Position numbers and translations under genes: made by a program
Origin: Sulfurimonas sp. HSL-3221
GTDB taxonomy: Bacteria; Campylobacterota; Campylobacteria; Campylobacterales; Sulfurimonadaceae
DNA length: 64,000 nucleotides
Assembly: GCF_021044585.1 (NCBI RefSeq)
Contig: NZ_CP087998.1
Location: forward strand, 496,001-560,000
Direction: 5' to 3'
Shown: positions 1-64,000 of the stretch, one piece after another
Numbering within the stretch: the first letter of the stretch is position 1
Layout of the letters: each line of letters begins with the position of its first letter
The notes under the pieces: generated by a model
What the model was told of the DNA's origin: nothing
What the model saw: only the letters and a program-made list of their open reading frames with translations
The model's database searches: none

Positions 1-1067
1 AGATCAATAAACTGATCGGCGAAGGGATACGCCCCAACGAGATCGCCGTGCTCTACCGCATCAATGCGCTCAGCCGCTCCCTCGAGGAGGGGCTCAACCG
101 CGCCGGGATCCCCTACAAGCTCGTCGGCGGGCTGCGCTTTTACGACCGTGCCGAGATCAAGGACCTGATCAGCTACCTGCGCGTCATCACCAACCACCAC
201 GACAACTTCTCGATGAAACGCATCATCAACAAGCCCAAGCGGGGCATAGGCAAGGCGTCCATCGACAAGCTGGAGCTGGCTGCCATGGAGCAGGAGCGTT
301 CCCTATACGATCTTATCCGCCTCAGCAGCACGGCCGAGCTCGAGGCCCTGGTGCGCAAGAAAAACACGACGACCCTCAAACAGTTCATCAGCGAGCTGGA
401 GCAGATGCGCGCGATCGCGGACGAGTCGCTCTACAGTTTCGCCGAGCGTCTTGACGAGATCTTTAAGATCAAGGCCTTCTACGAAGCGATGCCCGACGGC
501 ACCGAGAGGGTGCAGAACATCGACGAGTTCTTCGGGCTTTTCCGCGACTTTATCAAGCAGAACCCGGAGGCGAGCCTGGACGCGTTCCTGAACGAGGTCT
601 CCCTGCAGAGCGAACAGGACCAGGTCGAAGGGGAGAGCATCTACATTATGAGTATCCACGCCTCCAAGGGGCTGGAGTTCGAACACCTCTTCATCATCGG
701 GCTCGAAGAGGGGTTCCTCCCCCTTGTCGGGGACGGCAGCGACCTGGAGGAGGAGCGCCGCCTGGGCTACGTCTCCTTTACGCGCGCCAAAGATACGCTG
801 ACGCTGTCGCACGTGCAGAGCCGCTACTACAAGGGGCGCCGTACCGAACTGGAGAAGAGCCGCTTCTTCGGCGAAGCGGGACTGTGCGAAAGCTCGCTGA
901 AGATCGAGAAGAACACGGCGTTCAAAAAAGGGGACCTCGTCCGCCACAAGATCTTCGGCGCCGGGCGGGTCATAGGCGTGAGCAAGGCCGGGCGCGAATT
1001 CAAGCTCAACATCAACTTCGGCGGCAACAAGCGGGAGATCCTCGCCTCTTTTGTCGAACGCCTCTGA
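1..1067 (+). CDS. uvrD: UvrD/PcrA-type ATP-dependent DNA helicase, C-terminal part (5' end outside window)
   Basis: Superfamily 1 3'-5' DNA helicase used in DNA repair and replication restart in the cytoplasm. The reading frame is open from base 3, so the gene starts upstream and the N-terminal Walker A half is missing. Visible are the motif V region (SIHASKGLEFEHLFIIGLEE, about 650-710), motif VI (EEERRLGYVSFTRAKDTL, about 750-800) and the preceding 2B/1B residues (GGLRFYDRAEIKDLISYLRV). The last ~50 residues (GDLVRHKIFGAGRVIGV...) match the small Tudor-like C-terminal tail of UvrD/PcrA, which argues against Rep or RecB. The TGA at 1065-1067 lies 7 bases before the truB start, so the two are probably co-transcribed. 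UvrD versus PcrA cannot be separated here. Confidence 0.9.
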   Translation, partial: INKLIGEGIRPNEIAVLYRINALSRSLEEGLNRAGIPYKLVGGLRFYDRAEIKDLISYLRVITNHHDNFSMKRIINKPKRGIGKASIDKLELAAMEQERSLYDLIRLSSTAELEALVRKKNTTTLKQFISELEQMRAIADESLYSFAERLDEIFKIKAFYEAMPDGTERVQNIDEFFGLFRDFIKQNPEASLDAFLNEVSLQSEQDQVEGESIYIMSIHASKGLEFEHLFIIGLEEGFLPLVGDGSDLEEERRLGYVSFTRAKDTLTLSHVQSRYYKGRRTELEKSRFFGEAGLCESSLKIEKNTAFKKGDLVRHKIFGAGRVIGVSKAGREFKLNINFGGNKREILASFVERL

Positions 1068-1074
1068 TACGTCT

Positions 1075-1896
1075 ATGAACCGACTTTTTGTTGCTTATAA
1101 GCCCTCCGGGCTCAGTTCCAACCAGTTCCTGCGGACCCTCAAACGCAAGTACGGGGTGAAAAAGGCGGGCTATTCGGGGACCCTCGACCCCTTTGCGAAG
1201 GGGGTGCTTATTATCGCCTTCGGCAAATACACCTCACTTTTCCGCTTTCTCGATAAAACCCCCAAGCGCTACCGGGCGACGCTCTGGCTCGGGGCGCACT
1301 CCGATACCCTCGATATCGAAGGGGTCGAACGCATCGACGACGTCGCGCCGCTGCCGGAAACAAAGGTCCGGGAGGCCGTCGAATCGCTGCAGGGGGAGCA
1401 GGCCTACCCGCCGCCGATTTTCAGTGCCAAACGGATCAACGGGAAGCGCGCCTACGATCTGGCACGGGCGGGCATCCCCTTTGAGCTGGAGACGATCCGC
1501 TCAAAGGTCTATGACGTCAAGCTGCTGCACTACTGCCACCCCTTTGTGACCTTCGAGGCAACGGTCTCCGAGGGGACCTATATCCGTTCGCTCGGACGGC
1601 TCGTGTACGAGCGGCTCGGCCTCGAGGGGGGATCACTCAGTATGCTCGAGCGTCTTTGCGAGGGGCAGTTCGTCTACGAGGGGGAGAAGCCCCTCGATAT
1701 CCGCGGCGCGCTGCGGGTTCCACCCATCGAATACCGGGGGGAGTGGCGCAAAATCACCCTGGGGCAGCCGCTGACGCGCGACGAGTTCGCCCCCGGCGAG
1801 GACGGCATCTACCGGGTCGACGACGGGCGGGAGCTCTCGATCTTCTCCTTCGACGCCGAGGGCGTGCATTACGTGTTGAACAAGGTGGCATTATGA
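1075..1896 (+). CDS. truB: tRNA pseudouridine(55) synthase TruB
   Basis: Converts U55 in the T loop of tRNAs to pseudouridine. The family signature GYSGTLDPFAKGVLIIAFG, holding the catalytic Asp, is at residues ~32-50; the AYPPPIFSAKRINGKRAYDLAR block and the TYIRSLGRL block follow. Length 273 aa is normal for the short epsilonproteobacterial form. The ATG at 1075 (MNRLFVAYKPSG) fits the family N-terminus; a TTG at 1051 would overlap the helicase stop and add eight unrelated residues. The stop overlaps the ispE start as ATGA. In Campylobacter and Helicobacter, as I recall, csrA sits close to ispE-smpB here, but there is no room for it in this genome. Confidence 0.95.
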   Translation: MNRLFVAYKPSGLSSNQFLRTLKRKYGVKKAGYSGTLDPFAKGVLIIAFGKYTSLFRFLDKTPKRYRATLWLGAHSDTLDIEGVERIDDVAPLPETKVREAVESLQGEQAYPPPIFSAKRINGKRAYDLARAGIPFELETIRSKVYDVKLLHYCHPFVTFEATVSEGTYIRSLGRLVYERLGLEGGSLSMLERLCEGQFVYEGEKPLDIRGALRVPPIEYRGEWRKITLGQPLTRDEFAPGEDGIYRVDDGRELSIFSFDAEGVHYVLNKVAL

Positions 1897-2672
1897 AACA
1901 TTACAAGGCACCGGCGAAGGTAAACATCTTCTTGAAGATCACAGGCAAGCGCGGGGAGTACCACGAGATCCTCTCGCGCTTTATGGTGGTGGAGCAGCTG
2001 CACGACCTGCTCTACTTCTTTCCCAAGGAGGAGGAGGAGGAGTTCGTCATCGACGGCGATTTTGCCTGTACGACGGAGCAGAATACGATCTACAAAGCCT
2101 ACCGTGCCCTGTTAGAGGCGACAGGGTCGACGGAACTCGAGCGGCTGATGCAGACCCACGGCATTGCCGTCAACAAGCACATTCCCGCCTTTGCGGGCCT
2201 GGGCGGGGGCAGTTCGGACGCGGCGACATACCTGAAGATGTGCAACGAGGTGCTGCACCTGGGGCTGGACGTCAGCGAGCTGGCCGCAATCGGGGCAAAA
2301 GTAGGGGCGGACGTCCCCTTTTTCGTTTACGGCTATCCGAGCGCAAACATCTCGGGCATCGGCGAGATCGTCGAGCCCTTTGCGGAGGCGCCGCTGCAGC
2401 TCGAGACGCGCACGCCGCCGATCGAGATCAGCACCCCGGCCGTCTATAACCGCTTCCGGGAGGGCTTTTACAAGGAGCTCTCCGACGAGGCCTATGACTA
2501 CTATGCACAGACCGATTCGAAAACGCTGCTCTTGGAGCTGAGCGCCGACGACGCGAACGACCTTTTCGAACCGGCGCTGTCGCTCTACCCGGAGCTCAAA
2601 GAGCATTTCCGCCACGGCTGGTTCTTCTCCGGCAGCGGCAGCAGTTTTTTCAGGCCTGTCCCTCCGGCATAG
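1893..2672 (+). CDS. ispE: 4-diphosphocytidyl-2-C-methyl-D-erythritol kinase IspE
   Basis: GHMP-family kinase of the MEP isoprenoid pathway; phosphorylates the 2-hydroxyl of CDP-methylerythritol with ATP. The ATP-binding GHMP motif PAFAGLGGGSSDAATYL is at residues ~92-108; the N-terminal substrate segment (APAKVNIFLKITGKRGEYHEI) and a C-terminal GSGSSFF loop (SGSGSSFFRP) are also present. The 259-aa length is typical. The ATG at 1893 overlaps the truB stop (ATGA), implying translational coupling. The last 23 bases overlap the 3' end of the convergent histidine kinase gene, so the two messages are antisense to each other at their ends. Confidence 0.95.
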   Translation: MKHYKAPAKVNIFLKITGKRGEYHEILSRFMVVEQLHDLLYFFPKEEEEEFVIDGDFACTTEQNTIYKAYRALLEATGSTELERLMQTHGIAVNKHIPAFAGLGGGSSDAATYLKMCNEVLHLGLDVSELAAIGAKVGADVPFFVYGYPSANISGIGEIVEPFAEAPLQLETRTPPIEISTPAVYNRFREGFYKELSDEAYDYYAQTDSKTLLLELSADDANDLFEPALSLYPELKEHFRHGWFFSGSGSSFFRPVPPA

Positions 2673-3684
2673 GCGCTACCGCCACGAGCCGGCAGTGCTC
2701 GGAGTAGGGAAGGAAGATACTGAAGGTCGTTCCCGTCTTGGAGGTGTCGACGGCGATGGCGCCGGCAAAGATCTTTTCGATGATCTGGCGGCTCATGTGC
2801 AGCCCGATACCGCTCCCTTTCATCTGTTTCTTTGTCGTGAAGTAGGGGTCGAAGATCTTCGGTTTGACCTCGGGGGCGATGCCGGGGCCGTTGTCCGACA
2901 CCGTAATGGTCATCCCTTCCCCGTTCTTGTTGAACAAAAGCGTGATCTGTTTGGATGGCGTGTCATAACCCTCCAGGGCGTCTTTGGCGTTGCTGATGAG
3001 GTTCAGCAGCACCTGCGAGATGGCGGTCGCGATCTCCAGATGGTTGGCCTCCAAGGCATCGGTTTTTTCAACCCGCAGCGTGATGCGGGCGCCTTTGAGC
3101 AGCGGGGCGACGATCCCCTCCATCTCCGAAACGATCTGTTTCAGGGGCAGGATCTTCGTCGGGGCCCGGTTTTGGAAAAAGGAGCGGAAGTCTTCGATAG
3201 TATCAGAGAGATAGAGGGTGTTCTGCTCAATCGTTTCAAAGGCCTGGTCCAGGGTCTCATCGTCGAGCTTCCCCGTTGCCTGGGCGAGCTTGAGTGACAG
3301 GAGGGTGAGGTTGACGGCGTTGAGGGGCTGGCGCCACTGGTGGGAGATGTTTGAGAGCATCTCACCCATCAGGACGAAGCGCTCCTGTTCGAACAGGAGC
3401 AGATCTTTCGCGTGGTTTTTTTCGATCTCCTCTTCGAGCGCCGTTTTGTAGCGCTCCATGCGCAGCATCAGGTTGAGGACGGCGGAGAGGATCGTCGGGG
3501 TCAGCAGCAGAGGCATCAGAATGGAGAGAAACGCGACAATGGGAAGCAGCTCGCCCATAAAAAGATAGAAGATACCGCCTGCCAGGACGAAGGAGACGGT
3601 GGTCGAAACCAGGGTGGCCCATATGATGATTGTTGTCGGGCGGTAGCGGCTGATTTTGTCGAATAAACGGGCAAAAAGATTCAT
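2650..3684 (-). CDS. Orphan membrane sensor histidine kinase
   Basis: Inner-membrane two-component sensor of 344 aa. Two hydrophobic helices (about 18-42 and 47-72) form a hairpin with almost no periplasmic loop, so it probably senses a membrane or cytoplasmic cue. A coiled linker (75-105) leads to the H-box SNISHQWRQPLNAV with His115. The ATPase domain shows the N-box (LNLISNAKDAL, ~230), G1 (VSDNGPGIAPEV, ~263) and G2 (GSGIGLHMSRQII, ~290). The HQWRQPLN H-box is the subtype common in Campylobacterota. No response regulator is next to it. It is inserted in antisense between ispE and smpB, which are neighbours in related genomes. The start ATG at 3684 has no clear Shine-Dalgarno sequence, and a TATAAT sits only 5 bases upstream. 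Confidence 0.9.
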   Translation of the reverse strand: MNLFARLFDKISRYRPTTIIIWATLVSTTVSFVLAGGIFYLFMGELLPIVAFLSILMPLLLTPTILSAVLNLMLRMERYKTALEEEIEKNHAKDLLLFEQERFVLMGEMLSNISHQWRQPLNAVNLTLLSLKLAQATGKLDDETLDQAFETIEQNTLYLSDTIEDFRSFFQNRAPTKILPLKQIVSEMEGIVAPLLKGARITLRVEKTDALEANHLEIATAISQVLLNLISNAKDALEGYDTPSKQITLLFNKNGEGMTITVSDNGPGIAPEVKPKIFDPYFTTKKQMKGSGIGLHMSRQIIEKIFAGAIAVDTSKTGTTFSIFLPYSEHCRLVAVAPMPEGQA

Positions 3685-3689
3685 AAGAA

Positions 3690-3695
3690 ATTATA
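3690..3695 (-). promoter_or_regulatory. -10 box (TATAAT) of the histidine kinase gene; possible leaderless start
   Basis: On the minus strand a perfect TATAAT ends 5 bases before the kinase ATG. With the usual ~7-base distance from -10 to +1, transcription would begin at or near the A of the start codon, giving a leaderless mRNA, and no Shine-Dalgarno sequence precedes the ATG. No convincing -35 is present, which is common for Campylobacterota promoters. Confidence 0.4.
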
Positions 3696-3773
3696 GGGGC
3701 AGATTGATTAAAACTAGATCGCGGCTCGAGAGGTTATTGGCGCGATAATTGGCGGCAGAGCGGCGGTTTCTGC

Positions 3774-3779
3774 TATGAT
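3774..3779 (+). promoter_or_regulatory. Putative -10 box (TATGAT) for smpB
   Basis: TGCTATGAT lies 26 bases upstream of the smpB GTG, with TGC forming an extended -10 context. TTGGCG at 3749-3754 is a poor -35 at 19-base spacing. smpB needs its own promoter because the opposing kinase gene separates it from ispE. Confidence 0.35.
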
Positions 3780-3805
3780 TGCATCACTGATTTAAAGGAC
3801 TGCGA

Positions 3806-4258
3806 GTGGGCGAAACGATTGCCAAAAACAAAAAAGCCTATCATGACTACGAGATCCTCGAAAAATTCGAAGCGGGGCTTGTGCTCAAGGGCAGCGAAGT
3901 CAAAGGGATTCGGGCCGGACGGGTCAATCTCAAAGACAGCTTTGTCAAGATCGTCAGAGGCGAGGCTTTTTTGTTCAATGCCCATATCGGACGGCTGGAG
4001 ACGACGCACCACTACTACGGTCACGAGGAGCGCGGCAGCCGGAAGCTCCTGCTGCACAAAAAAGAGATCGCCAAGCTGATCGCCGCCGTCGAAAAAGAGG
4101 GGCACACTATTGTCCCGCTGCAGCTCTATTTCAACCGAAAGAACATTGTCAAGATCCAGATCGCCATCGCGCGGGGTAAAAAGCTGCACGACAAGCGCGC
4201 CGACATGAAAGAGAAAGATATGAAGCGTGATATCGAACGGGCGCTCAAAGACTATTAG
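3806..4258 (+). CDS. smpB: SsrA-binding protein SmpB
   Basis: Binds tmRNA and delivers it to stalled ribosomes in trans-translation. The 150-aa protein carries the family signatures [38 protein letters not shown] and the basic C-terminal tail ([24 protein letters not shown]) that mimics mRNA in the decoding channel. The start is GTG at 3806, preceded by AAAGGA about 6 bases upstream; no ATG in frame fits the conserved N-terminus. Confidence 0.95.
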
Positions 4259-4311
4259 CAGCTTTTTATCGGCTTGTACAGAGCCGTGTTTTCCGAGATT
4301 ATTTGTGTTTT

Positions 4312-4351
4312 GTTCCCTTTCTTCTTTGTGCGCACAAAGAAGAAAGGGAAC
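4312..4351. repeat. Perfect 40-bp palindrome downstream of smpB
   Basis: The 20-base arm at 4312-4331 (beginning GTTCCCTTTCTTC) is followed directly by its exact reverse complement at 4332-4351, with no spacer. A second, shorter inverted repeat (CCCGAAAG at 4351-4358, CTTTCGGG at 4381-4388) begins at its edge, and AAAGAAGAAAG occurs twice (4336, 4354). There is no T-tract on either side, so it is not a textbook terminator, although it lies between smpB and a gene converging on it. It could be a dispersed palindromic unit. The rest of 4259-4476 holds no gene I can recognise. Confidence 0.75.
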
Positions 4352-4476
4352 CCGAAAGAAGAAAGTGCGACAAGCTGCCGCTTTCGGGACACTCCACTCT
4401 CTAGTGATCCGCTCGACACGCTAACTATCGTTTATGACTCAAAAGAAGAAATTTCTGCTACTGCTTCCTTGTTGTA

Positions 4477-4812
4477 TTATCCCGCGGCTCGCATGACCTC
4501 AATCAGGGTGATGAGTATGGCGACGACGGCGGAAGCGATGGCGACCCTGTCCGCTCTTTTTATGGCCTTGTAGATGCGTTCGAGTTCGGGGTCGTCGAGG
4601 TCGGCGAATTTGTGGGCGCGGATGTATTTGACCGCTTCGCGGAAGCGGGGGTCGCCGAACTGGATGTTCCAGCGGGGGCGTCCCATGGCCTCATAGCGTG
4701 CAGGATGGTGGTCGCGCAGGCGGTTCAGAAAGGCGTTTGTCTCCAGCAGTTGCTTCAGTACGGCGATGATGAAGAGGGCGGTGGCGGTGATGAAAAACAG
4801 GTTAAGTGTCAT
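4477..4812 (-). CDS. Small two-helix membrane protein, UspB-like
   Basis: 111 aa with one hydrophobic helix at each end (about 3-20 and 90-108) and a basic, histidine-containing middle (RDHHPARYEAMGRPRW, then RFREAVKYIRAHKFADLDD). This plan, the length, and the C-terminal pattern DDPELERIYKAIKRADRVAIASAVVA resemble UspB of enterobacteria, a membrane protein linked to ethanol tolerance and stationary phase. I infer family membership from architecture only. It follows rplS by 77 bases on the same strand and could be read from that operon. Start ATG at 4812. Confidence 0.6.
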   Translation of the reverse strand: MTLNLFFITATALFIIAVLKQLLETNAFLNRLRDHHPARYEAMGRPRWNIQFGDPRFREAVKYIRAHKFADLDDPELERIYKAIKRADRVAIASAVVAILITLIEVMRAAG

Positions 4813-4882
4813 ACGGATTCCTTTTGCAGGAAGCAGTTGGTGGTAAATAGGGAGTGGGGAAGTGTGTTGGGTGTGAAGGGCG

Positions 4883-4900
4883 TCCGCAATTACTTGCGGA
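4883..4900 (-). terminator. Hairpin with the rplS stop codon in its loop
   Basis: TCCGCAA at 4883-4889 and TTGCGGA at 4894-4900 form a 7-bp stem with a 4-base loop. The loop contains the rplS stop codon. No T-run follows on the minus strand, so it may be a processing or stability hairpin at the end of the ribosomal operon rather than an intrinsic terminator. Confidence 0.4.
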
Positions 4901-5246
4901 GCTCTTTGATACGTGCAGATTTACCGGCACGGTCGCGCAGGTAGAAGAGTTTCGCACGGCGTACACGTCCGCGGCGAAGTACTTTGATCTCGTTGATGCT
5001 GTCGCTGTAGATCGGGAAAACACGCTCGATACCGATACCGTTGGCACCGATTTTACGAACTGTGATGGTTTTACCCGTTCCCTGACCGCGCATTGCGATA
5101 CATACACCCTCGTAGTTCTGAACACGAGTTTTGTCACCCTCTTTAATGGTAACAGCGAGGCGTACGGTATCACCGGCGCGGAATTCTGGGACGTTCTTTT
5201 CAGCGACTTGAGCATTTTCGAAATTTTCGATGTATTTATTTCTCAT
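4890..5246 (-). CDS. rplS: 50S ribosomal protein L19
   Basis: 118-aa L19 of the large subunit, located at the 30S-50S interface. Recognisable blocks are [22 protein letters not shown], the [21 protein letters not shown] segment, [13 protein letters not shown] and the basic C-terminus ([25 protein letters not shown]). The start is the ATG at 5246 ([13 protein letters not shown]); the frame continues further upstream but that part overlaps trmD and is not conserved. The start lies inside the last codons of trmD (11-base overlap). It is the last gene of the rpsP-khpA-rimM-trmD-rplS operon. Confidence 0.96.
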
Positions 5247-5940
5247 ACAATGTCCTTTTTCTATGCCTTTTAAGCTGCTCAGGCCTGAAGAATTTAGTCT
5301 TGCATTCTGACAAGGCAATTTTGAGTGCCGCAATTTTACTGTGGTTTCCCTTTAAGAATTCTGATGGCACGCCCATATTCTCAAAAAGCGGGGGCTTTCC
5401 GTAGGATGGGGCTTCCAGCAGGTGGGTCTCAAAGCTTTCCGTCTCCAGCGACTCGCTGTTTCCGAGTACGCCTTCGAGGTTGCGGGCAATGGCATCTGTC
5501 ATCACCAGCGAGGGCAGCTCCCCGCCGGTCAGGATGTAATCACCGATACTGAAGAGTTCGTCCGCAAAGGTCTCGATGACCCTTTCGTCTATGCCTTCGT
5601 AGCGGCCGCTGACAAATGCGACATGGCTTTTCTTGGCAAGGCGTTTGGCGTCGTTCTGCACAAACGGTTTGCCGACAGGGGTTGCGAAAACGATATGGAC
5701 GTCCGGATCGTTTTCACGGAGTTGTTTCAGGGTGTCGAAGAGCGGCTGCGGGGTCATGACCATCCCGGCCCCGCCGCCGACGGCGGTGTCGTCGACCTTG
5801 CCGTGCTTGTTCGTCGTAAAGTCGCGCGGGTTGAGGTAGGAGACGTTGAACAGTCCCTTCTCCTGTGCCCGCTTGAGGATGGAGTCCTGGAAATATCCCT
5901 CGATCAGGTTGGAGAAGAGGGTGACATAGGTAAAAGTCAC
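5236..5940 (-). CDS. trmD: tRNA (guanine-N1-)-methyltransferase TrmD
   Basis: Methylates G37 next to the anticodon, using S-adenosylmethionine, to prevent frameshifting. The 234-aa SPOUT protein shows [17 protein letters not shown] (~55-71), the [15 protein letters not shown] segment (~120-135) and the trefoil-knot SAM-binding block [20 protein letters not shown] (~140-160). It starts at ATG 5940, overlapping the rimM stop by four bases (ATGA), and its end overlaps rplS. Both overlaps suggest translational coupling. Confidence 0.96.
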
Positions 5941-6482
5941 GACTCCTCCAAGATGGCCATCGCGCCGTGTGCGGTGATCAGGGCCGCATCGGTATCGACG
6001 CTTTCGACGAAGGGCGGCTGTTTGGGAAGCAGGAACTGCTTGGGCAGCCGCTGCTTTGTCAGCGCTTCGTCGGTCTTGATCTGCAGGTAATCAACCGCGC
6101 CGATGCGCTCGATCTCCAGCACCTTGCCCAACGTCACACCGTCTTCCGTGACCGTGCAGCCGATCAGGTCGAACCAGAAGTGCTCCCCCTCATCGAGGTG
6201 GCACATTTCGCGGGTACGGCCGTAGGTCGTGTAGAGCATGACGTTGGTGAAGCGTTTGGCGTCTTCGGGGGTGTCGATGCCTTCGAGTTTGACCAGTTCG
6301 CGCTCCATGTTGACCGTTTCAAACCGCAGCGGGGTACGCTCTTTGGTATAGAAGGTCTCGCCGGGGATGAACTGTTCGGGAAAATCGGTGAAGAGGTGCA
6401 GCTTCATTTCGCCGTGCAGGCCGACGGTGCGGCCCAGCGTGGCGATATGCAGCAGCCGGTCGTTATTCTGCCGCTTCGACAT
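5937..6482 (-). CDS. rimM: 16S rRNA processing protein RimM
   Basis: Assembly factor for the 30S head that binds S19. The 181-aa sequence has the N-terminal barrel signature (IATLGRTVGLHGEMKLHLFTD) and the C-terminal PRC-barrel region (GEHFWFDLIGCTVTEDGVTLGKV, then AVDYLQIK and FLLPKQPPFVESVD). It starts at ATG 6482, 20 bases inside the end of khpA, and stops in an ATGA overlap with trmD. Confidence 0.93.
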   Translation of the reverse strand: MSKRQNNDRLLHIATLGRTVGLHGEMKLHLFTDFPEQFIPGETFYTKERTPLRFETVNMERELVKLEGIDTPEDAKRFTNVMLYTTYGRTREMCHLDEGEHFWFDLIGCTVTEDGVTLGKVLEIERIGAVDYLQIKTDEALTKQRLPKQFLLPKQPPFVESVDTDAALITAHGAMAILEES

Positions 6483-6702
6483 TGATGCGGTAGCTTTTGC
6501 CGTCTTTGGCCTTGCAGCCGGAGATGACGGTTTTGATGGCGCCGATCATTTTGCCCTCTTTGCCGATCAGCTTGCCGATATCGGCGCCGTTGGCATAGAG
6601 GACAATTTCGGCCATATCGTCACCTTCGAACATCTCGACGCGGATGTCCTCGGGATAGGAGGCGATGAGACGTGCGTATTCGGCGACGAAATCGGTGACC
6701 AT
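6463..6702 (-). CDS. khpA: KH-domain RNA-binding protein KhpA-like
   Basis: 79-aa single KH domain with the RNA-contacting GxxG loop in GADIGKLIGKEGKMIGAIKT (~39-58). In other bacteria KhpA pairs with KhpB/Jag to bind RNAs and influence cell elongation; in this operon position it is the universal small KH protein between rpsP and rimM. It starts 2 bases after rpsP ends and overlaps rimM by 20 bases. Confidence 0.88.
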   Translation of the reverse strand: MVTDFVAEYARLIASYPEDIRVEMFEGDDMAEIVLYANGADIGKLIGKEGKMIGAIKTVISGCKAKDGKSYRINVEAAE

Positions 6703-6704
6703 GA

Positions 6705-6926
6705 TTACTTGCCGGTGATCTTTTTGACGCGGTCGCTCATTGTCGCGCCGACGCCGATCCAGTAGTTCAGACGCTCTTCGTCGATCTTCTGCTCTTTGGT
6801 CATCGGGTTGTACCAGCCGATCAGTTCGATCCAGCCGCCGTCACGGCGTTTGCGGGAGTCAGTAACCGCAACGCGGTAGAAAGGCTGTTTTTTGCGTCCC
6901 ATACGGGTAAGACGGATTGTTGTCAT
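6705..6926 (-). CDS. rpsP: 30S ribosomal protein S16
   Basis: 73-aa S16 of the small subunit ([30 protein letters not shown], later GWYNPMTKE and [18 protein letters not shown]). It is the first gene of the operon and is preceded by a ~200-base leader and the promoter at 7134-7162. A GAAGGAAC Shine-Dalgarno sequence precedes the ATG. In Helicobacter, as I recall, ffh lies directly upstream; here an exported-protein gene and the promoter intervene. Confidence 0.96.
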
Positions 6927-7133
6927 TGTTCGTTCCTTCGATAAATAATAAGGTGAATGGTTTTCGGGAAGGTCGGAAAAAGAGGGTAGTGCAGCGGAAC
7001 GATGAAGGAGTCACTCAACAATGGATACCGCGGCCTCTAACCGTCTTATCGGAGACGTTCCGTGCAAACCGTTCGGGTATGCGATACGCCAATGTCACAG
7101 AGGTATTGTTCATAAGCGTAAAACGATGGCGGG

Positions 7134-7162
7134 ATTATAGCGAATAATTCGGGATTGCACAA
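7134..7162 (-). promoter_or_regulatory. Promoter of the rpsP-khpA-rimM-trmD-rplS operon
   Basis: On the minus strand TTGTGC (complement of 7157-7162) is followed after exactly 17 bases by TATAAT (complement of 7134-7139). This is the best sigma-70-type promoter in the window. Transcription would start near 7127, leaving a leader of about 200 bases before rpsP. I see no gene in the 6927-7223 gap; the long leader is a plausible place for ribosomal-protein feedback, but no known motif was recognised. Confidence 0.75.
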
Positions 7163-7223
7163 GGGCGGGGCCACCCCCGCTTCATTTGGCGAAGGGCACG
7201 CACTCCTGGATGGCGGTGCATTC

Positions 7224-7772
7224 TCAGGGTCTCGGCTCTATCCTGATCTCTATTTCGTCGGCATTGTTGTTTTCATTGCGCTCTGCGATGGCATGCCCTG
7301 CATCGGCAATGACTTTGACGTAAAGCACGTCAGGCGTACCTTTGACCCTGCCGTAGATGATGTGCTGTGTGAGGGACTCCCCGGGTTCAAGGTTTTTCGT
7401 CACCCAGATGGTCTTCTCCTTGTGCACGGGGCCGGAGTAGCCGTACCTGAACTGGACCGTGATCTTGAACTTTTTGCGGCTGTGCCCGTCATAGGCAAAA
7501 ACGTTTTCGATGGTGGCGTCCAGTTCAAGGGGTTCGTTGACGTAGAGCTTGCGGACATGACTCAGTATGGTGCCGCCTCGTTGGGTATAGGCCGTGATAC
7601 CGGTCACCGTCAGGTCCGGTTTTTCGACAGGCTGCTGGGTAGAGGAGGGGGGCACGATTTTCTGGGGCACCTTGGTCGAGACGGCGGGGCGCTGTATCTG
7701 CACCTGGGGCTCTATGGCAAATGCGGCGAGCGGCAAGAGAAACAGGGGGAGGTAAAGAGGGCGTGTACGCAT
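7224..7772 (-). CDS. Exported CARDB-like domain protein
   Basis: 182-aa protein with an N-terminal signal peptide (MRTRPLYLPLFLLPLAAFA). A proline/glutamine/valine linker follows, then an Ig-like fold from ~65 to 180: PDLTVTGITAYTQRGG, LYVNEPLELDATIENVFAYDG, KNLEPGESLTQHI and the closing NENNNADEIEIRIE. This is the pattern of CARDB cell-adhesion-related domains (beta sandwich ending in an Asn-rich turn). The ATG at 7772 has AGGAGA at ideal distance; upstream in-frame codons add no signal. It splits ffh from rpsP. Function unknown; a periplasmic or outer-surface binding role is an inference. Confidence 0.7.
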   Translation of the reverse strand: MRTRPLYLPLFLLPLAAFAIEPQVQIQRPAVSTKVPQKIVPPSSTQQPVEKPDLTVTGITAYTQRGGTILSHVRKLYVNEPLELDATIENVFAYDGHSRKKFKITVQFRYGYSGPVHKEKTIWVTKNLEPGESLTQHIIYGRVKGTPDVLYVKVIADAGHAIAERNENNNADEIEIRIEPRP

Positions 7773-7894
7773 GATCTCTCCTTGTGGGAAAATGCACGAA
7801 GATGTGACCATTATAACAGTTTCGCTGCGACGGAAGAAATCGATAAAAAGGGTGAAGGCAGGAAGCGCCGCATGCAAACGAAGCGGCGGGGGTA

Positions 7895-9241
7895 TCAGCG
7901 CGGGAACTTGCCGCCCTGCATCTGGCTCATCATGTTCTGCAGATCCTGCATCCCTTTTTTGCCGGAGAATTTCTTGGCCATCTTTGCGGCGTTTTTGAAC
8001 TGCTTGAGGATACGGTTGACGTCCATCTGGTCCATCCCGGCCCCTTTGGCCAGACGCTGCTTGCGGCTGTTGTTGAGCAGGTCGGGGTTCTCGCGCTCTT
8101 TGGGGGTCATGGAGCTGACCAGCGCCTTGATCTGTTTGAGTTCCTGGGAGTTCTCCAGGTCGAAGTCCTTGAGCGCCTTGGACATGTCCCCCATGCCCGG
8201 GATCATCCCCAGCAGGGATTTCATGGAGCCGAGCTTCTTCATGCTCTCCATCTGCTCGAGGAAGTCGTTGAAGTTGAACTGCCCCTTCTTGATCTTCTGG
8301 GTCAGTTTTTTCGCCTGCTTCTCATCGATGACGCTTGAGGCCTTCTCTGCCAGCCCCTCGATGTCCCCCAGTCCCATCAGGCGGTTGACGATGCGGTCGG
8401 GGAGGAAGATTTCGAGGTCCGCCATTTTTTCACCGGCACCGATAAAGCGCAGCGGCACCTGAACCTGAGAGGCGATGCCCAGCGCGACGCCGCCTTTGGC
8501 GTCACCGTCGTATTTGCTCAGGATCACTCCGTCGATCCCGATCTGCTCTTTGAAGCTCTGGGCGGTGCGGACGGCATCCTGCCCTGTCATGGAGTCGGCG
8601 ACGTAGAAGATCTCGCTCGGCTTGGCGGCGTCGCGGACCTGCTTGAGCTCCGTCATCAGCTCCTCGTCGATGGCCAGGCGTCCGGCCGTATCGACGAGCA
8701 CGACGTCGTAGAGGTTGCTTTTTGCTTTGGCCATGGCCGCCGTGACGACCTCCACCGGGTTCTTGGTCGCCTCGTCTTCATACAGGTCGACGCCGATCTG
8801 CTCCGTGATCTGGCGGAGCTGTTCGACGGCGGCCATACGCTGCAGGTCCGCCGCGACGATGAGGACCTTCTTCTTTTTCTGCTCTTTGAGGTAGGTGGCG
8901 AGTTTCCCCGTCGTCGTCGTTTTTCCCGAACCCTGAAGGCCGGTCATCAGGATGACGGTGGGGGGATTTGCCGCAAAAACGAACCCCTGGTGCCCTTCGG
9001 TTTTCAGCAGGTCGTGCAGGGTGAAGCGCATCGCGTCAAGGAACTGGTCCTTGCCGATACCGGCTTTCTTCGTATCCAGTTCGACGCGGTCGATAAGCTC
9101 TTTGACAACCTTGTGATGGACATCGGCTTTGAGCAGCGCTTTTTTCAGTTCGACAAGCGCTTTCTTCAGCGCCTTTTCATCGTCGTGGAAGCGGATCTTT
9201 TTAATGGCGGACGTAAACGAATCCGTCAGGGTATCAAACAC
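7895..9241 (-). CDS. ffh: Signal recognition particle protein Ffh
   Basis: GTPase that binds signal sequences and 4.5S RNA and targets membrane proteins co-translationally. 448 aa: N-domain helices (1-85), G-domain with the P-loop GLQGSGKTTTTGKLA (~107-121), DTAGR and TGQDA motifs (~190-230) and a SKYDGDAKGG block (~245), then the methionine-rich M-domain (310-448, ending KGMQDLQNMMSQMQGGKFPR) with the RNA-binding loop around SRKQRLAKGAGM. Complete. It has its own promoter region upstream at ~9314. Confidence 0.97.
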   Translation of the reverse strand: MFDTLTDSFTSAIKKIRFHDDEKALKKALVELKKALLKADVHHKVVKELIDRVELDTKKAGIGKDQFLDAMRFTLHDLLKTEGHQGFVFAANPPTVILMTGLQGSGKTTTTGKLATYLKEQKKKKVLIVAADLQRMAAVEQLRQITEQIGVDLYEDEATKNPVEVVTAAMAKAKSNLYDVVLVDTAGRLAIDEELMTELKQVRDAAKPSEIFYVADSMTGQDAVRTAQSFKEQIGIDGVILSKYDGDAKGGVALGIASQVQVPLRFIGAGEKMADLEIFLPDRIVNRLMGLGDIEGLAEKASSVIDEKQAKKLTQKIKKGQFNFNDFLEQMESMKKLGSMKSLLGMIPGMGDMSKALKDFDLENSQELKQIKALVSSMTPKERENPDLLNNSRKQRLAKGAGMDQMDVNRILKQFKNAAKMAKKFSGKKGMQDLQNMMSQMQGGKFPR

Positions 9242-9960
9242 GGGTGCTCCTTATGCTCTGCGTCGCAAAGCTGTTCAATCAATAATATATGGGTGCGATA
9301 TGAGTGAAGGCGCATTATAGCGAAACACCCTTTGCAGGATGTTTGATACGCTGCGTGCTTACCATATATAGCAGTATGTGACTGCCCTCTATGGTAGCTG
9401 TTGAAAAGGGCCTCCGACGCTTCTGCCGGTATCGCTAAGGGGAAAATACAAATTTCTAATATCCATATTTTTACAAATAAGTACAAACGGAAAAAGTTAA
9501 TAAAAAAAAATTATTAGAAATAAATTGAAGTGAGCGCATATTATACACCGTAAAAAACCAAAATACAACATTTATAAGAAAAAGTTTTATTAAGTATTCT
9601 TTTTTTTTCTTTAAATGTGAAAAAAAGTAACAGCTGTAACAGGTTGAATAACGGATTTTTGAATATATGTAGGGCAACATCGCCTAGAGAATGGCATAAT
9701 TTTCTTACCGCAACTCGAAAGTACAATTTGGCGTCAGGATTTTCAGTCAATTGCACTCATTTGGGAAAGGGTAAGAGGTGGCATCGGTAAGGGCTGAATG
9801 TCGCTGAGTGTTACATTACTTGTTGGCCGAGGCGAGCCGTATGGGATGGTGCTTCATCTCCAAACGGTTTTGGGCGGGTTGAACTGATCCGTAATCTGGG
9901 ATCTGCATGGACTGCTATTGTGCATTACAGATTTCTATCACAATATATAAGGAAAAAACA
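9242..9960. other. Long gene-free AT-rich intergenic region between ffh and the envelope cluster
   Basis: About 720 bases without a credible gene. Bases 9440-9680 are very AT-rich (runs of A and T, including a TTTTTTTTT run near 9600-9608), unlike the GC-rich surroundings; 9680-9960 returns to mixed composition. It separates the divergent ffh and leucine-rich lipoprotein genes and so must contain the latter's control region, but I could not assign a promoter or a known riboswitch. Confidence 0.6.
9314..9319 (-). promoter_or_regulatory. -10 box (TATAAT) for ffh
   Basis: Perfect TATAAT on the minus strand in the context CGCTATAATGC, 72 bases upstream of the ffh ATG. No good -35 is seen, as is usual for housekeeping promoters in this phylum. 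The Shine-Dalgarno sequence AAGGAG precedes the ffh start. Confidence 0.5.
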
Positions 9961-11982
9961 ATGAAACAATCACTACGTGGCGTTCGGGGTATTATGATGT
10001 CAAGTGCCGTGGGGGCGGCACTTCTGCTTTCTGGATGTGGTTCATCAACCTCCACAACAGCGACATCAGGTACCGTAGTCGGTGCCGAGCAGGCAACGGC
10101 ACTTGTCGGCACGCTTGAATGTGTGCTTGGTACGGCTACCGGCACGCTGACCAATGTTCTTAGCGCAGCTGATCTCAGCATCCTTACTTCCATCCCGCTC
10201 GACCTTGCCTCTGTTGCCAATGCGATGGTGGAACTCGGACTGACAACAACGGGTGTGACTGTCGGCGCTATGCTGGAGACAAGCGTATCTCTTAGCAATG
10301 TACTCGATATCATCGGCCTCGTCGGCGGCACGCCGGACGTTCTGGCAATCGTTGCCTCTATTAAAGATGCACTGGACCCGGCTACACTGCTGCAGACACT
10401 GCCGCTGGGCGACCTGCTGAGCGTTGCACCGAGCCTGCTGACACAGGTCATTGGCACGCTTGTTGATACGACTGCCGGTGTCGCAGAGACAGGGATCGAT
10501 GCTCTGACCTTCCTGGATGATACGGTCATGGGTGTCGGTTACGATATCGCTGCCTGTATCCCGCAGCTTGAGCCTGTCGTTGCAACGCTCGACTGTGCGA
10601 CAAACAGCGTACTGGGCGGTGCAACACTGACAGCAGAAAACCTGAAAACACTTGCGGTTGCCCTGCCGCTCGGCGACCTGCTCGGTGCCGTTCAGAGTTT
10701 GACAGGCCTGGCGGATACCGCGACACTCTCTGACCTTCTCGCCGCTCCGCTTAGCGCAGGCGACCTCCTCGGTATCCTTGGTTCACTGACCGGTGATCCG
10801 CAATCCGTCCTTTCAGATCTGACAGGCGCACTTGATCCGTCCCAGCTGACGAACATGCTGAGCCTCGGCGACCTTATCGTTGCACCGCAGGAACTCCTCG
10901 GTACGACACTCGGCACCCTGCCGGCAACCCTGCTGACAACGACAACGGGTCTGCTCGGTACGGTCGAAGGTCTGCTTGCTCAGGTGACAGGCGACCTGAC
11001 ATCTTGTCTGGATCCGAACCTGCTGGTCGGTTCACTGACAAGTCTGCTCGGTGCGCTCCCGCTGAATGGCGGCGCGCTTCCGCTGGATCCTGCAGGGCTT
11101 CTGAGCCTGGTCAGTGCTGACACGACGATCAATGACATTATCGCTGCGGCGAAAACACTGCCGGTCCTCAACGCGCTTCCGCTCGATGAGCTGATGGCGA
11201 CGAAACTGAGCATCGCCCAGCTGATGGATATTATCAATGCACTGCCGATCCCTGCACCGGTATCTACTGTGCTGACAACAGTATTGGGTGCCGTGCCGGA
11301 TCTGAACCTGCCGGCACTTTCACTGAACGACATCCTTGCGCTGCCGGGTGAAGTTCTGCCATTCGGTATCGATCCGATGGATACAAGCATCAACGGCCTC
11401 CTGACGACATCTGTCAACATGCTGGCCCTGCTGGAATCCGTAGCGCACGGTCTGAATGCTGAAGGAACAGCCTTCCTGCTCAACGCCGGTGTTGTTATGC
11501 CTGTTGTTACAACGATCGACAAGCTCGGCGGGTATGCGATCCTCGGTGGTCTGATGACCAACGTGCCGTACCTGACGCAGACACTGCCGCTGGGTGACCT
11601 GACAGGTCTGCTTCTGAACGGTGCGACTCCGACCGATCTTGGTGATCTCAGCAACCTGGTCGGTACGATCCTGGGCAGCGGTGATCCGACCGGTGCGCTT
11701 ACAAGCATCCTGAGCACGCTGACAGGTGCATCTTCCGGTGATCTCCTCGGCCTGCTCGGCGGGGACCTGCTGGGTTCACTGACCGGTACGCTCTCGGATC
11801 TGCTCAACAGCCTTGGCGGCAACCTCCTCGGCGACCTGCTGACAACACTGACAAGCCTGCTCGGCGGAGCTGATGCCTCTGCGATTACTGACCTGCTCGG
11901 CGGCCTGACAACAGATCCGACTGCACTGCTGCAGACGCTGCTTGGCCTGCTCAACGCTCAGGGCCTTGCCCTCCCGCTCTAA
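9961..11982 (+). CDS. Large leucine/threonine/glycine-rich lipoprotein with GDLL repeats
   Basis: 673-aa predicted outer-membrane lipoprotein. The signal peptide MKQSLRGVRGIMMSSAVGAA ends in the lipobox LLSGC (Cys26). The rest is low in Lys/Arg and aromatics and is built of degenerate repeats around LPLGDLL, for example LPLGDLLSVAPSLLTQVIG, LPLGDLLGAVQSL, LSLGDLIVAPQELLG and LPLGDLTGLLLNG. Cysteine motifs (TLECVLG, TLDCATNS, DLTSCLDP) recur at the boundaries of larger ~150-170-aa units. The last 120 residues are almost pure GDLLGxL repeats. A related block occurs in both Ig-like lipoproteins downstream. The ATG at 9961 has AAGGA upstream; an earlier in-frame ATG (9907) would mask the signal. 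No known family recognised; a structural or adhesive role is an inference. Confidence 0.8.
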   Translation: MKQSLRGVRGIMMSSAVGAALLLSGCGSSTSTTATSGTVVGAEQATALVGTLECVLGTATGTLTNVLSAADLSILTSIPLDLASVANAMVELGLTTTGVTVGAMLETSVSLSNVLDIIGLVGGTPDVLAIVASIKDALDPATLLQTLPLGDLLSVAPSLLTQVIGTLVDTTAGVAETGIDALTFLDDTVMGVGYDIAACIPQLEPVVATLDCATNSVLGGATLTAENLKTLAVALPLGDLLGAVQSLTGLADTATLSDLLAAPLSAGDLLGILGSLTGDPQSVLSDLTGALDPSQLTNMLSLGDLIVAPQELLGTTLGTLPATLLTTTTGLLGTVEGLLAQVTGDLTSCLDPNLLVGSLTSLLGALPLNGGALPLDPAGLLSLVSADTTINDIIAAAKTLPVLNALPLDELMATKLSIAQLMDIINALPIPAPVSTVLTTVLGAVPDLNLPALSLNDILALPGEVLPFGIDPMDTSINGLLTTSVNMLALLESVAHGLNAEGTAFLLNAGVVMPVVTTIDKLGGYAILGGLMTNVPYLTQTLPLGDLTGLLLNGATPTDLGDLSNLVGTILGSGDPTGALTSILSTLTGASSGDLLGLLGGDLLGSLTGTLSDLLNSLGGNLLGDLLTTLTSLLGGADASAITDLLGGLTTDPTALLQTLLGLLNAQGLALPL

Positions 11983-11999
11983 GCACCTCTTACCATCCT

Positions 12000-12019
12000 T
12001 TCGCAGCGCTGGCTGCGAA
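12000..12019 (+). terminator. Hairpin after the leucine-rich lipoprotein gene
   Basis: TTCGCAGC and GCTGCGAA form an 8-bp perfect stem with a GCTG loop, 17 bases after the stop codon. Only a weak, mixed sequence follows, so termination may be inefficient or factor-assisted. Confidence 0.5.
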
Positions 12020-12054
12020 CAGGATACACTGCAAAACTCTAACTTTTAATCACC

Positions 12055-12173
12055 CAAAACATAGTATTTCAACAGTGGATTTTCAAGGGTTTTCCCAACA
12101 ATCCCGATAGTTTTCATATAATATATTTTGAATTATTTTTTACTGTTATTACTATCATAAATACTATGTTTTG
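12055..12173. repeat. 15-bp perfect inverted repeat bounding an AT-rich 119-bp segment
   Basis: CAAAACATAGTATTT at 12055-12069 is the exact reverse complement of 12159-12173. The 89 bases between are AT-rich and non-coding. It lies in the 306-base gap between two lipoprotein genes. Possible explanations are a small non-autonomous element or paired regulator sites. A further 6-bp hairpin (CCGCGA/TCGCGG, 12209-12227) precedes the next gene's ribosome-binding site. Confidence 0.55.
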
Positions 12174-12288
12174 ATTCAGCTTTCTGTGATATTATTGATT
12201 GAATTCTTCCGCGATATTCTGTCGCGGGGATTGTGGCGGGAAGCGGCCTTAACCGAGATAAAAAGCTTCAAAAACGAAGGAGTGTAAA

Positions 12289-14946
12289 ATGCAATTGTTT
12301 TTGCAAACGAAGAAGGGGTTGGCACTCTTCCTCGGCATGGCGATGATGTTCATGCTGGCGGGATGCGGTGCAGACAGTGCCTTTGACAACAATGTCAAGG
12401 GTAGTGGTCTTGAGGTGACCGTTTCGCCTGCCGACGGGGCAACGGACGTTTTCCTCAATACGGACATTACGGGAACGTTTAATAAGGATCTCCAGCAGGC
12501 AACGTTGATCGAGGGGACAACGTTTTACCTGCTGGACCCGAACGACAGCATGGTGCCGGGGTCGTGGTCATACCTGAACAAGGTACTGCGCTTCAAGCCC
12601 GATGCTAATCTGACGGCGAACACCACCTACCGGTTCGTCATTACGAACGGCATCAGAGCGACGGACTACTCCCGTCTGGGCGGTGACGTCGTCACGCAGT
12701 TCACGACCGGAACGGGTCTGGGGCTTAACGTCACGCTCAATCCGCAGCAGGGCGACAGCAATGTCTCGCTCAATCCCAATATCACCGCGACGTTCAACGA
12801 GCCGGTGGATCTTTCAACAGTCGATGGCAATAGCTTCTATCTGCTCGATGGAAACAGCGTGAAAGTACCGGTGACGAAGATCGACCACACCGATGATAAC
12901 ACGACGTTGATCTTGAAACTTGCTTCCAACCTGGCGCCGTTCAGTACTTACACCACCGTCGTGACGACGGCTGTGTCGGCACCGAACGGACATACGCTCG
13001 CCGCTAACGAGACGGCCATGTTCGTGACGGGCAACTGGCTGCGCCTTGCCGTGACGATCATGCCGTCCGACGGTACGACAGGTGTGCCGATCAACACGAT
13101 GGTAACCGCCACCTTCAACAAACCGATGGATCTGTCGACGCTCAATTCGGGCAATATCTACCTGATGGATGAAAACGGCACCCACGTTCCGGGTACGCTG
13201 CATACGGCAACGGATGCGAGCGGCAATACGGTCGTGACCTTTATCCTCGATCCAGGTACGACGCTGGTTCCGAACAGCGATTACACCTTCATGGTCGAAA
13301 ACGACGTGACGTCCCTCGACGGCGAACAGCTGGGTACGGATGAGACATCGACCTTCACGACGGGCACCCAGACTGAGCTGCAGGTCTACATCGTCCCGAT
13401 GGATGGCGCGACAGGCGTTCCGGTCAGTGACGATATCGTCGCCTACTTTAACGAGGACGTCAACGAGACGACCCTTGATGCCGCGACCTTCTATCTTGAA
13501 AATAGCGGCGGCGGCCTGCTGCCGGGTACGATCGGCTATGACAGCGGCAACTATATCGCCGTCTTCAACCCGGATGCGAACCTGACGGCGTACAACACCT
13601 ACACCTTTACGGTGACAACGGGGGTTGCGGCGGTCAACGGCGACACACTTGCCAGCGACGTGAACTCAACATTCACAACCGGCAACCTGATCCGCGTCAT
13701 CGATGCGGCCGTCTTCAGTATGGGCACTACTGCCGTGGCAGCCGATACAAACGAATCGGCCCTCAACGGTGTCACGGGCAATCTGCTCGGGACAAATATT
13801 TCCCTGGGCGTCGATGGCGTGCAGGGACTGGTTGCGGCGACGATCAACTACGAGGGACTGGTGGCCGCACTCAGCGGGGAAACCAATTCGACGACGGTAC
13901 AGGAGCTCGTGGACAGTAACGTCAGTCTGACGACACTGCTGCAGATTATTTCCGATCAGATGCCGGCAGGACCGGGTAAAGATGCTGTGGATCAAATTGC
14001 GCAGGCTGTGGCTGACCAGGGCCTTGATCAGCCGGTAGCTATCGGGGACCTGTTGCAGTTCCCTGATAGTGTTCTCCCTGCGAATGTGACAGATGTTCTG
14101 GCCATGGATGGTATTTCGGCGGCAGAGGCGAATGTGGTCTCTGTGTTGAGTTCGGTTAATGCTGCACTGGCTCCGATTACACAAAGTGTTATCGAGATTC
14201 CACTCTCCATTCCGGGATTGACTGACGGTAACAGCACGCTTCGTGCGCAGCTGGTGAGTCCGCCGACAATTGCGCTGATGGTTCCGGGGGATACGATCCG
14301 CGCTTCCCAGGCAAGAATTCAGCTGAAGCTTACACTGACCGGTTCGGCGCTTACAGACCTGTTGTCGCTGCTTGGGCTCGGCACAGATGCGATCCTCAAT
14401 ATCCCGCTGTATATCGTGCTGGGTGCCGCTGAAGGCAACTTGACTACGCTTTCTGTTGACGATGTCGCGATGGCGGTACAGAACGGGCTTGCCTCAATCT
14501 ACCTCGGGACGATTCCGGATGATCAGTTCTTCTCCGATCAGCCATTGACGGCTGACAGTTTCGCACCGGTAGACCTTATCAATCTGCTTGGGCTTGCAAC
14601 CGTGACTGCCAAGGCGTATGCTGTCGGGGATTCGAACAATACGACGATGCACTTCTTGCCGATCAATGTACCGCAGATGGAGAGTGCCTTCGCACCGTTG
14701 GGAGATACGACAGGCTCATTGCTGGGAACATTGACAAGCAACCTTGAGCTGCAGGTGACACTGCTTGGCCTTCCGTTGCTTGATGTCAGCGCGCTTGCAG
14801 GGGCGTTGAGCGATCTGCTTGTGAACACGCTTGCACCGGCGTTGTCGCCGATCCTGAATATGCTGAGTGGCGCGCTCGGAGCGTATAGCGGTCAGGCCGA
14901 TGTCACGATGCTGAGTCTGATCGAGCACTATATCGAGCAGCCGTAA
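12289..14946 (+). CDS. Lipoprotein with four Ig-like (Big_5/SbsD-type) domains and a hydrophobic C-terminal module
   Basis: 885 aa. The signal peptide ends in the lipobox MLAGC (Cys26). Four Ig-like domains of ~100 residues follow (about 42-141, 144-247, 248-358, 364-464). Each opens with a pattern like VTVSPADGATDV, has an FNKDL/FNEPV/FNKPM/FNEDV strand and closes with FTTGT or VTGN, which is typical of Big_5 domains. Residues 465-885 form a second region rich in LL, GDLLQFPDSVLP and VLSSVNAALAP, ending in a hydrophobic stretch; this part is shared with the paralogue at 16671 and more loosely with the leucine-rich lipoprotein. The OmpA-family gene 57 bases downstream is likely co-transcribed. 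GAAGGAG precedes the ATG. Probably a cell-surface or periplasmic scaffold; function unknown. Confidence 0.85.
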   Translation: MQLFLQTKKGLALFLGMAMMFMLAGCGADSAFDNNVKGSGLEVTVSPADGATDVFLNTDITGTFNKDLQQATLIEGTTFYLLDPNDSMVPGSWSYLNKVLRFKPDANLTANTTYRFVITNGIRATDYSRLGGDVVTQFTTGTGLGLNVTLNPQQGDSNVSLNPNITATFNEPVDLSTVDGNSFYLLDGNSVKVPVTKIDHTDDNTTLILKLASNLAPFSTYTTVVTTAVSAPNGHTLAANETAMFVTGNWLRLAVTIMPSDGTTGVPINTMVTATFNKPMDLSTLNSGNIYLMDENGTHVPGTLHTATDASGNTVVTFILDPGTTLVPNSDYTFMVENDVTSLDGEQLGTDETSTFTTGTQTELQVYIVPMDGATGVPVSDDIVAYFNEDVNETTLDAATFYLENSGGGLLPGTIGYDSGNYIAVFNPDANLTAYNTYTFTVTTGVAAVNGDTLASDVNSTFTTGNLIRVIDAAVFSMGTTAVAADTNESALNGVTGNLLGTNISLGVDGVQGLVAATINYEGLVAALSGETNSTTVQELVDSNVSLTTLLQIISDQMPAGPGKDAVDQIAQAVADQGLDQPVAIGDLLQFPDSVLPANVTDVLAMDGISAAEANVVSVLSSVNAALAPITQSVIEIPLSIPGLTDGNSTLRAQLVSPPTIALMVPGDTIRASQARIQLKLTLTGSALTDLLSLLGLGTDAILNIPLYIVLGAAEGNLTTLSVDDVAMAVQNGLASIYLGTIPDDQFFSDQPLTADSFAPVDLINLLGLATVTAKAYAVGDSNNTTMHFLPINVPQMESAFAPLGDTTGSLLGTLTSNLELQVTLLGLPLLDVSALAGALSDLLVNTLAPALSPILNMLSGALGAYSGQADVTMLSLIEHYIEQP

Positions 14947-14967
14947 CAGATAGAATAGAGAATGAAA

Positions 14968-14984
14968 ACGGGGCCATGCCCCGT
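14968..14984 (+). other. Intercistronic hairpin between Ig-like lipoprotein and OmpA-family genes
   Basis: ACGGGGC/GCCCCGT form a 7-bp perfect stem with a 3-base loop just upstream of the OmpA-family Shine-Dalgarno sequence. There is no T-tract, so it is more likely an mRNA processing or stability element that tunes the ratio of the two proteins. Confidence 0.45.
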
Positions 14985-15003
14985 GAAAAGAAGGATAATA
15001 ATA

Positions 15004-16239
15004 ATGAGAAGATATTCATTGGCAGCGGCAGCGCTTTTGCTCACCACTGCGGCGTATGCTGATTTCCCGGCGAAACGCATTGCCTTCCCGGGGTTCTATA
15101 TCGGGGGCAATGTCGGTTACGCGACCGGCCGGGTAAATGAGACCGATACGGCCGAGGAAGCGTGTAACGGCGATCCGGCCTGTACCGTGATCAACTCCAC
15201 CATTGACGAGAACGCTTTCGGACTGAAGCTGTTCGGAGGTTACCTCTTTAACGACTTCTTCGCCATTGAAGGGGGCTATTTCAACCTCGGCGAGCTTTCG
15301 TTCAAACACGATACGAGTACGGGGGAGACCTATAAAGGTACCGCGAAGACGCAGGGGCTCAATGCCGACGTGGTCGGACACCTTCCGATCCTGTCCCAGC
15401 TGACCGCCTTTGCACGCCTCGGTGTGATGTATGCCGAAGTCAGCAAAGACTACTCCTACAGTGGCGGCACGCTCTATGTCAATGGCGTCGCGAAAGACAT
15501 GAGTCCCAGCCAGTGGGGTGCGGGCCTGAAAGTCGGCCTGGGCGTGCAGTATGACTTCACACCCCGCCTCGGTGTCCGCGGCGAATGGGAAGGCTACCAC
15601 ATGGAGGAGGACGCTTCCAATTCCGGTCTCGATATGAGCCTCTGGTCCGTCGGTGTCGTCTACCGCTTCGGAGAAGATCCGAACGCACCGGTCCCGCCGC
15701 CGGAGCCGGAAAAAGTCGTCGTGGTCAAAGAGGTCCCGGTCCCGGCCGAACCTGTTGTTGTCGAAAAAGTCGTCGAGAAAGAGGTCGTCAAAGAGGTGCC
15801 GTCGGAACCGGTCATCATCCGGAAGCCGGTTGAACGCGTCGTCCTGGCGACGGATGCACTCTTCGACTTCAACAAGGCTATCGTGAAACCGGAAGGTAAA
15901 GCTGCGATCAGAGACCTCGTGGTCAAACTGCAAAAAGACGACAAGCTGATCGTAACGGGCCATACGGACAGCATCGGTTCTGAGCTGTACAACCTCAAAC
16001 TGTCACAGCGCCGTGCCGACGCGGTCAAGAACGAACTGGTCATCAACGGCATCGACGCCGACCGTATCGAAACGAAGGCCAAAGGGGAGAGCGATCCCGT
16101 CGCGACGAATGCGACCGATGAGGGGCGCGCGCAGAACCGCCGCGTTGAAATCGACATCATCGCTGCGCCGAAAGAGCCGGGGGAAGAGATCACACCGCCG
16201 GCGGATGAAGTTACCCTCCCCGCAGGGGAAACGAAGTAA
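15004..16239 (+). CDS. OmpA-family protein (beta-barrel plus peptidoglycan-binding domain), copy 1
   Basis: 411-aa outer-membrane protein. Signal peptide MRRYSLAAAALLLTTAAYA; an eight-strand-type barrel from ~25 to 225 (GFYIGGNVGYATGR, LFGGYLFNDFFAIEGGYFNLGELS, LGVRGEWEGYHM, SVGVVYRFG). A C-x5-C pair in an extracellular loop (ACNGDPAC) may form a disulfide. A V/K/E/P-rich linker (KVVVVKEVPVPAEPVVVEKV) spans ~237-275. The C-terminal OmpA domain (~286-392) has GHTDSIGSELYNLKLSQRRA and NRRVEID. The ATG at 15004 gives the signal peptide and has AAGGA upstream. Paired with the Ig-like lipoprotein gene; the pair is duplicated downstream. Confidence 0.9.
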   Translation: MRRYSLAAAALLLTTAAYADFPAKRIAFPGFYIGGNVGYATGRVNETDTAEEACNGDPACTVINSTIDENAFGLKLFGGYLFNDFFAIEGGYFNLGELSFKHDTSTGETYKGTAKTQGLNADVVGHLPILSQLTAFARLGVMYAEVSKDYSYSGGTLYVNGVAKDMSPSQWGAGLKVGLGVQYDFTPRLGVRGEWEGYHMEEDASNSGLDMSLWSVGVVYRFGEDPNAPVPPPEPEKVVVVKEVPVPAEPVVVEKVVEKEVVKEVPSEPVIIRKPVERVVLATDALFDFNKAIVKPEGKAAIRDLVVKLQKDDKLIVTGHTDSIGSELYNLKLSQRRADAVKNELVINGIDADRIETKAKGESDPVATNATDEGRAQNRRVEIDIIAAPKEPGEEITPPADEVTLPAGETK

Positions 16240-16670
16240 CGACACACCTGCATTCAAGGAAGGAGCTCCCCGGAGCCTCCTTCATCCCTAGAACTCTCCG
16301 AACCTTTTAACGACAACACATCATCGCTTTCTATCCTGTTTCTTGCAATCAGCATGCTGCGTGACAGGTATGCCCGCCTCAGACATTGCTGCAAAGCATA
16401 TTTTTAATATTTGACGATAAAACATGACTTTTTTGCATAAAGTTTTATAAATAAAGAATATGTTCTTGATAATTTTTTGATAAATACACATAAAATAATG
16501 AAAAAATGTATTTTTTGATTTATATTAAGTCTCATGAAGATATGATTCATTTCGTTAGAAATGAGATGTCAGTGGGATGGAGGGGAAAAGTGTCACCTTC
16601 TCTCGCGGGAAGAGGTGAACGCTGTCGGTCAGGCGGTACGGCGTTTTTGATGAATCATAAGGAGTAATTG
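16240..16670. other. AT-rich intergenic region between the two lipoprotein/OmpA pairs
   Basis: About 430 bases with no gene. An imperfect GC-rich hairpin at 16259-16283 (GAAGGAGCTCC.../...GGAGCCTCCTTC) may end the first pair's transcript. 16390-16540 is strongly AT-rich. A perfect 7-bp hairpin (TCATTTC-GTTA-GAAATGA, 16547-16564) lies about 105 bases before the next start. A promoter for the second pair must be here, but I could not fix its boxes. Confidence 0.55.
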
Positions 16671-18698
16671 GTGAAGACGTCTAAGTATAAGTGGGGGCTG
16701 GCCGGCATCCTTGGCATGGCAATGGTGTTGATTTTAGCCGGGTGCGGACGCGACAGCGCGTTTGACGACAATGTCAACGGTGGTGAACTTCAGGTGACGG
16801 TTGATCCGTCCGAAGGAGCGGTCAATGTGCCGATCAACAAGCTGATCACGGCGAAATTCAACAAAGAGATGAATGTATCGACCGTGAACGATTCGACATT
16901 CTATCTGCTGGATGAGAACGGCACCAAAGTCTCCTCGACGATCAAATTCTACGGTACGGATACCAAGCTCTTTACCTTGACGTCCAATGCGGATCTTGTG
17001 ATGGATTCGAATTACACCGTCTATGTCACAAGGGGAGTCAAAGCGAGTGACGGCTACCTCCTCGCGGCGGACAATATCATCCGTTTCCGTACGGGCACGC
17101 TGAAATATCTGCAGGTCACGGTCCTGCCCAATGACGGCGACACCAACGTCTCCATCGGCGTACATATCCTGGGGAATTTCAATGAAGCGGTCAATACGGC
17201 GACACTGAACAGTACCAACGTCTATCTGCGCGAGAGCAACGGTAGCTTTGTCAACGGGACGATCAACTACAGCGATGTCGGCGATGATCACCTCATGACC
17301 TTCACGCCGTCGGTTCCGCTTGATTACAATGCGACGTATACCTTCACGATCAAGCAGCCGGTGACGTCTCTCACCGGACTGCAGCTGGAATATGACAGCG
17401 TGAACAGCTTTACGACAGGGCCGATGAAGGTGGTCCAGGCGGCTGTCTTCTCTATGGCGTCGACTCCGGTAACGGTTGACACGAACAATTCCGAGGTACT
17501 CGGCAGTGTGCTCGGCGGTCTGTTGGGGACGCAGGCATCGGTGGACCTCCTGGGGTCCGGGGGGCTGGCCGGCGTTAGCCTCGGCTTCCCCAAACTGGTC
17601 TCGGACCTTGTCGATGTCGTGTCGGCATCAACGGTCGAAGACCTGGTCGACAGCAATGTGACGCTCGACGCGATGCTGAGGCTCATTGCCGATGAGCTGG
17701 AAGGGCTCGATGCCGCCGAGGCACATCAGCTCGTGACCGATCTGAGGGCAGAGGTCAACGCCTCCGGTCTCAGCGATACGCCGATCAGTGTGGGCAGTCT
17801 GCTCCAGTTCCCGGTCGATACGCTGCCGATGCAGGTGAATGATGTGCTGTCGATGACGGGCCTCTCCGCGGCGCAGCTGAGTGTTCAGTCGCTGTTGGGC
17901 GGCATCAACCAGGCGCTTGCGCCGGTACTGAACGCCCCGATAGAGGTACCGCTCTCCCTGCCGCTTCTGACGGATGAAAGCAGCGGCCTGAAACTCCAGG
18001 TCATTACACCGCCGGCAATCGCCGTGATGAAAGAGGGCGATACGATCCACTCCGCATCGACACGTCTGCAGCTTAACCTCAAAGTCGGGGGCATCCTGGG
18101 GGATCTTCTCGGAGCGCTGAATACGTCGCTGGACGGCGAAGGAGCAGTGAGTGCCGACCTTATCAACCTGCCGCTTTACCTTGAGCTTGGCTCGTCGGAG
18201 GCTAACCTGACGGTCCTGAACAACGACGAGATCGCCATGAATGTTCGCAACGGATTGGCCACACTTGTGATTGGTACAATCCCCGAAGATCAGTTCTTCT
18301 CGCAGCAGCCGATTTCGCCTGAGGATGTCGGCAGCGCCGATCTCGTCAATCTCCTGGGGCTGGTGAAGATCACCGTGAAGGCCTATGCATCGGGCGTGGC
18401 TGACAGCGGCGGAATCAACTTCCTGCCGGTCGATATGCAGCAGATGCAGAGTGTTTATGCACCGACGGGGTCGACAACGGGCGCACTGCTCAATACGCTG
18501 GTAAGCAATCTGGAACTGACAATCAATCTGCTGGGCATCCCGATTGATGTGAGTGGGCTGCTTGGAAGCCTGCTCGACCCGCTGCTGTCGATTCTGCTGC
18601 CGCTGCTGTCACCGCTGCTTGACTCGGTCACAGGACTGCTGGGAGCAAGTATCGGCAAGGCGGACGTGACCATGATGAGTCTGATATACGGGAACTAG
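16671..18698 (+). CDS. Lipoprotein with two Ig-like (Big_5) domains, paralogue of the 12289 gene
   Basis: 675 aa. The signal peptide ends in the lipobox ILAGC, followed by GRDSAFDDNVNGGELQV, nearly the same leader as its paralogue (GADSAFDNNVKGSGLEV). Two Ig-like domains (~38-141 and ~143-249; closing motifs RFRTGTL and SFTTGPM) replace the four of the paralogue. The C-terminal module (~250-675) aligns throughout: VQAAVFSM, VEDLVDSNVTLDAML, ISVGSLLQFPVDTLP, IPEDQFFSQQPIS and the hydrophobic end. GTG at 16671 is preferred over TTG at 16668 because AAGGAG then sits 6 bases upstream. The difference in Ig number suggests domain loss or gain after duplication. Confidence 0.85.
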   Translation: MKTSKYKWGLAGILGMAMVLILAGCGRDSAFDDNVNGGELQVTVDPSEGAVNVPINKLITAKFNKEMNVSTVNDSTFYLLDENGTKVSSTIKFYGTDTKLFTLTSNADLVMDSNYTVYVTRGVKASDGYLLAADNIIRFRTGTLKYLQVTVLPNDGDTNVSIGVHILGNFNEAVNTATLNSTNVYLRESNGSFVNGTINYSDVGDDHLMTFTPSVPLDYNATYTFTIKQPVTSLTGLQLEYDSVNSFTTGPMKVVQAAVFSMASTPVTVDTNNSEVLGSVLGGLLGTQASVDLLGSGGLAGVSLGFPKLVSDLVDVVSASTVEDLVDSNVTLDAMLRLIADELEGLDAAEAHQLVTDLRAEVNASGLSDTPISVGSLLQFPVDTLPMQVNDVLSMTGLSAAQLSVQSLLGGINQALAPVLNAPIEVPLSLPLLTDESSGLKLQVITPPAIAVMKEGDTIHSASTRLQLNLKVGGILGDLLGALNTSLDGEGAVSADLINLPLYLELGSSEANLTVLNNDEIAMNVRNGLATLVIGTIPEDQFFSQQPISPEDVGSADLVNLLGLVKITVKAYASGVADSGGINFLPVDMQQMQSVYAPTGSTTGALLNTLVSNLELTINLLGIPIDVSGLLGSLLDPLLSILLPLLSPLLDSVTGLLGASIGKADVTMMSLIYGN

Positions 18699-18748
18699 AG
18701 AGTTCTGAAAAATAACGGGGTACGCGTCCCGGGAACGGAAGGAAAGAA

Positions 18749-19930
18749 ATGAAAATGAAACGGATAGCCGCGACGGCGGCTCTCGTCGCGGTGGCGGTGC
18801 AGGGGCAGGCGGTCGAACGCATCGCGATGCCCGGGCCTTACCTCGGGGTAAATCTCGGATATGCGACCGGTTCGGTCTCCATCTCCACGACCGAACAAGA
18901 GGTGTGCCAGGGAGACCCGACCTGTTATGTGGCAAATTCGACGGCAGACGAGGAGGTGTTCGGCGTCAAAGCCTTCGGCGGTTACCTCTTCAATCAGTAC
19001 TTTGCTGTTGAAGGGGGGTATTTTAACCTGGGTGAACTCTCGTTCAAGGATGTCACCAATACCGGAGAGGTCTATAAAGGCAAGCTCTCGGGACAGGGGA
19101 TCAACATGGACGGGCTCGCCCACCTCCCGCTCCTTAACGCCCTCACCGTCTTTGCCCGTATCGGGGTGCTGTACGCGGGGATGAGCAAGAACTACACCTA
19201 CAGCGGGGGCACCCTGCTCGTCAACGGCGCGCCCAAAGATATGCATGTGACCGAATGGGACGTCGGCTACAAGCTCGGTGCCGGCGTGCAGTACGATTTC
19301 ACCCCTGCCCTCGGCGTACGCGCTGAATGGGAAGGGTATCACCTCGCCGAAGCCGGGTCCAGGTCCGATTACGACGTGAACCTCTACTCTCTGGGGGTTG
19401 TTTACCGATTCGGCATCCCAGAGCCGGAACCCGAAAAGATCGTCGTGGTCAAAGAGGTACCGGTCCCCGGCGAGGGCACGGTTCTGGAAAAAGAGGTCGT
19501 CAAAGAGGTGGAAGTCGTCAAGAAGGTCGAGGTCATCAAAGAGGTACCCAAGCCTGTTATCATCAAAAAACCGACAGAGCGTGTGGTCCTGGCATCGGAT
19601 ACCCTCTTCGATTTCGACAAGTCCATTGTGAAGCCGCAGGGCGATGCCGCGCTGAAACAGCTCTCCGGAAGGCTGCAGAAAAATGACCGCCTGGTCGTTG
19701 TCGGCCATACGGACAGCGTCGGGACGGAAGTGTACAATATGAAACTCTCGCAGCGCCGCGCGAATGCCGTCAGAAGCAAGCTCGTCGCCCTCGGTATTTC
19801 GCCGAGAATGATCGAAACCCGTGCGATGGGCGAAAGCCAGCCGGTGGCGACGAACGCGACCGACGAGGGGCGTACCGCGAACCGCCGTGTCGAGATCGAG
19901 GTCTACGCCGCTCCCAAAAAAGAGCTGTAG
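18749..19930 (+). CDS. OmpA-family protein, copy 2
   Basis: 393-aa paralogue of the 15004 product with the same plan: signal peptide (ending near QGQA), barrel (YLGVNLGYATGS, GGYLFNQYFAVEGGYFNLGELS, VRAEWEGYHLAE, SLGVVYRFG), conserved loop cysteines (VCQGDPTC), a V-K-E linker (KEVEVVKKVEVIKEVPKP) and an OmpA C-terminal domain from ~286 with GHTDSVGTEVYNMKLSQRRA. It lacks the acidic/proline tail of copy 1. It starts at ATG 18749 after AAGGAAAG, 50 bases downstream of the second Ig-like lipoprotein gene. Probably links the outer membrane to peptidoglycan; partnership with the lipoprotein is inferred from the duplicated gene order. Confidence 0.9.
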   Translation: MKMKRIAATAALVAVAVQGQAVERIAMPGPYLGVNLGYATGSVSISTTEQEVCQGDPTCYVANSTADEEVFGVKAFGGYLFNQYFAVEGGYFNLGELSFKDVTNTGEVYKGKLSGQGINMDGLAHLPLLNALTVFARIGVLYAGMSKNYTYSGGTLLVNGAPKDMHVTEWDVGYKLGAGVQYDFTPALGVRAEWEGYHLAEAGSRSDYDVNLYSLGVVYRFGIPEPEPEKIVVVKEVPVPGEGTVLEKEVVKEVEVVKKVEVIKEVPKPVIIKKPTERVVLASDTLFDFDKSIVKPQGDAALKQLSGRLQKNDRLVVVGHTDSVGTEVYNMKLSQRRANAVRSKLVALGISPRMIETRAMGESQPVATNATDEGRTANRRVEIEVYAAPKKEL

Positions 19931-19975
19931 GCTTCCCGCCGCTTCCGCGTGCGGCCTTGGCGTGCGAAGGAGGGC

Positions 19976-20884
19976 CTAGGCGGAGAAGTGGATGAAAAGC
20001 TTCGGTTCCGGAGCTTCGAAGGTCATGCCGAGCAGCTCGACTTTTTTCGCATGCAGCATAACCCGCTGGCTGCGGCGTCCGCCGTACTGCTCATCCCCGA
20101 CAATCGGGTGGCCGAAGGCGCGCAGGTGGACGCGGATCTGGTGGGTCCGGCCGTGGTGGATGATGAGCTTGAGCTTGCTTTTTTTGCCCGATACTTCCAT
20201 CGGGTAGATCTCCGTGACGGCCGGCTTGCCCTTTTTGGAGATTTTGGAGTGGGCCTTGCCGTGGCGTTTTTCCGTCAGAATAGGCTCGTCCATGACGGCC
20301 TCTTCGGTCACGACCCCTTCGACCCATGCCACGTACTCTTTATAGACCTCGTCTTTTCTGAAGGCCTCGATTGCCTTCCCGCGGAACGCTTCGTTCTTGA
20401 CCAGCATCAGCACCCCGCTCGTTTCTCGGTCGAGGCGGTGGAGCAGGTGGGTCCCTTTGAACTGGCGTTCCACTTCATCGGCGTTGAGGAAGGCGGGTTT
20501 GTCGACGACGATGAGGTCGTCGTTTTCGAAGATCGGGCGGATGCGCTCGACGCGCTGGACTTTGAACTCGGTCTTCAGCGGCAGTTCGCCCCGGGCGATC
20601 ATCACCTTCTGGTTGCCCACGTAGACAAGCCCGCGGTCGATCAGCTCCTTGGCCTTGGCGTTGGAGATATCCTCCTGGGCCGCCAGCAGTTTGTAGGCCT
20701 TGTCTGAGGGGCCGCTGGAGCGTGTCTGCACGTAGCGGCTCTCTTCGGGCTCCGCGGTTTTGGCTCTTTGGGCTCCCGGGTTTTTGCGGCCGGCGTCTTT
20801 TTTGGCGAAGGCCTTGGACTTGATCTTGTTCTTGGCTTCGAGTTTCTTGCTCTGTCCGCGGTAGTCGTTCGGTGATTTTTTCAT
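19976..20884 (-). CDS. RluA-family 23S rRNA/tRNA pseudouridine synthase
   Basis: 302 aa: a Lys/Arg-rich N-terminal extension (1-60), an S4-like RNA-binding region (~65-100, KLLAAQEDISNAKAKELIDRGLVYV), and the RluA-type catalytic domain with the hallmark HLLHRLDRETSGVLML (Asp nucleophile) at ~145-160 and GRTHQIRVHLRAFGHPIVGD near 245. The exact target uridine cannot be told. It is the last gene of the minus-strand operon and overlaps waaA by four bases. The same pair (HP0956-HP0957) occurs in H. pylori, from memory. Confidence 0.88.
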   Translation of the reverse strand: MKKSPNDYRGQSKKLEAKNKIKSKAFAKKDAGRKNPGAQRAKTAEPEESRYVQTRSSGPSDKAYKLLAAQEDISNAKAKELIDRGLVYVGNQKVMIARGELPLKTEFKVQRVERIRPIFENDDLIVVDKPAFLNADEVERQFKGTHLLHRLDRETSGVLMLVKNEAFRGKAIEAFRKDEVYKEYVAWVEGVVTEEAVMDEPILTEKRHGKAHSKISKKGKPAVTEIYPMEVSGKKSKLKLIIHHGRTHQIRVHLRAFGHPIVGDEQYGGRRSQRVMLHAKKVELLGMTFEAPEPKLFIHFSA

Positions 20885-22062
20885 GAGGCGCTCTCCTTGG
20901 TGAGGTAGTCAAAAAAAGGTTGGAGATCGACGCTGCCGTTGATCGATGCGGGACGGAGCCCTTCGGCGTGCAGGAGCGCTTCGGTGAGCGCATCGTTCTC
21001 GACGACGGCGATGTTGTCGACATAGCGCATCAGTTCGCGCTGGTTGAAAAAGTGCGACCCGCTGAGGGTCCGGCAGCCGAAATGGGCCGGTTCGAGCGGG
21101 TTGTGGCCTCCGACGTCCGCCTTGAAGGCACCGCCGAGGACGGCGATGTCGCTGATGGCGTAGAGGTTGTTGAGCTCGCCCATGGCGTCGACGAGGACGA
21201 CAGGGTGCTCCCCCAGCGCGTCGATGCCGCCGTCCGTGCTCCACCGGGCGATGCGCTCGCCGTCGCACTGGCCGTGCAGCAGCTCCCAGACGGCGTCAAA
21301 ACGCTCGGGGTGGCGGGGGACGACCAGCAGGCGGCTGTCGGGGTGTTCGGCATGGCGGGCGCGAAAAGCCTCGAGGATCATGGCTTCCTCCCCCTCATGG
21401 GTACTGGCGGCGACGATCGTTTCGCCTTCGGGTTTGGCATACGTCTTCGTGGTGGTGACGCTCTGCGCCAGCTTGATATTGCCGATCACCTCGATATTGG
21501 AAGCGCCGAGCTGTTCAAAACGGGCCTTGTCGGCTGCGCTCTGGCAGAAGATCTTGTCGACCCGTGCGAACAGCCGCCGGTAGAACCAGCGCAGCTTCAG
21601 GTATCGGGGGAAGCTGCGTTCGGAGAGGCGGGCATTGAGCAGCACGACCTTCGCCCCCCTGGCGCGGGCCACGGCAAAGAGCAGGTACCAAAATTCCGCC
21701 TCGAGCACGACAAGCGCGCGCTGGGGTTTGACCCAGAAGGGCATAAAGAGCTCATAGGGGAGATAGCGGTGCTCGCTGCCGTACCCCCTGGCAACGTCCT
21801 GGCCGGTCTGCGTGATGGTGCTGATGCGCACCTCTTCCGGCGAAAGGGGCGCCAACAGCGGTTTCAGGGCACGCGTTTCGCCGACGGAGCAGGCATGGAA
21901 CCAGATCCCTCCGGGCGTAAACGGCGGGTTGCCTTTGAGAAAAAAGCGGGCCGGCAGGGATTCGCGGTATTTCGAGCGGAGGCTGAAAAGCAGCAGCAGC
22001 GGAAGCGCGGCGACGTAGAGCAGGGCGCTGAGCAGGAAATAGATGAGTGAAAACGGCTTCAT
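20881..22062 (-). CDS. waaA: 3-deoxy-D-manno-octulosonic acid (Kdo) transferase
   Basis: GT30 glycosyltransferase that attaches Kdo from CMP-Kdo to lipid A precursor on the cytoplasmic face of the inner membrane. 393 aa: N-terminal membrane anchor (~5-27), HACSVGETRALKPLL (~57-71), LEAEFWYLLF (~120) with the conserved acidic residues, and the CMP-binding C-terminal half (VGGHNPLEPAHFG). ATG at 22062 (MKPFSLIYFLLSALL) matches the usual N-terminus better than the ATG 15 bases upstream. It starts 30 bases after the Zn-ribbon gene. Confidence 0.93.
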   Translation of the reverse strand: MKPFSLIYFLLSALLYVAALPLLLLFSLRSKYRESLPARFFLKGNPPFTPGGIWFHACSVGETRALKPLLAPLSPEEVRISTITQTGQDVARGYGSEHRYLPYELFMPFWVKPQRALVVLEAEFWYLLFAVARARGAKVVLLNARLSERSFPRYLKLRWFYRRLFARVDKIFCQSAADKARFEQLGASNIEVIGNIKLAQSVTTTKTYAKPEGETIVAASTHEGEEAMILEAFRARHAEHPDSRLLVVPRHPERFDAVWELLHGQCDGERIARWSTDGGIDALGEHPVVLVDAMGELNNLYAISDIAVLGGAFKADVGGHNPLEPAHFGCRTLSGSHFFNQRELMRYVDNIAVVENDALTEALLHAEGLRPASINGSVDLQPFFDYLTKESAS

Positions 22063-22092
22063 GACAGTGCCGTGCAATGGGGGGTGCGAAGC

Positions 22093-22815
22093 TTACGCTT
22101 CGGCAGTTGCTTCCTCTTCGAGGTAGAGGATACGTCCGCAGTGCGGACAGGTTGTGATCTCTTCACCCTTGATGACGTCGGCGTAGACCTTGTCGCTGAT
22201 GACCATGAAACAGCCCATGCACGCCTGGTTGCGTACCGGAACGGCTGTGGTGTTTTTCGCCCAGCGGCGGATCTTCTGGTAGAAGGAGAGCCCCTTCTGG
22301 TTCATCTGGGAGACGAGCTCCTGTTTGCGGGCAAAGACCTGCTGGCGCTCGCCGTCGATCTCTGCCAGTTTCGCATCGACCTCCTCTTTGACGCTGCCGA
22401 GGTTGGCATCGAGCTCGTCCATCTGTGCTTTGAGCTCGTTCACGCGCTCGGTTTTGCTCTCGATGATGCGGTCGAGGCGTTCGATCTCTTCGTTGGCGAA
22501 GCTGATCTGCTCCTTGGCGATCTCCTCTTCGAGTTGAAGGGACTTCATCTCTTTCTCGGTCTTGATCTCCGCGCTTTTTTTGCGGTTCTCTTCGAGCTTC
22601 TGGGAGAGTTCGGCGAGGTGGAGCTCATTCTTCTTGTGCTTGAGCTGCTCGTCCTTGATCTCGTTTTCGAGGCCTTCAATGTTGCTCTCGAGACCCTCTT
22701 TTTTGACAAGGGCCGATTCGTATTTATGGTTGGCTGCCTCGATCTGCGGGTCGAAAGCGTCGATCTCTTTGTCGATCTTGGAAAGGTCGATCAGTTGTTT
22801 GAGGTGCTTGTTCAC
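22093..22815 (-). CDS. Coiled-coil/C4 zinc-ribbon protein, HP0958 (FlgZ)-like
   Basis: 240 aa. Residues 1-180 are a long antiparallel coiled coil (heptad-rich, EKEMKSLQLEEEIAKEQISF); residues 185-240 carry a C4 zinc ribbon (ACMGCF ... TCPHCGR). This is the domain plan of HP0958 of H. pylori, which stabilises RpoN (sigma-54) and affects flagellin mRNA; the neighbours waaA and Nif3 are also the same. GTG at 22815 is chosen because AAGGA lies 7 bases upstream; an upstream ATG would add an unrelated leader. A motility role is inferred by orthology. Confidence 0.85.
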   Translation of the reverse strand: MNKHLKQLIDLSKIDKEIDAFDPQIEAANHKYESALVKKEGLESNIEGLENEIKDEQLKHKKNELHLAELSQKLEENRKKSAEIKTEKEMKSLQLEEEIAKEQISFANEEIERLDRIIESKTERVNELKAQMDELDANLGSVKEEVDAKLAEIDGERQQVFARKQELVSQMNQKGLSFYQKIRRWAKNTTAVPVRNQACMGCFMVISDKVYADVIKGEEITTCPHCGRILYLEEEATAEA

Positions 22816-22897
22816 AGAAGATTCCTTTATCCGTGGGAAAGTTTGAAACAGCATTGTTTGCAATGCCGCTACCCGTTGCCGTCGGGGGCTACTACGA

Positions 22898-23620
22898 TCA
22901 ATAATATGTGAACGGGTTTTTCGATGACGAAATTATAACCGTTAATCCGAAATTTTTCAAATGCGGGGCAAGGACCTCGGGGAAAAAGCGTTCGCTTTCA
23001 AAGTGGCCGATGTCGATCATGGAGAGCCCGAGGGCTTTGGCCTCCATAGCGTCGTGGTACTTGATGTCGCCGGTGAGCAGGCAGTCGGCTTTAAGCCCGT
23101 GCATCAGGGAGGCGCCGGAACCCGTCACGAGGGCGACGCGCTTCAGGCGTTCGTGGCACTGGACGGTTTTGAGCTGCGCCAGCCCGAAGCGTTCGGCGAC
23201 GTCGCAGGCGTAAGTCTCGAAATCCGTATCGACGTCGAAGCAGGCGAGGAACCCCTCCTGCTCTATGGCCGTCTGTCCCAGGACCTCCTGCGCGACCCAG
23301 CGGTTGAGATGGGTCTGGTCGAAATTGGTGTGCATGGCGATGTTTGCGATGTTCTTTTTGACCATTATCTGCAGCAGCTTGGCAGGGTACTGCGTGAAAT
23401 CAAGCGCGCCCAGTCCGCCGAAGATCAGCGGGTGGTGGGTGATGAGAAGGGTTCCCTCCTCGAGGCTTTCAAGCAGCGCTTCGTCGACGTCGATGCTCAG
23501 TACTATTGTCGTGATCTCCTGCGCCGGGTCGCCGACGATGAGGCCGGAGTTGTCCCACTTCTCCTGCAGCTCAAAGGGCGAGAGGGCATCAAGCGCTTCG
23601 TAGAGGGCGTGAAGGGTCAT
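22898..23620 (-). CDS. Nif3/YbgI-family metal-binding protein (GTP cyclohydrolase 1 type 2 family)
   Basis: 240 aa. Metal-site motifs are EKWDNSGLIVGD (~19-30), LLITHHPLIFGGL (~57-69), MHTNFDQTHLN (~96) and the C-terminal GDIKYHDAMEAKALGLSMIDIGHFESE (~183-210). Family members bind two metals; the GTP cyclohydrolase label is by annotation history and the real substrate is uncertain. The start ATG at 23620 shares one base with the stop of the upstream NYN gene (TGATG). Confidence 0.88.
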   Translation of the reverse strand: MTLHALYEALDALSPFELQEKWDNSGLIVGDPAQEITTIVLSIDVDEALLESLEEGTLLITHHPLIFGGLGALDFTQYPAKLLQIMVKKNIANIAMHTNFDQTHLNRWVAQEVLGQTAIEQEGFLACFDVDTDFETYACDVAERFGLAQLKTVQCHERLKRVALVTGSGASLMHGLKADCLLTGDIKYHDAMEAKALGLSMIDIGHFESERFFPEVLAPHLKNFGLTVIISSSKNPFTYY

Positions 23621-24342
23621 CAGTTGTATCTCCTCTTTTGGCGTTTGTTGTGCACGAAGATGCCGCGGGTGTTGCTGAGGGGGTCGTCGTCTTTGAACTC
23701 GAAGGCCCCGGTGGCGCGGATCAGCTCGCCGAGCTTGGTAAAGCCGTAGCTGCGCGGGTCGAAATCGGGCTGCTTGTTCGCGACGATCTGGCCGATCATG
23801 CCCATGTTGGCCCAACCGGAGAAATCAGCGGCGTCGTCGACGGCGTCGCGCAGCAGGGCGATGAGCTTCTTCTCTTTGGTAACGTCGATCTGCTCCTTGG
23901 CGATGCGGTCCTTGCGCAGGTTCTCCGTGTAGACGAACTTGTCGCAGGCGCTGACGAAGGGTTTTGGGGTTTTGCGTTCCCCGAAGCCGTAGACGCTGAC
24001 GCCGCTCTCTCTGATGCGACTGGCGAGGCGGGTGAAGTCGCTGTCGCTGGAGACGATGCAGAAGCCGTCGAACTTCCCGGTATAGAGCAGGTCCATCGCG
24101 TCGATGATCATGGCGCTGTCGGTGGCGTTCTTGCCCGTCGTGTAGCCGAACTGCTGGATGGGCTGGATGCCGTGTTCGAGCAGGTGGGGTTTCCACCCTT
24201 TTAGCTGCGTCGAGGTCCAGTCACCGTAAATGCGCTTGACGCTGGCGACGCCGTACTGGGCGATCTCGTCGAGGAGCCCTTCGATGATGGAGGGCTGGGA
24301 GTTGTCCGCGTCGATCAGGACGGCAAGGTGCTGCTGCTTCAC
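23620..24342 (-). CDS. NYN-domain (PIN-like) protein with C-terminal LOTUS/OST-HTH-like region
   Basis: 240 aa. The N-terminal NYN fold shows the acidic metal-binding residues in LAVLIDADNSQPS (~6-18), TTGKNATDSAMIIDAMDLLY (~68-87) and CIVSSDSDFTRLASRIRESG (~95-114). The C-terminal ~80 residues (KLIALLRDAVDDAADFSGWANMG ... SYGFTKLGELIRATGAFEF) match the OST-HTH/LOTUS pattern seen in LabA-like proteins. This suggests an RNA-cleaving or RNA-binding role in the cytoplasm; the substrate is unknown. It overlaps the TPR gene start by four bases and Nif3 by one. Confidence 0.85.
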   Translation of the reverse strand: MKQQHLAVLIDADNSQPSIIEGLLDEIAQYGVASVKRIYGDWTSTQLKGWKPHLLEHGIQPIQQFGYTTGKNATDSAMIIDAMDLLYTGKFDGFCIVSSDSDFTRLASRIRESGVSVYGFGERKTPKPFVSACDKFVYTENLRKDRIAKEQIDVTKEKKLIALLRDAVDDAADFSGWANMGMIGQIVANKQPDFDPRSYGFTKLGELIRATGAFEFKDDDPLSNTRGIFVHNKRQKRRYN

Positions 24343-24947
24343 GGCAGGCGCTCCAGGGCTTCGGCCGCTTCGGGGTAGTCCGAACGCAGTTCCAGCGCTT
24401 TTTCAAACATCATGCGCGCCCCTTCCATGTCCCCCTTTTCGATCAGCAGACGGCCGTAGTTGTAGTAGGTCTCTTCGAAAGCGTCGTCGATGTCGACGGC
24501 GCTTTTGTAGTGCTCCTGCGCCTCATCCAGCCGCCCCAGTTTCCGCAGCACGCCCGCGACGGCATTGTGGGTCAGGTCGTCGCCCGGGTCCAGCGTGAGG
24601 GAGCGGTTGTATTTCTGCAGGGCCTCCTCGTTCGATCCCTCCTTGAAGAGGACAAAGCCGAGCTTGTTGAGGACCTCCGGACTGTCCGGGTCCTGTTTTT
24701 CGGCCCGCTCCAGGTAGACCCGCGCTTCGGCGAGCTTGCCGTCGCCGTAGGCGTTGTCGGCCTTGTCGATGAGGGCATCGATCTCCTGGGTGCCCGGATA
24801 GGCGGGGCGCTCCGGTTCGGACGGGGGCGGTACGTCACTGTGGGAGGGGAGTTTGGTCTCCCCCTCACCGAGGGTTTGGACAAATTTATAGATCTGCCAG
24901 GCGAAAAAGGCGGCAGCGGCGAAGAGGATAATCTGGAAGAGGGTCAA
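24339..24947 (-). CDS. Membrane-anchored TPR protein
   Basis: 202 aa. One N-terminal transmembrane helix (FQIILFAAAAFFAWQIYKFV), a proline-rich linker (~30-50), then about four tetratricopeptide repeats from ~55 to 200 (LAEARVYLERAEKQDPDSPE, EEALQKYNRSLTLDPGDD, LDEAQEHYKSAVDIDD, MEGARMMFEKALELRSDYPE). Protein-protein scaffold; the partner is unknown. It lies 19 bases after pgeF in the malQ operon. Confidence 0.85.
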   Translation of the reverse strand: MTLFQIILFAAAAFFAWQIYKFVQTLGEGETKLPSHSDVPPPSEPERPAYPGTQEIDALIDKADNAYGDGKLAEARVYLERAEKQDPDSPEVLNKLGFVLFKEGSNEEALQKYNRSLTLDPGDDLTHNAVAGVLRKLGRLDEAQEHYKSAVDIDDAFEETYYNYGRLLIEKGDMEGARMMFEKALELRSDYPEAAEALERLP

Positions 24948-24966
24948 GCAGGAGCCTTTTTGAATA

Positions 24967-25716
24967 CTATTTTATCATAATGATCCCCGCCTGCCGCCCC
25001 GTTGTGCCCCCTTCGGCACGGTAGGAGAAGAAGCGGTCGGTACGGCAGGCGGTACAGCTGCCGGGAAGGTCGATATGCCCGGCCGTAAGGCCAGCGGCTT
25101 CGAGCTGCTTTTCGAGAATGGCATTGACGTCCAGGTAAGTGCGGCCGTCCCGGCGGGAGAGGGCCCCTTCGCAGCCGGCAGCCTGGACCTCTTGCGCGAC
25201 CTCCGGCCCGATCTCGTAGCAGCAGCTCCCTATAGAAGGCCCCAGCACCGCCAGCAGGTCGGCGGGGTCGCTGCCGTAGGCGTCGTGCATCGCGGCCACG
25301 GTTTTGCCGACGATGTTTTTGAGGGCTCCGGCACGGCCGGCATGCACGGCGGCGACGGCGCGGCGGCGCGGATCATACAGGAGCACGGGGGTACAGTCGG
25401 CGACCATGACCATCAGCGGCTGGCCCGCGATGTCGGTCATCAGCGCGTCGCACTCCGGCCGGCTATGAAAGCCCATCTCCGGGGTGCAGTGGACAATGCG
25501 GTCCGAGTGGATCTGGCGCATATGCACGAGACGTTCGGGGGCATACCCGAGCTGCCCGGCCAGCAGGGCGTGGTTCGCATCGACGACGGCGGCGTCGTCC
25601 CCGACGTGGTAGGCGAGGTTCAACGACGCATAGGGCGCGGTGCTCTCTCCCTCGGCGCGGTCGCTAAAGCCGTGCGAAAGGCCTTCTGCTTCGGCGAGTA
25701 GCTTTGACGTGATCAC
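24967..25716 (-). CDS. pgeF: Purine nucleoside phosphorylase PgeF (YfiH/laccase-domain family)
   Basis: 249-aa DUF152/YfiH protein, now known as a multi-substrate purine nucleoside phosphorylase/adenosine deaminase and reported to act in peptidoglycan editing. Zn-binding motifs: HMRQIHSDRIVH (~72), ADCTPVLLYD (~113) and AAVHAGRAGALKNI (~127). The usual HAGWRG reads HAGRAG here. The GTG at 25716 overlaps the lnt stop (GTGA) and is the only start compatible with family length. Confidence 0.88.
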   Translation of the reverse strand: MITSKLLAEAEGLSHGFSDRAEGESTAPYASLNLAYHVGDDAAVVDANHALLAGQLGYAPERLVHMRQIHSDRIVHCTPEMGFHSRPECDALMTDIAGQPLMVMVADCTPVLLYDPRRRAVAAVHAGRAGALKNIVGKTVAAMHDAYGSDPADLLAVLGPSIGSCCYEIGPEVAQEVQAAGCEGALSRRDGRTYLDVNAILEKQLEAAGLTAGHIDLPGSCTACRTDRFFSYRAEGGTTGRQAGIIMIK

Positions 25717-26969
25717 TCTAAGATCCCCGTCCCCGCGGCGTTGGCGCAGTGGAAGATGCGGGTGTGGTGGCGTCTGGCGTAGTAGGTCATCAGCAGCCGC
25801 TGCAGCGTCGGTTCGATCGAGGGGGTGAACCAGGCGTTGTTGCTGATGGCGATCATGTACTCCGGGTCCCCCGTAAAGAGCGCATCGGTGGTCGCTTCGT
25901 AGCAGACGGCGTTGCGGAAGAGGGTGCCGCCGATCAGGAAGTCGGTGGGGTGGTCGGCGGCGAGGTAGTCGGAGGCGCCGTCGAAGACGACTTCGTTGAC
26001 CCAGCCGCCCATCCATTTGGGCAGGGGGATGTATTCGCCGAAGGGCACGAGCACCATCTTCTTGGCGACCTGCATCTGCCCTTTATGGAAGAAGTACGTG
26101 ACGTTGTAGTTGTTGCCGTCCTCAAAGAGCAGGGCTCCTGTCACAATAGCGATTTTTTCCGAACGCGCTTTGAGTTCGTCGATCAGCTCCGGGGCCTTGT
26201 TGAGAAAAAGGGGAAAGACCGATTCGGGGAGGATGATGAGGTCATACCCTTCCGCGGCGGCGTCGTCGATGCGCGCAAAGTTGCCGAGGATGGTCGGCAC
26301 CTGGTACGCCTTCTCCCACTTGAGCTCCTGGGGTACGGCGGTGGCGGCGAGCTTGATCTTCAGCGGCGGGGGCGGTGGTGGCGTGTAGGCGGGCGCGTAG
26401 GCGAAGGCGACAAACAGCAGTGCACCGAACCGAAGCGGGGAGCGGAAGGCGGCCACGGCGGCGAGTGCGAAGAGGATGAGGGCGAACTGCCATTTTTCGA
26501 CGCCGAGATAGCTGTGCAGCAGCGGCAGCTCCGGGACCATCCAGTTGAAGCCCATCGGGGCGACGAAGGTGAGCCCGAAGAGCAGAAGGGCACGTATTAA
26601 TGGTTGTTCACTTAGGGCGAGGACGCCGAAATAGAGGAGGTAGACGACCCCGAAAAGCAGGGTCATCAGCGGCATCGCCCAGGGCATGCCGTAGTAGCGG
26701 AAACTGAAGCCGATCCAGTAGAACCAGAAGATGCCGATAAGAAAGCCCGCCTGCAGCACGGTGCGGCGGGGGGCGGCCAGCAGCCCGTAATAAGCGCCGA
26801 GGGCGAGGAGGGTTTCAACGGCGGCGATGTGGGGCAGGGCGAAATAGTCGACATAGATAAAGGTCGAGAACGCCAGGGCGATCGCAAAGGCGACGGCCAG
26901 CGATGTCATAAAGGGCATCTGCCTCCGGGTCGTTTTGAAAAGCGTGCTTTGTCCGGTGCCAAAAAGCAT
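25713..26969 (-). CDS. lnt: Apolipoprotein N-acyltransferase Lnt
   Basis: Adds the third acyl chain to lipoproteins at the periplasmic side of the inner membrane. 418 aa, shorter than E. coli Lnt (512). Six or so N-terminal helices (~20-200), a PPPPPPLK hinge, then the nitrilase-like domain with the catalytic triad region: Glu in ILPESVFPLFL (~245), Lys in KKMVLVPFGEYIPL (~300) and Cys in NAVCYEATTD (~355). It starts 3 bases after malQ. Its substrates would include the several lipoproteins in this window. Confidence 0.93.
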   Translation of the reverse strand: MLFGTGQSTLFKTTRRQMPFMTSLAVAFAIALAFSTFIYVDYFALPHIAAVETLLALGAYYGLLAAPRRTVLQAGFLIGIFWFYWIGFSFRYYGMPWAMPLMTLLFGVVYLLYFGVLALSEQPLIRALLLFGLTFVAPMGFNWMVPELPLLHSYLGVEKWQFALILFALAAVAAFRSPLRFGALLFVAFAYAPAYTPPPPPPLKIKLAATAVPQELKWEKAYQVPTILGNFARIDDAAAEGYDLIILPESVFPLFLNKAPELIDELKARSEKIAIVTGALLFEDGNNYNVTYFFHKGQMQVAKKMVLVPFGEYIPLPKWMGGWVNEVVFDGASDYLAADHPTDFLIGGTLFRNAVCYEATTDALFTGDPEYMIAISNNAWFTPSIEPTLQRLLMTYYARRHHTRIFHCANAAGTGILE

Positions 26970-26972
26970 ATG

Positions 26973-28448
26973 TCAGGACCTTCCGTAAAGTTCGATCATG
27001 CTTTTCAGTCCTTCCCATGGGGCTTCTTCGAGCTGCTGCGGCGTCACACGCCAGCGCCAGTTCCCCTCGGCCGTGCCGGGGGTGTTCATGCGCGCATCCG
27101 AGCCCAGCCCCAGCAGATCCTGCAGCGGCAGTACCGCGAGGTTGGCCGTGCTGGCGAGCGCCGTGCGGTTGAGGCTCTCGTGAAACGCCTCCCAGGGGCA
27201 GTGAAGGTAGCGCATCGTATGGGCGCGTTCGGCCTCTTCCGGCGGGGCCGCATAGAACCAGCCGTTGGTCGTGTCGTTGTCGTGGGTGCCCGTGTAGACG
27301 ACGCAGTTCTGGATATGGTTGTGGGGCAGGTAGGGATTGCCGGCATCGCTGCCGAAGGCGAACTGCAGGATCTTCATCCCCGGCAGGGCGTAGTCGTCGC
27401 GCAGCGCTTCCACTTCGGGAGTGATGATGCCGAGGTCCTCGGCGATGATGGGCAGGTCGCGGCCGAGGGCGCTGCGGAACGCATCGAAGAGCTTGCCCCC
27501 CGGCCCGGTGATCCACTCGCCGTTGATCGCCGTCTCTTCGTCGGCGGGAACGGACCAGTAGGACTCGAACCCGCGGAAATGGTCGATGCGTACCCAGTCG
27601 AACAGTTCCAGCGACCCCTTCAGGCGTGCAATCCACCACTCATACCCCTCCTGCTCCATACGCTCCCACTCAAAGAGCGGGTTGCCCCAGCGCTGGCCCG
27701 TAGCGCTGAAGTAATCCGGCGGCACCCCTGCGACCGCTGTGGGCTGCAGGTCGTCATCGAGCTGAAAGTACTCGGGGTGGGCCCAGACGTCGGCGCTGTT
27801 CATGGCGACGTAGATGGGCAGGTCGCCGATGATCCTGACCCCCTTCGCGTTCGCGTACTCCCGCAGCACCTCCCACTGGGTGTAGAAGCAGTACTGCACG
27901 AAACGGTGGTAGCCTGTTTCGTCCTTGAGAATATTCGCGTAGTAGGCCAGGGTCTCCGGCTCGCGCAGGCGGATGTTTTCGGGCCAGTCGTTCCAGACCC
28001 GTTCGTTGAAATAGCTCTTCAGCGCCATGAAAAGCGCGTAGTCGTCCAGCCAGGCTGCGTGGGCGGTGCAGAAGGCGTCGAAAGCCTTCGTCGGACGGAA
28101 GCGGGCGTGGGCGCTTTCCAGCATCGCCGTATGGCGCGCAATGACCGTATCGAAATCGACGGCGGAGCCCTCGGCCGAGCGGGGCGGGCGTTCGTCCGCC
28201 TTTAGGAAGCCCGTGTCGACAAGGAGGTCCGGGTCGATCAGCAGGGCGTTGCCGGCAAAGGCGGAGTAGCACTGGTAGGGGGAGTGTCCGAAGCCCGTCG
28301 GGCCCAGCGGCAGGATCTGCCAGTAGCCGACTCCCGCAGCGCCGAGCCGGTCGACCCACCGGCGCGCGATGCTGCCGAGGGTGCCGATGCCGTAGGGGCC
28401 GGGCAGGGAAGTGGGGTGGAGCAGGAGTCCGGCGGCGCGCGGCATCAT
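26973..28448 (-). CDS. malQ: 4-alpha-glucanotransferase (amylomaltase)
   Basis: GH77 enzyme that transfers maltooligosaccharyl units between alpha-1,4-glucans; cytoplasmic glycogen/maltodextrin metabolism. 491 aa with N-terminal GLLLHPTSLPGPYGIGTLG, the substrate loop GHSPYQCYSAFAGN (~55), nucleophile region WVRIDHFRGFESYW (~280-293) and acid/base region IIAEDLGIITPEV (~330). Complete. First gene of the nine-gene minus-strand operon running to 19976. Confidence 0.95.
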   Translation of the reverse strand: MMPRAAGLLLHPTSLPGPYGIGTLGSIARRWVDRLGAAGVGYWQILPLGPTGFGHSPYQCYSAFAGNALLIDPDLLVDTGFLKADERPPRSAEGSAVDFDTVIARHTAMLESAHARFRPTKAFDAFCTAHAAWLDDYALFMALKSYFNERVWNDWPENIRLREPETLAYYANILKDETGYHRFVQYCFYTQWEVLREYANAKGVRIIGDLPIYVAMNSADVWAHPEYFQLDDDLQPTAVAGVPPDYFSATGQRWGNPLFEWERMEQEGYEWWIARLKGSLELFDWVRIDHFRGFESYWSVPADEETAINGEWITGPGGKLFDAFRSALGRDLPIIAEDLGIITPEVEALRDDYALPGMKILQFAFGSDAGNPYLPHNHIQNCVVYTGTHDNDTTNGWFYAAPPEEAERAHTMRYLHCPWEAFHESLNRTALASTANLAVLPLQDLLGLGSDARMNTPGTAEGNWRWRVTPQQLEEAPWEGLKSMIELYGRS

Positions 28449-28485
28449 AAGCGGGTCCTTGAATCGTGGATGTTCTTTACTGCGG

Positions 28486-28491
28486 ATTATA
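28486..28491 (-). promoter_or_regulatory. -10 box (TATAAT) of the malQ-lnt-pgeF operon
   Basis: TGCTATAATCC on the minus strand lies 37 bases upstream of the malQ ATG, with an extended TG. No clear -35. All downstream genes are spaced by overlaps or short gaps, so this promoter could drive nine genes. Confidence 0.5.
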
Positions 28492-28577
28492 GCAGATACG
28501 AACTCCTGAAACGTGCGGCAAATGACCGATCGTGTAATACGGCTGTGTAGTACAGCATTCTAAGAGGTGCCCTTTAG

Positions 28578-28583
28578 TATAAT
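28578..28583 (+). promoter_or_regulatory. -10 box (TATAAT) of the yajC-secDF-leuS-folC-mfd operon
   Basis: TTTAGTATAATGG on the plus strand, 46 bases upstream of the yajC ATG. It lies back to back with the malQ promoter, ~86 bases away. The -35 region is not conserved. Confidence 0.55.
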
Positions 28584-28629
28584 GGCACGAATTTTGGGGC
28601 ACGACCCCGTACACGTAAGGATACACCCA

Positions 28630-28896
28630 ATGGAAATCATCGGACAGTTACTGCCCTTTATCTTTTTGATCGCGATCATGTACTTCATCATCATCCGCCC
28701 GCAGCAGCAGCAGGCGAAGAAGCACAAAGAGATGGTCGAGAACCTGAAAAAAGGGGACAAGATCGTCACTTCCGGCGGCCTGATCGCCGAAGTCAAGAAA
28801 GTGGAAGAGACTTTTTTCACCGTGACACTGGCCGATAACGTGACCGTCAAACTGACCAAAGACGCCGTCGCGCGCAAATACGAGGACGAGGCGTAA
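28630..28896 (+). CDS. yajC: Sec translocase accessory protein YajC
   Basis: 88-aa single-span inner-membrane protein: helix LLPFIFLIAIMYFIIIRPQQQ (~6-26), then the cytosolic KGDKIVTSGGLIAEV block and VTVKLTKDAVAR. Partner of SecDF-YidC in the holotranslocon. ATG at 28630 has AAGGA 8 bases upstream; earlier in-frame codons lie between promoter and leader. First gene of the operon. Confidence 0.95.
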   Translation: MEIIGQLLPFIFLIAIMYFIIIRPQQQQAKKHKEMVENLKKGDKIVTSGGLIAEVKKVEETFFTVTLADNVTVKLTKDAVARKYEDEA

Positions 28897-28912
28897 CCCG
28901 CCTGTTCGTTTA

Positions 28913-28939
28913 GGTCCCCGGGGCTTTTGCCCGGAGACC
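28913..28939 (+). other. Strong hairpin between yajC and secD
   Basis: GGTCCCCGGG pairs with CCCGGAGACC (one mismatch) around a 7-base loop, 16 bases after the yajC stop and ~78 bases before secD. No T-run follows. Likely a partial terminator or processing site that lowers secDF expression relative to yajC. Confidence 0.45.
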
Positions 28940-29016
28940 GCGTTACCGTTGTGTGCCAGATATGGAAGTGCCTTTTGGGGTATGCATGCGGCCGGTAGCT
29001 TTTTGAGAGGATGTAA

Positions 29017-30597
29017 ATGAAACTGAACTTTAGAGTACTCGTCTTCGCCGCAGCGATCCTATTCGGGGTGGTTTTTTCCATCCCGTCGCTGCTGCAGACG
29101 GATAAAGGTACGAAGATCACCCTCGGGCTTGACCTGCAGGGCGGTCTGCACATGCTGCTCGGCGTCAAGACCGAAGAGGCGGTAAGCTCCCGCCTCAAGG
29201 CGATCGCTTCGGGGATCAACCACTTCAGCGAGCGCGAAGAGGTGTTGATCGACGGTCTCACGGCCGACGACGAATCGGTCCGTTTTACGCTGCTTGACAA
29301 CGACGACGCGCCGGCGATGGACAAGATGCTCGCCGGGATCGAAGGAAGCAAAGTCGTTCACGACGGGGAGAGCTATCACGTCTCCCTGACGCCCGAAGCG
29401 GTGCTGAAAACCCAGAAGCAGGCGGTCGACCAGGCGATCGAGACGATCCGCAACCGCCTCGACCAGTTCGGCCTTGCCGAGCCGACGGTCGCGCGCCAGG
29501 GCGTCGACAACATCCTCGTCGAACTGCCGGGGATCAAGAGCGCCGAAGAGGAGCAGCGTGCACGCGAGCTGATCTCCCGCGCCGCGAAGCTCGAGCTGAT
29601 GGCGGTGGATGAAGAGCGCAAGATGCGCGCCTATACGATGACGTCTGCGGAGGCGGCGCGCTTCGGCGACGTTGTTCTTCCTGATGCGGAAAAGGCGGGC
29701 GGCAAGTACCTTGTCCGCGAGATCCCCATTCTCGACGGCTCCATGCTCACAGACGCCCAGGTGGCGTTCAACCAGAACAACCAGCCTGTTATCAACTTCT
29801 CGCTCAACTCCGAGGGTGCGCAGATCTTCGGCGACTTTACCGGCAAAAACGTCGGCAACCACCTCGCCATCGTCCTCGACGGCCAGGTCTACTCCGCGCC
29901 GGTCATCAACGAACGCATCGGCGGCGGTCACGGCCAGATCAGCGGGAACTACACGGTCGAGCAGGCCCAGGACCTCGCGATCGCGCTGCGCTCCGGTGCC
30001 CTGCTGGCCCCGATTTTCATGCTGGAGAAACGCTCCGTCGGTCCGAGCCTCGGTGCCGACAGCATCCAGGCGAGCCTGATCGCGCTGATCGGCGGTTTCG
30101 TCCTCGTCTTCGCGTTCATGATCGTCTACTACAAGATGGCGGGGATTATCGCGAACATCGCACTGGTGGCGAACCTCTTCCTCATCATCGCCGTGATGGC
30201 GATGTTCGGCGCGACGCTGACCCTGCCGGGGATGGCGGGTATCGTCCTGACCGTCGGTATGGCGGTGGACGCCAACGTCATCATCTCCGAACGGATCCGC
30301 GAACTGCTCTACCAGGGCGTCTCCATCCACAAGGCGATCGAAGAGGGGTACGCCAACGCGATGCGCGCCATCCTCGACGCGAACATCACGACCCTCATTG
30401 CGGCCATCGTCCTCTACGTCTACGGCACGGGGGCCATCAAGGGCTTCGCGATCACGATCAGCATCGGTATCCTCGCCTCCATGCTGACGGCGATCCTCGG
30501 CACCCACGGCATCTACGAAATGCTCGAATCCCGCATCGCCAAGAGCAAGAACGTCAGCTTCTGGTTCGGCGTCAGTAATAAGAAGGCGGCTGCATAA
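29017..30597 (+). CDS. secD: Protein translocase subunit SecD
   Basis: 526-aa RND-type membrane protein that uses proton motive force to complete Sec export. Features: first helix (~5-24), GLDLQGGLHMLLGV (~35-48), the large periplasmic P1 domain (~50-330), and five C-terminal helices with the conserved SVGPSLGADSIQAS and MAVDANVIISERIRE motifs. Complete. The stop codon shares one base with the secF start. Confidence 0.97.
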   Translation: MKLNFRVLVFAAAILFGVVFSIPSLLQTDKGTKITLGLDLQGGLHMLLGVKTEEAVSSRLKAIASGINHFSEREEVLIDGLTADDESVRFTLLDNDDAPAMDKMLAGIEGSKVVHDGESYHVSLTPEAVLKTQKQAVDQAIETIRNRLDQFGLAEPTVARQGVDNILVELPGIKSAEEEQRARELISRAAKLELMAVDEERKMRAYTMTSAEAARFGDVVLPDAEKAGGKYLVREIPILDGSMLTDAQVAFNQNNQPVINFSLNSEGAQIFGDFTGKNVGNHLAIVLDGQVYSAPVINERIGGGHGQISGNYTVEQAQDLAIALRSGALLAPIFMLEKRSVGPSLGADSIQASLIALIGGFVLVFAFMIVYYKMAGIIANIALVANLFLIIAVMAMFGATLTLPGMAGIVLTVGMAVDANVIISERIRELLYQGVSIHKAIEEGYANAMRAILDANITTLIAAIVLYVYGTGAIKGFAITISIGILASMLTAILGTHGIYEMLESRIAKSKNVSFWFGVSNKKAAA

Positions 30598-31568
30598 TGG
30601 AATTTTTCAAACAGACGAAAACCATCAACTTTATGGGCAAGTCGAAGATCGCCATCGCGGTCTCCATCGTTCTCGTCCTTATCTCCTGGGGGATTCTGGC
30701 CGCGAAGGGCCTCAACTACGGCATCGACTTCGCCGGCGGTACGATCGTCCAGGTGAAATACGAAGGGGCCGCCCCGATTGACACGGTCCGCGACACACTG
30801 GCCACCAACCCGCTTTACGAGGGGGCGCAGATCACCGAGTTCGGTTCGCCCGAAGAGATCATCATCCGCCTCAAAACCTCCAGCAAAGACGTCCAGTCCG
30901 ATATGGGCGACGTCACTCGCGAGGCCCTCAAGGGCACGGGAAGCTTCGAAGTCCGCCGGGTCGACATTGTCGGGCCGAAAGTCGGCGGCGAACTGCGCGA
31001 AAAGGGCGTCATGGCGATGCTGCTGGCGATCCTGGGGATCCTGATCTACGTTGCTGTGCGGTTCGAATGGCGCTTTGCCGTCGCCTCTATCGCGGCCCTG
31101 ATCCACGACGTCTCCATCGCGCTGGGGGCGATCTCGCTCTTCGCGATCGACGTCAACCTTGACGTCCTGGCGGCACTGCTGACCCTGCTGGGCTACTCGC
31201 TCAACGACACGATCATCGTCTTCGACCGCATCCGCGAAGGGGTGACGGCGTCGAAGAGTATCGAGCTCGCCGACGTCATCAACGAGTCGGTCACGAAGAC
31301 CCTGTCGCGTACGACGCTGACGTCATTGACGACTTTCTTCGTTGTCCTGACGCTCTTCATGTTCGGCGGGGAGATCATCCACGCCTTCGCCTTTACGCTG
31401 CTGGTGGGCATCATCGTGGGGACCTACTCCTCCATCTTTGTCGCCTCGCCGATTCTGATGTGGTTCGGCTTCAATGTCGGCAACTACCGTACGAAACTGG
31501 CCGAAGCGGCCAGACGCCGCGCCGAAAAAGAGAAGATGCGCGCCATGTACGAACAAGGCACGGTGTAA
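30597..31568 (+). CDS. secF: Protein translocase subunit SecF
   Basis: 323 aa. The first helix is followed by NYGIDFAGGTIVQVKYEG (~39-56), a periplasmic domain, and five helices with the SLNDTIIVFDRIREG motif (~200-214) and LMWFGFN near the end. Pairs with SecD in the translocon. ATG at 30597 overlaps the secD TAA by one base, giving near one-to-one coupled synthesis. Confidence 0.97.
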   Translation: MEFFKQTKTINFMGKSKIAIAVSIVLVLISWGILAAKGLNYGIDFAGGTIVQVKYEGAAPIDTVRDTLATNPLYEGAQITEFGSPEEIIIRLKTSSKDVQSDMGDVTREALKGTGSFEVRRVDIVGPKVGGELREKGVMAMLLAILGILIYVAVRFEWRFAVASIAALIHDVSIALGAISLFAIDVNLDVLAALLTLLGYSLNDTIIVFDRIREGVTASKSIELADVINESVTKTLSRTTLTSLTTFFVVLTLFMFGGEIIHAFAFTLLVGIIVGTYSSIFVASPILMWFGFNVGNYRTKLAEAARRRAEKEKMRAMYEQGTV

Positions 31569-31589
31569 ACCGTCTAAAAGGAGCAATCT

Positions 31590-31928
31590 ATGGATTGGGG
31601 TAAAGTAATCTACGTCTTTTTTACGCTGATGAGTCTGACGTCGACGGCGGGCTTCCTCTATGAGCACGGTCCCGTCTCCCTCTTCGTCGCGGCGAGCCTG
31701 AACCTCGTGTCGACGATCCTCAAGATCGGGGTGCGCAACCTGCTTTCGGCCGAACTGCTCGCCAGTTCGCTCGTGGCGGACCTGCACCTGATCCCGGCGT
31801 TCATCTATCTTGTCGTCGTCGGCAACATGGACATCGCGGTCGCCCTGACCATCGGCGCCCTGATTGCCAACGTCTTCTCCATGGGCCTGGTCTATATCGA
31901 AAGCTCCAAAACGAGAGAAGAGTACTAA
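31590..31928 (+). CDS. Small conserved multi-span membrane protein (DUF6394-type)
   Basis: 112 aa with three to four hydrophobic helices (about 7-23, 28-45, 55-80, 82-103) and few polar residues; C-terminus [11 protein letters not shown] small membrane protein occupies the same position, between secF and leuS, in H. pylori (HP1548, from memory), so it belongs to the conserved operon. I believe the family is DUF6394, but that is from memory. Function unknown. AAAGGAG precedes the ATG. Confidence 0.7.
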
Positions 31929-31995
31929 CAGTAGGCGCCACGGCGCCGATTTCCGAAATACAGTGAGGCGGATCGCACCGCTTCGAGGAGTTACC

Positions 31996-34443
<2,448 letters not shown>

Positions 34444-34453
34444 GGAAAAGATT

Positions 34454-34972
34454 ATGGGTGGATTGCAGCGGATTGGTTCGGTACTGATCGCCGCGGCGCT
34501 GCTCTCTGGCTGCGGCTACAAGCCGACGAGCCGGGCCGTCAAGCCGGTGCTGCAGGAGAGTGTGAGCACGAAGATCGTCATCTCCATGCAGGACCCGGAC
34601 AACACCGTCTACATCAAAGACGCCCTCGACGAGGCCGTCGTCAACCGCTTCCGCACCCGCCTGACCGACGAGGCGCATGCCAGCACCCACCTAGTCATCT
34701 CCCTGCGGAAGGTCGTTTTCAATCCGGTGCAGTACGACACCAACGGCTACATCGTCGCCTACCGCGCCATCGTCACCCTCGATATCGACCGGGAGAGCGG
34801 GGAGCAGACACGCCGCTACAACGCGCGGGGAAGCTACCTCTTCACCATCGAACCCAACGCCATTATCTCCGACCTCGTCCGTTTCGAAGCGATCAAGTAC
34901 GGTTCGGAGAAGGCACTCGACAGCTTTGTCGCCCAGGTCGCGGGCGAGGGGGCCTCTGCTGAAGTACGCTGA
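34454..34972 (+). CDS. lptE: LptE-like LPS-assembly lipoprotein
   Basis: 172 aa. Signal peptide with lipobox LLSGC (Cys20) followed by the characteristic GYKPTS. The rest (~25-160) has the alternating beta/helix pattern of LptE (VSTKIVISMQDPDNTVYIKD, LVISLRKVVFNPVQYDTNGY). Expected to plug the LptD barrel in the outer membrane. The position between leuS and folC is conserved in the phylum, as I recall. Its last ~45 bases overlap the beginning of the folC frame. Confidence 0.78.
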   Translation: MGGLQRIGSVLIAAALLSGCGYKPTSRAVKPVLQESVSTKIVISMQDPDNTVYIKDALDEAVVNRFRTRLTDEAHASTHLVISLRKVVFNPVQYDTNGYIVAYRAIVTLDIDRESGEQTRRYNARGSYLFTIEPNAIISDLVRFEAIKYGSEKALDSFVAQVAGEGASAEVR

Positions 34973-36107
34973 GTTTCTCGACGCGAAACCGCTCTACTAC
35001 GACAAGATCGACCTGGAGCGGATGCCGCGGGCCTGGGACCGGGTCAAAGCGAGTGTGTCGCTGCCGAAGATCATCCACCTCGTCGGCACCAACGGCAAGG
35101 GGACGACGGGGCGTTTTCTCGCCTCGGCGCTCCTGCATGCCGGATACAGCATCGGCCACTACACCTCCCCCCACATCCTGCGCTTCAACGAGCGCCTCTG
35201 GCTGAACGGCAGCGACGCCACTGACGCGCAGCTGCAGCACGCTTTCGAGAAGGTGATGGGGTGGCTGGATACGGCGACGGCCGATGCGCTGAGCTACTTC
35301 GAGTTCACGACCCTGATGGCCGCGGCGCTCTATGAAGACTGCGACTACGTCGTCATGGAGGCGGGCCTCGGCGGCGAGTTCGACGCGACCGCCGTTTTCC
35401 CCAAAACGCTCACCCTCGTCACCCCCATCGACCTCGACCACCAGGCCTTCCTGGGCGACACCGTCGAAGCGATCGCCGCGACAAAACTGCGGGCGATGGG
35501 ACCCACGGTGATCCTGGGCCTGCAGCCCCATGAGGTCGTCTACAGCGTTGCCACGGAGATCGCCGCCGAGCGGGGTGCGACCCTGCTGCGCTGTGAACGG
35601 CTGTTAGACCAAGATGCTATAATGGCGCTTCAACAGACGGCCGGGTGTCTGGAGCTGCCGGAGTACCTCCGCGACAACCTCCTGCTCGCCGCCGCCGCGC
35701 TGCAGGTGCTCGGCGTCCCCTTCGACGCACAGAGCTTCAGCGCGCCGCTTTTCGGCCGCCTCTCGCGGATCGCCCCGAACGTCTGGCTCGACGTGGGCCA
35801 CAACGTCCTTGCCGCCCGTGCCATCGCCAGCACACTCGGGGCGCAGAAGGTCGTCCTCGTCTACAACAGCTACGGCGACAAGGACTACGCATCCATCCTC
35901 GCCGCGCTCCGCGGAAACATCGAGCGCGTCGAGCTGATCGAGGTACAGAGCGAGCGTGCCGCCGCCCGCGATGCGCTTGTCGGGGCGCTCGAAGCGCTGC
36001 AGATCCCCTACGGCACTTTCGAAGGGGTGCAGGCACAGAAAATGTATCTGGTCTTCGGCTCGTTCAGCGTGGCGGAGGCCTTTATAAAAATGACGGGATT
36101 GAAATGA
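34926..36107 (+). CDS. folC: Bifunctional folylpolyglutamate/dihydrofolate synthase
   Basis: Mur-ligase-type enzyme that adds glutamate to folates. P-loop HLVGTNGKGTTGRFLASALL (~50-69), GHYTSPHILRFNERLW (~75-90), VVMEAGLGGEFDATAVF (~140-156) and the C-terminal LDVGHNVLAARA domain (~290). Start is uncertain: TTG at 34926 is the only standard start, but the family N-terminus (KYAEFLDAKPLYYDKIDL) would fit CTG at 34956 or 34959 with a GAGGGGG upstream. Overlaps lptE. The stop overlaps a 22-codon frame (ATGA). Confidence 0.92.
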   Translation: MSPRSRARGPLLKYAEFLDAKPLYYDKIDLERMPRAWDRVKASVSLPKIIHLVGTNGKGTTGRFLASALLHAGYSIGHYTSPHILRFNERLWLNGSDATDAQLQHAFEKVMGWLDTATADALSYFEFTTLMAAALYEDCDYVVMEAGLGGEFDATAVFPKTLTLVTPIDLDHQAFLGDTVEAIAATKLRAMGPTVILGLQPHEVVYSVATEIAAERGATLLRCERLLDQDAIMALQQTAGCLELPEYLRDNLLLAAAALQVLGVPFDAQSFSAPLFGRLSRIAPNVWLDVGHNVLAARAIASTLGAQKVVLVYNSYGDKDYASILAALRGNIERVELIEVQSERAAARDALVGALEALQIPYGTFEGVQAQKMYLVFGSFSVAEAFIKMTGLK

Positions 36108-36172
36108 ACCAAGTTGACAAGGCGCCCCTGCGCATAGCGCCGAAAACTCTCTGCAACGATACGGCACGCTGA
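36104..36172 (+). CDS. Possible 22-codon ORF bridging folC and mfd
   Basis: ATG at 36104 overlaps the folC stop (ATGA); the frame (MNQVDKAPLRIAPKTLCNDT...) stops one base before the mfd ATG. mfd itself has no visible Shine-Dalgarno sequence, so coupled translation through this frame could deliver ribosomes to it. Chance is equally possible. In H. pylori the shape genes csd1/csd2 and ccmA lie between folC and mfd, from memory; none is here. Confidence 0.3.
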   Translation: MNQVDKAPLRIAPKTLCNDTAR

Positions 36173-36173
36173 G

Positions 36174-39158
36174 ATGCAGGCCAAGCTCTACGCCTACCTG
36201 AAAAAGGGTAGCCTCCCCGACGTACTGATCTGCGAAGATGCCGCCGAAGCGCAGCAGCTGCATGACCTCTGCCGATTCAAGGCGATCGAGGCCGTCGTTC
36301 TCCCCGACTTCCGCGCGACCTGGCTCGACGATCTCCGCCCCTTCAGCGAAGAGCTGAGCCAGATGGCCGAGGCGCTGCGCCGCTACTATGAAGCAGATAA
36401 AAAACCCCTTGTCATCGCCCCCTTCAAGAGCCTCCTTTTCCCGCTGCCCAAAACGAACCTCCTGCGCACGAAGCCCATCGCCTTCGGCGACCGCCTCGAC
36501 CTCTCCGGCCTCAAGACGGAGCTGCTGCACTGGGGCTATAGCTTCGTCGACCTCGTGGAGGTGGAGGGGGAGGTCTCCTTCCGCGGCGACATCATCGACG
36601 TCTTCGCCCCCGGCACGGAAAGCCCTTACCGCATCTCCCTCTTCGACGACGAGATCGAGCAGATCAAGGCCTTCGAGGTGGAGACCCAGCGCACCGTCGG
36701 CGAGGAGCTGGAGGGGTTCGAGCTGCACAGCGCCCCCTACGCCTTCGACGAGGCCGGGTACGAGCGTATCGTGAGCGCCGTTGAGGCGTCTGCCAGCGAC
36801 AGCTTCGTCAAGGACATCGACTCCCTGGGCTTCTGGTACCTGGGAGACGACGCCGAGAACTTCCTCGCGGGCAAAAAGGTCGCCTCAGTCAAACGCCTCG
36901 ACGCGATGATCGGCGAGGCCTACACCCTCAACACCCCGCAGGTAGAGGCAACGGATTTTGAATCCGTCGCGGTGCTCCCCGAGGACGACCGGGTCAAGGC
37001 CCTTGCGGTCACCGACGTCAAAACCCTGCTGGAGGTCCACCCGAACAAGAAGGTGACCATTATCGCCAGCAGCGACGCGCAGCTGAAGCAGGCGGGGATC
37101 TTCGACACGAAGGGAATGACGGTCAAACGCTCCGGCGAGATCGTCAACCTCATTACCGACACCGAGCTTATCATCTCCCTGAACAAGCCGGTGCGCAAGA
37201 AGCGCCGCCGCAAGAGCAGCCTGCTCCTCGACGACCTCAAACCGGGCGACTACGTCGTCCACGAGGAGCACGGGGTCGGGATCTTCGAGGCCATCGAACA
37301 GGCGGAGATTTTGGGTAGCGTGCGCGACTTTATCGCCATCAGGTACCAGGGCGACGAACGGGTCCTGCTGCCGGTGGAGAACCTCGACGCCATCGACCGC
37401 TACATCGCGGGCGCCGGGGCGCCGCCGGTGCTCGACCGCCTGGGCAAGGGGAGCTTCGGCCGCCTCAAGGAGAAGGTCAAGAAGCGCCTCTTCGAGATCG
37501 CCTCGGAGATCGTCAACACCGCCGCCCAGCGCGCGCTCATCAGCGCCCCGGTCATCGAGACCGATGCGAAGGAGCTGGCGGCGTTCCAGTCCCGCGCGGG
37601 CTTTGAGTACACGGAGGACCAGGCGCGCTCCATCGCCGAGATCATCGCGGAGATCGGCAGCGGCCACGTGATGGACCGGCTCCTCAGCGGGGACGTCGGC
37701 TTCGGCAAGACCGAGGTGGCAATGAACGCGATGTTCGCCGCGGCCTCCGCGGGCTACCAGTCGGCCGTCATCGTCCCGACGACCCTGCTCAGCTCCCAGC
37801 ACTTCGCCTCGCTCAAAGAGCGCTTCGCCGAGTATGACTTCCACATCGCCAAGATCGACCGCTTCGTCACCCCGAAGGTGAAGAAGGCCGTCGAGGCGGG
37901 GCTGGCCGAGGGGACCATCGACATGGTCGTCGGTACCCACGCGCTCTTCGGGACGAAGTTCGCCAAGCTGGGCCTCGTCGTTATTGACGAAGAGCACAAG
38001 TTCGGGGTGAAGCAGAAAGAGAAGCTCAAAACCCTCTATGAGAAGACGCACCTGCTCACCATGAGCGCCACGCCGATCCCGCGCAGCCTCAACCAGGCTC
38101 TCAGCTCCATCAAGACGCTCAGCACCCTCATGACCCCTCCGGGCGAACGGCAGGGGGTGCGGACCTTTGTCAAGGCCTACGACGAGAAACTCGTCAAAGA
38201 GGTCATTTTGCGCGAGCTGCGCCGGGGCGGGCAGGTCTTTTACGTCTACAACTCCATCGACCATATGCCCATAAAGCTCGGCGAGCTCAAGGCGATCCTC
38301 CCCGACCTGCGCATTTTGATGCTCCACTCGCAGGTCGGCGCGGTCGAGACGGAGAAGGAGCTGCTGAAGTTCCAGGACGGCGAGTACGACCTGATGCTGG
38401 CGACCTCTATTATCGAGTCGGGCATCCACATGCCGCGGGTCAACACGATGATCATCGACGGGGCCGACCGCTTCGGCATCGCGGACCTGCATCAGCTCCG
38501 TGGCCGCGTCGGCCGGGGCCACACGGAGGGGTTCGCCTACTTCATCGTCGAGGACAAGGAGCTCATTACCGAGGAGGCGAAGAAGCGCCTCGTCGCCCTG
38601 GAGTCCAACTCCTTCCTCGGCAGCGGCTCCGTGCTCGCCTACCATGACCTGGAAATCCGGGGCGGGGGGAACCTCGTGGGCGACGCGCAGAGCGGGCACA
38701 TCAAGAACATCGGCTACTCTCTTTACCTGCGGATGCTCGAGGACGCCATCAAGGAGCTGAGCAACAAGAAAGAGACCCCCAAGGCGAAGGTGGACCTCAA
38801 GCTCGCCGTCAGCGCCTACATCAGCGACGAGCTCGTCGCCGAAGACCGTCTGCGCCTGGAGCTCTACCGCCGCCTCAGCCTCTGCGAGACCCCGACGGAG
38901 GTCTACGAGATCGAGGAGGAGGTCACGGAGCGCTTCGGACGCCCGGACGGCCCGACCAAGCAGTTCTTCGAGCTGATGGTCATCAAACTGATGGGGCTGG
39001 AGAAACACATCAAGATGCTCAGCTCCTACGGCCAGAACATTACGGTAGAGTACCTGAGCGGCGCTAAAGAGTACGTCACCGCCGACAGCAAAGACGACGA
39101 CGACATCATCAAGGCCGTGCTGCACTACCTGCGCACGGCGAAGCCGAAGGTGCTGTAA
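36174..39158 (+). CDS. mfd: Transcription-repair coupling factor Mfd
   Basis: Translocase that removes RNA polymerase stalled at lesions and recruits UvrA. 994 aa, close to the H. pylori length and shorter than E. coli (1148). UvrB-like N-terminus (~1-330), RNA-polymerase-interacting domain (DLKPGDYVVHEEHGVGIFEA, ~352), helicase lobe 1 with Walker A GDVGFGKTEVAM (~504) and DEEHKFG (~605), lobe 2 with the ESGIHMPRVNT and QLRGRVGRG motifs (~745-780), TRG motif (SVLAYHDLEIRGGGNLVGDA, ~820) and a C-terminal domain. A diverged copy of its last 30 codons lies at 41959-42048. Confidence 0.97.
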   Translation: MQAKLYAYLKKGSLPDVLICEDAAEAQQLHDLCRFKAIEAVVLPDFRATWLDDLRPFSEELSQMAEALRRYYEADKKPLVIAPFKSLLFPLPKTNLLRTKPIAFGDRLDLSGLKTELLHWGYSFVDLVEVEGEVSFRGDIIDVFAPGTESPYRISLFDDEIEQIKAFEVETQRTVGEELEGFELHSAPYAFDEAGYERIVSAVEASASDSFVKDIDSLGFWYLGDDAENFLAGKKVASVKRLDAMIGEAYTLNTPQVEATDFESVAVLPEDDRVKALAVTDVKTLLEVHPNKKVTIIASSDAQLKQAGIFDTKGMTVKRSGEIVNLITDTELIISLNKPVRKKRRRKSSLLLDDLKPGDYVVHEEHGVGIFEAIEQAEILGSVRDFIAIRYQGDERVLLPVENLDAIDRYIAGAGAPPVLDRLGKGSFGRLKEKVKKRLFEIASEIVNTAAQRALISAPVIETDAKELAAFQSRAGFEYTEDQARSIAEIIAEIGSGHVMDRLLSGDVGFGKTEVAMNAMFAAASAGYQSAVIVPTTLLSSQHFASLKERFAEYDFHIAKIDRFVTPKVKKAVEAGLAEGTIDMVVGTHALFGTKFAKLGLVVIDEEHKFGVKQKEKLKTLYEKTHLLTMSATPIPRSLNQALSSIKTLSTLMTPPGERQGVRTFVKAYDEKLVKEVILRELRRGGQVFYVYNSIDHMPIKLGELKAILPDLRILMLHSQVGAVETEKELLKFQDGEYDLMLATSIIESGIHMPRVNTMIIDGADRFGIADLHQLRGRVGRGHTEGFAYFIVEDKELITEEAKKRLVALESNSFLGSGSVLAYHDLEIRGGGNLVGDAQSGHIKNIGYSLYLRMLEDAIKELSNKKETPKAKVDLKLAVSAYISDELVAEDRLRLELYRRLSLCETPTEVYEIEEEVTERFGRPDGPTKQFFELMVIKLMGLEKHIKMLSSYGQNITVEYLSGAKEYVTADSKDDDDIIKAVLHYLRTAKPKVL

Positions 39159-39229
39159 AGCGGTCTGGATTCTCGGCGTAACAGAGTGTGATGCCGGGGA
39201 AAGTGCTGAAAGAGAGCGGAGAGGGCTGA

Positions 39230-39247
39230 CCGCCGGGGCCCCGGCGG
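39230..39247 (+). terminator. GC-only palindrome between mfd and a convergent gene
   Basis: CCGCCGGGG followed by its exact complement CCCCGGCGG gives an 18-bp perfect palindrome, 72 bases after the mfd stop and 20 bases from the end of the opposing gene. It could serve as a bidirectional termination hairpin, though no T-tract follows on either strand. Confidence 0.45.
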
Positions 39248-39266
39248 CTGCGGGAGAAGCGGCAAC

Positions 39267-39785
39267 CTAGGCGATCTTGAGCGCACGCGCCTCTTCGAAG
39301 CTTTTGGACGCCGCGCGCAGGGGGGTTCTTTTGAGCTCGTCGTAGATGGTGTCGAGTTTCTCTTCGGAATCCATGCGCTTGAGCTCTTTCTTGTCCAGGT
39401 CGGCGGCCTCGACAAGCTCGTTCCAGACGGAGCTTTCGTCCAGCGAAAAGGCGTGGACGCTAATGCCCTCGTAGTCGAAAACGGCATCGCCGGCGATGTC
39501 GGTGAAGTAGAACGCCGTCAGGGTTTCGGGGGAGAAGAGGCCTTTGTAGCGTGCGAAGGCCGCTTCGAAGTCGTCGAAACTTTCCAGCTCTCCGGCGAAG
39601 AAGAGCATCTTATCGTCGTCCGCGACGGCAATGGCCTGCTTGAGGACGGTCAGGGGCTTCGTCTTGCCCTCGGTGACGACGAGCGCGCCGCGGTAGCCGT
39701 AACGGCCTGCTACGCCGAGTGCGCCTTTGAATGACGGCTGCCATTCGAGTTTGTTTTCATAGATGTAATCGATCGGTGTTCCCAT
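39267..39785 (-). CDS. Hypothetical cytosolic protein
   Basis: 172 aa without signal peptide or membrane helix. Recognisable blocks only to the eye: YIYENKLEWQPSFKGALGVAGRYGYRGALVV, KPLTVLKQAIAVADDDKMLFF and an acidic C-terminal half. I do not recognise a family. ATG at 39785 is preferred over 39809 because AGGA lies seven bases upstream. It lies alone between mfd and selO on the minus strand, the first gene of the accessory locus; codon use is GC-rich like the core genome. Confidence 0.65.
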   Translation of the reverse strand: MGTPIDYIYENKLEWQPSFKGALGVAGRYGYRGALVVTEGKTKPLTVLKQAIAVADDDKMLFFAGELESFDDFEAAFARYKGLFSPETLTAFYFTDIAGDAVFDYEGISVHAFSLDESSVWNELVEAADLDKKELKRMDSEEKLDTIYDELKRTPLRAASKSFEEARALKIA

Positions 39786-40037
39786 GGGAGTTCCTATGTG
39801 TGAACCCATCGTAAAAAAGTCATGAATGAACGAAATATTATCTCTGCTTCCGCGTTCTGAAATCTTTGCAATGCAATTCGAGATGTGCTTCGTTCAAGTT
39901 GTGTGCGAGCACCGGAATAAGAGATAGCTGCCGTTACGCTTGTAAGAAGAACAAAACGAATGCATATACCGTGCTACGGCCGGAAGACGGCCGCGGAAAA
40001 GCCGGTGGCGCCGTTACACGCGCACTATTGCTTGCAT

Positions 40038-41771
40038 TTACGACGAACAGGTGACGTGGGAGATACCGGCGATCTCGAAGTATTCGGTGGGCTTTTTCCT
40101 GTAGTACTTCGCCGCGACTGCTTCGGACTGCTCGGCGTAGGGGTCGGTCATAACCGCCTGCAGCTCCTTGATAAGCGTATAGTCCCCGTCGGCGGCCTGC
40201 TGATAGGCCGGGACGAGGAACCACTCCCTCAACGTGTACTTGGGGTTGACGGCTTTCATTTGGCGTGAGAGCGCTTCGCGCGATTCCGGCGAAGCGGCGT
40301 TGATGTCGTCGGGGTTGGTCGCCTGTACGACACTCTTCCACTTCTCCAGCCATTCGCTCCAGCGGTTCAGCAGCGCCGCATCTTTGACCCCGTCACCGTA
40401 AAAGCTCTTCGTCAGCGGGGCGATATCTTCGGGCACCGATGAGAGTTCGCGGAAGAAGATGGTGTAATCCACCCCCGTCTCGAGCATCAGCGTGATGAGT
40501 TCATTGAACAGCGGTGCATCCAGCTTACGCAGTCCCAGCTTGGATGCCCACATGGGGATCATTTTCCCCTGCATCGCTCGTGCGAATCTGAGCGTCAGCA
40601 TGTCCAGCTCGTTCACGGCCTTTTCATCGGCAGCCAGCAGCGGCTTCAGCGCGCTGCAGAACATGGCAAAGTTGGTCTCTGCCGCCTGGGGCTGGTTCAG
40701 GAAGGAGAAGTGGTCCCCTCCGCCCGTCCATGGCTGGTAGCGCGGGTCGAACATCTCGATGAACCCGAAGGGGCCGTAATCGAGGGTGAAGCCGCCGGCG
40801 GCAGTGTTGTCGCTGTTGAAGTTGCCCTGGCAGTAGCCCACGCGTATCCACTCTGCCACCAGCGTGGTGAGACGGTCGCGGAACGCCGTTGCCAGCAGGA
40901 GCACTTTGTCCCGGAGGGGCAGGGTGGCGTCGATGGTGTCGCTGTATTCGCGCTCACAGAGGTGCAAAACGATCTGCTCGAGCTCCTCCAATGCTTTGGG
41001 GTGCTCGTTCTTGCGCGCCCGCCGGCCGAAAAGCTCGACCTGGCCCACCCGGATAAAAGAGGGGGCGACCCGCGTCGTGATGGCCACGGCCTCCTCGAGC
41101 ATGACCTCGGGGTTTCGCGAGTAGGAGCCGTTGTTGAACCACGGCCGCGCGACCGTCTCCGTCTGTGAGGTGTAGAGGCTCAGCGAGCGTGACGTCTTGA
41201 CGCCCAGGGCGTGCATGTGCTCCTGCGCCAGAAACTCGCGGATGCTGGAACGCAGGACGGCGCGGCCGTCGGCACCGCGGCAGTAGGGTGTTCTGCCGCC
41301 GCCTTTGAGCTGCATCTCCCAGCGCTGCCCTTTTATGACCGCTTCAAGGATGGAAACCGCGCGCCCGTCGCCGTAGCCGTTGCCCGTACGGAAGGGGCAC
41401 TGCTCGTAGTACTCGGTCCCGTAGATGGAAAGCGCGTACCCCGTCGCCCAGCCCCGGCGGCGCAGCGGCTCGGGGAGCTGCGAGCTGTCGCCTGTAAACA
41501 TCCGCATAAACTCCTCCGAGGTCGCCAGCGCGTCGCTAAAGCCCAGTTCGCGGAAAAAGGTCTCGCTGTGCGCGATGTACACGGGGGTTTCTATGGGCGT
41601 AGGGTTCACAGGCACATAATGCCCGCTGAAGACCTGCCGCGGCGCGTGGTCAACGCCGTCCGCCGTCGCCTCGGGGTCGGATGTCAACGTGTCCATGAGC
41701 GAATAATCCGCCAGCGCCGCGAGATCGTCAAGGCTCTTTACCGCTGTAGGGTTTTCAAATGTTGCTTTCAT
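40038..41771 (-). CDS. selO: SelO/YdiU-family protein adenylyltransferase
   Basis: 577-aa pseudokinase-fold enzyme that AMPylates proteins (Ser/Thr/Tyr), linked to redox homeostasis. Motifs: [20 protein letters not shown] and [20 protein letters not shown] (~150-190), and [25 protein letters not shown] (~311-335), holding the catalytic/metal residues. The C-terminus HVTCSS has Cys third from the end, where eukaryotic SelO has selenocysteine, so redox control by this Cys is likely. ATG at 41771 has AAAGGAAA upstream. Complete. Confidence 0.93.
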
Positions 41772-41801
41772 GGTTGTTTCCTTTAGCCTTTACGTCGGGC
41801 A

Positions 41802-41863
41802 TGCAAAAATGGTTCGGTTATCTCTCTTTGGAGGTGCCCTATATTCAAACGGGCATTTTTGCA
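41802..41863 (-). promoter_or_regulatory. Inverted repeat in the selO upstream region
   Basis: TGCAAAAATG at 41802-41811 and its exact complement CATTTTTGCA at 41854-41863 are separated by 42 bases. They lie 31-92 bases upstream of the selO start in a region that must contain its promoter (TAGAAT on the minus strand just upstream). Could be paired operator half-sites; no regulator identified. This and the mfd-tail fragment are the only features I see in the gene-free 41772-42104. Confidence 0.35.
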
Positions 41864-41958
41864 GGCTATTCTAAAAAGTGCTATTAATGAGGTTTGGTAC
41901 AAACGTTCGGTGTTTTTTCTTTAAGGAGCAGGGTCGTCGAATTTGGCAGGGCTGTTCA

Positions 41959-42048
41959 AAAGAGTATGTCACGGCAGATAGCAAAGACGACGACATCATT
42001 AAGGCTATCCTGCACTGTCTTAGGACGGTGAAGCCGAAGGTGTTGTGA
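41959..42048 (+). pseudogene. Diverged duplicate of the last ~30 codons of mfd
   Basis: Translates as KEYVTADSKDDDIIKAILHC then LRTVKPKVL and a stop, against KEYVTADSKDDDDIIKAVLH YLRTAKPKVL at the end of intact mfd (one Asp codon missing, four substitutions). Most DNA differences fall in third codon positions (TAT/TAC, ACG/ACC, GCA/GCC, GAT/GAC, ATT/ATC, GCT/GCC), so the piece diverged as a working gene in another lineage before it arrived here. Upstream of the Lys codon similarity ends. Marks the left edge of the TIR-caspase module. Confidence 0.85.
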
Positions 42049-42104
42049 CGTTTAATTAGAGTGACCCTAACCTTCATCCCACCTCTGAAGAGATGGGGGA
42101 AAAG

Positions 42105-42236
42105 TTATTTACCTTTTGACTTGTTTGAGTCACCACCACCCATTGATTCAGAAGGTTTTTTATCAAGTCCACGTTGACCATAGCCAGTTCCTGGCTTAAC
42201 AATTGGCTTCGTAGGCTTCTCTTTCTTATCTGCCAT
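42105..42236 (-). CDS. Possible internal translation product: 43-aa tail of the membrane protein
   Basis: Within the membrane-protein frame, ATG at 42236 (MADKKEKPTKPIVKPGTGYG...) is preceded by GGAGAGAA, with GGAG 8 bases upstream. The start falls a few residues after the last helix, so a soluble copy of the hydrophilic tail could be made. Comparable internal starts occur in some toxin/defence genes; here it is only a sequence-based possibility. Confidence 0.25.
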   Translation of the reverse strand: MADKKEKPTKPIVKPGTGYGQRGLDKKPSESMGGGDSNKSKGK

Positions 42237-42788
42237 GATATTCTCTCCATTTTGCTGAATTGTAATCATTGTACTTGCAGCTAGTATTAGTAATAAGAGC
42301 AATGATAGAATCGTAGTAACAACAGCTTTTCTAATTAATCTAGCTCTACGTATGATATTAATTCCATTATATCGAACCGCACGTTCTGCACCATGCATCA
42401 TCGTTAAAAGACCTTGAGTTTTTGTCCAAGAATTATCAGGAATTTTGGACATTAGAAAAATTCGTTGATCTACTCCATAATTAGTAAACTTTCCAAGTCG
42501 CATTCCAAAAAGAGCTATTAAAATACTCGTAAGCGACATAACAAAAAATGGAATTACAATCCAAAGTAATGCGCCATTTTCTGTAACTTTGAACGAGATG
42601 CCTATTAAAACAACATTGAGCCAAAGGATGGTTTTGATTATATTAAATTGATGTGGAATGGAGGAACCTAGTAAAAGGTCCAATTCTTTTCGAATAGCAT
42701 CGTAATGTAATCTAAGATTGTGCTCATAGCTCTCGATATGTTGTTTATCTAATTCTTTTTTGAGCTTCTGTTCATCGCGGAATTTCAT
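42105..42788 (-). CDS. Three-helix membrane protein of a TIR-caspase module (possible effector or regulator)
   Basis: 227 aa. Charged N-terminal helix (1-40), transmembrane hairpin (~50-67 and ~73-96), a ~55-residue cytosolic loop, a third helix (~154-175) and a 50-residue hydrophilic Lys/Gly/Ser tail (KKEKPTKPIVKPGTGYGQRG ... SKGK). The plan resembles SLATT or PycTM membrane effectors of signalling-based phage defence; I cannot assign it firmly. Third gene of the AT-rich operon, 43 bases after the caspase gene. A good Shine-Dalgarno and ATG inside it could also make the tail alone. Not part of the two-gene TIR-caspase system I know of. Confidence 0.75.
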   Translation of the reverse strand: MKFRDEQKLKKELDKQHIESYEHNLRLHYDAIRKELDLLLGSSIPHQFNIIKTILWLNVVLIGISFKVTENGALLWIVIPFFVMSLTSILIALFGMRLGKFTNYGVDQRIFLMSKIPDNSWTKTQGLLTMMHGAERAVRYNGINIIRRARLIRKAVVTTILSLLLLLILAASTMITIQQNGENIMADKKEKPTKPIVKPGTGYGQRGLDKKPSESMGGGDSNKSKGK

Positions 42789-42831
42789 TGTGGCAAATAC
42801 TTTCTTTCACTTGCATACCAAAAAATCATAT

Positions 42832-43791
42832 TTATATTCTGTTATTATTGACAAGATTCCAGTAATGGACACCGAGTGCCGTCAATTTGCAACCTGTCGA
42901 ATGCATTGCTGCATAGTACATATGTTCTTCTTTCACAGGAACGACTAAATTAATACGATTATATTTTTGAAGAATTCTAAACTTTTCAATGTTTTCATCA
43001 TCCGGATTGTCACTATCAGGTTCAAAACTAGGATCTAAAGCAAATTCAACTCCTGGTTCATCAAATAACTCAACAATTTTTTTGAGATCTGTTAATGCGA
43101 TTGGTGGTTGTACTTTTCTCAGAGTGGTGAAGGTTTTTACATTGGTTTTAAATATTGGACGTTGTTCCCACGGACCAAGTGACTGATCAATGTGCGCGTA
43201 AATACTGCCAGGCGTTATATCTCCAACCAAGTTTGAAGCACTTCCGTTTAAAGCATCAACTAGTAAAGTTGTAAAGACTCCAGATCCATTTTTTTCTTCA
43301 GCATACTGAGTACTGCTTGATGCCGTTAAAATGGTAAGACCCTCTTTCAATAAAGCGCTGTTTCCTGTAGATGCTGGAGTTCCTGCGATGCCTGAATGAC
43401 AACTATCTAAAATTATGATCTTGTTTTTAGCTGGTGAGTCATTAGCTATAGTCAATAAGTTGTCAAGTGAAAAGCCATCGTCTCCACGCGTACATTCAGA
43501 AGTAACAAGGTAACCACCAGTATTCTCAATATATCCATGACCCGCAAAATAAAAAAGTGCGATATCATTATCGTCTTTGAAAAGTTCTTCCACACTATCT
43601 TTTAATTTAGCTCGACTAATTGCATTTGTTGGGTTAGATGCAGTTTCATGTCGAGCAGAAAAATTTAATGATCCATCACTATGTCTTTCTAAAATACTTT
43701 TGACTGCATATGAGTCATTGACGCAACCAAAAAGTGATGAAAGATTTTCATAGTAGTCAATTCCTACAATTAATGCTTTTCTCATATTCAA
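42832..43791 (-). CDS. Caspase-like (peptidase C14) protease, type IV Thoeris-like effector
   Basis: 319 aa. Caspase fold at ~1-190 with the His loop IALFYFAGHGYIEN (His85) and Cys loop IIILDSCHSGIAG (Cys131). A C-terminal domain (~225-319; LKKIVELFDEPGVEFALDP, ILQKYNRINLVVPVKEEHMYY, LTALGVHYWNLVNNNRI) could be the ligand-sensing part. Next to a TIR gene this matches type IV Thoeris (recalled from 2025 work): the TIR makes N7-cADPR, which activates the caspase to digest host proteins and stop phage. ATG overlaps the TIR stop by four bases. No signal peptide, so cytosolic. Codon use is AT-rich, unlike neighbouring core genes. Confidence 0.88.
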   Translation of the reverse strand: MNMRKALIVGIDYYENLSSLFGCVNDSYAVKSILERHSDGSLNFSARHETASNPTNAISRAKLKDSVEELFKDDNDIALFYFAGHGYIENTGGYLVTSECTRGDDGFSLDNLLTIANDSPAKNKIIILDSCHSGIAGTPASTGNSALLKEGLTILTASSSTQYAEEKNGSGVFTTLLVDALNGSASNLVGDITPGSIYAHIDQSLGPWEQRPIFKTNVKTFTTLRKVQPPIALTDLKKIVELFDEPGVEFALDPSFEPDSDNPDDENIEKFRILQKYNRINLVVPVKEEHMYYAAMHSTGCKLTALGVHYWNLVNNNRI

Positions 43792-44189
43792 CCCCAGTCA
43801 CGAATTGCTTTTGCAATTGAGCTAGATTGCCATTTTACAATTACATCCGCGTTATCTTTGACAATTGTCGAAGTCTTTTCTGCACCCCATGGTTCGATAG
43901 CAATTATTGGCTTTCTATATGCGACAGCAATGTCAATTTCTTTGTTTATCCACTTGCTATATGTTGAATATACTCCAGCAAGGATCAATATGCAACTAGT
44001 TCCTTTGATTTTGGCATCAATCGCTTCTCTGAGTTGCTTGTCCGTGCCATTTGTATGAATTGGGTCATGTCTTGGGACGGAGTGATCGTAAAAACTAATC
44101 CCTTGATTCGCAATCATTTGAACAACCTTGTCATATGCGTCACTATAGGCCCATGAATGACTGATAAACAATCTATACGTTTTTGACAT
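43788..44189 (-). CDS. ThsB-like TIR-domain protein (MTH538/DUF1863 type)
   Basis: 133-aa stand-alone TIR-like domain: RLFISHSWAYSDAYDKVVQM (~6-25), DHSVPRHDPIHTNGTDKQLR (~35-54), IDAKIKGTSCILILAGVYST (~57-76) and SKWINKEIDIAVAYRKPIIAIEPWG (~78-102). Glu84 in the WINKE segment is the expected catalytic residue for NAD processing in ThsB-type proteins. Likely senses phage and makes a cyclic ADP-ribose signal for the caspase encoded next to it. First gene of the operon; AAGGAAAA precedes the ATG. AT-rich, apparently horizontally acquired. Confidence 0.88.
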   Translation of the reverse strand: MSKTYRLFISHSWAYSDAYDKVVQMIANQGISFYDHSVPRHDPIHTNGTDKQLREAIDAKIKGTSCILILAGVYSTYSKWINKEIDIAVAYRKPIIAIEPWGAEKTSTIVKDNADVIVKWQSSSIAKAIRDWG

Positions 44190-44339
44190 GACTTTTCCTT
44201 TTTTACCTACTATTCATTAGTGCATATTCTATGTAAAACAACCTTTGATCATGAAAAAAAATCAAACTGTTGGTATGTGATACATGGTGATATCAACGCA
44301 AGCAGCCGGATTGACCCGCAAAGCGATGCAGTGCCGATT

Positions 44340-44432
44340 ATGAAAAATCTCACAGTAGCAATGATCGGTGACGTTGTCGGGCGGCCGGGGCGGTCGATGA
44401 TAAAACAGCACCTGCTGCGGCTCAAGATATAG
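44340..44432 (+). pseudogene. Duplicate of the first ~28 codons of the YmdB-family gene, copy A
   Basis: Reads MKNLTVAMIGDVVGRPGRSM then IKQHLLRLKI and stop. From the ACAGTAGCAATG stretch it matches the start of the intact gene at 50006 in 71 of 75 bases; three of the four changes are third-position. Similarity ends within a few bases of where copy B ends. It lies 151 bases upstream of the divergently oriented TIR gene and marks the right edge of the TIR-caspase module. Confidence 0.88.
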
Positions 44433-44448
44433 CGGTATCTCAAGTCGG

Positions 44449-44949
44449 TTACTGCTCCGGCATTATCCTGTCGTTCGCGTCGACCTGCTTCGTCTTTAGC
44501 AGCGCGGCACGCTCATTGTCCACCTCAAAAAGCTTGTAACGGATATCCGGCCCCGGAATGGGGATGAATCCGTAGGGAACAAAGGTGACCCCTTCAAATA
44601 CAGGGTAGGTCTCAAAGAAATTCGAACCGTTCACCTCTGCCGTGAAAGCAAGGCTTTCCAGGTGCGTGAAATAGGGGGAGGATGAATCGGAAACGCCGAG
44701 CTCGTGCGTTCCCGGCGGGATAGGAAAGGTGATGCGCTCTCCGCCGTGCAGATAAAAGGCAAAGGTACCGTCCACCATGATGCCGACACTATGCACCGAG
44801 AGGATGAGGTTCGATGATTTTGGGTAGCAAATAGTCACCGCGGCGCCGTCTCCTGTTTCGTCCAGCAGACGCTTGGCCATCGGCGACAGCGTTGGACTGC
44901 ACCCTTGCAACAACAGAAGCGATATCACGGCGGCAGTCACTGTTTTCAT
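44449..44949 (-). CDS. DUF2846-like lipoprotein
   Basis: 166 aa. Signal peptide MKTVTAAVISLLLLQGC with Cys17 as the lipid-modified residue. The mature part is a small beta-rich domain (AAVTICYPKSSNLILSVHSV, VDGTFAFYLHGGERITFPIP, PGTHELGVS), the pattern of DUF2846: a small domain with a hydrophobic VDG strand and a PGxH turn. Function unknown. It lies 31 bases after the RDD-ankyrin gene on the same strand and is probably co-transcribed with it. Its 3' end abuts YmdB-head copy A. Confidence 0.75.
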   Translation of the reverse strand: MKTVTAAVISLLLLQGCSPTLSPMAKRLLDETGDGAAVTICYPKSSNLILSVHSVGIMVDGTFAFYLHGGERITFPIPPGTHELGVSDSSSPYFTHLESLAFTAEVNGSNFFETYPVFEGVTFVPYGFIPIPGPDIRYKLFEVDNERAALLKTKQVDANDRIMPEQ

Positions 44950-44980
44950 ACTAAGAGTGAGTATAGCCAGTTTGGATCGA

Positions 44981-46714
44981 TCACGGGTATTTAGCGATCA
45001 GTTCCTGCATACGCTCAAGATTTTTCCCCTTGCAAGACGCTTGTATGCGGGTCAATGTGTCTCCGCCGAATTTGTCTTTGAGAGCAGGGTCGGCTCCACT
45101 GGACAGAAGTAATTCGACAAGTGCAAAGTTCCTACATTTCTTGGCGGCAATTGTCAGTGCCGTTGAGCCTCTAAGATATTGATAATTCACATCGTAACCG
45201 TGTTCCAGGAACATCTTGATGATCGGAATAGATCGGTCTCCATCGGTGACCGCGACATCAAAGGGAGTCATCCTGTGCAAATCCGCGTACATGTCTGCAC
45301 CGTTGAGTAGTAGTTTTTTTACACTCTGTTCTTTGCGCAGTCGGACGGCATAAAACAGCGGTGTAAAGCTGTTGCCGTTGCGTACCTCAAGAATGGAACG
45401 GTCGCGAAGCAGTTCATCCAATACCTTTTCTTGATCGTTGGCAATGACGTAAAAAATGGAAGGTCCTCGTTTGAGAGAACGATCGTAGCGCAAGCGTGCC
45501 AACATCTTTTTGCGGGCTTCTTTTTTTCTGATAAGACGTTCTTCGTCATCTAGTTTAGCCTCCAGCGCTTTTTGTTCTTGCAGCAGTATCAGCTCCGGAT
45601 GGTGTTCCTTGAAGGTTTCATACCATCGTTTATCTTCGTCTTCGAGAAAGAGCTGATGTTCGAATGATTCGAAATATTTTTTGGCAAAGCTGTCATAGAG
45701 GATTTCAACATTGACGCTGTCATCGCACGGGCTATGGAGGCTCCGCGCTGAAAGTCCCGTAATATCTCTCTCGATCTCGTTGATCAAGTTCGTGTCGACG
45801 ACATAAAAGCGGCTGCTTGAGTACGCTTCCTGCTCCTGGGCGAGATCAATTTTATCATTCGCGACATAGGCGTTTCGCGCATTTTTGTAGAAGGAGCGGC
45901 CTTCACCGGTACTTTCCGGATCGTGCAGTTTTTGGAGACGGTCGATACAGTTCTGGGCGAGTTCCGATTTGATGTCATTGGCAAAAATGTCATATTCGTC
46001 TTCGGCATCGATGTAGCGCGGGACATAGACGTTCAGCGCATCGGCATAGAAGCGGATACGAGCATCGCCATAGTCGTTTGTGGGATAGGTCCGTTGGTAT
46101 GATTGATCGTATAGCGCCTGTGCTTGTTGAGCCGCTCGCCACATGACGCTGGCAAAGAGCATGTAGTAGCCTGTGATGATCAGTAAGCCCAGGATGGCGA
46201 CAGTGCGCAAAAGTCTTCTGAAAGTGCGTAGCGGCGGAGCACTGCTCTCAATCGTATCGAGGACGACAGTAAGGGCGATCCGGTCATGCAAGGACCGTTT
46301 GTCCCGACTCAGAATTATCAGCAGTACCGGCAGGAGCGAGAGGCTAAGAAACAGGAGGATTGACGGGTTGCCGTGCGTAAGCTCAGAGACTTTGAGTGCA
46401 GCGGACACGTAAAGGAAATATCCCAGTACGATTGTTTCACGAATGGCCAATGTTCGAAATGTCAGTGGCTCGGAATTATCCCTCTCCAGGGTCAGGCCGA
46501 ATAGTTTTTTCCCAAGGGTGCCCCGCAGGGGAGAAAGCGGGAGAAATACGCGGTAAAGCCAAAAGAAACCTATGAGGGCGTAGGGAAAGAGTGATACATA
46601 CGACTTCGGCAGAAGTGGCAGAAAGAGTACGATGACCAGGCTTACCAGAAAGATGTCGGAGAGGAATGCGACAATCCTCGTGAGTGCGGTTGTAATAGAA
46701 ATATTTTTAAACAT
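44981..46714 (-). CDS. RDD-domain membrane protein with C-terminal ankyrin repeats
   Basis: 577 aa. N-terminal RDD-type region (~1-160) with several helices and the RGTLGKKLFGLTLERD motif; a further helix at ~172-192; a charged, helical, probably extracytoplasmic region (~195-425, with an EAKLDDEERLIRKKEARKKM coiled coil); then four ankyrin-like repeats (~428-570: NGNSFTPLFYAVRLRKEQSV, DLHRMTPFDVAVTDGD, LRGSTALTIAAKKCRNFALV). The architecture suggests a membrane scaffold binding protein partners; role unknown. It forms a module with the lipoprotein gene, between YmdB-head copies A and B. Confidence 0.78.
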   Translation of the reverse strand: MFKNISITTALTRIVAFLSDIFLVSLVIVLFLPLLPKSYVSLFPYALIGFFWLYRVFLPLSPLRGTLGKKLFGLTLERDNSEPLTFRTLAIRETIVLGYFLYVSAALKVSELTHGNPSILLFLSLSLLPVLLIILSRDKRSLHDRIALTVVLDTIESSAPPLRTFRRLLRTVAILGLLIITGYYMLFASVMWRAAQQAQALYDQSYQRTYPTNDYGDARIRFYADALNVYVPRYIDAEDEYDIFANDIKSELAQNCIDRLQKLHDPESTGEGRSFYKNARNAYVANDKIDLAQEQEAYSSSRFYVVDTNLINEIERDITGLSARSLHSPCDDSVNVEILYDSFAKKYFESFEHQLFLEDEDKRWYETFKEHHPELILLQEQKALEAKLDDEERLIRKKEARKKMLARLRYDRSLKRGPSIFYVIANDQEKVLDELLRDRSILEVRNGNSFTPLFYAVRLRKEQSVKKLLLNGADMYADLHRMTPFDVAVTDGDRSIPIIKMFLEHGYDVNYQYLRGSTALTIAAKKCRNFALVELLLSSGADPALKDKFGGDTLTRIQASCKGKNLERMQELIAKYP

Positions 46715-46845
46715 AAAAAAATTATATTGTTTTTATCATAAAAAACATTTATCGAATCTTTTGAAATCAGGGAATCGCGCAGGCGTATCCTGCAGGGAAA
46801 GCCAAACAACAGCTTTTTCAGTCCGATACAGCTACATTGCTACCC

Positions 46846-46935
46846 ATGAATAGGTTGAAAGTAGCAATGATCGGTGACGTCGTCGGGCGGCCGGGGCGGT
46901 TGATGATAAAACAGCACCTGCCGCGGCTACTGTAA
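46846..46935 (+). pseudogene. Duplicate of the first ~27 codons of the YmdB-family gene, copy B
   Basis: Reads MNRLKVAMIGDVVGRPGRLM then IKQHLPRLL and stop. From GTAGCAATG it matches the intact gene in 63 of 68 bases. It shares three differences with copy A (GGG, ATA and AAA codons where the intact gene has GGT, ATC and AAG), so both copies come from one donor allele. Similarity ends at CGGCT, within four bases of the copy A break. Confidence 0.88.
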
Positions 46936-46970
46936 AGATCGCATATGCTTCAGTATGGTTGCGGTAGCAG

Positions 46971-49820
46971 CTATTTTGCCTCCAGCTGCCACAACGCAAT
47001 CTCCCTGCCGATCGTGGCAATATGATTTTCGTCTATGAAGATGGCGCCTCTGATGTCCCCGCCGGTGAGAACCTCATACTGGACCTTGCTGCCCAGTTTC
47101 CATAGAAATACGCCAGATTGGCTTGACGCCATAAGATACCTGTGGTCTTTGCTCATTTCGAGGTGCTTGCACTGCATATAAAAATCGGCGTCAAGGGTCT
47201 CGACGATCGATTTTTTGTTCACATCCCAAAAACGGATGTTTTGCCCGTTGCAGACCATCAAATGATCAGAGTTCCTCGGATCGTGGGCGATGGCACCGAT
47301 ATCGCGGACCTGTTTGTCTTCGATGGTGTCCGAGTAGGTGAATTTCATATTTCCCGTACCACTTCCCTTTTTCTGCCAACGCTCCACATGCCCGTTGCTG
47401 CTGCCGATGTAAATCGTCGTACCATCCGGCGATTCCCCGACAGCGCTGATCCTCGGTGTAAAATATTTCTTCTCCTTTTCAATGAATTTCGGAGTGATCT
47501 CTATGATATTTTCATTCTCCGTATTGAAAAAATAGATGCTTTTGCCTGCCCCGGCCACCAGGGTTTTATTGTCTGACAAAAAATGCATGAGGTTCTTGGC
47601 ACCTTTGGGCAGACCGTCAAGTGTTTTCCGAAGTTTGTTTCCCTGAATATCCCAAAGGTATATTTTGTCCCTGCTCCCAACTGCCAGCGTTTTGCCGTCG
47701 GGTGACATCACGGGTTGGAAACTGTAAGCCATGTCCCGGGGGAGGGCTTTGGGAGGAAGCTTCCGTTCTTTGTCAAATATTCTGGCGTCCTGACCGCTGA
47801 CAAAAAAACTGCTGCCTCTATCGGAGTGTGCGAAACCGTATGGAGCATGGCGTGTCTCCATGATCACGTCGGCTTTTTGGGCCACGTCAAAAGCGCTGGC
47901 AATGGGTTGGGGGCCGTATTGGTACTCTTTGGTCGTCCGTTCTTTGACAAACGAAACGCTGTTTTCCTCCTGTTCGCCGCACAGGCGCTCTACATGCTTG
48001 CCGACCATATGGTTGATCCGGAGCTTGTGGTTGTTGAGGAGGATGTAGTCGATGCCTTGATACCTTTTCCTGTCAAAATGGATGGCGTCATTCTTGTTCA
48101 TAGTCACAAAACCGCTGCAGAGGTTTCCGCCGGGAACGCCTTCGTATGTCAGCTTCATGCCGCCCTGGGGCATCCCCTCGATACGGACGCTGCTGCCGAA
48201 AGCCGGAATGATCTTGTTCTCCTGATCGATCCATTTGCTGTCGATAATCCCGGCTTCAACGGCTTTACTGTTGGTCAGGTCGTGAGTAGGTCTGTTTTCA
48301 AAGACCTTGGCGTAATACTTGAGGATGCTGTCTTTCTGACTGATCCCGGCTCCCATGGCAGCTCTTGTGAAACCGGGCTTTTGTGCCGCCGTCTTCCGGA
48401 CCGTCGTGGCGGCTTTGGGTTGTAAAAGCGCCGTCTGGTTGCAGTCGAAGAAGTGCTTGAGTTCTTCACTCTCTCCCTCCTGCTTCATCTTCATACCGAT
48501 GGTTGTCGCCCACCAGAACATCGGCTGTACCACATAGGTGCCGAACGCCTCTTTGAGCCCCTCCTGTTCGATGTCAGTTTTCAGCAACTGAAGAAAAGGC
48601 GTTTCGTCTTTGATGCAGTCTTGCAGGCGGAGTACCTTCAGGCCCGTGCCGATATCGCCGTTCTGCTTCCCTATCGCCGCTCTGATCTCGTTGAGGTACG
48701 CCTGCATCTTCGTCTTGGTTCCGGGGGCTCTGCCGTAGCTGTTGATGTACGCCTGGGATGTGGCGAATACGGGCATCTTGTTATGTTTGGGCGCCGGTTT
48801 TTCAATAGCGACGTCGACGGGAGCAAGCGTCATCGCCGTGATATTGTTCTCACAGTATGCGCTGATCTCGTTGGGCAGAAAGTCGGTTTTCAGTGGGTAA
48901 TAGTTTGAATAGGAAGTAATTGAAGATACCAGCTTGCGCTTTTCGTTCAGTCTGTCACCGCTCTTTTGATACAGATCCAGCCGCCGCTGGCACTGTTCGA
49001 GATAGACGATCTCCTGCTGCATCGCGTGCCGCTTTTTGGGACGGTCGTAATTGCGGAGTATCTCCTCTTTGAGATAGGCAAGTCTGAACAGCATCTCCTT
49101 GTTTTTGCGGGTAGTCTCCATATGGTCGATACTTTCATAAACATTACGCGGTATCGTATTTTCAGGCAGCTGCTTGAGCGATGTGAGGTCATAATCGCGT
49201 TTGTCGTCACCTTTCGGTTCGACGCTGTATACCGGCTTGTTCGCTAAAACACGGGCGCGGAGTTTGGCGTCATACTCGCGCATCCGTTTTGACGACTCCG
49301 ATGATCCGTCCGTGTGAATGCGTCCCTCCACCCTGCGCAGTTTTTTCAGTACTTTTCGATCGCTTTCTGTCGGGGTGATGATCGCTTCGAGAACATTGTC
49401 AAATGAATAATGGAGCTTGCAGGCACTCCCAATGTCGCTCACAATATGCCAAAGCCTCCAGTAGTCTAGATCGCTCTTTTCAAGATCTTCCATACTTTCG
49501 ACATGTTGCATCCGGTATTTGAGTGCAAGTGTGTACGTATAGAGCATCGTCTTGTCGTCTTTGTTGAAGCAGTCGAATGATTCTACGTATCGGGTCGCCT
49601 GATAGGGAAGCGTGTTGGCGAGATATAGTCCCAATGCGTTTGTAGTTTCTTTATGCGTTTTTTCTGCATGTTCTTCCGGCTTTGCCTCGGGTAGGGAATC
49701 CAGGCACTTCACCAGCGCCTGCTTCGAGATTTTTTCAGCGCGGTACGCCTCAAAGCATGTCTCGCGCTCCGCACTGTGGAGCAAAGCTGTCAGACAGAGT
49801 AATAGCAAAGTTTTTTTCAT
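46971..49820 (-). CDS. Large exported protein with type IVb pilin-like module and C-terminal WD40-like propeller
   Basis: 949 aa. Signal peptide MKKTLLLLCLTALLHSAE; ATG at 49820 chosen because AGGAAA precedes it. Residues ~20-480 are helical, with no family recognised. Residues ~490-580 look like the globular part of a type IVb pilin (PilS-like): DLTNSKAVEAGIIDSKWID, IIPAFGSSVRIEG, KLTYEGVPGGNLCSGF. From ~660 to the end there are repeated beta blades (AYSFQPVMSPDGKTLAVGSR, ISAVGESPDGTTIYIGSSNG, HLEMSKDHRYLMASSQSG) of a WD40-like propeller. Probably periplasmic or surface-exposed. It lies between YmdB-head copy B and the intact gene. Function unknown. Confidence 0.75.
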   Translation of the reverse strand: MKKTLLLLCLTALLHSAERETCFEAYRAEKISKQALVKCLDSLPEAKPEEHAEKTHKETTNALGLYLANTLPYQATRYVESFDCFNKDDKTMLYTYTLALKYRMQHVESMEDLEKSDLDYWRLWHIVSDIGSACKLHYSFDNVLEAIITPTESDRKVLKKLRRVEGRIHTDGSSESSKRMREYDAKLRARVLANKPVYSVEPKGDDKRDYDLTSLKQLPENTIPRNVYESIDHMETTRKNKEMLFRLAYLKEEILRNYDRPKKRHAMQQEIVYLEQCQRRLDLYQKSGDRLNEKRKLVSSITSYSNYYPLKTDFLPNEISAYCENNITAMTLAPVDVAIEKPAPKHNKMPVFATSQAYINSYGRAPGTKTKMQAYLNEIRAAIGKQNGDIGTGLKVLRLQDCIKDETPFLQLLKTDIEQEGLKEAFGTYVVQPMFWWATTIGMKMKQEGESEELKHFFDCNQTALLQPKAATTVRKTAAQKPGFTRAAMGAGISQKDSILKYYAKVFENRPTHDLTNSKAVEAGIIDSKWIDQENKIIPAFGSSVRIEGMPQGGMKLTYEGVPGGNLCSGFVTMNKNDAIHFDRKRYQGIDYILLNNHKLRINHMVGKHVERLCGEQEENSVSFVKERTTKEYQYGPQPIASAFDVAQKADVIMETRHAPYGFAHSDRGSSFFVSGQDARIFDKERKLPPKALPRDMAYSFQPVMSPDGKTLAVGSRDKIYLWDIQGNKLRKTLDGLPKGAKNLMHFLSDNKTLVAGAGKSIYFFNTENENIIEITPKFIEKEKKYFTPRISAVGESPDGTTIYIGSSNGHVERWQKKGSGTGNMKFTYSDTIEDKQVRDIGAIAHDPRNSDHLMVCNGQNIRFWDVNKKSIVETLDADFYMQCKHLEMSKDHRYLMASSQSGVFLWKLGSKVQYEVLTGGDIRGAIFIDENHIATIGREIALWQLEAK

Positions 49821-49992
49821 GATTGTTTCCTGGAATTTCATCGGTGGTCATATTGTAGATTAAATTTGGTTAAAAAAGATTTTTCAGTTTGCCGCGCGTC
49901 ATGAACCCTTCTCCTTACATGGAAAAGCAGAAGCCCCTCTGTTACTTTCGTTTCCCAGCCGGCACTGCGCGTTCGGTTTAAAACGTTCAGGG

Positions 49993-49998
49993 TAGAAT
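49993..49998 (+). promoter_or_regulatory. Putative -10 box (TAGAAT) for the YmdB-family gene
   Basis: GGTAGAATAGCG lies 7 bases before the ATG at 50006, so transcription may begin at or near the start codon. No Shine-Dalgarno sequence is visible between them. The duplicated heads at 44340 and 46846 do not carry this upstream sequence. Confidence 0.3.
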
Positions 49999-50005
49999 AG
50001 CGTTT

Positions 50006-50824
50006 ATGAAAGCAATTACAGTAGCAATGATCGGTGACGTTGTCGGGCGGCCGGGTCGGTCGATGATCAAGCAGCACCTGCCGCGGCTCAAGAAGGAGCA
50101 CGGCATCGACTTCGTCGTGGCCAACTACGAGAACGCCAGCCACGGCTTCGGGCTGACCGCCAAGAACGCCGACGAGCTCTTCGGCGCAGGCGTGGACGTT
50201 ATGACCGGGGGCAACCACAGCTTTGACAAGAAAGAGATCATCCCCCTTTTTGAAAAGCTGCCGCTGTTGCGTCCGCACAACTACCCCGAGGCGATGCCGG
50301 GCAAGGGCACGGGCATGTACGAGGTGAACGGCGTCAAAGTCGGTGTGCTCAACGTCATGGGCTACTACGCCATGCCGATGGTCGACAACCCCTTCATCTG
50401 CGCGCAGAAGAGCGTCGAGGCGCTGCGGCGCGAGGGGGCCGAAGTCATCCTTGTCGATATGCACGCCGAGGCGACGAGCGAGAAAAGGGCGCTGCTCATG
50501 ATGCTAAAGGGCCACGTCAGCGCCATCATCGGCACCCATACCCACGTGGCGACGGACGATTTGCAGATCGACGGCGGCACGGGCTACGTCACGGACCTGG
50601 GCCTCAGCGGCTGCCGCGACAACGTCATCGGGATGGACCCCAAGATCCCGCTGCAGCGCTTCCTGACAGGCCTTCCCGGCCACTTCAACGTCCCGGAAAA
50701 ATGTAAAAAGATTCTGCAGACGGCCGTGTTCGAGCTGGACGAGAAGGGGCGCTGCGTGAGCGCCAGGAAGATCAAGACCTTCGACGACGGGCGCGAGATC
50801 GTCACCGACGCCTGGGAAGTTTAG
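50006..50824 (+). CDS. YmdB-family metallophosphoesterase (TIGR00282)
   Basis: 272 aa. Calcineurin-like dimetal site: IGDVVGRPGRSM (~9-20), VVANYENASHGFG (~37-49), TGGNHSFDKKE (~67-77), and IGTHTHVATDDLQI (~176-189). Family members (YmdB of Bacillus) are phosphodiesterases acting on cyclic nucleotides or other phosphate esters; the substrate here is unknown. Complete; its last four bases overlap the convergent alcohol dehydrogenase gene. Its first ~27 codons are duplicated twice upstream. Confidence 0.9.
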   Translation: MKAITVAMIGDVVGRPGRSMIKQHLPRLKKEHGIDFVVANYENASHGFGLTAKNADELFGAGVDVMTGGNHSFDKKEIIPLFEKLPLLRPHNYPEAMPGKGTGMYEVNGVKVGVLNVMGYYAMPMVDNPFICAQKSVEALRREGAEVILVDMHAEATSEKRALLMMLKGHVSAIIGTHTHVATDDLQIDGGTGYVTDLGLSGCRDNVIGMDPKIPLQRFLTGLPGHFNVPEKCKKILQTAVFELDEKGRCVSARKIKTFDDGREIVTDAWEV

Positions 50825-51969
50825 AGCGCCAGTTTGAGGATCGTTTTCAGAACGTCCTCGGTGTAGGTGTCGGCCAGGCCGAACATCTTCGCGTTCGCCG
50901 CGGCGTTTTCGACGATGGCGTCGATGTCACTCTCTTTGATCGAGAACTGCGACAGCTTGGTCGGCGTGCCGACCTTGTCGAACCACTGCTCCAGCGCTTC
51001 TATTCCCTCCATGGCACTCTCTTTTCCAAACAGATTCTTTGCAAACCGTTCGAACTGGGCTTCGTTCTGCTTATGGTACCACTTCATCCACGCGGGCATG
51101 ATGACGGAGAGGCCCGCGCCGTGGGCGACGTTAAAGAGCGCCGAGAGGCTGTGCTCGATCATGTGGTTGGGGAAGCTGTAGCCCGCGACACCGAGGGTGG
51201 TCGTGCCGTTGAGCGCCTGCGTCGCCGCCCAGGCGAACTCGCCGCGGGCGTCGTAGTCGTCCGGGTCGGCCAGAAGCGTCTCCGTCGTGCTCATGACGGT
51301 GGAGATGTTCGCCTCGATGTACTTCGCGATGATGTCGGGGTGGTACGAGGCGGTAAAGTACCCCTCGATGGAGTGGGCAATGATGTCCGCGGCGGAGTAG
51401 ACGAGGTACTCCTTGGAGACGGACTTCTGCAGCTCCGGGTTGACGACGGAGACCCGCGGGTAGACGTGGGGCGAGGCGATGGAGAACTTCTGCTGCGTTT
51501 TCTCGTTGGTGACGACGGCGTAGGTGTTCATCTCGCTCCCCGTCGCGGCGAGGGTGATGATGTCAAAGACCGGCAGTGCTTTTTCGATGACGCTTTTGCC
51601 GATGAAGAAGTCCCAGACGTCCCCGTCGTAGAGGCTCCCTGCCGCGATGGCCTTGGAGCTGTCCAAAACGGAACCGCCGCCGACGCTGAGGATAGCCCCG
51701 ACGCCCTCGCTCTTCGCCGCCTCGACCCCCTCGTACACCTTCGAGAGCAGCGGGTTGCTGACGATGCCGCCCAGTTCGACGTACTCGATGCCGTTCGCTT
51801 TCAGGCTGGCGACGACGGTGTCGAAGAGGCCGTCTTTTTTGATGCGGTCGCTGCCGAAGGTGAGCAGCACCTTCTTGATGCCCGCCGCGGCGATGTGGTC
51901 GCCGATGGCTTTTTCCTTGTCTCTTCCGAATTCGATCTTGGTGGGGTTATGATAGGTAAAATCGGTCAT
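50821..51969 (-). CDS. Iron-containing alcohol dehydrogenase (butanol dehydrogenase-like)
   Basis: 382-aa type III alcohol dehydrogenase. NAD(P)-binding ILSVGGGSVLDSSKAIAAG (~93-111); metal ligands in AADIIAHSIEGYF (Asp/His, ~193-205) and FPNHMIEHSLSALFNVAHGAGLS (~256-278). Similar to BdhA/YqhD: reduces aldehydes to alcohols in the cytoplasm. It has its own TATAAT upstream, and AGGAGAA before the ATG. Confidence 0.93.
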   Translation of the reverse strand: MTDFTYHNPTKIEFGRDKEKAIGDHIAAAGIKKVLLTFGSDRIKKDGLFDTVVASLKANGIEYVELGGIVSNPLLSKVYEGVEAAKSEGVGAILSVGGGSVLDSSKAIAAGSLYDGDVWDFFIGKSVIEKALPVFDIITLAATGSEMNTYAVVTNEKTQQKFSIASPHVYPRVSVVNPELQKSVSKEYLVYSAADIIAHSIEGYFTASYHPDIIAKYIEANISTVMSTTETLLADPDDYDARGEFAWAATQALNGTTTLGVAGYSFPNHMIEHSLSALFNVAHGAGLSVIMPAWMKWYHKQNEAQFERFAKNLFGKESAMEGIEALEQWFDKVGTPTKLSQFSIKESDIDAIVENAAANAKMFGLADTYTEDVLKTILKLAL

Positions 51970-51995
51970 ATTTTTCTCCTGGATGCTTTTGGATA

Positions 51996-52001
51996 ATTAT
52001 A
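51996..52001 (-). promoter_or_regulatory. -10 box (TATAAT) of the iron alcohol dehydrogenase gene
   Basis: CCCTATAATTATCC on the minus strand, 26 bases upstream of the ATG. No recognisable -35. Confidence 0.5.
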
Positions 52002-52135
52002 GGGGGATTTGCGTTTACGCGGTAGAACGATGCTATGCGGGAGTTGCCTGATTCTCCAAGCGTTTCATAAATGTGACGGATTTGTGAAGGTGAGAGTGGG
52101 AAAGGGGCGGGACGCGCGGGGCGCCCACTGGAAAA

Positions 52136-52441
52136 TTATTTGATTTTGGCTTTGGAAGTCTTGGTGTTGCCCTTGAGGTCAACCCAAGTCATAACGAGTT
52201 CGTCACCCGCTTTGAAGTCGCCTTTGAACGCGAATTTGAAGATCGGGTTCTTGGAGAGGAACTGGCTGACAGAAGCATCCATAACAGTTGCCGCGCCGAC
52301 TTTAGCGTCGATGTGCGTGATGAAGTTCGCGTTGTTGCGGTCGCCGGTTTTCTTCTCAGCGATATCGTATGTCCACATGTCGTGCTTCGCCATCGCTTTT
52401 ACAGAAACAACATTACCTTTGAGTTTTGCTTTGATTCTCAT
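52136..52441 (-). CDS. soxZ: Thiosulfate oxidation carrier subunit SoxZ
   Basis: 101-aa immunoglobulin-fold partner of SoxY in the periplasmic SoxYZ carrier, which holds sulfur intermediates during thiosulfate oxidation. Blocks: IKAKLKGNVVSVKAMAKHDM, NFITHIDAKVGAATVMDASV, SQFLSKNPIFKFAFKGDFKAGD and the VTWVDLKG-like strand (VMTWVDLKGNTKT). No signal peptide, as usual; it is exported with SoxY by Tat. Lies 44 bases after soxY. Confidence 0.93.
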   Translation of the reverse strand: MRIKAKLKGNVVSVKAMAKHDMWTYDIAEKKTGDRNNANFITHIDAKVGAATVMDASVSQFLSKNPIFKFAFKGDFKAGDELVMTWVDLKGNTKTSKAKIK

Positions 52442-52485
52442 GATATTACCTTTCTATACTTTCTATTTTCTGCAAGTGGGGGCGA

Positions 52486-52938
52486 TCAGCCCTCACAACC
52501 ACCGAGTGCAACGTCGAGTGTTTTGGATCCGCTGTAGAGCTTGCCGTCGTTACCCTGTACGATTGCTGTGATCGTACCGGAAGCTTTCATCTTGATCTTG
52601 ATGGAGAAGTCGATGATGCTGTACTCGTTGAGGTCGTAAACGATAACCGCAGATTCCGGGTTGACGTTCTGGACGATCATGACGGATTTTGCAGCGATGT
52701 CAGACTTGACATCAACCGGAACCGCACCACCGTTGCTTGCAACGTCCGGAGCGACGACTGTGACGCCTTCAGCGACAGTTGCCGTTGTGCCGTACATCGC
52801 TTTGAGGGCGTCGTCGACAGTTTTCGCTGTCCAAACTGTCGGCTTGGATTTACGGAAATCTTCCGCCAGGACGCTTGCCGGTACCGCAGCGAGGGCACAG
52901 GCGCCGGCTGCCATGGAGAGGAATGTTCTTCTTTGCAT
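52486..52938 (-). CDS. soxY: Thiosulfate oxidation carrier protein SoxY
   Basis: 150 aa. Tat signal MQRRTFLSMAAGACALAAVP (RR, then F at +4), mature domain with PDVASNGGAVPVDVKSDIAA and MIVQNVNPESAVIVYDLNEY, and a C-terminal swinging arm ending GGCEG. The Cys carries the sulfur substrate; the usual arm reads GGCGG. ATG at 52938 is fixed by the Tat motif and AAAGGAT upstream. soxX, soxA, soxB and soxCD are not in the window. First gene of the soxYZ pair. Confidence 0.93.
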   Translation of the reverse strand: MQRRTFLSMAAGACALAAVPASVLAEDFRKSKPTVWTAKTVDDALKAMYGTTATVAEGVTVVAPDVASNGGAVPVDVKSDIAAKSVMIVQNVNPESAVIVYDLNEYSIIDFSIKIKMKASGTITAIVQGNDGKLYSGSKTLDVALGGCEG

Positions 52939-53073
52939 AGGGTTATCCTTTGGTTCGAGATCTAAATTGCTCTTGCGGAGCATGATGTAATCACAGTGTT
53001 AATGTAGCGTACTAATGTGAATTGATTGTGAACACCGCGGCGTCGGAGGGTGCCGCAGTGCAAAGGGAGTAAA

Positions 53074-53661
53074 TTAGAAGTCGCCGATCGCCGCGCGAGC
53101 CGGGATCTCATCCATCGCCTTTTTGACGGAGAGGGCCATCTTCAGCATATCTTCGGGCAGCTCGTAACCGCCGTGGATCGCCAGGGTCATGTCCATGCTA
53201 ACGAGCCAGCGGTCGCCGTTGCCGTACTCGACGAGCATGATGCGGCACGGCATGAACCCGCCGTAGTAGCGTGAATGGTTGAGGAAGACCTTCGCGATCG
53301 GCAGGCTGCACAGGGAGAAGATGCGCGCGTGCTTGACCTCTTCGGGTGCCGCGTCGTCTTTGGTGTACATTTTGATGTCGCCGGTAACGCGCATGTTGTA
53401 CTCTTCCGCGAGGGACTTGATTGTCTCTGCGACGTCGTCATTGGGGATGTCGGCGTTGACCAGCCACTCCTGCATCATGGCACGTGCAGGGTCGCCGTAC
53501 TCGACAACCTTGGTGAACATGTTGTCATAGGCTTCCATGGCGTTGTCGTCAAGCTTGTGCTGACCCGTGACGGCAGTCCAGCCCATGTGCATCGTAGAAC
53601 AGCCGCTCATCAGCATTGTGAGGGCAACCGCGAACAGTGAAGTCATCAGACCTTTTATCAT
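53074..53661 (-). CDS. DUF302-domain lipoprotein
   Basis: 195 aa. Signal peptide with lipobox LMSGC (Cys21). A DUF302-like domain spans ~60-170 (DVAETIKSLAEEYNMRVTGD, HARIFSLCSLPIAKVFLNHS, CRIMLVEYGNGDRWLVSMDM). Function unknown; DUF302 proteins often accompany sulfur-oxidation genes. It is upstream of soxY on the same strand, ~135 bases away, and may share regulation. AAGGAAAC precedes the ATG. Confidence 0.82.
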   Translation of the reverse strand: MIKGLMTSLFAVALTMLMSGCSTMHMGWTAVTGQHKLDDNAMEAYDNMFTKVVEYGDPARAMMQEWLVNADIPNDDVAETIKSLAEEYNMRVTGDIKMYTKDDAAPEEVKHARIFSLCSLPIAKVFLNHSRYYGGFMPCRIMLVEYGNGDRWLVSMDMTLAIHGGYELPEDMLKMALSVKKAMDEIPARAAIGDF

Positions 53662-53772
53662 TACGTTTCCTTCAATAAAGTTTTCACTATGAATAATAGT
53701 CTATTTATTAATGGATTTGAATGGGTAAATCTACGAAAATGTTGCCTAATTGTACAAAAGGAGCTTTCAACC

Positions 53773-54642
53773 ATGAAGGAAAAACTCATCGAGGCGCTTT
53801 TCAAAAAGTATGATTTCGAGCATGAAGTGGGGGTAAAACCCACCTATATCGAGAAGGTCAAACTGCTTAAAAGCGACCATTATGAGCACGGCAAGGAGCT
53901 CCTCTACAACCGCGGCATTTTCCTCATTGCCAGCGGGCAGAACCGGGGGATCATCGACGACGAGCAGGTGACGCTCGGCAGCGGCCAGTACGTGATCATC
54001 GCCACCGTCCACCCCGCCGAATGCAAAACCTTCCTCTTTGACAAGGTGATGAAGGGCGTCTACATCGACCTGGACCTGCAGCGGCTGCAGAAGATCCATA
54101 CGCTGATGGAAAAACAGCCGCCGGCCGACCCTTTTAAAACGCCTAAGAACGTCGTCACCGGCACGATGAACGAGGAGATCGAGTCCGCCTTCAACCGGCT
54201 GATGAAAATTCTGCTCGATCCCCAGGAGTCCAAAATCCTCGGCGACAATGTGCTCGATGAACTCTACTACCGCATCATCAATACGAGCGCGGGGGAGCAC
54301 CTGCTGCAGCTCTGCTGCCAGCTCACCCACTTTTCAAGGATCTCGACCATCGTCGACGAGGTACAGAACCAGCTCGACCAGGAGATCAACATCGACGACC
54401 TGGCCGAGAGGGCCAATATGCGCAAGGCGAATTTCCATAAAAAATTCAAAGAGATCTATAACGACTCGCCGATCCAGTACATCAAGAAGATCCGGCTCAA
54501 CAAGGCGCGGCAGTACATCATGTTCGACAAGATGAAGATCTCGGACGCCGCGTCCAAAGTGGGCTACGAAAGCCCCGCCCAGTTCAGCCGCGAATTCAAA
54601 AGCCATTTCGGCTTCCCTCCTTCGGAGCTGAAAAACCAGTGA
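53773..54642 (+). CDS. AraC-family transcriptional regulator 1
   Basis: 289 aa. N-terminal cupin-like sensor region (~25-160, GIFLIASGQNRGIIDDEQVT) and C-terminal double helix-turn-helix (~188-287: NIDDLAERANMRKANFHKKF, then AASKVGYESPAQFSREFKSH FGFPP). AAGGAG lies upstream of the ATG at 53773; the frame is open further upstream but is AT-rich leader. Divergent from the DUF302 gene and convergent with the cyclophilin-like gene. Ligand unknown. Confidence 0.9.
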   Translation: MKEKLIEALFKKYDFEHEVGVKPTYIEKVKLLKSDHYEHGKELLYNRGIFLIASGQNRGIIDDEQVTLGSGQYVIIATVHPAECKTFLFDKVMKGVYIDLDLQRLQKIHTLMEKQPPADPFKTPKNVVTGTMNEEIESAFNRLMKILLDPQESKILGDNVLDELYYRIINTSAGEHLLQLCCQLTHFSRISTIVDEVQNQLDQEINIDDLAERANMRKANFHKKFKEIYNDSPIQYIKKIRLNKARQYIMFDKMKISDAASKVGYESPAQFSREFKSHFGFPPSELKNQ

Positions 54643-54663
54643 GGGCAGGGGGTTCGTCGCGGC

Positions 54664-55083
54664 CTACTCTACCGCTTCGACCGTGATGACCCCGCTCATC
54701 GTTTGAATATGCTCACCACCTTCTAGCGCATGTCCCAGCTCGTACAGCCCGCTTGCTTTTCCGAACGCCCTGTAGAACATGACGACGTCGCCCCAGGGGG
54801 CGTAGTAGGCGAGGGTACCGGCCTTGGCATCCGCCGGGGGCGTGTCCTCAGTCGCCAGCTTCTTCGGGGGGTAGAAGATCTTTTCGTTGCTGCCGTAGTC
54901 CTCCACCTCGATGCTCAGGGGAAGCTGGTCGTAGAGGGCCTTGGAGGCGGGGGAGTCGTTGAGTTGAAAGCGGGTGGTGTTTCCGTTGGCGTGGACGCTG
55001 ATCTGCATGGGGTCACCTCCGTCGCGGGCGGCCAGAGGCAAGGCGAAGAGCGCCATGAAGATCATCATGAACAGTACCCTCAT
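54664..55083 (-). CDS. Exported cyclophilin-like-fold protein
   Basis: 139 aa with signal peptide (MRVLFMMIFMALFALPLAA). The mature domain has the cyclophilin-like-2 pattern: TTRFQLNDSPASKALYDQLP LSIEVEDYGSNEKIFYPPKK, then LAYYAPWGDVVMFYRAFGKA SGLYELGHALEG. Such small domains are common beside redox and SDR genes; enzymatic function is not established. Likely transcribed downstream of the FAD protein gene, 27 bases away. Confidence 0.8.
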   Translation of the reverse strand: MRVLFMMIFMALFALPLAARDGGDPMQISVHANGNTTRFQLNDSPASKALYDQLPLSIEVEDYGSNEKIFYPPKKLATEDTPPADAKAGTLAYYAPWGDVVMFYRAFGKASGLYELGHALEGGEHIQTMSGVITVEAVE

Positions 55084-55110
55084 GTCGTGTCCTCCCTCCG
55101 GCAGTGCCGT

Positions 55111-55716
55111 TTAGCTCTTTTTGAGCACGTCGTGGATGACGGTGTATTTGCCGGCCCATGCGCTGATGATGTCGGTCGCCGTCTGTGCGCCGTAGCCCGC
55201 GGCCGAAGCGAACATGGAGGTGGCGCCTGCCGCACAGCCGGTGACATACTTGCCTTCGCCGATGACGCCGTTACTGTTTTCGATCATCACCATGCCGGGG
55301 CGCGGGGCGCGGACGTGGTCGACGACGGGGGCGCCGATGCCCTCGACACTGATAGTCTGCATCCCGTTGGCAAAGACGACGGTGTCGGCTTCGAAGGTTT
55401 CGCCTGCTTCGGTCGTGACCGTGAAGGCCCCGGCGCTCCCGGAGACGGAGGTGACGGTGTCTTTGATGAGGACGACGTTCTCATAGGCTTCCGCCCGCGC
55501 TGCCAAAGAGGCCAGGAGCTCGGGCCCCTTTGTCCCCTCGGCGACGCCCGGGACGTTATGGAGCTCCGCCATGTTCAGGTGGGACTTGCCGGCGTCGATG
55601 ACGAGGATATTTTTCGCGCTCGCGACCTCCATTTTCGGCCCCGCCGATCCCAGCGTGATGGCGCACGAGAGGCCCGAAACCCCGCCGCCGATGATAATGA
55701 CATCGTATTTTTGCAT
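55111..55716 (-). CDS. Short FAD-dependent oxidoreductase, thioredoxin-reductase-like, lacking the NADPH domain
   Basis: 201 aa. Rossmann motif YDVIIIGGGVSGLSCAITLG (~4-23), a second FAD contact in ETFEADTVVFANGM, and a C-terminal TGCAAGATSMFASAAGYGAQTATDI helix. Thioredoxin reductases are ~310 aa with an inserted NADPH domain and a CxxC; both are missing, so this is the reduced form seen in small FAD proteins. Substrate unknown. AGGAGAAG precedes the ATG. Confidence 0.82.
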   Translation of the reverse strand: MQKYDVIIIGGGVSGLSCAITLGSAGPKMEVASAKNILVIDAGKSHLNMAELHNVPGVAEGTKGPELLASLAARAEAYENVVLIKDTVTSVSGSAGAFTVTTEAGETFEADTVVFANGMQTISVEGIGAPVVDHVRAPRPGMVMIENSNGVIGEGKYVTGCAAGATSMFASAAGYGAQTATDIISAWAGKYTVIHDVLKKS

Positions 55717-55813
55717 CTTCTCTCCTTTGCATAGAGTCTATTTTAGCAGTCCACCCCGGTAAGGGGGTAGCACGATACCGGCACAGGATTGCCCGATACT
55801 ACAAAAGTGGTTT

Positions 55814-56555
55814 CTAAGACATGTAAGCCCCGCCACTGACGGAGAGATAGGCCCCCGTCACCTGGCCGCTCTCCTCTTTGGCGAAAACCGATGGCGTTCG
55901 CGACGTCTTCGGGTCTGGAGATCGTCTGCGTCGGCGTCATGGAGCGGATGAACTCCTTGAACGCCTCCGGGGCGCCTTCTGTCGCATCGGTCAGCACCAG
56001 GCCCGGCGCGACGATATTGGAGGTGATGCCGTGCGCACCCAGCTCCTGCGCAAGGTACTTGCTGAAGGTGTCCAGCGCGCCCTTGGCGGAACCGTGGGCG
56101 ATGAAAGAGGGCGCCGGACTCTCGGAGAGGGTACTGGAGATAAAGATCAGACGGCCGAACTTCTTTTCCACCATCGAAGCCGCGGCGTACCGGGCACAGA
56201 GGTAGGAGGCGCGCATCTCGTCATTGAGCTTCTGGGAAAATTCGTCCCAGCTCTGCTCCATGAAGGGCTTTTGCGTGAAGTTCATATTGGCGTTGGAGAC
56301 GAGAATGTCGACGCCGCCGTGTTCACTTTTGATCTTGTCGAACATCGCTTTGATGCTTTCTTCGTCCCGGACATCCGCCTGGATGGGGTACGCTTCGCCG
56401 CCGGCACCGTTGATGGCCGAGGCCAGGTCATTGGCGACCTGGGTGCTGTTGACGTAGTTGATGAATACCCGGTGGCCGTCGCTGGCGAGGGTTTTGGCCG
56501 TGGCCGCACCGATGCCTCTGGCACCGCCGGTAATCAGAACATTTTTCTTAGACAT
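55814..56555 (-). pseudogene. Short-chain dehydrogenase/reductase with a C-terminal frameshift
   Basis: NAD(P)-binding TGGARGIGAATAKTL (~9-23) and normal SDR sequence to VANAIGF (~222). There the frame shifts at a run of four bases (A-run at 55884-55887 on the plus strand). Removing one base restores ...IGFAKEESGQVTGAYLSVSG GAYMS and a stop at 55814; unshifted, the frame runs to 55743 with unrelated residues. The active-site Tyr of YxxxK is His (IAHGSAKGAL), so activity may differ even if repaired. Could be a real pseudogene or a sequencing error in a homopolymer. AAAGGA precedes the ATG at 56555. Confidence 0.75.
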
Positions 56556-56724
56556 TTCAGGTCCTTTCATAATTGGGTTGTTGGGTACTATTGTAGCAGT
56601 GGGCCTGTTTCCGTGTAAGAGTAAAATTTCCTATTTATTGTCAATTTTTCTTATTTAAAAAATTAATGAGCTTAAAAACTTAATATAAACGCTATATTTT
56701 GACTGTCTAATGGACAAAAGCACG

Positions 56725-56730
56725 TATAAT
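56725..56730 (+). promoter_or_regulatory. -10 box (TATAAT) of AraC regulator 2, with operator-like dyad
   Basis: CACGTATAATCG, 39 bases upstream of the ATG at 56770. TTGACT at 56699-56704 is a possible -35 but at 20-base spacing. A small dyad TGTC-TAATG-GACA lies between them (56704-56716) and could be bound by the regulator itself. The surrounding 56640-56760 is AT-rich. Confidence 0.4.
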
Positions 56731-56769
56731 CGTTAAAATGACTTCCTAGCGAAATGATCAGGATTTATT

Positions 56770-57654
56770 ATGGAACTGTTGAGCATGTCCCAGGCGCTCG
56801 ATCGCTACAGGCAGATCCACCTCGAAGCCCCCGTATTCGGCATGAATGTCCTCGCGGACGATTTCCGGCCCGCAGACATTGTCATCCTCCAGAGCAACTC
56901 CCAGCGCAAGGAGGGGGTGCCCGTACGGTGCGATTTTTACACGATGGTGTTCTGCCTGGCGGGAGGCTCGATCCGTTACGTGAACCAGTTCGAGTACACC
57001 ATCAACGCGCACTCCCTGCACCTGCTGCCACCGGGTTCGATTCATTCCTTCCGTGATACTTTTGACACGACGCGGTATTACGTGATTCTCTTTGAGAAGG
57101 ATTTCCCCGAAGAGCCGTCGCTGCTGGCCTTTCATGACAAACACCTCGAAAGCGTCGACCTGGAACCGGTGCTGTTCGGCAGGGTCAAAGAGATCTTTGA
57201 GGAGATCGAGCGCGAGCTCAAAAAGTCCGACATCGACAGCGGCCTCTATGCGAAACACCTGCTGGACCTGATTTTGCTGATCCTGAAACGGGAGAAGCTG
57301 AAACTGGGGAGCGACGCGCCCAGAACGCGGAGCGACGTCATCTGCAGCCGTTTCCTCTCTTTGCTGGAAGAGAACTTCAAGACCATGAAGCGCGTCGACG
57401 ACTACGCGGCGCTGCTCGACCTGACCCCGAAATATCTCAGCGAAACGGTCAAGGCAAACCTGGGGAAGAGCGCGCTGCACTACATCCATAAACGCATCGT
57501 CAAGGAGGCCGAGTACCTGCTCGTTTATACCGACAGGAGGGTCGGCAGCATCGCCGCGGCGCTCAATTTTCATGACGCCTCCCAGTTCACCAAATTTTTC
57601 AAACAGAAAGTCGGCAAAAGCCCGAAACAGTACCGTATAGACAATGCCGTGTAG
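56770..57654 (+). CDS. AraC-family transcriptional regulator 2
   Basis: 294 aa. Cupin-type sensor (~30-130: RCDFYTMVFCLAGGSIRYVN, HSLHLLPPGSIHSF), helical linker, and C-terminal HTH pair (~195-290: RVDDYAALLDLTPKYLSETV, VGSIAAALNFHDASQFTKFF). Lies divergently from the frameshifted SDR gene, a typical regulator-target arrangement. Inducer unknown. Confidence 0.9.
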   Translation: MELLSMSQALDRYRQIHLEAPVFGMNVLADDFRPADIVILQSNSQRKEGVPVRCDFYTMVFCLAGGSIRYVNQFEYTINAHSLHLLPPGSIHSFRDTFDTTRYYVILFEKDFPEEPSLLAFHDKHLESVDLEPVLFGRVKEIFEEIERELKKSDIDSGLYAKHLLDLILLILKREKLKLGSDAPRTRSDVICSRFLSLLEENFKTMKRVDDYAALLDLTPKYLSETVKANLGKSALHYIHKRIVKEAEYLLVYTDRRVGSIAAALNFHDASQFTKFFKQKVGKSPKQYRIDNAV

Positions 57655-57764
57655 CCTCCGTTCCTGTTGTAGGAAGACGGGGAGTGCACTGCATAAATTT
57701 TGGGCGAGCGCCGGGCTGAAACTCCCTTCGGCATCGATTACAATAGCGCAAAAAAAGAGGCGGC

Positions 57765-58481
57765 GTGAAGCAGATCTGCATTATCAAAACAGGATCGACG
57801 TTCGGTACAACCCGAAGCGCGTATAATGATTTTGAAGACTGGATCATTGACAAGCTGGAGTTGCCGCAATCGCGCCCGTTTACGGTGAACGTCCAGGGGG
57901 GCGACGCCCTGCCGGATCTGGCGTGGTGCGACGGTGTGATCGTCACCGGTTCGCACTCTATGGTCACCGAAGAGGAGGCCTGGAGCCGTCAGACGGCGGC
58001 GTGGCTGGCGGAAGTAGTGGCGCGGGGCATCCCGATGCTGGCGATCTGCTACGGGCACCAGCTCCTGGCCAAGGCCCTTGGCGGCGTCTCGGGTTACCAC
58101 CGCAACGGCATGGAGATAGGGACGGTCGCTATTGACCTGACCGACAACGCGCGGGACGATAGGCTCTTTTGCGACCTGCCGAAGCGTTTTGATGCCCATA
58201 CCATCCACTCCCAGACGGTCGTCACCCTGCCCGAAGGCGCCGTGCGGCTCGCGTTCAACACCCACGATGAAAACCACGCCTTCAGGATGGGACCGAGTGC
58301 CTGGGGTGTGCAGTTCCACCCCGAGTTCGACAGGGCCGTCATGCGCTCCTATATCGATGAGGTTTCCAAATCCGAACCGTTCGGGGAGGAGAAGAGGGCG
58401 GCACTGCTGGAAGCGGCGCGCGAAACCGCCGAAGCGACGGCGATCCTGAAGAGGTTCGAGAAGCTCGTCTGTGAAGGGTGA
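57765..58481 (+). CDS. Class I glutamine amidotransferase-like protein
   Basis: 238 aa. Catalytic Cys95 in MLAICYGHQLLAKALGG and the His-Glu pair in WGVQFHPEFDRAVM (~182-195); VIVTGSHSMVTEEEAW upstream. The fold matches stand-alone GATase1 proteins (GuaA-like) that act on gamma-glutamyl compounds; no synthase domain is attached, so it may be a hydrolase. Start GTG at 57765 follows AAAGAGG; no ATG precedes the conserved core. Confidence 0.87.
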   Translation: MKQICIIKTGSTFGTTRSAYNDFEDWIIDKLELPQSRPFTVNVQGGDALPDLAWCDGVIVTGSHSMVTEEEAWSRQTAAWLAEVVARGIPMLAICYGHQLLAKALGGVSGYHRNGMEIGTVAIDLTDNARDDRLFCDLPKRFDAHTIHSQTVVTLPEGAVRLAFNTHDENHAFRMGPSAWGVQFHPEFDRAVMRSYIDEVSKSEPFGEEKRAALLEAARETAEATAILKRFEKLVCEG

Positions 58482-58492
58482 CGCCGCTTTTT

Positions 58493-59224
58493 TCAGCCGT
58501 CCCCCGCTGTGAGCAGGTCTCGGAGCAGTTGTCGTACTGACTCGGCTGCGCGCACTCCAACGTTCGCCTCGAATACGGCGACGAACGCCGCCATCTGATC
58601 GGCACTCAATCCCGTATTCATGGCGGCACCCAGATGGAACCTTAGCTGCCCCTCCGTCCCGGGCATGGCGGCCAGCGCCGAGATGGTGACCAGCTCGCGG
58701 CTACGGTGGTCCAGAACGTCCCGGGCGAAGATGTCCGCGAAGAGGTGCTCTTTAAGGTAGGTGTCCATCACCGGGGTAAAGAGCTGGTAGCCCTGGGCCG
58801 GAGGCTCTTCTGTAACGCCCATAAGTTTTCGGCGTATCTCTGCACCGTATGCGTCCCTGTCCATACCCTTCGGCAGCGGCGAAGCCGCTTTGCCGACCGT
58901 ATCCTTGATGCCCTCTGCCTCGCGCACTTTCATGACCTCCATAAAGGTGTTGATGCCGTTGAGGCTGCGCGGGAACCCGCAGTAGGCGTAGAGCTGGATA
59001 AGGATATCCTTGATTTCGTTGACGCTGAGACCGGCATCCAGCCCTTTCTCCAACGCGGGTTTGAGCCGCTCCATGTCGCCTGCTGCCGTCAACGCGGCGA
59101 TGGGGATCATGGCCTGCTCTTTTGCAGTGAGCGCTTCGACTGCTTTGGGGCCACCCATCTCTGCCGCAAAACTGCAGGTGACGCTGAAGAGGGAAAACAG
59201 AAAAGTGATCATTCCGGTTCGCAT
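58493..59224 (-). CDS. Exported carboxymuconolactone decarboxylase (CMD)-family protein, two CMD repeats
   Basis: 243 aa with a signal peptide (MRTGMITFLFSLFSVTCSFA). Two AhpD-like CMD regions: ~28-105 (VNEIKDILIQLYAYCGFPRS) and ~150-235 (HRSRELVTISALAAMPGTEG, HLGAAMNTGLSADQM). The paired Cys of AhpD (CxxC) are not both present, so peroxidase activity is doubtful. Often co-occurs with cupins, as here: its start is 2 bases from the cupin gene's end, so they form one unit. AAAGGAT precedes the ATG. Confidence 0.85.
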   Translation of the reverse strand: MRTGMITFLFSLFSVTCSFAAEMGGPKAVEALTAKEQAMIPIAALTAAGDMERLKPALEKGLDAGLSVNEIKDILIQLYAYCGFPRSLNGINTFMEVMKVREAEGIKDTVGKAASPLPKGMDRDAYGAEIRRKLMGVTEEPPAQGYQLFTPVMDTYLKEHLFADIFARDVLDHRSRELVTISALAAMPGTEGQLRFHLGAAMNTGLSADQMAAFVAVFEANVGVRAAESVRQLLRDLLTAGDG

Positions 59225-59226
59225 CT

Positions 59227-59673
59227 CTATCCTTTCGCTTTTAGCGTGTTGTAGTAGGCATCGTCTACGGGCTCCAGCCACTCGTTGCTCGTTTCCGTCC
59301 CCGGGATCTCCACGGAGATGTGGCTGAACCAGCTGTCGGCCTTGGCGCCGTGCCAGTGTTTGACTTCTGTCGGAATGAAGGCAACAGATCCTTCTTTCAG
59401 GCTGATGGGTTCTTCCCCCTCTTTTTGGTACCACCCTTCGCCCGCCGTACAGATCAGCAGCTGCCCGCCGCCGCTTGCGGCGTGGTGGATGTGCCAGTTG
59501 TTGCGGCACCCCGGCTCGAAGGTTACGTTGGCGACGAAAGCGGGGGAGCCCTCCGGGTTGATCGCGAGGTTCAGAAAGGAGTCCCCGATGAAGTATTCCG
59601 CATACATCTCATTGGGCACGCCCGTTCCGAACATATTGGTCTTGTCGAATTGTTTTTTGTCCATGTATTTCAT
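59227..59673 (-). CDS. Small cupin-domain protein
   Basis: 148 aa, single beta-barrel cupin. Metal-binding motif 1 in CRNNWHIHHAASGGGQLLIC (two His plus a downstream Glu-like position), motif 2 around PTEVKHWHGAKADSWFSHIS. Cytosolic (no signal peptide). Coupled to the exported CMD gene; cupin-CMD pairs and fusions are common in Proteobacteria, but the reaction is not known. Confidence 0.87.
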   Translation of the reverse strand: MKYMDKKQFDKTNMFGTGVPNEMYAEYFIGDSFLNLAINPEGSPAFVANVTFEPGCRNNWHIHHAASGGGQLLICTAGEGWYQKEGEEPISLKEGSVAFIPTEVKHWHGAKADSWFSHISVEIPGTETSNEWLEPVDDAYYNTLKAKG

Positions 59674-59698
59674 AATGTCTGCTCCTTATTGGCAGGGT

Positions 59699-60427
59699 TC
59701 AACCCGCCGGAAAGCGGATGCCGCTGAGCGCTTCGCAGCGTGCCAGCAGCGCCTCCTGCGCGACGGCGTCGTCGGTTTTTGAGGCATAAGACGCCTCTTC
59801 CATATGGAAAAAGTAGCGGCCGCTGACGGCGGCATCTCCGCCCGAGGCAAGCCATACCTGGGTCCGTGCTCCCTCCTGCAGATCGTCCGGCGCGCCTTTC
59901 CCGCCCATCTTGGTGGGGACCCACCCGGGGTCGACGGTGTTGGCGTGGACGCCCGGCCATCGGCGCGCCACGGCTTTGGCCAGCATCAATACCAGCAGCT
60001 TGGAGTCGGAGTAGGTGACACCCGTCTCCGGCGAGAGAGCATGTATGTCTGCGCTGCCCTGCGTGTGCATGTTGGAACCGATGTAAACAAGCCGTTTCGG
60101 TGGCTCGATCAGCGCCGTCAGGATGTAGGGGGCAAGCACGTTGACCGCAAAGATCGCGGGCTTCGGCGCCTGGTAGACGCCGGCGTTGTGGATGACGGTG
60201 TCAAAGGGCCCGATGGCGTTGGCCGCTTCGGCCAGCTTCACGGTGGCCCCCATCTCGGAGAGGTCGGCAATCAGGATGTCACTGGCCCCGGGCAGCTGCC
60301 GCCTGGCATCTTCCGCGCGCTCGGCGTTGCGGGCGTGCAGGGTGACGTCGTGCCCCGCATCGACGAGCATCCGCGCCGCGAGCAGCCCGAGCCCGTCCGA
60401 GGAGCCGGTAATGAATACTTTTGCCAT
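59699..60427 (-). CDS. Short-chain dehydrogenase/reductase
   Basis: 242 aa. Cofactor loop FITGSSDGLGLLAARML (~5-21), HNAGVYQ (~82), catalytic Tyr-Lys in VTYSDSKLLVLMLAK (~139-153), and PGWVPTKMGG. Intact active site. NADP preference is suggested by the basic ARNAERAEDARRQ segment after strand two. Lies between the cupin and zinc alcohol dehydrogenase genes on the same strand, probably one operon of aldehyde/ketone handling. Confidence 0.9.
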   Translation of the reverse strand: MAKVFITGSSDGLGLLAARMLVDAGHDVTLHARNAERAEDARRQLPGASDILIADLSEMGATVKLAEAANAIGPFDTVIHNAGVYQAPKPAIFAVNVLAPYILTALIEPPKRLVYIGSNMHTQGSADIHALSPETGVTYSDSKLLVLMLAKAVARRWPGVHANTVDPGWVPTKMGGKGAPDDLQEGARTQVWLASGGDAAVSGRYFFHMEEASYASKTDDAVAQEALLARCEALSGIRFPAG

Positions 60428-60439
60428 CGTTTGGACTCT

Positions 60440-61603
60440 TTAGATCGTGGCCGAATCGATCACGTATCGATAGCGTGCCTCTTTGTTCTCCACTTTTTTC
60501 CACGCCTCGGTGATCGCTTTGGCCTCGATCATCTCGATCTGGGGATAGATCTTGTTGGCCGCACAGTAATCCACCACCTCCTGCGTCTCTTTCATCCCGC
60601 CGATCAGCGAGGCATTGAAGTTGACGCGGGTTGCGGAGAGGGCGAGGTTGTTCATCATGATCTCGAAATTATCCGGCATGCCGACGTAGGTGAAGACACC
60701 GTACGGCTTCACGGCCGCGATATACGCCGCGATGTTGTGCTTGTAGGGAATGGTGCTGACCATGTAGTCCAGCGTTCCGGCGTAGGGCTGAATTTTCGAG
60801 AGGTCATCGACGACAATGGCCTCCTTCGCCCCGAACTTCAGGATGTCATCCGCCTTGTCCGGCGACGTCGTGAAGGCGTAGACCTCCGCACCCTTGGAGA
60901 CGGCGAGCTTGATTGCCATATGCCCCAGACCGCCGATGCCGGCCACGCCGACCTTGTCCCCCTTTTTAAGATCGAATTTCATCAGGGGAGAGTAGGTCGT
61001 GATCCCCGCGCACAGCAGCGGTGCCGCGACTTTGAAGTCGAGGTTCTCGGGAATGTGCACCACATAGTGATCCCTGACGACGATGCTTTTCGAGTAACCG
61101 CCCTGAGAAATGCCTGTCGGCTCTCTTTTGTCCGGATAGCCGTAGGTGAAGAGGGTGTCGGGCTGGTACTGCTCTTCGTTCTCGCAGGTCGTACAGCCGT
61201 CGACCATACACCCCACACCGGCCCTGTCGCCGACTTTGAACTCGGTAACGTTCTTGCCAACGGCGGCGACGATACCGACGATCTCATGCCCCGGGACCTG
61301 CGGGTACTGCTGTGGTCCCCAGTGCCCTTTCATCTGGTGGATGTCCGAGTGGCAGATCGAGGCGTACTTGATGTCGATCAGGACGTCGTTGTCGCCGACG
61401 GGACGGCGTTCGAACTCCCACGGCTTGAAAACACCGCTGGTGTCGAATACCGCATACCCTTTTGTTTTAATGTTTCCGTTCATCGTTTTTCCTTTTTCAT
61501 CTGCGAAGAGTGTGGCCGGGTCGATAAAAACCAGACCGGCTCCCAGCACGGCCGATTTCTTGATAAAGTCCCTTCTGGACTGATCGTTCGTTTTGTGTTC
61601 CAT
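60440..61603 (-). CDS. Tat-exported zinc-dependent alcohol dehydrogenase (AdhA/CAD type)
   Basis: 387 aa. Twin-arginine signal QSRRDFIKKSAVLGAGLVF (~8-26). Catalytic zinc ligands are in ASICHSDIHQMKGHWG, VPGHEIVG and APLLCAGITTYSP; the nucleotide-binding GIGGLGHMAIKLA is intact. The structural zinc loop reads GCMVDGCTTCENEEQYQ: two of the four usual cysteines are missing. A Tat signal on an NAD(P)-dependent enzyme is unusual because the periplasm lacks free cofactor; export with bound cofactor is possible. Divergent from AraC regulator 3, as in yqhC-yqhD. Confidence 0.88.
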   Translation of the reverse strand: MEHKTNDQSRRDFIKKSAVLGAGLVFIDPATLFADEKGKTMNGNIKTKGYAVFDTSGVFKPWEFERRPVGDNDVLIDIKYASICHSDIHQMKGHWGPQQYPQVPGHEIVGIVAAVGKNVTEFKVGDRAGVGCMVDGCTTCENEEQYQPDTLFTYGYPDKREPTGISQGGYSKSIVVRDHYVVHIPENLDFKVAAPLLCAGITTYSPLMKFDLKKGDKVGVAGIGGLGHMAIKLAVSKGAEVYAFTTSPDKADDILKFGAKEAIVVDDLSKIQPYAGTLDYMVSTIPYKHNIAAYIAAVKPYGVFTYVGMPDNFEIMMNNLALSATRVNFNASLIGGMKETQEVVDYCAANKIYPQIEMIEAKAITEAWKKVENKEARYRYVIDSATI

Positions 61604-61707
61604 CCGCGGCTCCTTGCGTGGGATTGGTTGGCTGCCAAACGCAGCGCCTGTATAAGTTTATTGTATAGCAATTTCCCAACCGGGGATAGAACGATCCTTT
61701 CTATTGA

Positions 61708-61735
61708 TTGCCTATTTCTCCAAAAGTTGTATAAT
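61708..61735 (+). promoter_or_regulatory. Promoter of AraC regulator 3
   Basis: TTGCCT (61708-61713), a 16-base spacer and TATAAT (61730-61735), 20 bases before the ATG at 61756. A minus-strand TATACA near 61665-61670 may serve the divergent alcohol dehydrogenase gene. Confidence 0.6.
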
Positions 61736-61755
61736 GGCCCAAATAAGGAGTGACG

Positions 61756-62643
61756 ATGCAGACTTTGCAGCTTGACCGTTATCGCGAGGAACTCAAAAGC
61801 CGGATCGGGGCGTCATTCCGGGGCGAAAACGCCATATCTACCCCTATCGATGCGCTCTCCTTTTACTATAGTACGACGCCGACGAACATGCTGGCGACCA
61901 TCTATGAACCCTCCATCTGTGTCATCGCACAGGGTGCCAAAGAGGTGGGCGTGGACGGGGAGCTTATCCCCTACGATCCCGATATGTACCTGCTGGCCTC
62001 CGTCCATATGCCCGCGCAGGTCCGCATCACCGAGGCATCGGAAGATCGCCCCTATATGGGGCTGACCATTACCTTTAGCATGGAGCAGATCTTCGACGTG
62101 CTCAAAGAGGTGGGGCGGTCGACAAACCCGTCGAAGGGTCCCAGAAGGGGGCTCTATTTCGGCGACATGCAGCCGCGCCTCCTCGACCCTGTTACACGGC
62201 TGGTACGGCTCCTCGACACCCCCGAGGACATCCCGGTCATGGCACCCCTCATTACCAAGGAGATCCTCTATAACATCATGCGCGACGAGGGCGGCGATTT
62301 TATACGGCAGTACGTGATGGACGGGAGCGCGACCCAGCGGGTTGTCAAGGCGATTACGAAGATCAAAGACGAGTTCCGCGAGGCGCTTCAGGTCAAAGAG
62401 CTTGCACACCATGTCGGCATGAGCGAATCATCTCTCTACGCGAATTTCAAGAAGATCACGGGGATGAGCCCGCTGCAGTTCCAAAAGAGTCTCCGCCTCC
62501 AGGAAGCGCGCCAGCTGCTGATGTCGCGGGACGTCGAAGCGGCGGAGGTCGCCTTCGAAGTGGGCTACGAAAGCCCGTCGCAGTTCAGCAGGGAATACGC
62601 TAGAATGTTCGGGCTGCCGCCCAAGGCCGACACCCGTTTATAA
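61756..62643 (+). CDS. AraC-family transcriptional regulator 3 (YqhC-like)
   Basis: 295 aa. AraC_N domain (~18-165: PSICVIAQGAKEVGVDGELI, DMYLLASVHMPAQVRITEAS) and C-terminal HTH pair (~195-290: LQVKELAHHVGMSESSLYAN, AAEVAFEVGYESPSQFSREY ARMFG). This combination matches YqhC, which activates aldehyde reductase genes in response to aldehydes; the divergent neighbour is an alcohol dehydrogenase. ATG at 61756 has AAGGAG 5 bases upstream. Regulation of the neighbour is an inference. Confidence 0.9.
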   Translation: MQTLQLDRYREELKSRIGASFRGENAISTPIDALSFYYSTTPTNMLATIYEPSICVIAQGAKEVGVDGELIPYDPDMYLLASVHMPAQVRITEASEDRPYMGLTITFSMEQIFDVLKEVGRSTNPSKGPRRGLYFGDMQPRLLDPVTRLVRLLDTPEDIPVMAPLITKEILYNIMRDEGGDFIRQYVMDGSATQRVVKAITKIKDEFREALQVKELAHHVGMSESSLYANFKKITGMSPLQFQKSLRLQEARQLLMSRDVEAAEVAFEVGYESPSQFSREYARMFGLPPKADTRL

Positions 62644-62763
62644 AATCCCCCCTTTTTTCGTCTAAAAACGTAAAGTTGAACTTGACAAAAAAGAAAAAAT
62701 TATAATAACTCTGTGATATTTCTCCGGTAGAATCGTTTAAAATTTTCGTCGGAGTGATAAAAA

Positions 62764-64000
62764 ATGTTTCGAATGATGACCGCTGCACTCCTGCTCGGCA
62801 CGGCGGCGCTGGCCTACAACGCCCAGCCCCCCTTTGCGCAGGACAGACTGATACCGACCACGATCGAACAACAGGGCAAAAAAGTTGATGCGTTCAACCC
62901 CTTCAACAAATACAACGTCTTCATCAACTACGAGCTCGGTATGCACTGCGCCGGGTTCGACGAGAGCTACTGCTGCATCATCCCGCCCTACAACAGCATC
63001 CAGGCGCAGGGGGTCATCACCGGCAAGGACGGCAAGTCTCCCTATTTTATCCGCAAGGACAACGAGATCCAGCTCTACTATTACGTGGATGACAACAGCT
63101 ACTCCGAGGGGAACAAGATGCGCTACTGGGGCGTCAAGAAGGACGTCAACGGCAACGGCCGCACCGACGACAACAACGACAACCTCCCCAACTACGTCTG
63201 GAAGCACCTCTACATCTACGAGGACAGCCTGGGGACGATTCCCAAGGGCGCGACCAAGGCGGACCGCAAGTATCTCGGCCTCGATATGCCCATCAAGACC
63301 GACCACGGCCCGACGAACAAGCCGCTGTACGGCGGCTACCTCGACTTTGCCGACGAGCACGGCGACAACGTTGTCATGACCGAGACCCTCATTCCCGAGC
63401 TGCAGGACGTGAAACTGAAGCTCAGCGCCGAGTACACCTGGGACGCGCTGGGGCTGCCGCTGACGGCCTTTACGGACACGGAGCGCAAGGGGACCATCCG
63501 CGGCGTCGACGACCGCACCTTCCAGCCCTACCAGGTCTCCAAAGTGCGCGTCCACGACAAGCACGGCAAAGCGATCCTGGACGACGAAAAAAGGATCTAC
63601 GAGTTTATGGGTACCAACCCCATCGACATTCCCAACTGCCAGGTCTGCCACTCCCGCCAGGGTGTTGCCGCCGTCAAGTCCCGCGAAGAGGGGGTATGGC
63701 AGAGCGACACCGAGTACGACTACTGGATCGGCTACCACCCCGACGTGACCGAGTACATGGCACGGCTCGCCGAGGGGCTCATCAACATCCTCGCCCTGCA
63801 CGACAAGCACCACGGCACCGATTTTCTGCGCGACTTCAAGACCGACACGCCGAACTTCCGCCTGGGGACGGTCAGCTCCGTCAACTGTACGGACTGCCAC
63901 GGTGACAACATCTCCGGCAACCTCAAGACGCCGCGTGACGGGGTCACGAGCTACAAAGTCATGAAGGCGAAACCGCTGGCCGAAGCGGTCCACGGGTTCC
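62764..64000 (+). CDS. Exported multihaem cytochrome c (3' end outside window)
   Basis: At least 412 aa. Signal peptide MFRMMTAALLLGTAALA. A long N-terminal domain follows (VFINYELGMHCAGFDESYCC at ~54-73 has three Cys without haem motif). Haem-binding CxxCH motifs are seen at residues 292-296 (CQVCH) and 375-379 (CTDCH); more may follow. Distal His ligands are plentiful (HDKHHG ~353). The role is probably periplasmic electron transfer; the partner is unknown. GGAG lies 9 bases before the ATG. Upstream, TTGAAC (62676-62681) and TATAAT (62701-62706) have 19-base spacing. Confidence 0.85.
   Translation, partial: MFRMMTAALLLGTAALAYNAQPPFAQDRLIPTTIEQQGKKVDAFNPFNKYNVFINYELGMHCAGFDESYCCIIPPYNSIQAQGVITGKDGKSPYFIRKDNEIQLYYYVDDNSYSEGNKMRYWGVKKDVNGNGRTDDNNDNLPNYVWKHLYIYEDSLGTIPKGATKADRKYLGLDMPIKTDHGPTNKPLYGGYLDFADEHGDNVVMTETLIPELQDVKLKLSAEYTWDALGLPLTAFTDTERKGTIRGVDDRTFQPYQVSKVRVHDKHGKAILDDEKRIYEFMGTNPIDIPNCQVCHSRQGVAAVKSREEGVWQSDTEYDYWIGYHPDVTEYMARLAEGLINILALHDKHHGTDFLRDFKTDTPNFRLGTVSSVNCTDCHGDNISGNLKTPRDGVTSYKVMKAKPLAEAVHGF

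Follow-up and report, generated by a model that had tools for sequence, protein, structure and literature searches.

The question raised by this locus is what kind of lipoprotein is encoded at position 9961, Pfam, NCBIfam and PDB sequence searches having returned no match for it, and whether it is related to the two Ig-like lipoproteins encoded downstream, with which the preliminary description had proposed that it shares a block of sequence and a fold outside the usual domain lists. The window, by which we mean the whole stretch of 64,000 nt analysed here, comes from Sulfurimonas sp. HSL-3221 (GCF_021044585.1, NZ_CP087998.1, positions 496,001-560,000 of the forward strand), and the three lipoproteins, at 9961, 12289 and 16671, are referred to as P0001, P0002 and P0003, respectively (Table 1). 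Comparisons extended to 8 genomes of the genus, 228 of the family and 397 of the phylum. Lipoboxes were called by inspection of the three sequences, without a predictor, and the genes flanking the locus (ffh and a pseudouridine-synthase-like gene) were named by reading their sequences.

Table 1. Features discussed in the text, in window positions except for the Tad locus in the last row
Feature	Position	Strand	Basis or content
P0001, predicted tandem TadG-type helical modules	9961..11982	+	673 aa lipoprotein, lipobox Cys26; orthologs in 5 of 8 genus genomes
P0001 module 1, residues 46-190	10096..10530	+	combined HMM at 40-185, 16.1 bits, i-E 0.0014; self-alignment with module 2
P0001 module 2, residues 205-335	10573..10965	+	self-alignment with module 1, 0/300 shuffles
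P0001 module 3, residues 355-503, best match	11023..11469	+	HMMER E 1.1e-6, whole-genome search, profile without a P0001 row
P0001 counterpart LNDILALPGEVLP of the shared block	11323..11361	+	aligned to VAIGDLLQFPDSVLP of P0002; in register in profile alignments
P0001 C-terminal Gly/Leu-rich stretch, residues 526-673	11536..11979	+	self-alignment to module 2, 0/300 shuffles
P0002, lipoprotein with 4 Big_5 Ig-like domains and C-terminal TadG-type ectodomain	12289..14946	+	Big_5 209.6 bits; TadG-only HMM E 1e-29
P0002 TadG-type ectodomain, residues 470-876	13696..14916	+	BLASTP, hhalign, TadG-only HMM
Block GDLLQFPDSVLP of the preliminary description in P0002	14044..14079	+	aligned with TadG
OmpA-type outer-membrane protein 1	14962..16239	+	family search
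P0003, lipoprotein with 2 Big_5 domains and C-terminal TadG-type ectodomain	16671..18698	+	Big_5 96.7 bits; TadG-only HMM E 1e-30
P0003 TadG-type ectodomain, residues 254-670	17430..18680	+	BLASTP, hhalign, TadG-only HMM
Block GSLLQFPVDTLP of the preliminary description in P0003	17793..17828	+	aligned with TadG
OmpA-type outer-membrane protein 2	18749..19930	+	family search
Complete Tad locus of G021	L101 2094-11226 (G021:C81)		Flp, RcpC/CpaB, secretin, CpaF-type ATPase, two TadB/C-type, TadE, TadG

The C-terminal domain of the Ig-like lipoproteins

P0002 and P0003 (lipoboxes MLAGC and ILAGC) are Big_5 lipoproteins (PF13205, cut-off 23.6 bits), whereas P0001 has no Big_5 domain, and their C-terminal ~415 aa are, by sequence comparison, homologous end to end with the ectodomain of TadG, a minor pilin of Tad/Flp (type IVc) pili. 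When plasmids were searched with P0003, they yielded a Roseinatronobacter protein annotated as TadG-related (WP_277807302.1, E 3e-5), a pilus protein which sits in a Tad locus with CpaF-family, two type II secretion F-family, TadE/TadG-family and cpaB neighbours. For wider comparison we used a reference set of 11 intact TadG-type proteins from plasmids, some taken from records without annotation, which omits a Sinorhizobium TadG (L051) whose annotation splits it into two genes. In BLASTP comparisons, 8 of these 11 match P0002 and 9 match P0003 at E < 1e-3, several of them across the whole region, and hhalign of the two C-termini against the 11 ectodomains gave 99.8% (E 2.3e-29) over 389 columns. 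An HMM built from TadG alone matches the whole domain in both lipoproteins (Table 1) and, at 3e-37, in an SdrD-like surface protein of Deinococcus, which was omitted from the HMMs.

Unlike TadG, P0001-P0003 possess a lipobox and Ig stalks or tandem copies, and are without the Tad pilin segment (PF13400/PF07811 gave no match in any of them at E <= 1) or a Tad locus. Pfam domains in the TadG proteins scanned are limited to the pilin part and a short Tad_C segment that follows it, and NCBIfam holds no model for the ectodomain. The earlier proposal of a fold outside the usual domain lists is borne out in this respect, the domain concerned being the TadG ectodomain, and the block first noticed proves to be part of a much larger domain with homologs outside the genome, whole in P0002 and P0003 and predicted in P0001 as its helical half. 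Structure adds little here: a PDB search with the domain profile retrieved no relative of solved structure (best E 0.72), the AlphaFold model of the P0003 C-terminus reached a mean pLDDT of 50 and retrieved nothing from the PDB with Foldseek at E <= 0.001, and that of P0001 (mean pLDDT 35, helices only, no sign of a solenoid) was unusable. Because the predictions are this poor, there is no fold comparison for or against the relationship. A search of phages found no relative of the P0003 domain, and matches to P0003 from within the order but outside the genus end at or before residue 321, that is, in or just past the Ig region.

A second detached TadG-type ectodomain is encoded on plasmid P1 of Deinococcus gobiensis (WP_145975430.1, SdrD B-like; L045 3311-6361). 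As in P0002 and P0003, the ectodomain is full and no Tad N-terminal segment was detected; the protein differs from them in its Sec-type signal peptide (by inspection), its SdrD_B and DUF11-type repeats, the lack of a lipobox by eye, and its origin in another phylum.

P0001 repeats and the helical half of TadG

P0001 is, as first described, a lipoprotein (lipobox LLLSGC) rich in Leu (23%), Thr (12.5%), Gly (11.7%), Ala (10.4%) and Asp (6.5%) and poor in Lys (0.9%) and Arg (0.3%), the last two making up 1.2% of the protein, with 57 D/E against 5 K/R in its mature form. Its dN/dS lies between 0.05 and 0.22 in all 10 ortholog pairs and it is therefore a real gene. On the opposite strand lies a 324-codon open frame (window 10980-11954, minus strand), probably a by-product of codon bias. 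The GDLL elements are not an effect of composition: GDLL occurs 6 times (shuffled mean 0.28) and the looser LPLGDLL-type pattern 9 times (mean 1.2), counts that none of 2000 shuffles reached. These elements had been taken for the repeated unit itself; the pattern stands, but the true repeat, as we read the self-alignments that had been suggested for defining its length, spans ~145-155 aa and holds about four such elements.

Four segments of P0001 align with one another (44-200, 202-350, about 357-506 and 526-657), and three of the six segment pairs score beyond all 300 shuffles, namely 44-200 with 202-350 (score 140; shuffled maximum 87), 200-350 with 350-520 (score 92) and 200-350 with 520-673 (score 135; shuffled maximum 96). 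The remaining three are weaker, their scores being reached by 2, 18 and 64 of 300 shuffles, the latter two for the C-terminal stretch against modules 1 and 3, respectively. Besides the lipid Cys, C54, C199, C212 and C349 are invariant in the five P0001 orthologs and mark the borders of units 1 and 2, which suggests disulfides.

The block that P0001 was thought to share with the Ig-like lipoproteins is significant with profiles and not by pairwise comparison. BLAST of P0001 against P0002, P0003 and TadG gave nothing significant; the best pairwise E values were 0.005 (P0002) and 0.085 (P0003), and the local alignment scores were reached by 14 and 58 of 500 composition shuffles, respectively. A combined HMM, built from the TadG ectodomains with rows for P0002 and P0003 and none for P0001, matched four of the 397 phylum genomes, all of the genus, and reported, in addition to the P0002/P0003 genes, P0001 in three of them, always at about residues 355-502 on model positions 20-161 and, in the window's own genome, at E 1.1e-6. 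Run on the five orthologs, it gave 27.9, 27.6, 26.0, 24.5 and 3.6 bits, the last (L013) being marginal, with matches at 40-185, 222-322 (weak, in three orthologs) and 355-503 whose model positions overlap (10-161). Against the 27.6 bits of P0001, none of 3000 shuffles exceeded 6.0, and the five reversed sequences went unreported; the likeness thus survives correction for the composition bias that might have produced it.

Support is uneven along the protein (Table 1). For module 2, the weak HMM domain (221-322) appears in three of the five orthologs and not in the window's own P0001, and hhalign places residues 222-380 on the same profile columns. The C-terminal stretch has no domain match on the helical half of the profile and is possibly a degenerate fourth module; it is the fastest-evolving part of P0001, with dN between the window and L011 of 0.19 against 0.05-0.08 for the modules.

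In the reverse direction, an HMM of the P0001 units recovered, at E < 1e-3, all five P0002 orthologs (E 1e-7 to 2e-4) and two of the 11 intact TadGs (E 7.5e-5 and 6.9e-4), and missed P0003 and the other nine TadGs. With hhalign, the units scored 42.6 against TadG alone (80%, E 1.4e-5; maximum 19.9 in 300 shuffles, 15.2 reversed) and 39.7 against P0002/P0003 alone (shuffled maximum 25.0, reversed 15.5), and inclusion of the TadG of G021, a family member discussed below, in the TadG profile gave 85% (E 6e-6). Whole P0001 scored 43.2 against the joint profile (maximum 26.0 in 300 shuffles, 28.1 reversed), 25.8 against TadG alone, slightly above its reversed control (20.5), and 27.6 against P0002/P0003 alone, below its reversed control (36.0). 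HMMs of TadG alone and of P0002/P0003 alone each reported none of the five P0001 orthologs.

Taken at face value, the missing pairwise significance, the failure of both single-source HMMs, the comparison outscored by its reversed control and the strong composition bias would fit an independent Leu/Gly/Thr/Ala/Asp-rich helical repeat protein that converged with TadG on an amphipathic LxLxxLL pattern, leaving only P0002 and P0003 as true relatives. We regard such convergence as improbable, given that composition-preserving shuffles and reversals fall far below the observed scores for the joint profile, the combined HMM and the unit hhalign, that the main placements of P0001 land on the same profile columns, and that P0001 adjoins a TadG-type gene in every cassette examined. 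The modules of P0001 are, in our judgement, very probably homologous to the N-terminal helical half of the TadG ectodomain, of which P0001 would carry several copies and no other part, though these alignments make the link weaker than that of P0002 and P0003 and one that needs profiles to be seen. A plasmid search found no relatives of P0001. Weak matches to P0001 in two genomes outside the genus, G075 (E 4.8e-4 and 4.8e-5) and G251 (E 4.8e-4), were discounted, since no ORF of either genome was matched by the combined or the unit HMM.

Gene order and a Tad locus in the same family

In the window and in G004, G005 and G007, the genes are ordered P0001-P0002-OmpA-P0003-OmpA between ffh and the pseudouridine-synthase-like gene, the cassette being kept in at least four of the eight genus genomes and P0001 present in five. 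The lipoprotein genes have OmpA and housekeeping genes as neighbours and lie outside any Tad locus. Across the eight genus genomes, a search confined to PF13400 (Tad) and PF07811 (TadE) found neither, the Caulobacter control being positive. At the ffh site, a comparison in which G001 and G002 were incompletely resolved, G010 (another genus) has ffh and the pseudouridine-synthase-like gene 40 bases apart with nothing between them, and G006 (same genus, without P0001) holds other genes; we therefore place the gain, or loss, of the cassette at a single site. In the fifth cassette, that of the AP10.010 MAG (G003), both P0003 and the second OmpA gene seem cut short or interrupted (L013 13994-15441 / L007 16565-18012), perhaps through decay or through faulty assembly. 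Identity between P0002 and P0003 is about 46% in the part that they share, and the arrangement of each followed by an OmpA gene resembles a two-gene unit duplicated in tandem. Between window positions 9240 and 20000, Rfam gave no match and promoter- and terminator-like sites were uninformative. Elsewhere, window positions 42001-44000 have a G+C content of 36% against ~57% in their surroundings and are possibly foreign DNA.

The domain profile matched six of the 228 family genomes, five of the genus and G021, of another genus and the only family genome outside the window's genus with a TadG-type ectodomain; in this search the combined HMM did not report P0001 of G007 or of G003. G021, a bin 81% complete with 7% contamination, has a complete Tad locus (Table 1), and because a gene close by on the Tad contig shares 81% identity with its counterpart in the genome of the window, this contig can very probably be assigned to the family. 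The TadG of G021 shows 36% identity with P0003 over 426 aa (E 6e-51) and 30% with P0002 (E 3e-34), shares with them, as does the Roseinatronobacter protein, the whole post-pilin ectodomain, and is sister to the P0002/P0003 clade in an unrooted tree (support 1.000); its segment VGDLLQLDVDTKAL is the counterpart of the blocks GDLLQFPDSVLP and GSLLQFPVDTLP. A lipoprotein beside the G021 Tad locus that resembles the start of P0001 by eye was supported by neither BLAST nor four HMMs.

That the nearest relative found is the TadG of a Tad locus in the same family, that Tad- and TadE-family genes are gone from the genus and that one cassette of five (the AP10.010 MAG) has a truncated-looking P0003 and second OmpA might together be read as a decayed Tad locus, in which a TadG stripped of its pilin part is drifting. 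We consider this highly improbable: P0001 is under purifying selection, a lipoprotein signal and Ig stalks replace the pilin part, and the genes are duplicated and retain their order in at least four genomes.

A proposed role for the pilus-tip domain away from the pilus

In published AlphaFold models, TadG occupies the pilus tip with its modular C-terminal domain exposed, and the exposed domain of its Myxococcus homolog KilN has been suggested to serve in recognition (PMC12075869); for CpaL, the Caulobacter TadG ortholog, which has a vWA domain, a part in mechanosensing at the tip has been proposed (PMC12607857). The likeness of KilN and CpaL to the present proteins is one of role class, each being a large minor pilin whose modular C-terminal domain is predicted to lie at the tip, and the vWA domain of CpaL was not found in P0001-P0003. 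By analogy, P0002 and P0003 may present such tip domains on Ig stalks anchored in the envelope.

The reading that we favour, with some reserve, is of a pilus-independent adhesive or contact layer of lipid-anchored TadG-type domains, in which P0001 supplies an array of the helical half. P0002 and P0003 would be lipid-anchored surface proteins that display the ectodomain on an Ig-like stalk, and P0001, likewise lipid-anchored, would repeat the helical half in tandem three or perhaps four times, the beta-rich half having been lost. All three lipoproteins would lie in the outer membrane, the OmpA proteins would tie the layer to peptidoglycan, and the TadG-type domains would bind as at the pilus tip, P0001 being either a spacer or a partner to the helical half in the same contacts.

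The two OmpA-family proteins of the cassette would also suit a periplasmic envelope scaffold in which P0001-P0003 are bridged to peptidoglycan and have no adhesive role; the OmpA family binds peptidoglycan, and lipoproteins in many bacteria face the periplasm by default. Such a scaffold seems unlikely to us, since Ig stalks and tip-type ectodomains are, we infer, typical of exposed proteins, and the Deinococcus plasmid protein pairs the same domain with the SdrD_B and DUF11-type repeats of a surface protein.

Beyond the contact layer favoured here for Sulfurimonas, we suggest tentatively, as an idea that could well fail, that the Tad tip domain escaped from pili to become a general surface module, deployed in Ig-stalked lipoproteins, in the Deinococcus SdrD-like protein and in a lipoprotein of helical-half repeats, and giving rise to a contact or adhesion layer without pili. 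What is new is the occurrence of a known pilus-tip domain in pilus-free architectures, of which the accessible parts of the open-access literature on TadG or Tad pili with lipoproteins, Ig-like domains, Campylobacterota or Sulfurimonas give no account. The comparison defines a domain that Pfam and NCBIfam leave uncovered, and connects orphan surface lipoproteins with the working end of Tad pili, which is poorly understood. To our knowledge, the TadG subtype found here has no known ligand; its pilus-free forms would lay ligand and structure open to study without the pilus machine and, if our reading is true, would give cells that lack pili a fixed contact or adhesion layer.

Follow-up and report, generated by a model that had tools for sequence, protein, structure and literature searches.

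Displaced 5' ends of ymdB in a variable defence slot: probable scars of cargo acquisition by one homologous crossover and one non-homologous join

Two displaced 5' ends of the gene ymdB, here called heads A and B, mark the boundaries between three blocks of cargo genes in the window, which is the whole stretch of 64,000 nucleotides analysed here (positions 496001-560000 of G000, a complete genome of 2.52 Mb). The cargo probably entered through a combination of two joins, one of them a homologous crossover within the flanking gene and the other non-homologous, and the scars look like a by-product of general recombination, not like the trace of a dedicated insertion site. The features of the region are as follows, in window coordinates.

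36174-39158, plus strand: putative mfd, a 994-aa helicase named from its translation, with its tail duplicated at 41959-42046
40038-41771, minus strand: selO, located between mfd and the mfd tail remnant
41959-42046, plus strand: displaced mfd tail, on the far side of selO
42105-44189, minus strand: cassette 1 in the variable slot, with a 227-aa protein, a caspase (PF00656) and a ThsB-type TIR protein (PF08937)
44340-44432, plus strand: displaced head A, with a long-type start (MKNLTVAM) and the genus-typical ymdB leader upstream
44449-46714, minus strand: cassette 2, with a 166-aa lipoprotein-like ORF (44449-44949) and a 577-aa RDD-ankyrin membrane protein (44981-46714)
46846-46935, plus strand: displaced head B, with a short-type start (TTG AAA GTA GCA ATG) and a leader of another kind
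46971-49841, minus strand: cassette 3, a 956-aa protein with a WD40-like propeller at its C-terminus
50006-50824, plus strand: intact ymdB, a YmdB metallophosphoesterase of 272 aa (Pfam PF13277, E=1e-91; NCBIfam TIGR00282, 254 bits, slightly below the cut-off of that profile)

The order from selO onwards is thus the TIR and caspase cassette, head A, the lipoprotein-like and RDD-ankyrin cassette, head B, the WD40 cassette and intact ymdB. All three blocks between selO and ymdB are on the minus strand, and the heads are stacked in direct orientation with the cargo in between, head A at the boundary of blocks one and two and head B at that of blocks two and three. Judging from its predicted domains, cassette 1 is a set of Thoeris-like defence genes. 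The caspase and ThsB-TIR pair, taken together with the 227-aa protein, resembles a Thoeris system with a caspase effector.

In a self-BLAST search, positions 44335-44427 of head A aligned with 50001-50093 (93 bp, 89% identity) and positions 46860-46928 of head B with 50020-50088 (69 bp, 93% identity), with E-values of about 1e-22 to 1e-28. The two heads are 96% identical to each other, and no further copies of the ymdB head were found in the 2.52-Mb genome. At such values the resemblance to ymdB is evidently not due to chance, and the two fragments reported in the initial annotation were confirmed at their places. That annotation had also noted three third-position differences from the intact gene that A and B have in common. 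All three were confirmed (50056 T>G, 50068 C>A and 50071 G>A). At position 50056, T is confined to the intact ymdB of G000 and of its relative G007, and every other head compared within the genus has G, A or C; on this comparison the intact gene is evidently the variant and the state in A and B the norm of the genus, a possibility that the initial annotation had itself allowed for and that is borne out in part, at this one position. The alleles 50068A and 50071A are both missing from head A of G007 and from head A of G006, so A and B do not owe them to shared descent; they are likely to have arisen in G000 through local conversion or as parallel changes.

The breaks were said to lie within four bases of each other, which was taken to suggest a specific crossover site about 90 bases into the gene. 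Head A is least decayed in G006, where its match to the gene extends as far as 50095, or 50099 if one mismatch is allowed, while the match of head B ends at 50088, which places the two breaks 7-11 bases apart. In G002, the remnant runs on to about 50252. The breakpoints at ymdB (about 50088 for B, 50095-50099 for A and about 50252 for G002) are thus scattered to some extent, and a fixed attachment core was rejected on these grounds. By our own estimate, two of three independent breaks falling within about 10 bp of each other over about 250 bp is not remarkable; the distance of only 7-11 bp between the breaks of A and B in G000 nevertheless counts against the explanation that we prefer. The new stop codon after head A is missing in G006 (AAG AAG CAG CGG TAT CTC) and therefore most likely arose later by mutation.

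Three start types were identified at ymdB. The long type (MKNLTVAM or similar) is that of head A, of the G002 remnant and of intact ymdB in G001 and G006; the short TTG type is that of head B, of intact ymdB in G002 and of G003; and the type MKAITVAM is that of intact ymdB in G000 and G007. Remnant and intact gene belong to different start types and have different leaders in G000, G007 and G002, and the current ymdB head is therefore not a copy of the displaced one; the inner and outer copies are not both copies of the resident target in these three genomes. The intact head of G002 differs from that of G000 at 12 positions within 39 bp (50021-50059) and then matches it exactly for 31 bp, to 50090, which makes it a mosaic. 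The earlier suggestion of elements that supply a new head is thus correct in that a new head was brought each time, but an integrase-type element or a specific crossover site is not supported.

We compared the slot with its counterparts in related genomes, which identify it as a variable, defence-rich site. G007 has head A, block two, head B and block three as in G000, with block one replaced by genes for SIR2, adenosine-deaminase, Ham1 and metallo-beta-lactamase-like proteins (L041 4087-7612), possibly a defence system. In G006, a Septu pair (PtuA and PtuB) is followed by head A, block two and the intact ymdB, and head B is absent. The slot of G001 contains TIR, patatin and AAA-TIR genes and no ymdB remnant; that of G002 contains the 236-bp remnant, an HTH antitoxin-like gene and the intact ymdB. 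In G003, a methyltransferase gene stands alone between mfd and ymdB, and selO is absent there. Cassette 2 is common to G000, G006 and G007, and cassette 3 is within the genus common to G000 and G007 only. Across the ymdB stack, between about 45.1 and 50.8 kb, G000 and G007 are for the most part 97-100% identical, as compared to 94-96% just outside on the right, which argues that the stacks also move by flanking homology. No genome was found that equals G000 in all but an empty ymdB site, and the events at ymdB were therefore inferred from these relatives.

The other border of the slot carries the mirror image of the ymdB heads. The mfd tail copy at 41959-42046 is 80% identical over 91 bp to 39066-39156, with a trace also present in G001 and a shorter one in G006. 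Since this copy is located just beyond selO, it appears that selO also arrived with a displaced gene end. At a second, unrelated locus in G000, the following feature was identified.

L160 13575-15602, minus strand: ABC-F gene

Its promoter region and first codons are repeated at L160 18121-18180, with a gene for a 745-aa lipoprotein-like protein between the copies, and the break is about 12 bp into the gene. The corresponding site in G001 is empty: the flanks overlap there in one 59-bp copy, as compared to two around the 2.5-kb insert in G000, so that cargo and an extra target copy can be set directly against an empty site. On the left-hand side of the insert G000 and G001 are 87-93% identical (about 91%); at the repeat the identity rises to 98-100% and stays there for about 5.4 kb on the right-hand side. 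This step fits an insertion combined with a homologous tract, although it could instead reflect transfer from a G000-like donor into G001. Both this step and the mosaic head of G002 would fit a homologous exchange on one side, and the transfer may have gone in either direction. Since mfd bears such a scar at its tail and the ABC-F gene at its head, the type is not tied to ymdB.

With its 59-bp stretch present once in G001 and twice in G000, the ABC-F locus looks exactly as expected from a true insertion with long target duplication, in which some transposition-like process would leave a copy of the resident target at either end of the cargo. Such insertions were named in Helicobacter pylori by Nobusato et al. 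(2000; via PMC1643837, PMC3031569 and PMC4978471), a member of the same phylum, and as far as these accounts describe them, the cargo lies between long, variable direct repeats when compared to an empty site, as it does here (59, 69, 122 and 236 bp), and often consists of restriction-modification genes (PMC1643837, PMC3031569). The cargo here is Thoeris-like, Septu, SIR2 and others, and several events are stacked on one gene. We consider this explanation unlikely: the two sides of the ymdB cargo differ in start codon and leader, so that the inner head was not copied from the outer, the head in G002 is a mosaic, and a homologous tract abuts the ABC-F insert. Because the heads differ, an inner copy derived from the donor is favoured over a long target duplication. 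Old tandem or segmental duplications of ymdB that were eroded by deletion, unrelated to the cargo, can also yield truncated copies in direct orientation. We find this scarcely credible here, as the remnants adjoin cargo that varies between strains, the head types differ, and the empty ABC-F site shows duplication and insertion together.

No tyrosine-recombinase domain (PF00589, searched in 8 genomes) was identified near the slot, the nearest one in G000 being at 595.7 kb as compared to 546.0 kb for ymdB; this domain is 49 kb off, and G001, G006 and G007 have equivalents of it in comparable positions. No recombinase was found among the cassette proteins searched against Pfam, and the check for tyrosine integrases proposed earlier thus gave none near the slot. 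A family of recombinase-driven elements that integrate about 90 bases into ymdB at a fixed site, by means of a recombinase since lost or supplied in trans, would account for the new head each time and for the closeness of the breaks of A and B. We regard it as very unlikely in view of the G002 break, the same scar type at mfd and the ABC-F gene, the lack of genes common to the cassettes and the distance of the nearest recombinase domain, and because the distant cassette-3 homologues in other genera are located on contigs other than the one that bears ymdB. It is a long shot that defence cassettes with a head of their own land preferentially in the first 100 bases or so of ymdB, beside the defence slot, through an unrecognised trans-acting recombination system. 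SXT-type elements at prfC integrate at the 5' end of the gene and supply a new head. As in the slot studied here, a new promoter and head are supplied and the old head is displaced, but here this happens without an integrase and without a fixed break, and unrelated genes are struck.

The geometry, the head types and the scatter of the breaks would all follow from the proposed combination of one homologous crossover and one non-homologous join, with each displaced end recording a single acquisition. The chromosomal DNA that came in would carry cargo genes beside the ymdB 5' end (leader and head) of another lineage, the homologous crossover would fall inside ymdB, and the other join would be non-homologous. 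The resident leader and the first 70-235 bp of the gene would be cut off and stranded on the far side of the cargo, and the current ymdB would consist of the newcomer's promoter and start codon followed by the resident body. Repeats of such events would have stacked the cassettes, leaving A and B, and the same process at the other border would have stranded the mfd tail beside selO. The same product would arise whether the donor fragment formed a circle that integrated through a single crossover or stayed linear and was joined homologously at one end and illegitimately at the other. Insertions without a working promoter and start would break ymdB and be lost, which would explain why the intact gene always touches the cargo. 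We infer natural transformation as the entry route, as well as the order of events, the donor lineages and the rate; DNA uptake is plausible, since genes with ComEC and DprA domains are present in G000. The donor molecules were not found, and searches for ymdB heads on plasmids or phages gave only distant YmdB genes of less than 60% identity.

Products of this kind are known from E. coli, where most integrants of a non-replicating plasmid had partial duplications of the target gene (PMC3240628). After single-crossover integration, a PCR product indicative of a partial duplication was obtained from 56 of 60 clones in the class examined, and the duplications were 109-950 bp long in 14 sequenced clones (PMC3240628). 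Single-crossover integration and homology-facilitated illegitimate recombination share with the events proposed here one homologous and one non-homologous join and a partial target duplication; those systems consist of laboratory constructs, as compared to natural cargo reconstructed from the genome sequences here. Defence hotspots bounded by core genes (for example PMC10250203) resemble the slot in having variable defence cargo between conserved genes, and differ in that the border scars here record single insertions. Defence genes turn over fast, and the slot between selO and ymdB would be a site where they do so without a recombinase. From the displaced heads and tails at its borders, the number of insertions and the side of entry may be read, so that cargo gain without a recombinase can be counted from genome sequence alone. 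Since a newcomer would replace the promoter and start of a conserved gene, such gains would also exchange the promoter of a neighbouring gene as a by-product.

Detectable scars appear to be rare, as one further clear case, the ABC-F locus, was found in 380 kb of G000 sampled outside the window, and no convincing case in 800 kb of three sister genomes. One candidate from the latter sample was discarded, a 70-bp repeat in G001 (L210, 9732-9801 and 13001-13070). The whole segment is common to G000 and G006, and the repeat sits before two transcription units, upstream of seemingly urea-carboxylase-type genes; it is probably a duplicated riboswitch-type leader. With one filter applied over 1.73 Mb, all seven pairs of gene-end remnants (four in G000, two in the Campylobacterota-type loci L076 and L095 and one elsewhere, L138) had the remnant on the outer side of the cargo. 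A set of 28 ymdB loci, of which 27 belong to genomes with Campylobacterota-type names, contained one tail remnant (L095) and no remnant of a head. In L095, from another Campylobacterales genome, the ymdB tail and 55 bp downstream of it (10722-10874) are repeated with 92% identity about 5.4 kb further downstream (16185-16337), and a sensor, an aldehyde dehydrogenase and other genes are located between the repeats. A weak, degenerate match to the ymdB head with five stops (E=0.003) was observed in another genus (G217, L172 11537-11665), about 450 bp upstream of the intact ymdB. Repeat families of about 320 bp, mostly non-coding, were also observed in G006 (L223 11539-19043) and in G000 (L165 11038-14327).
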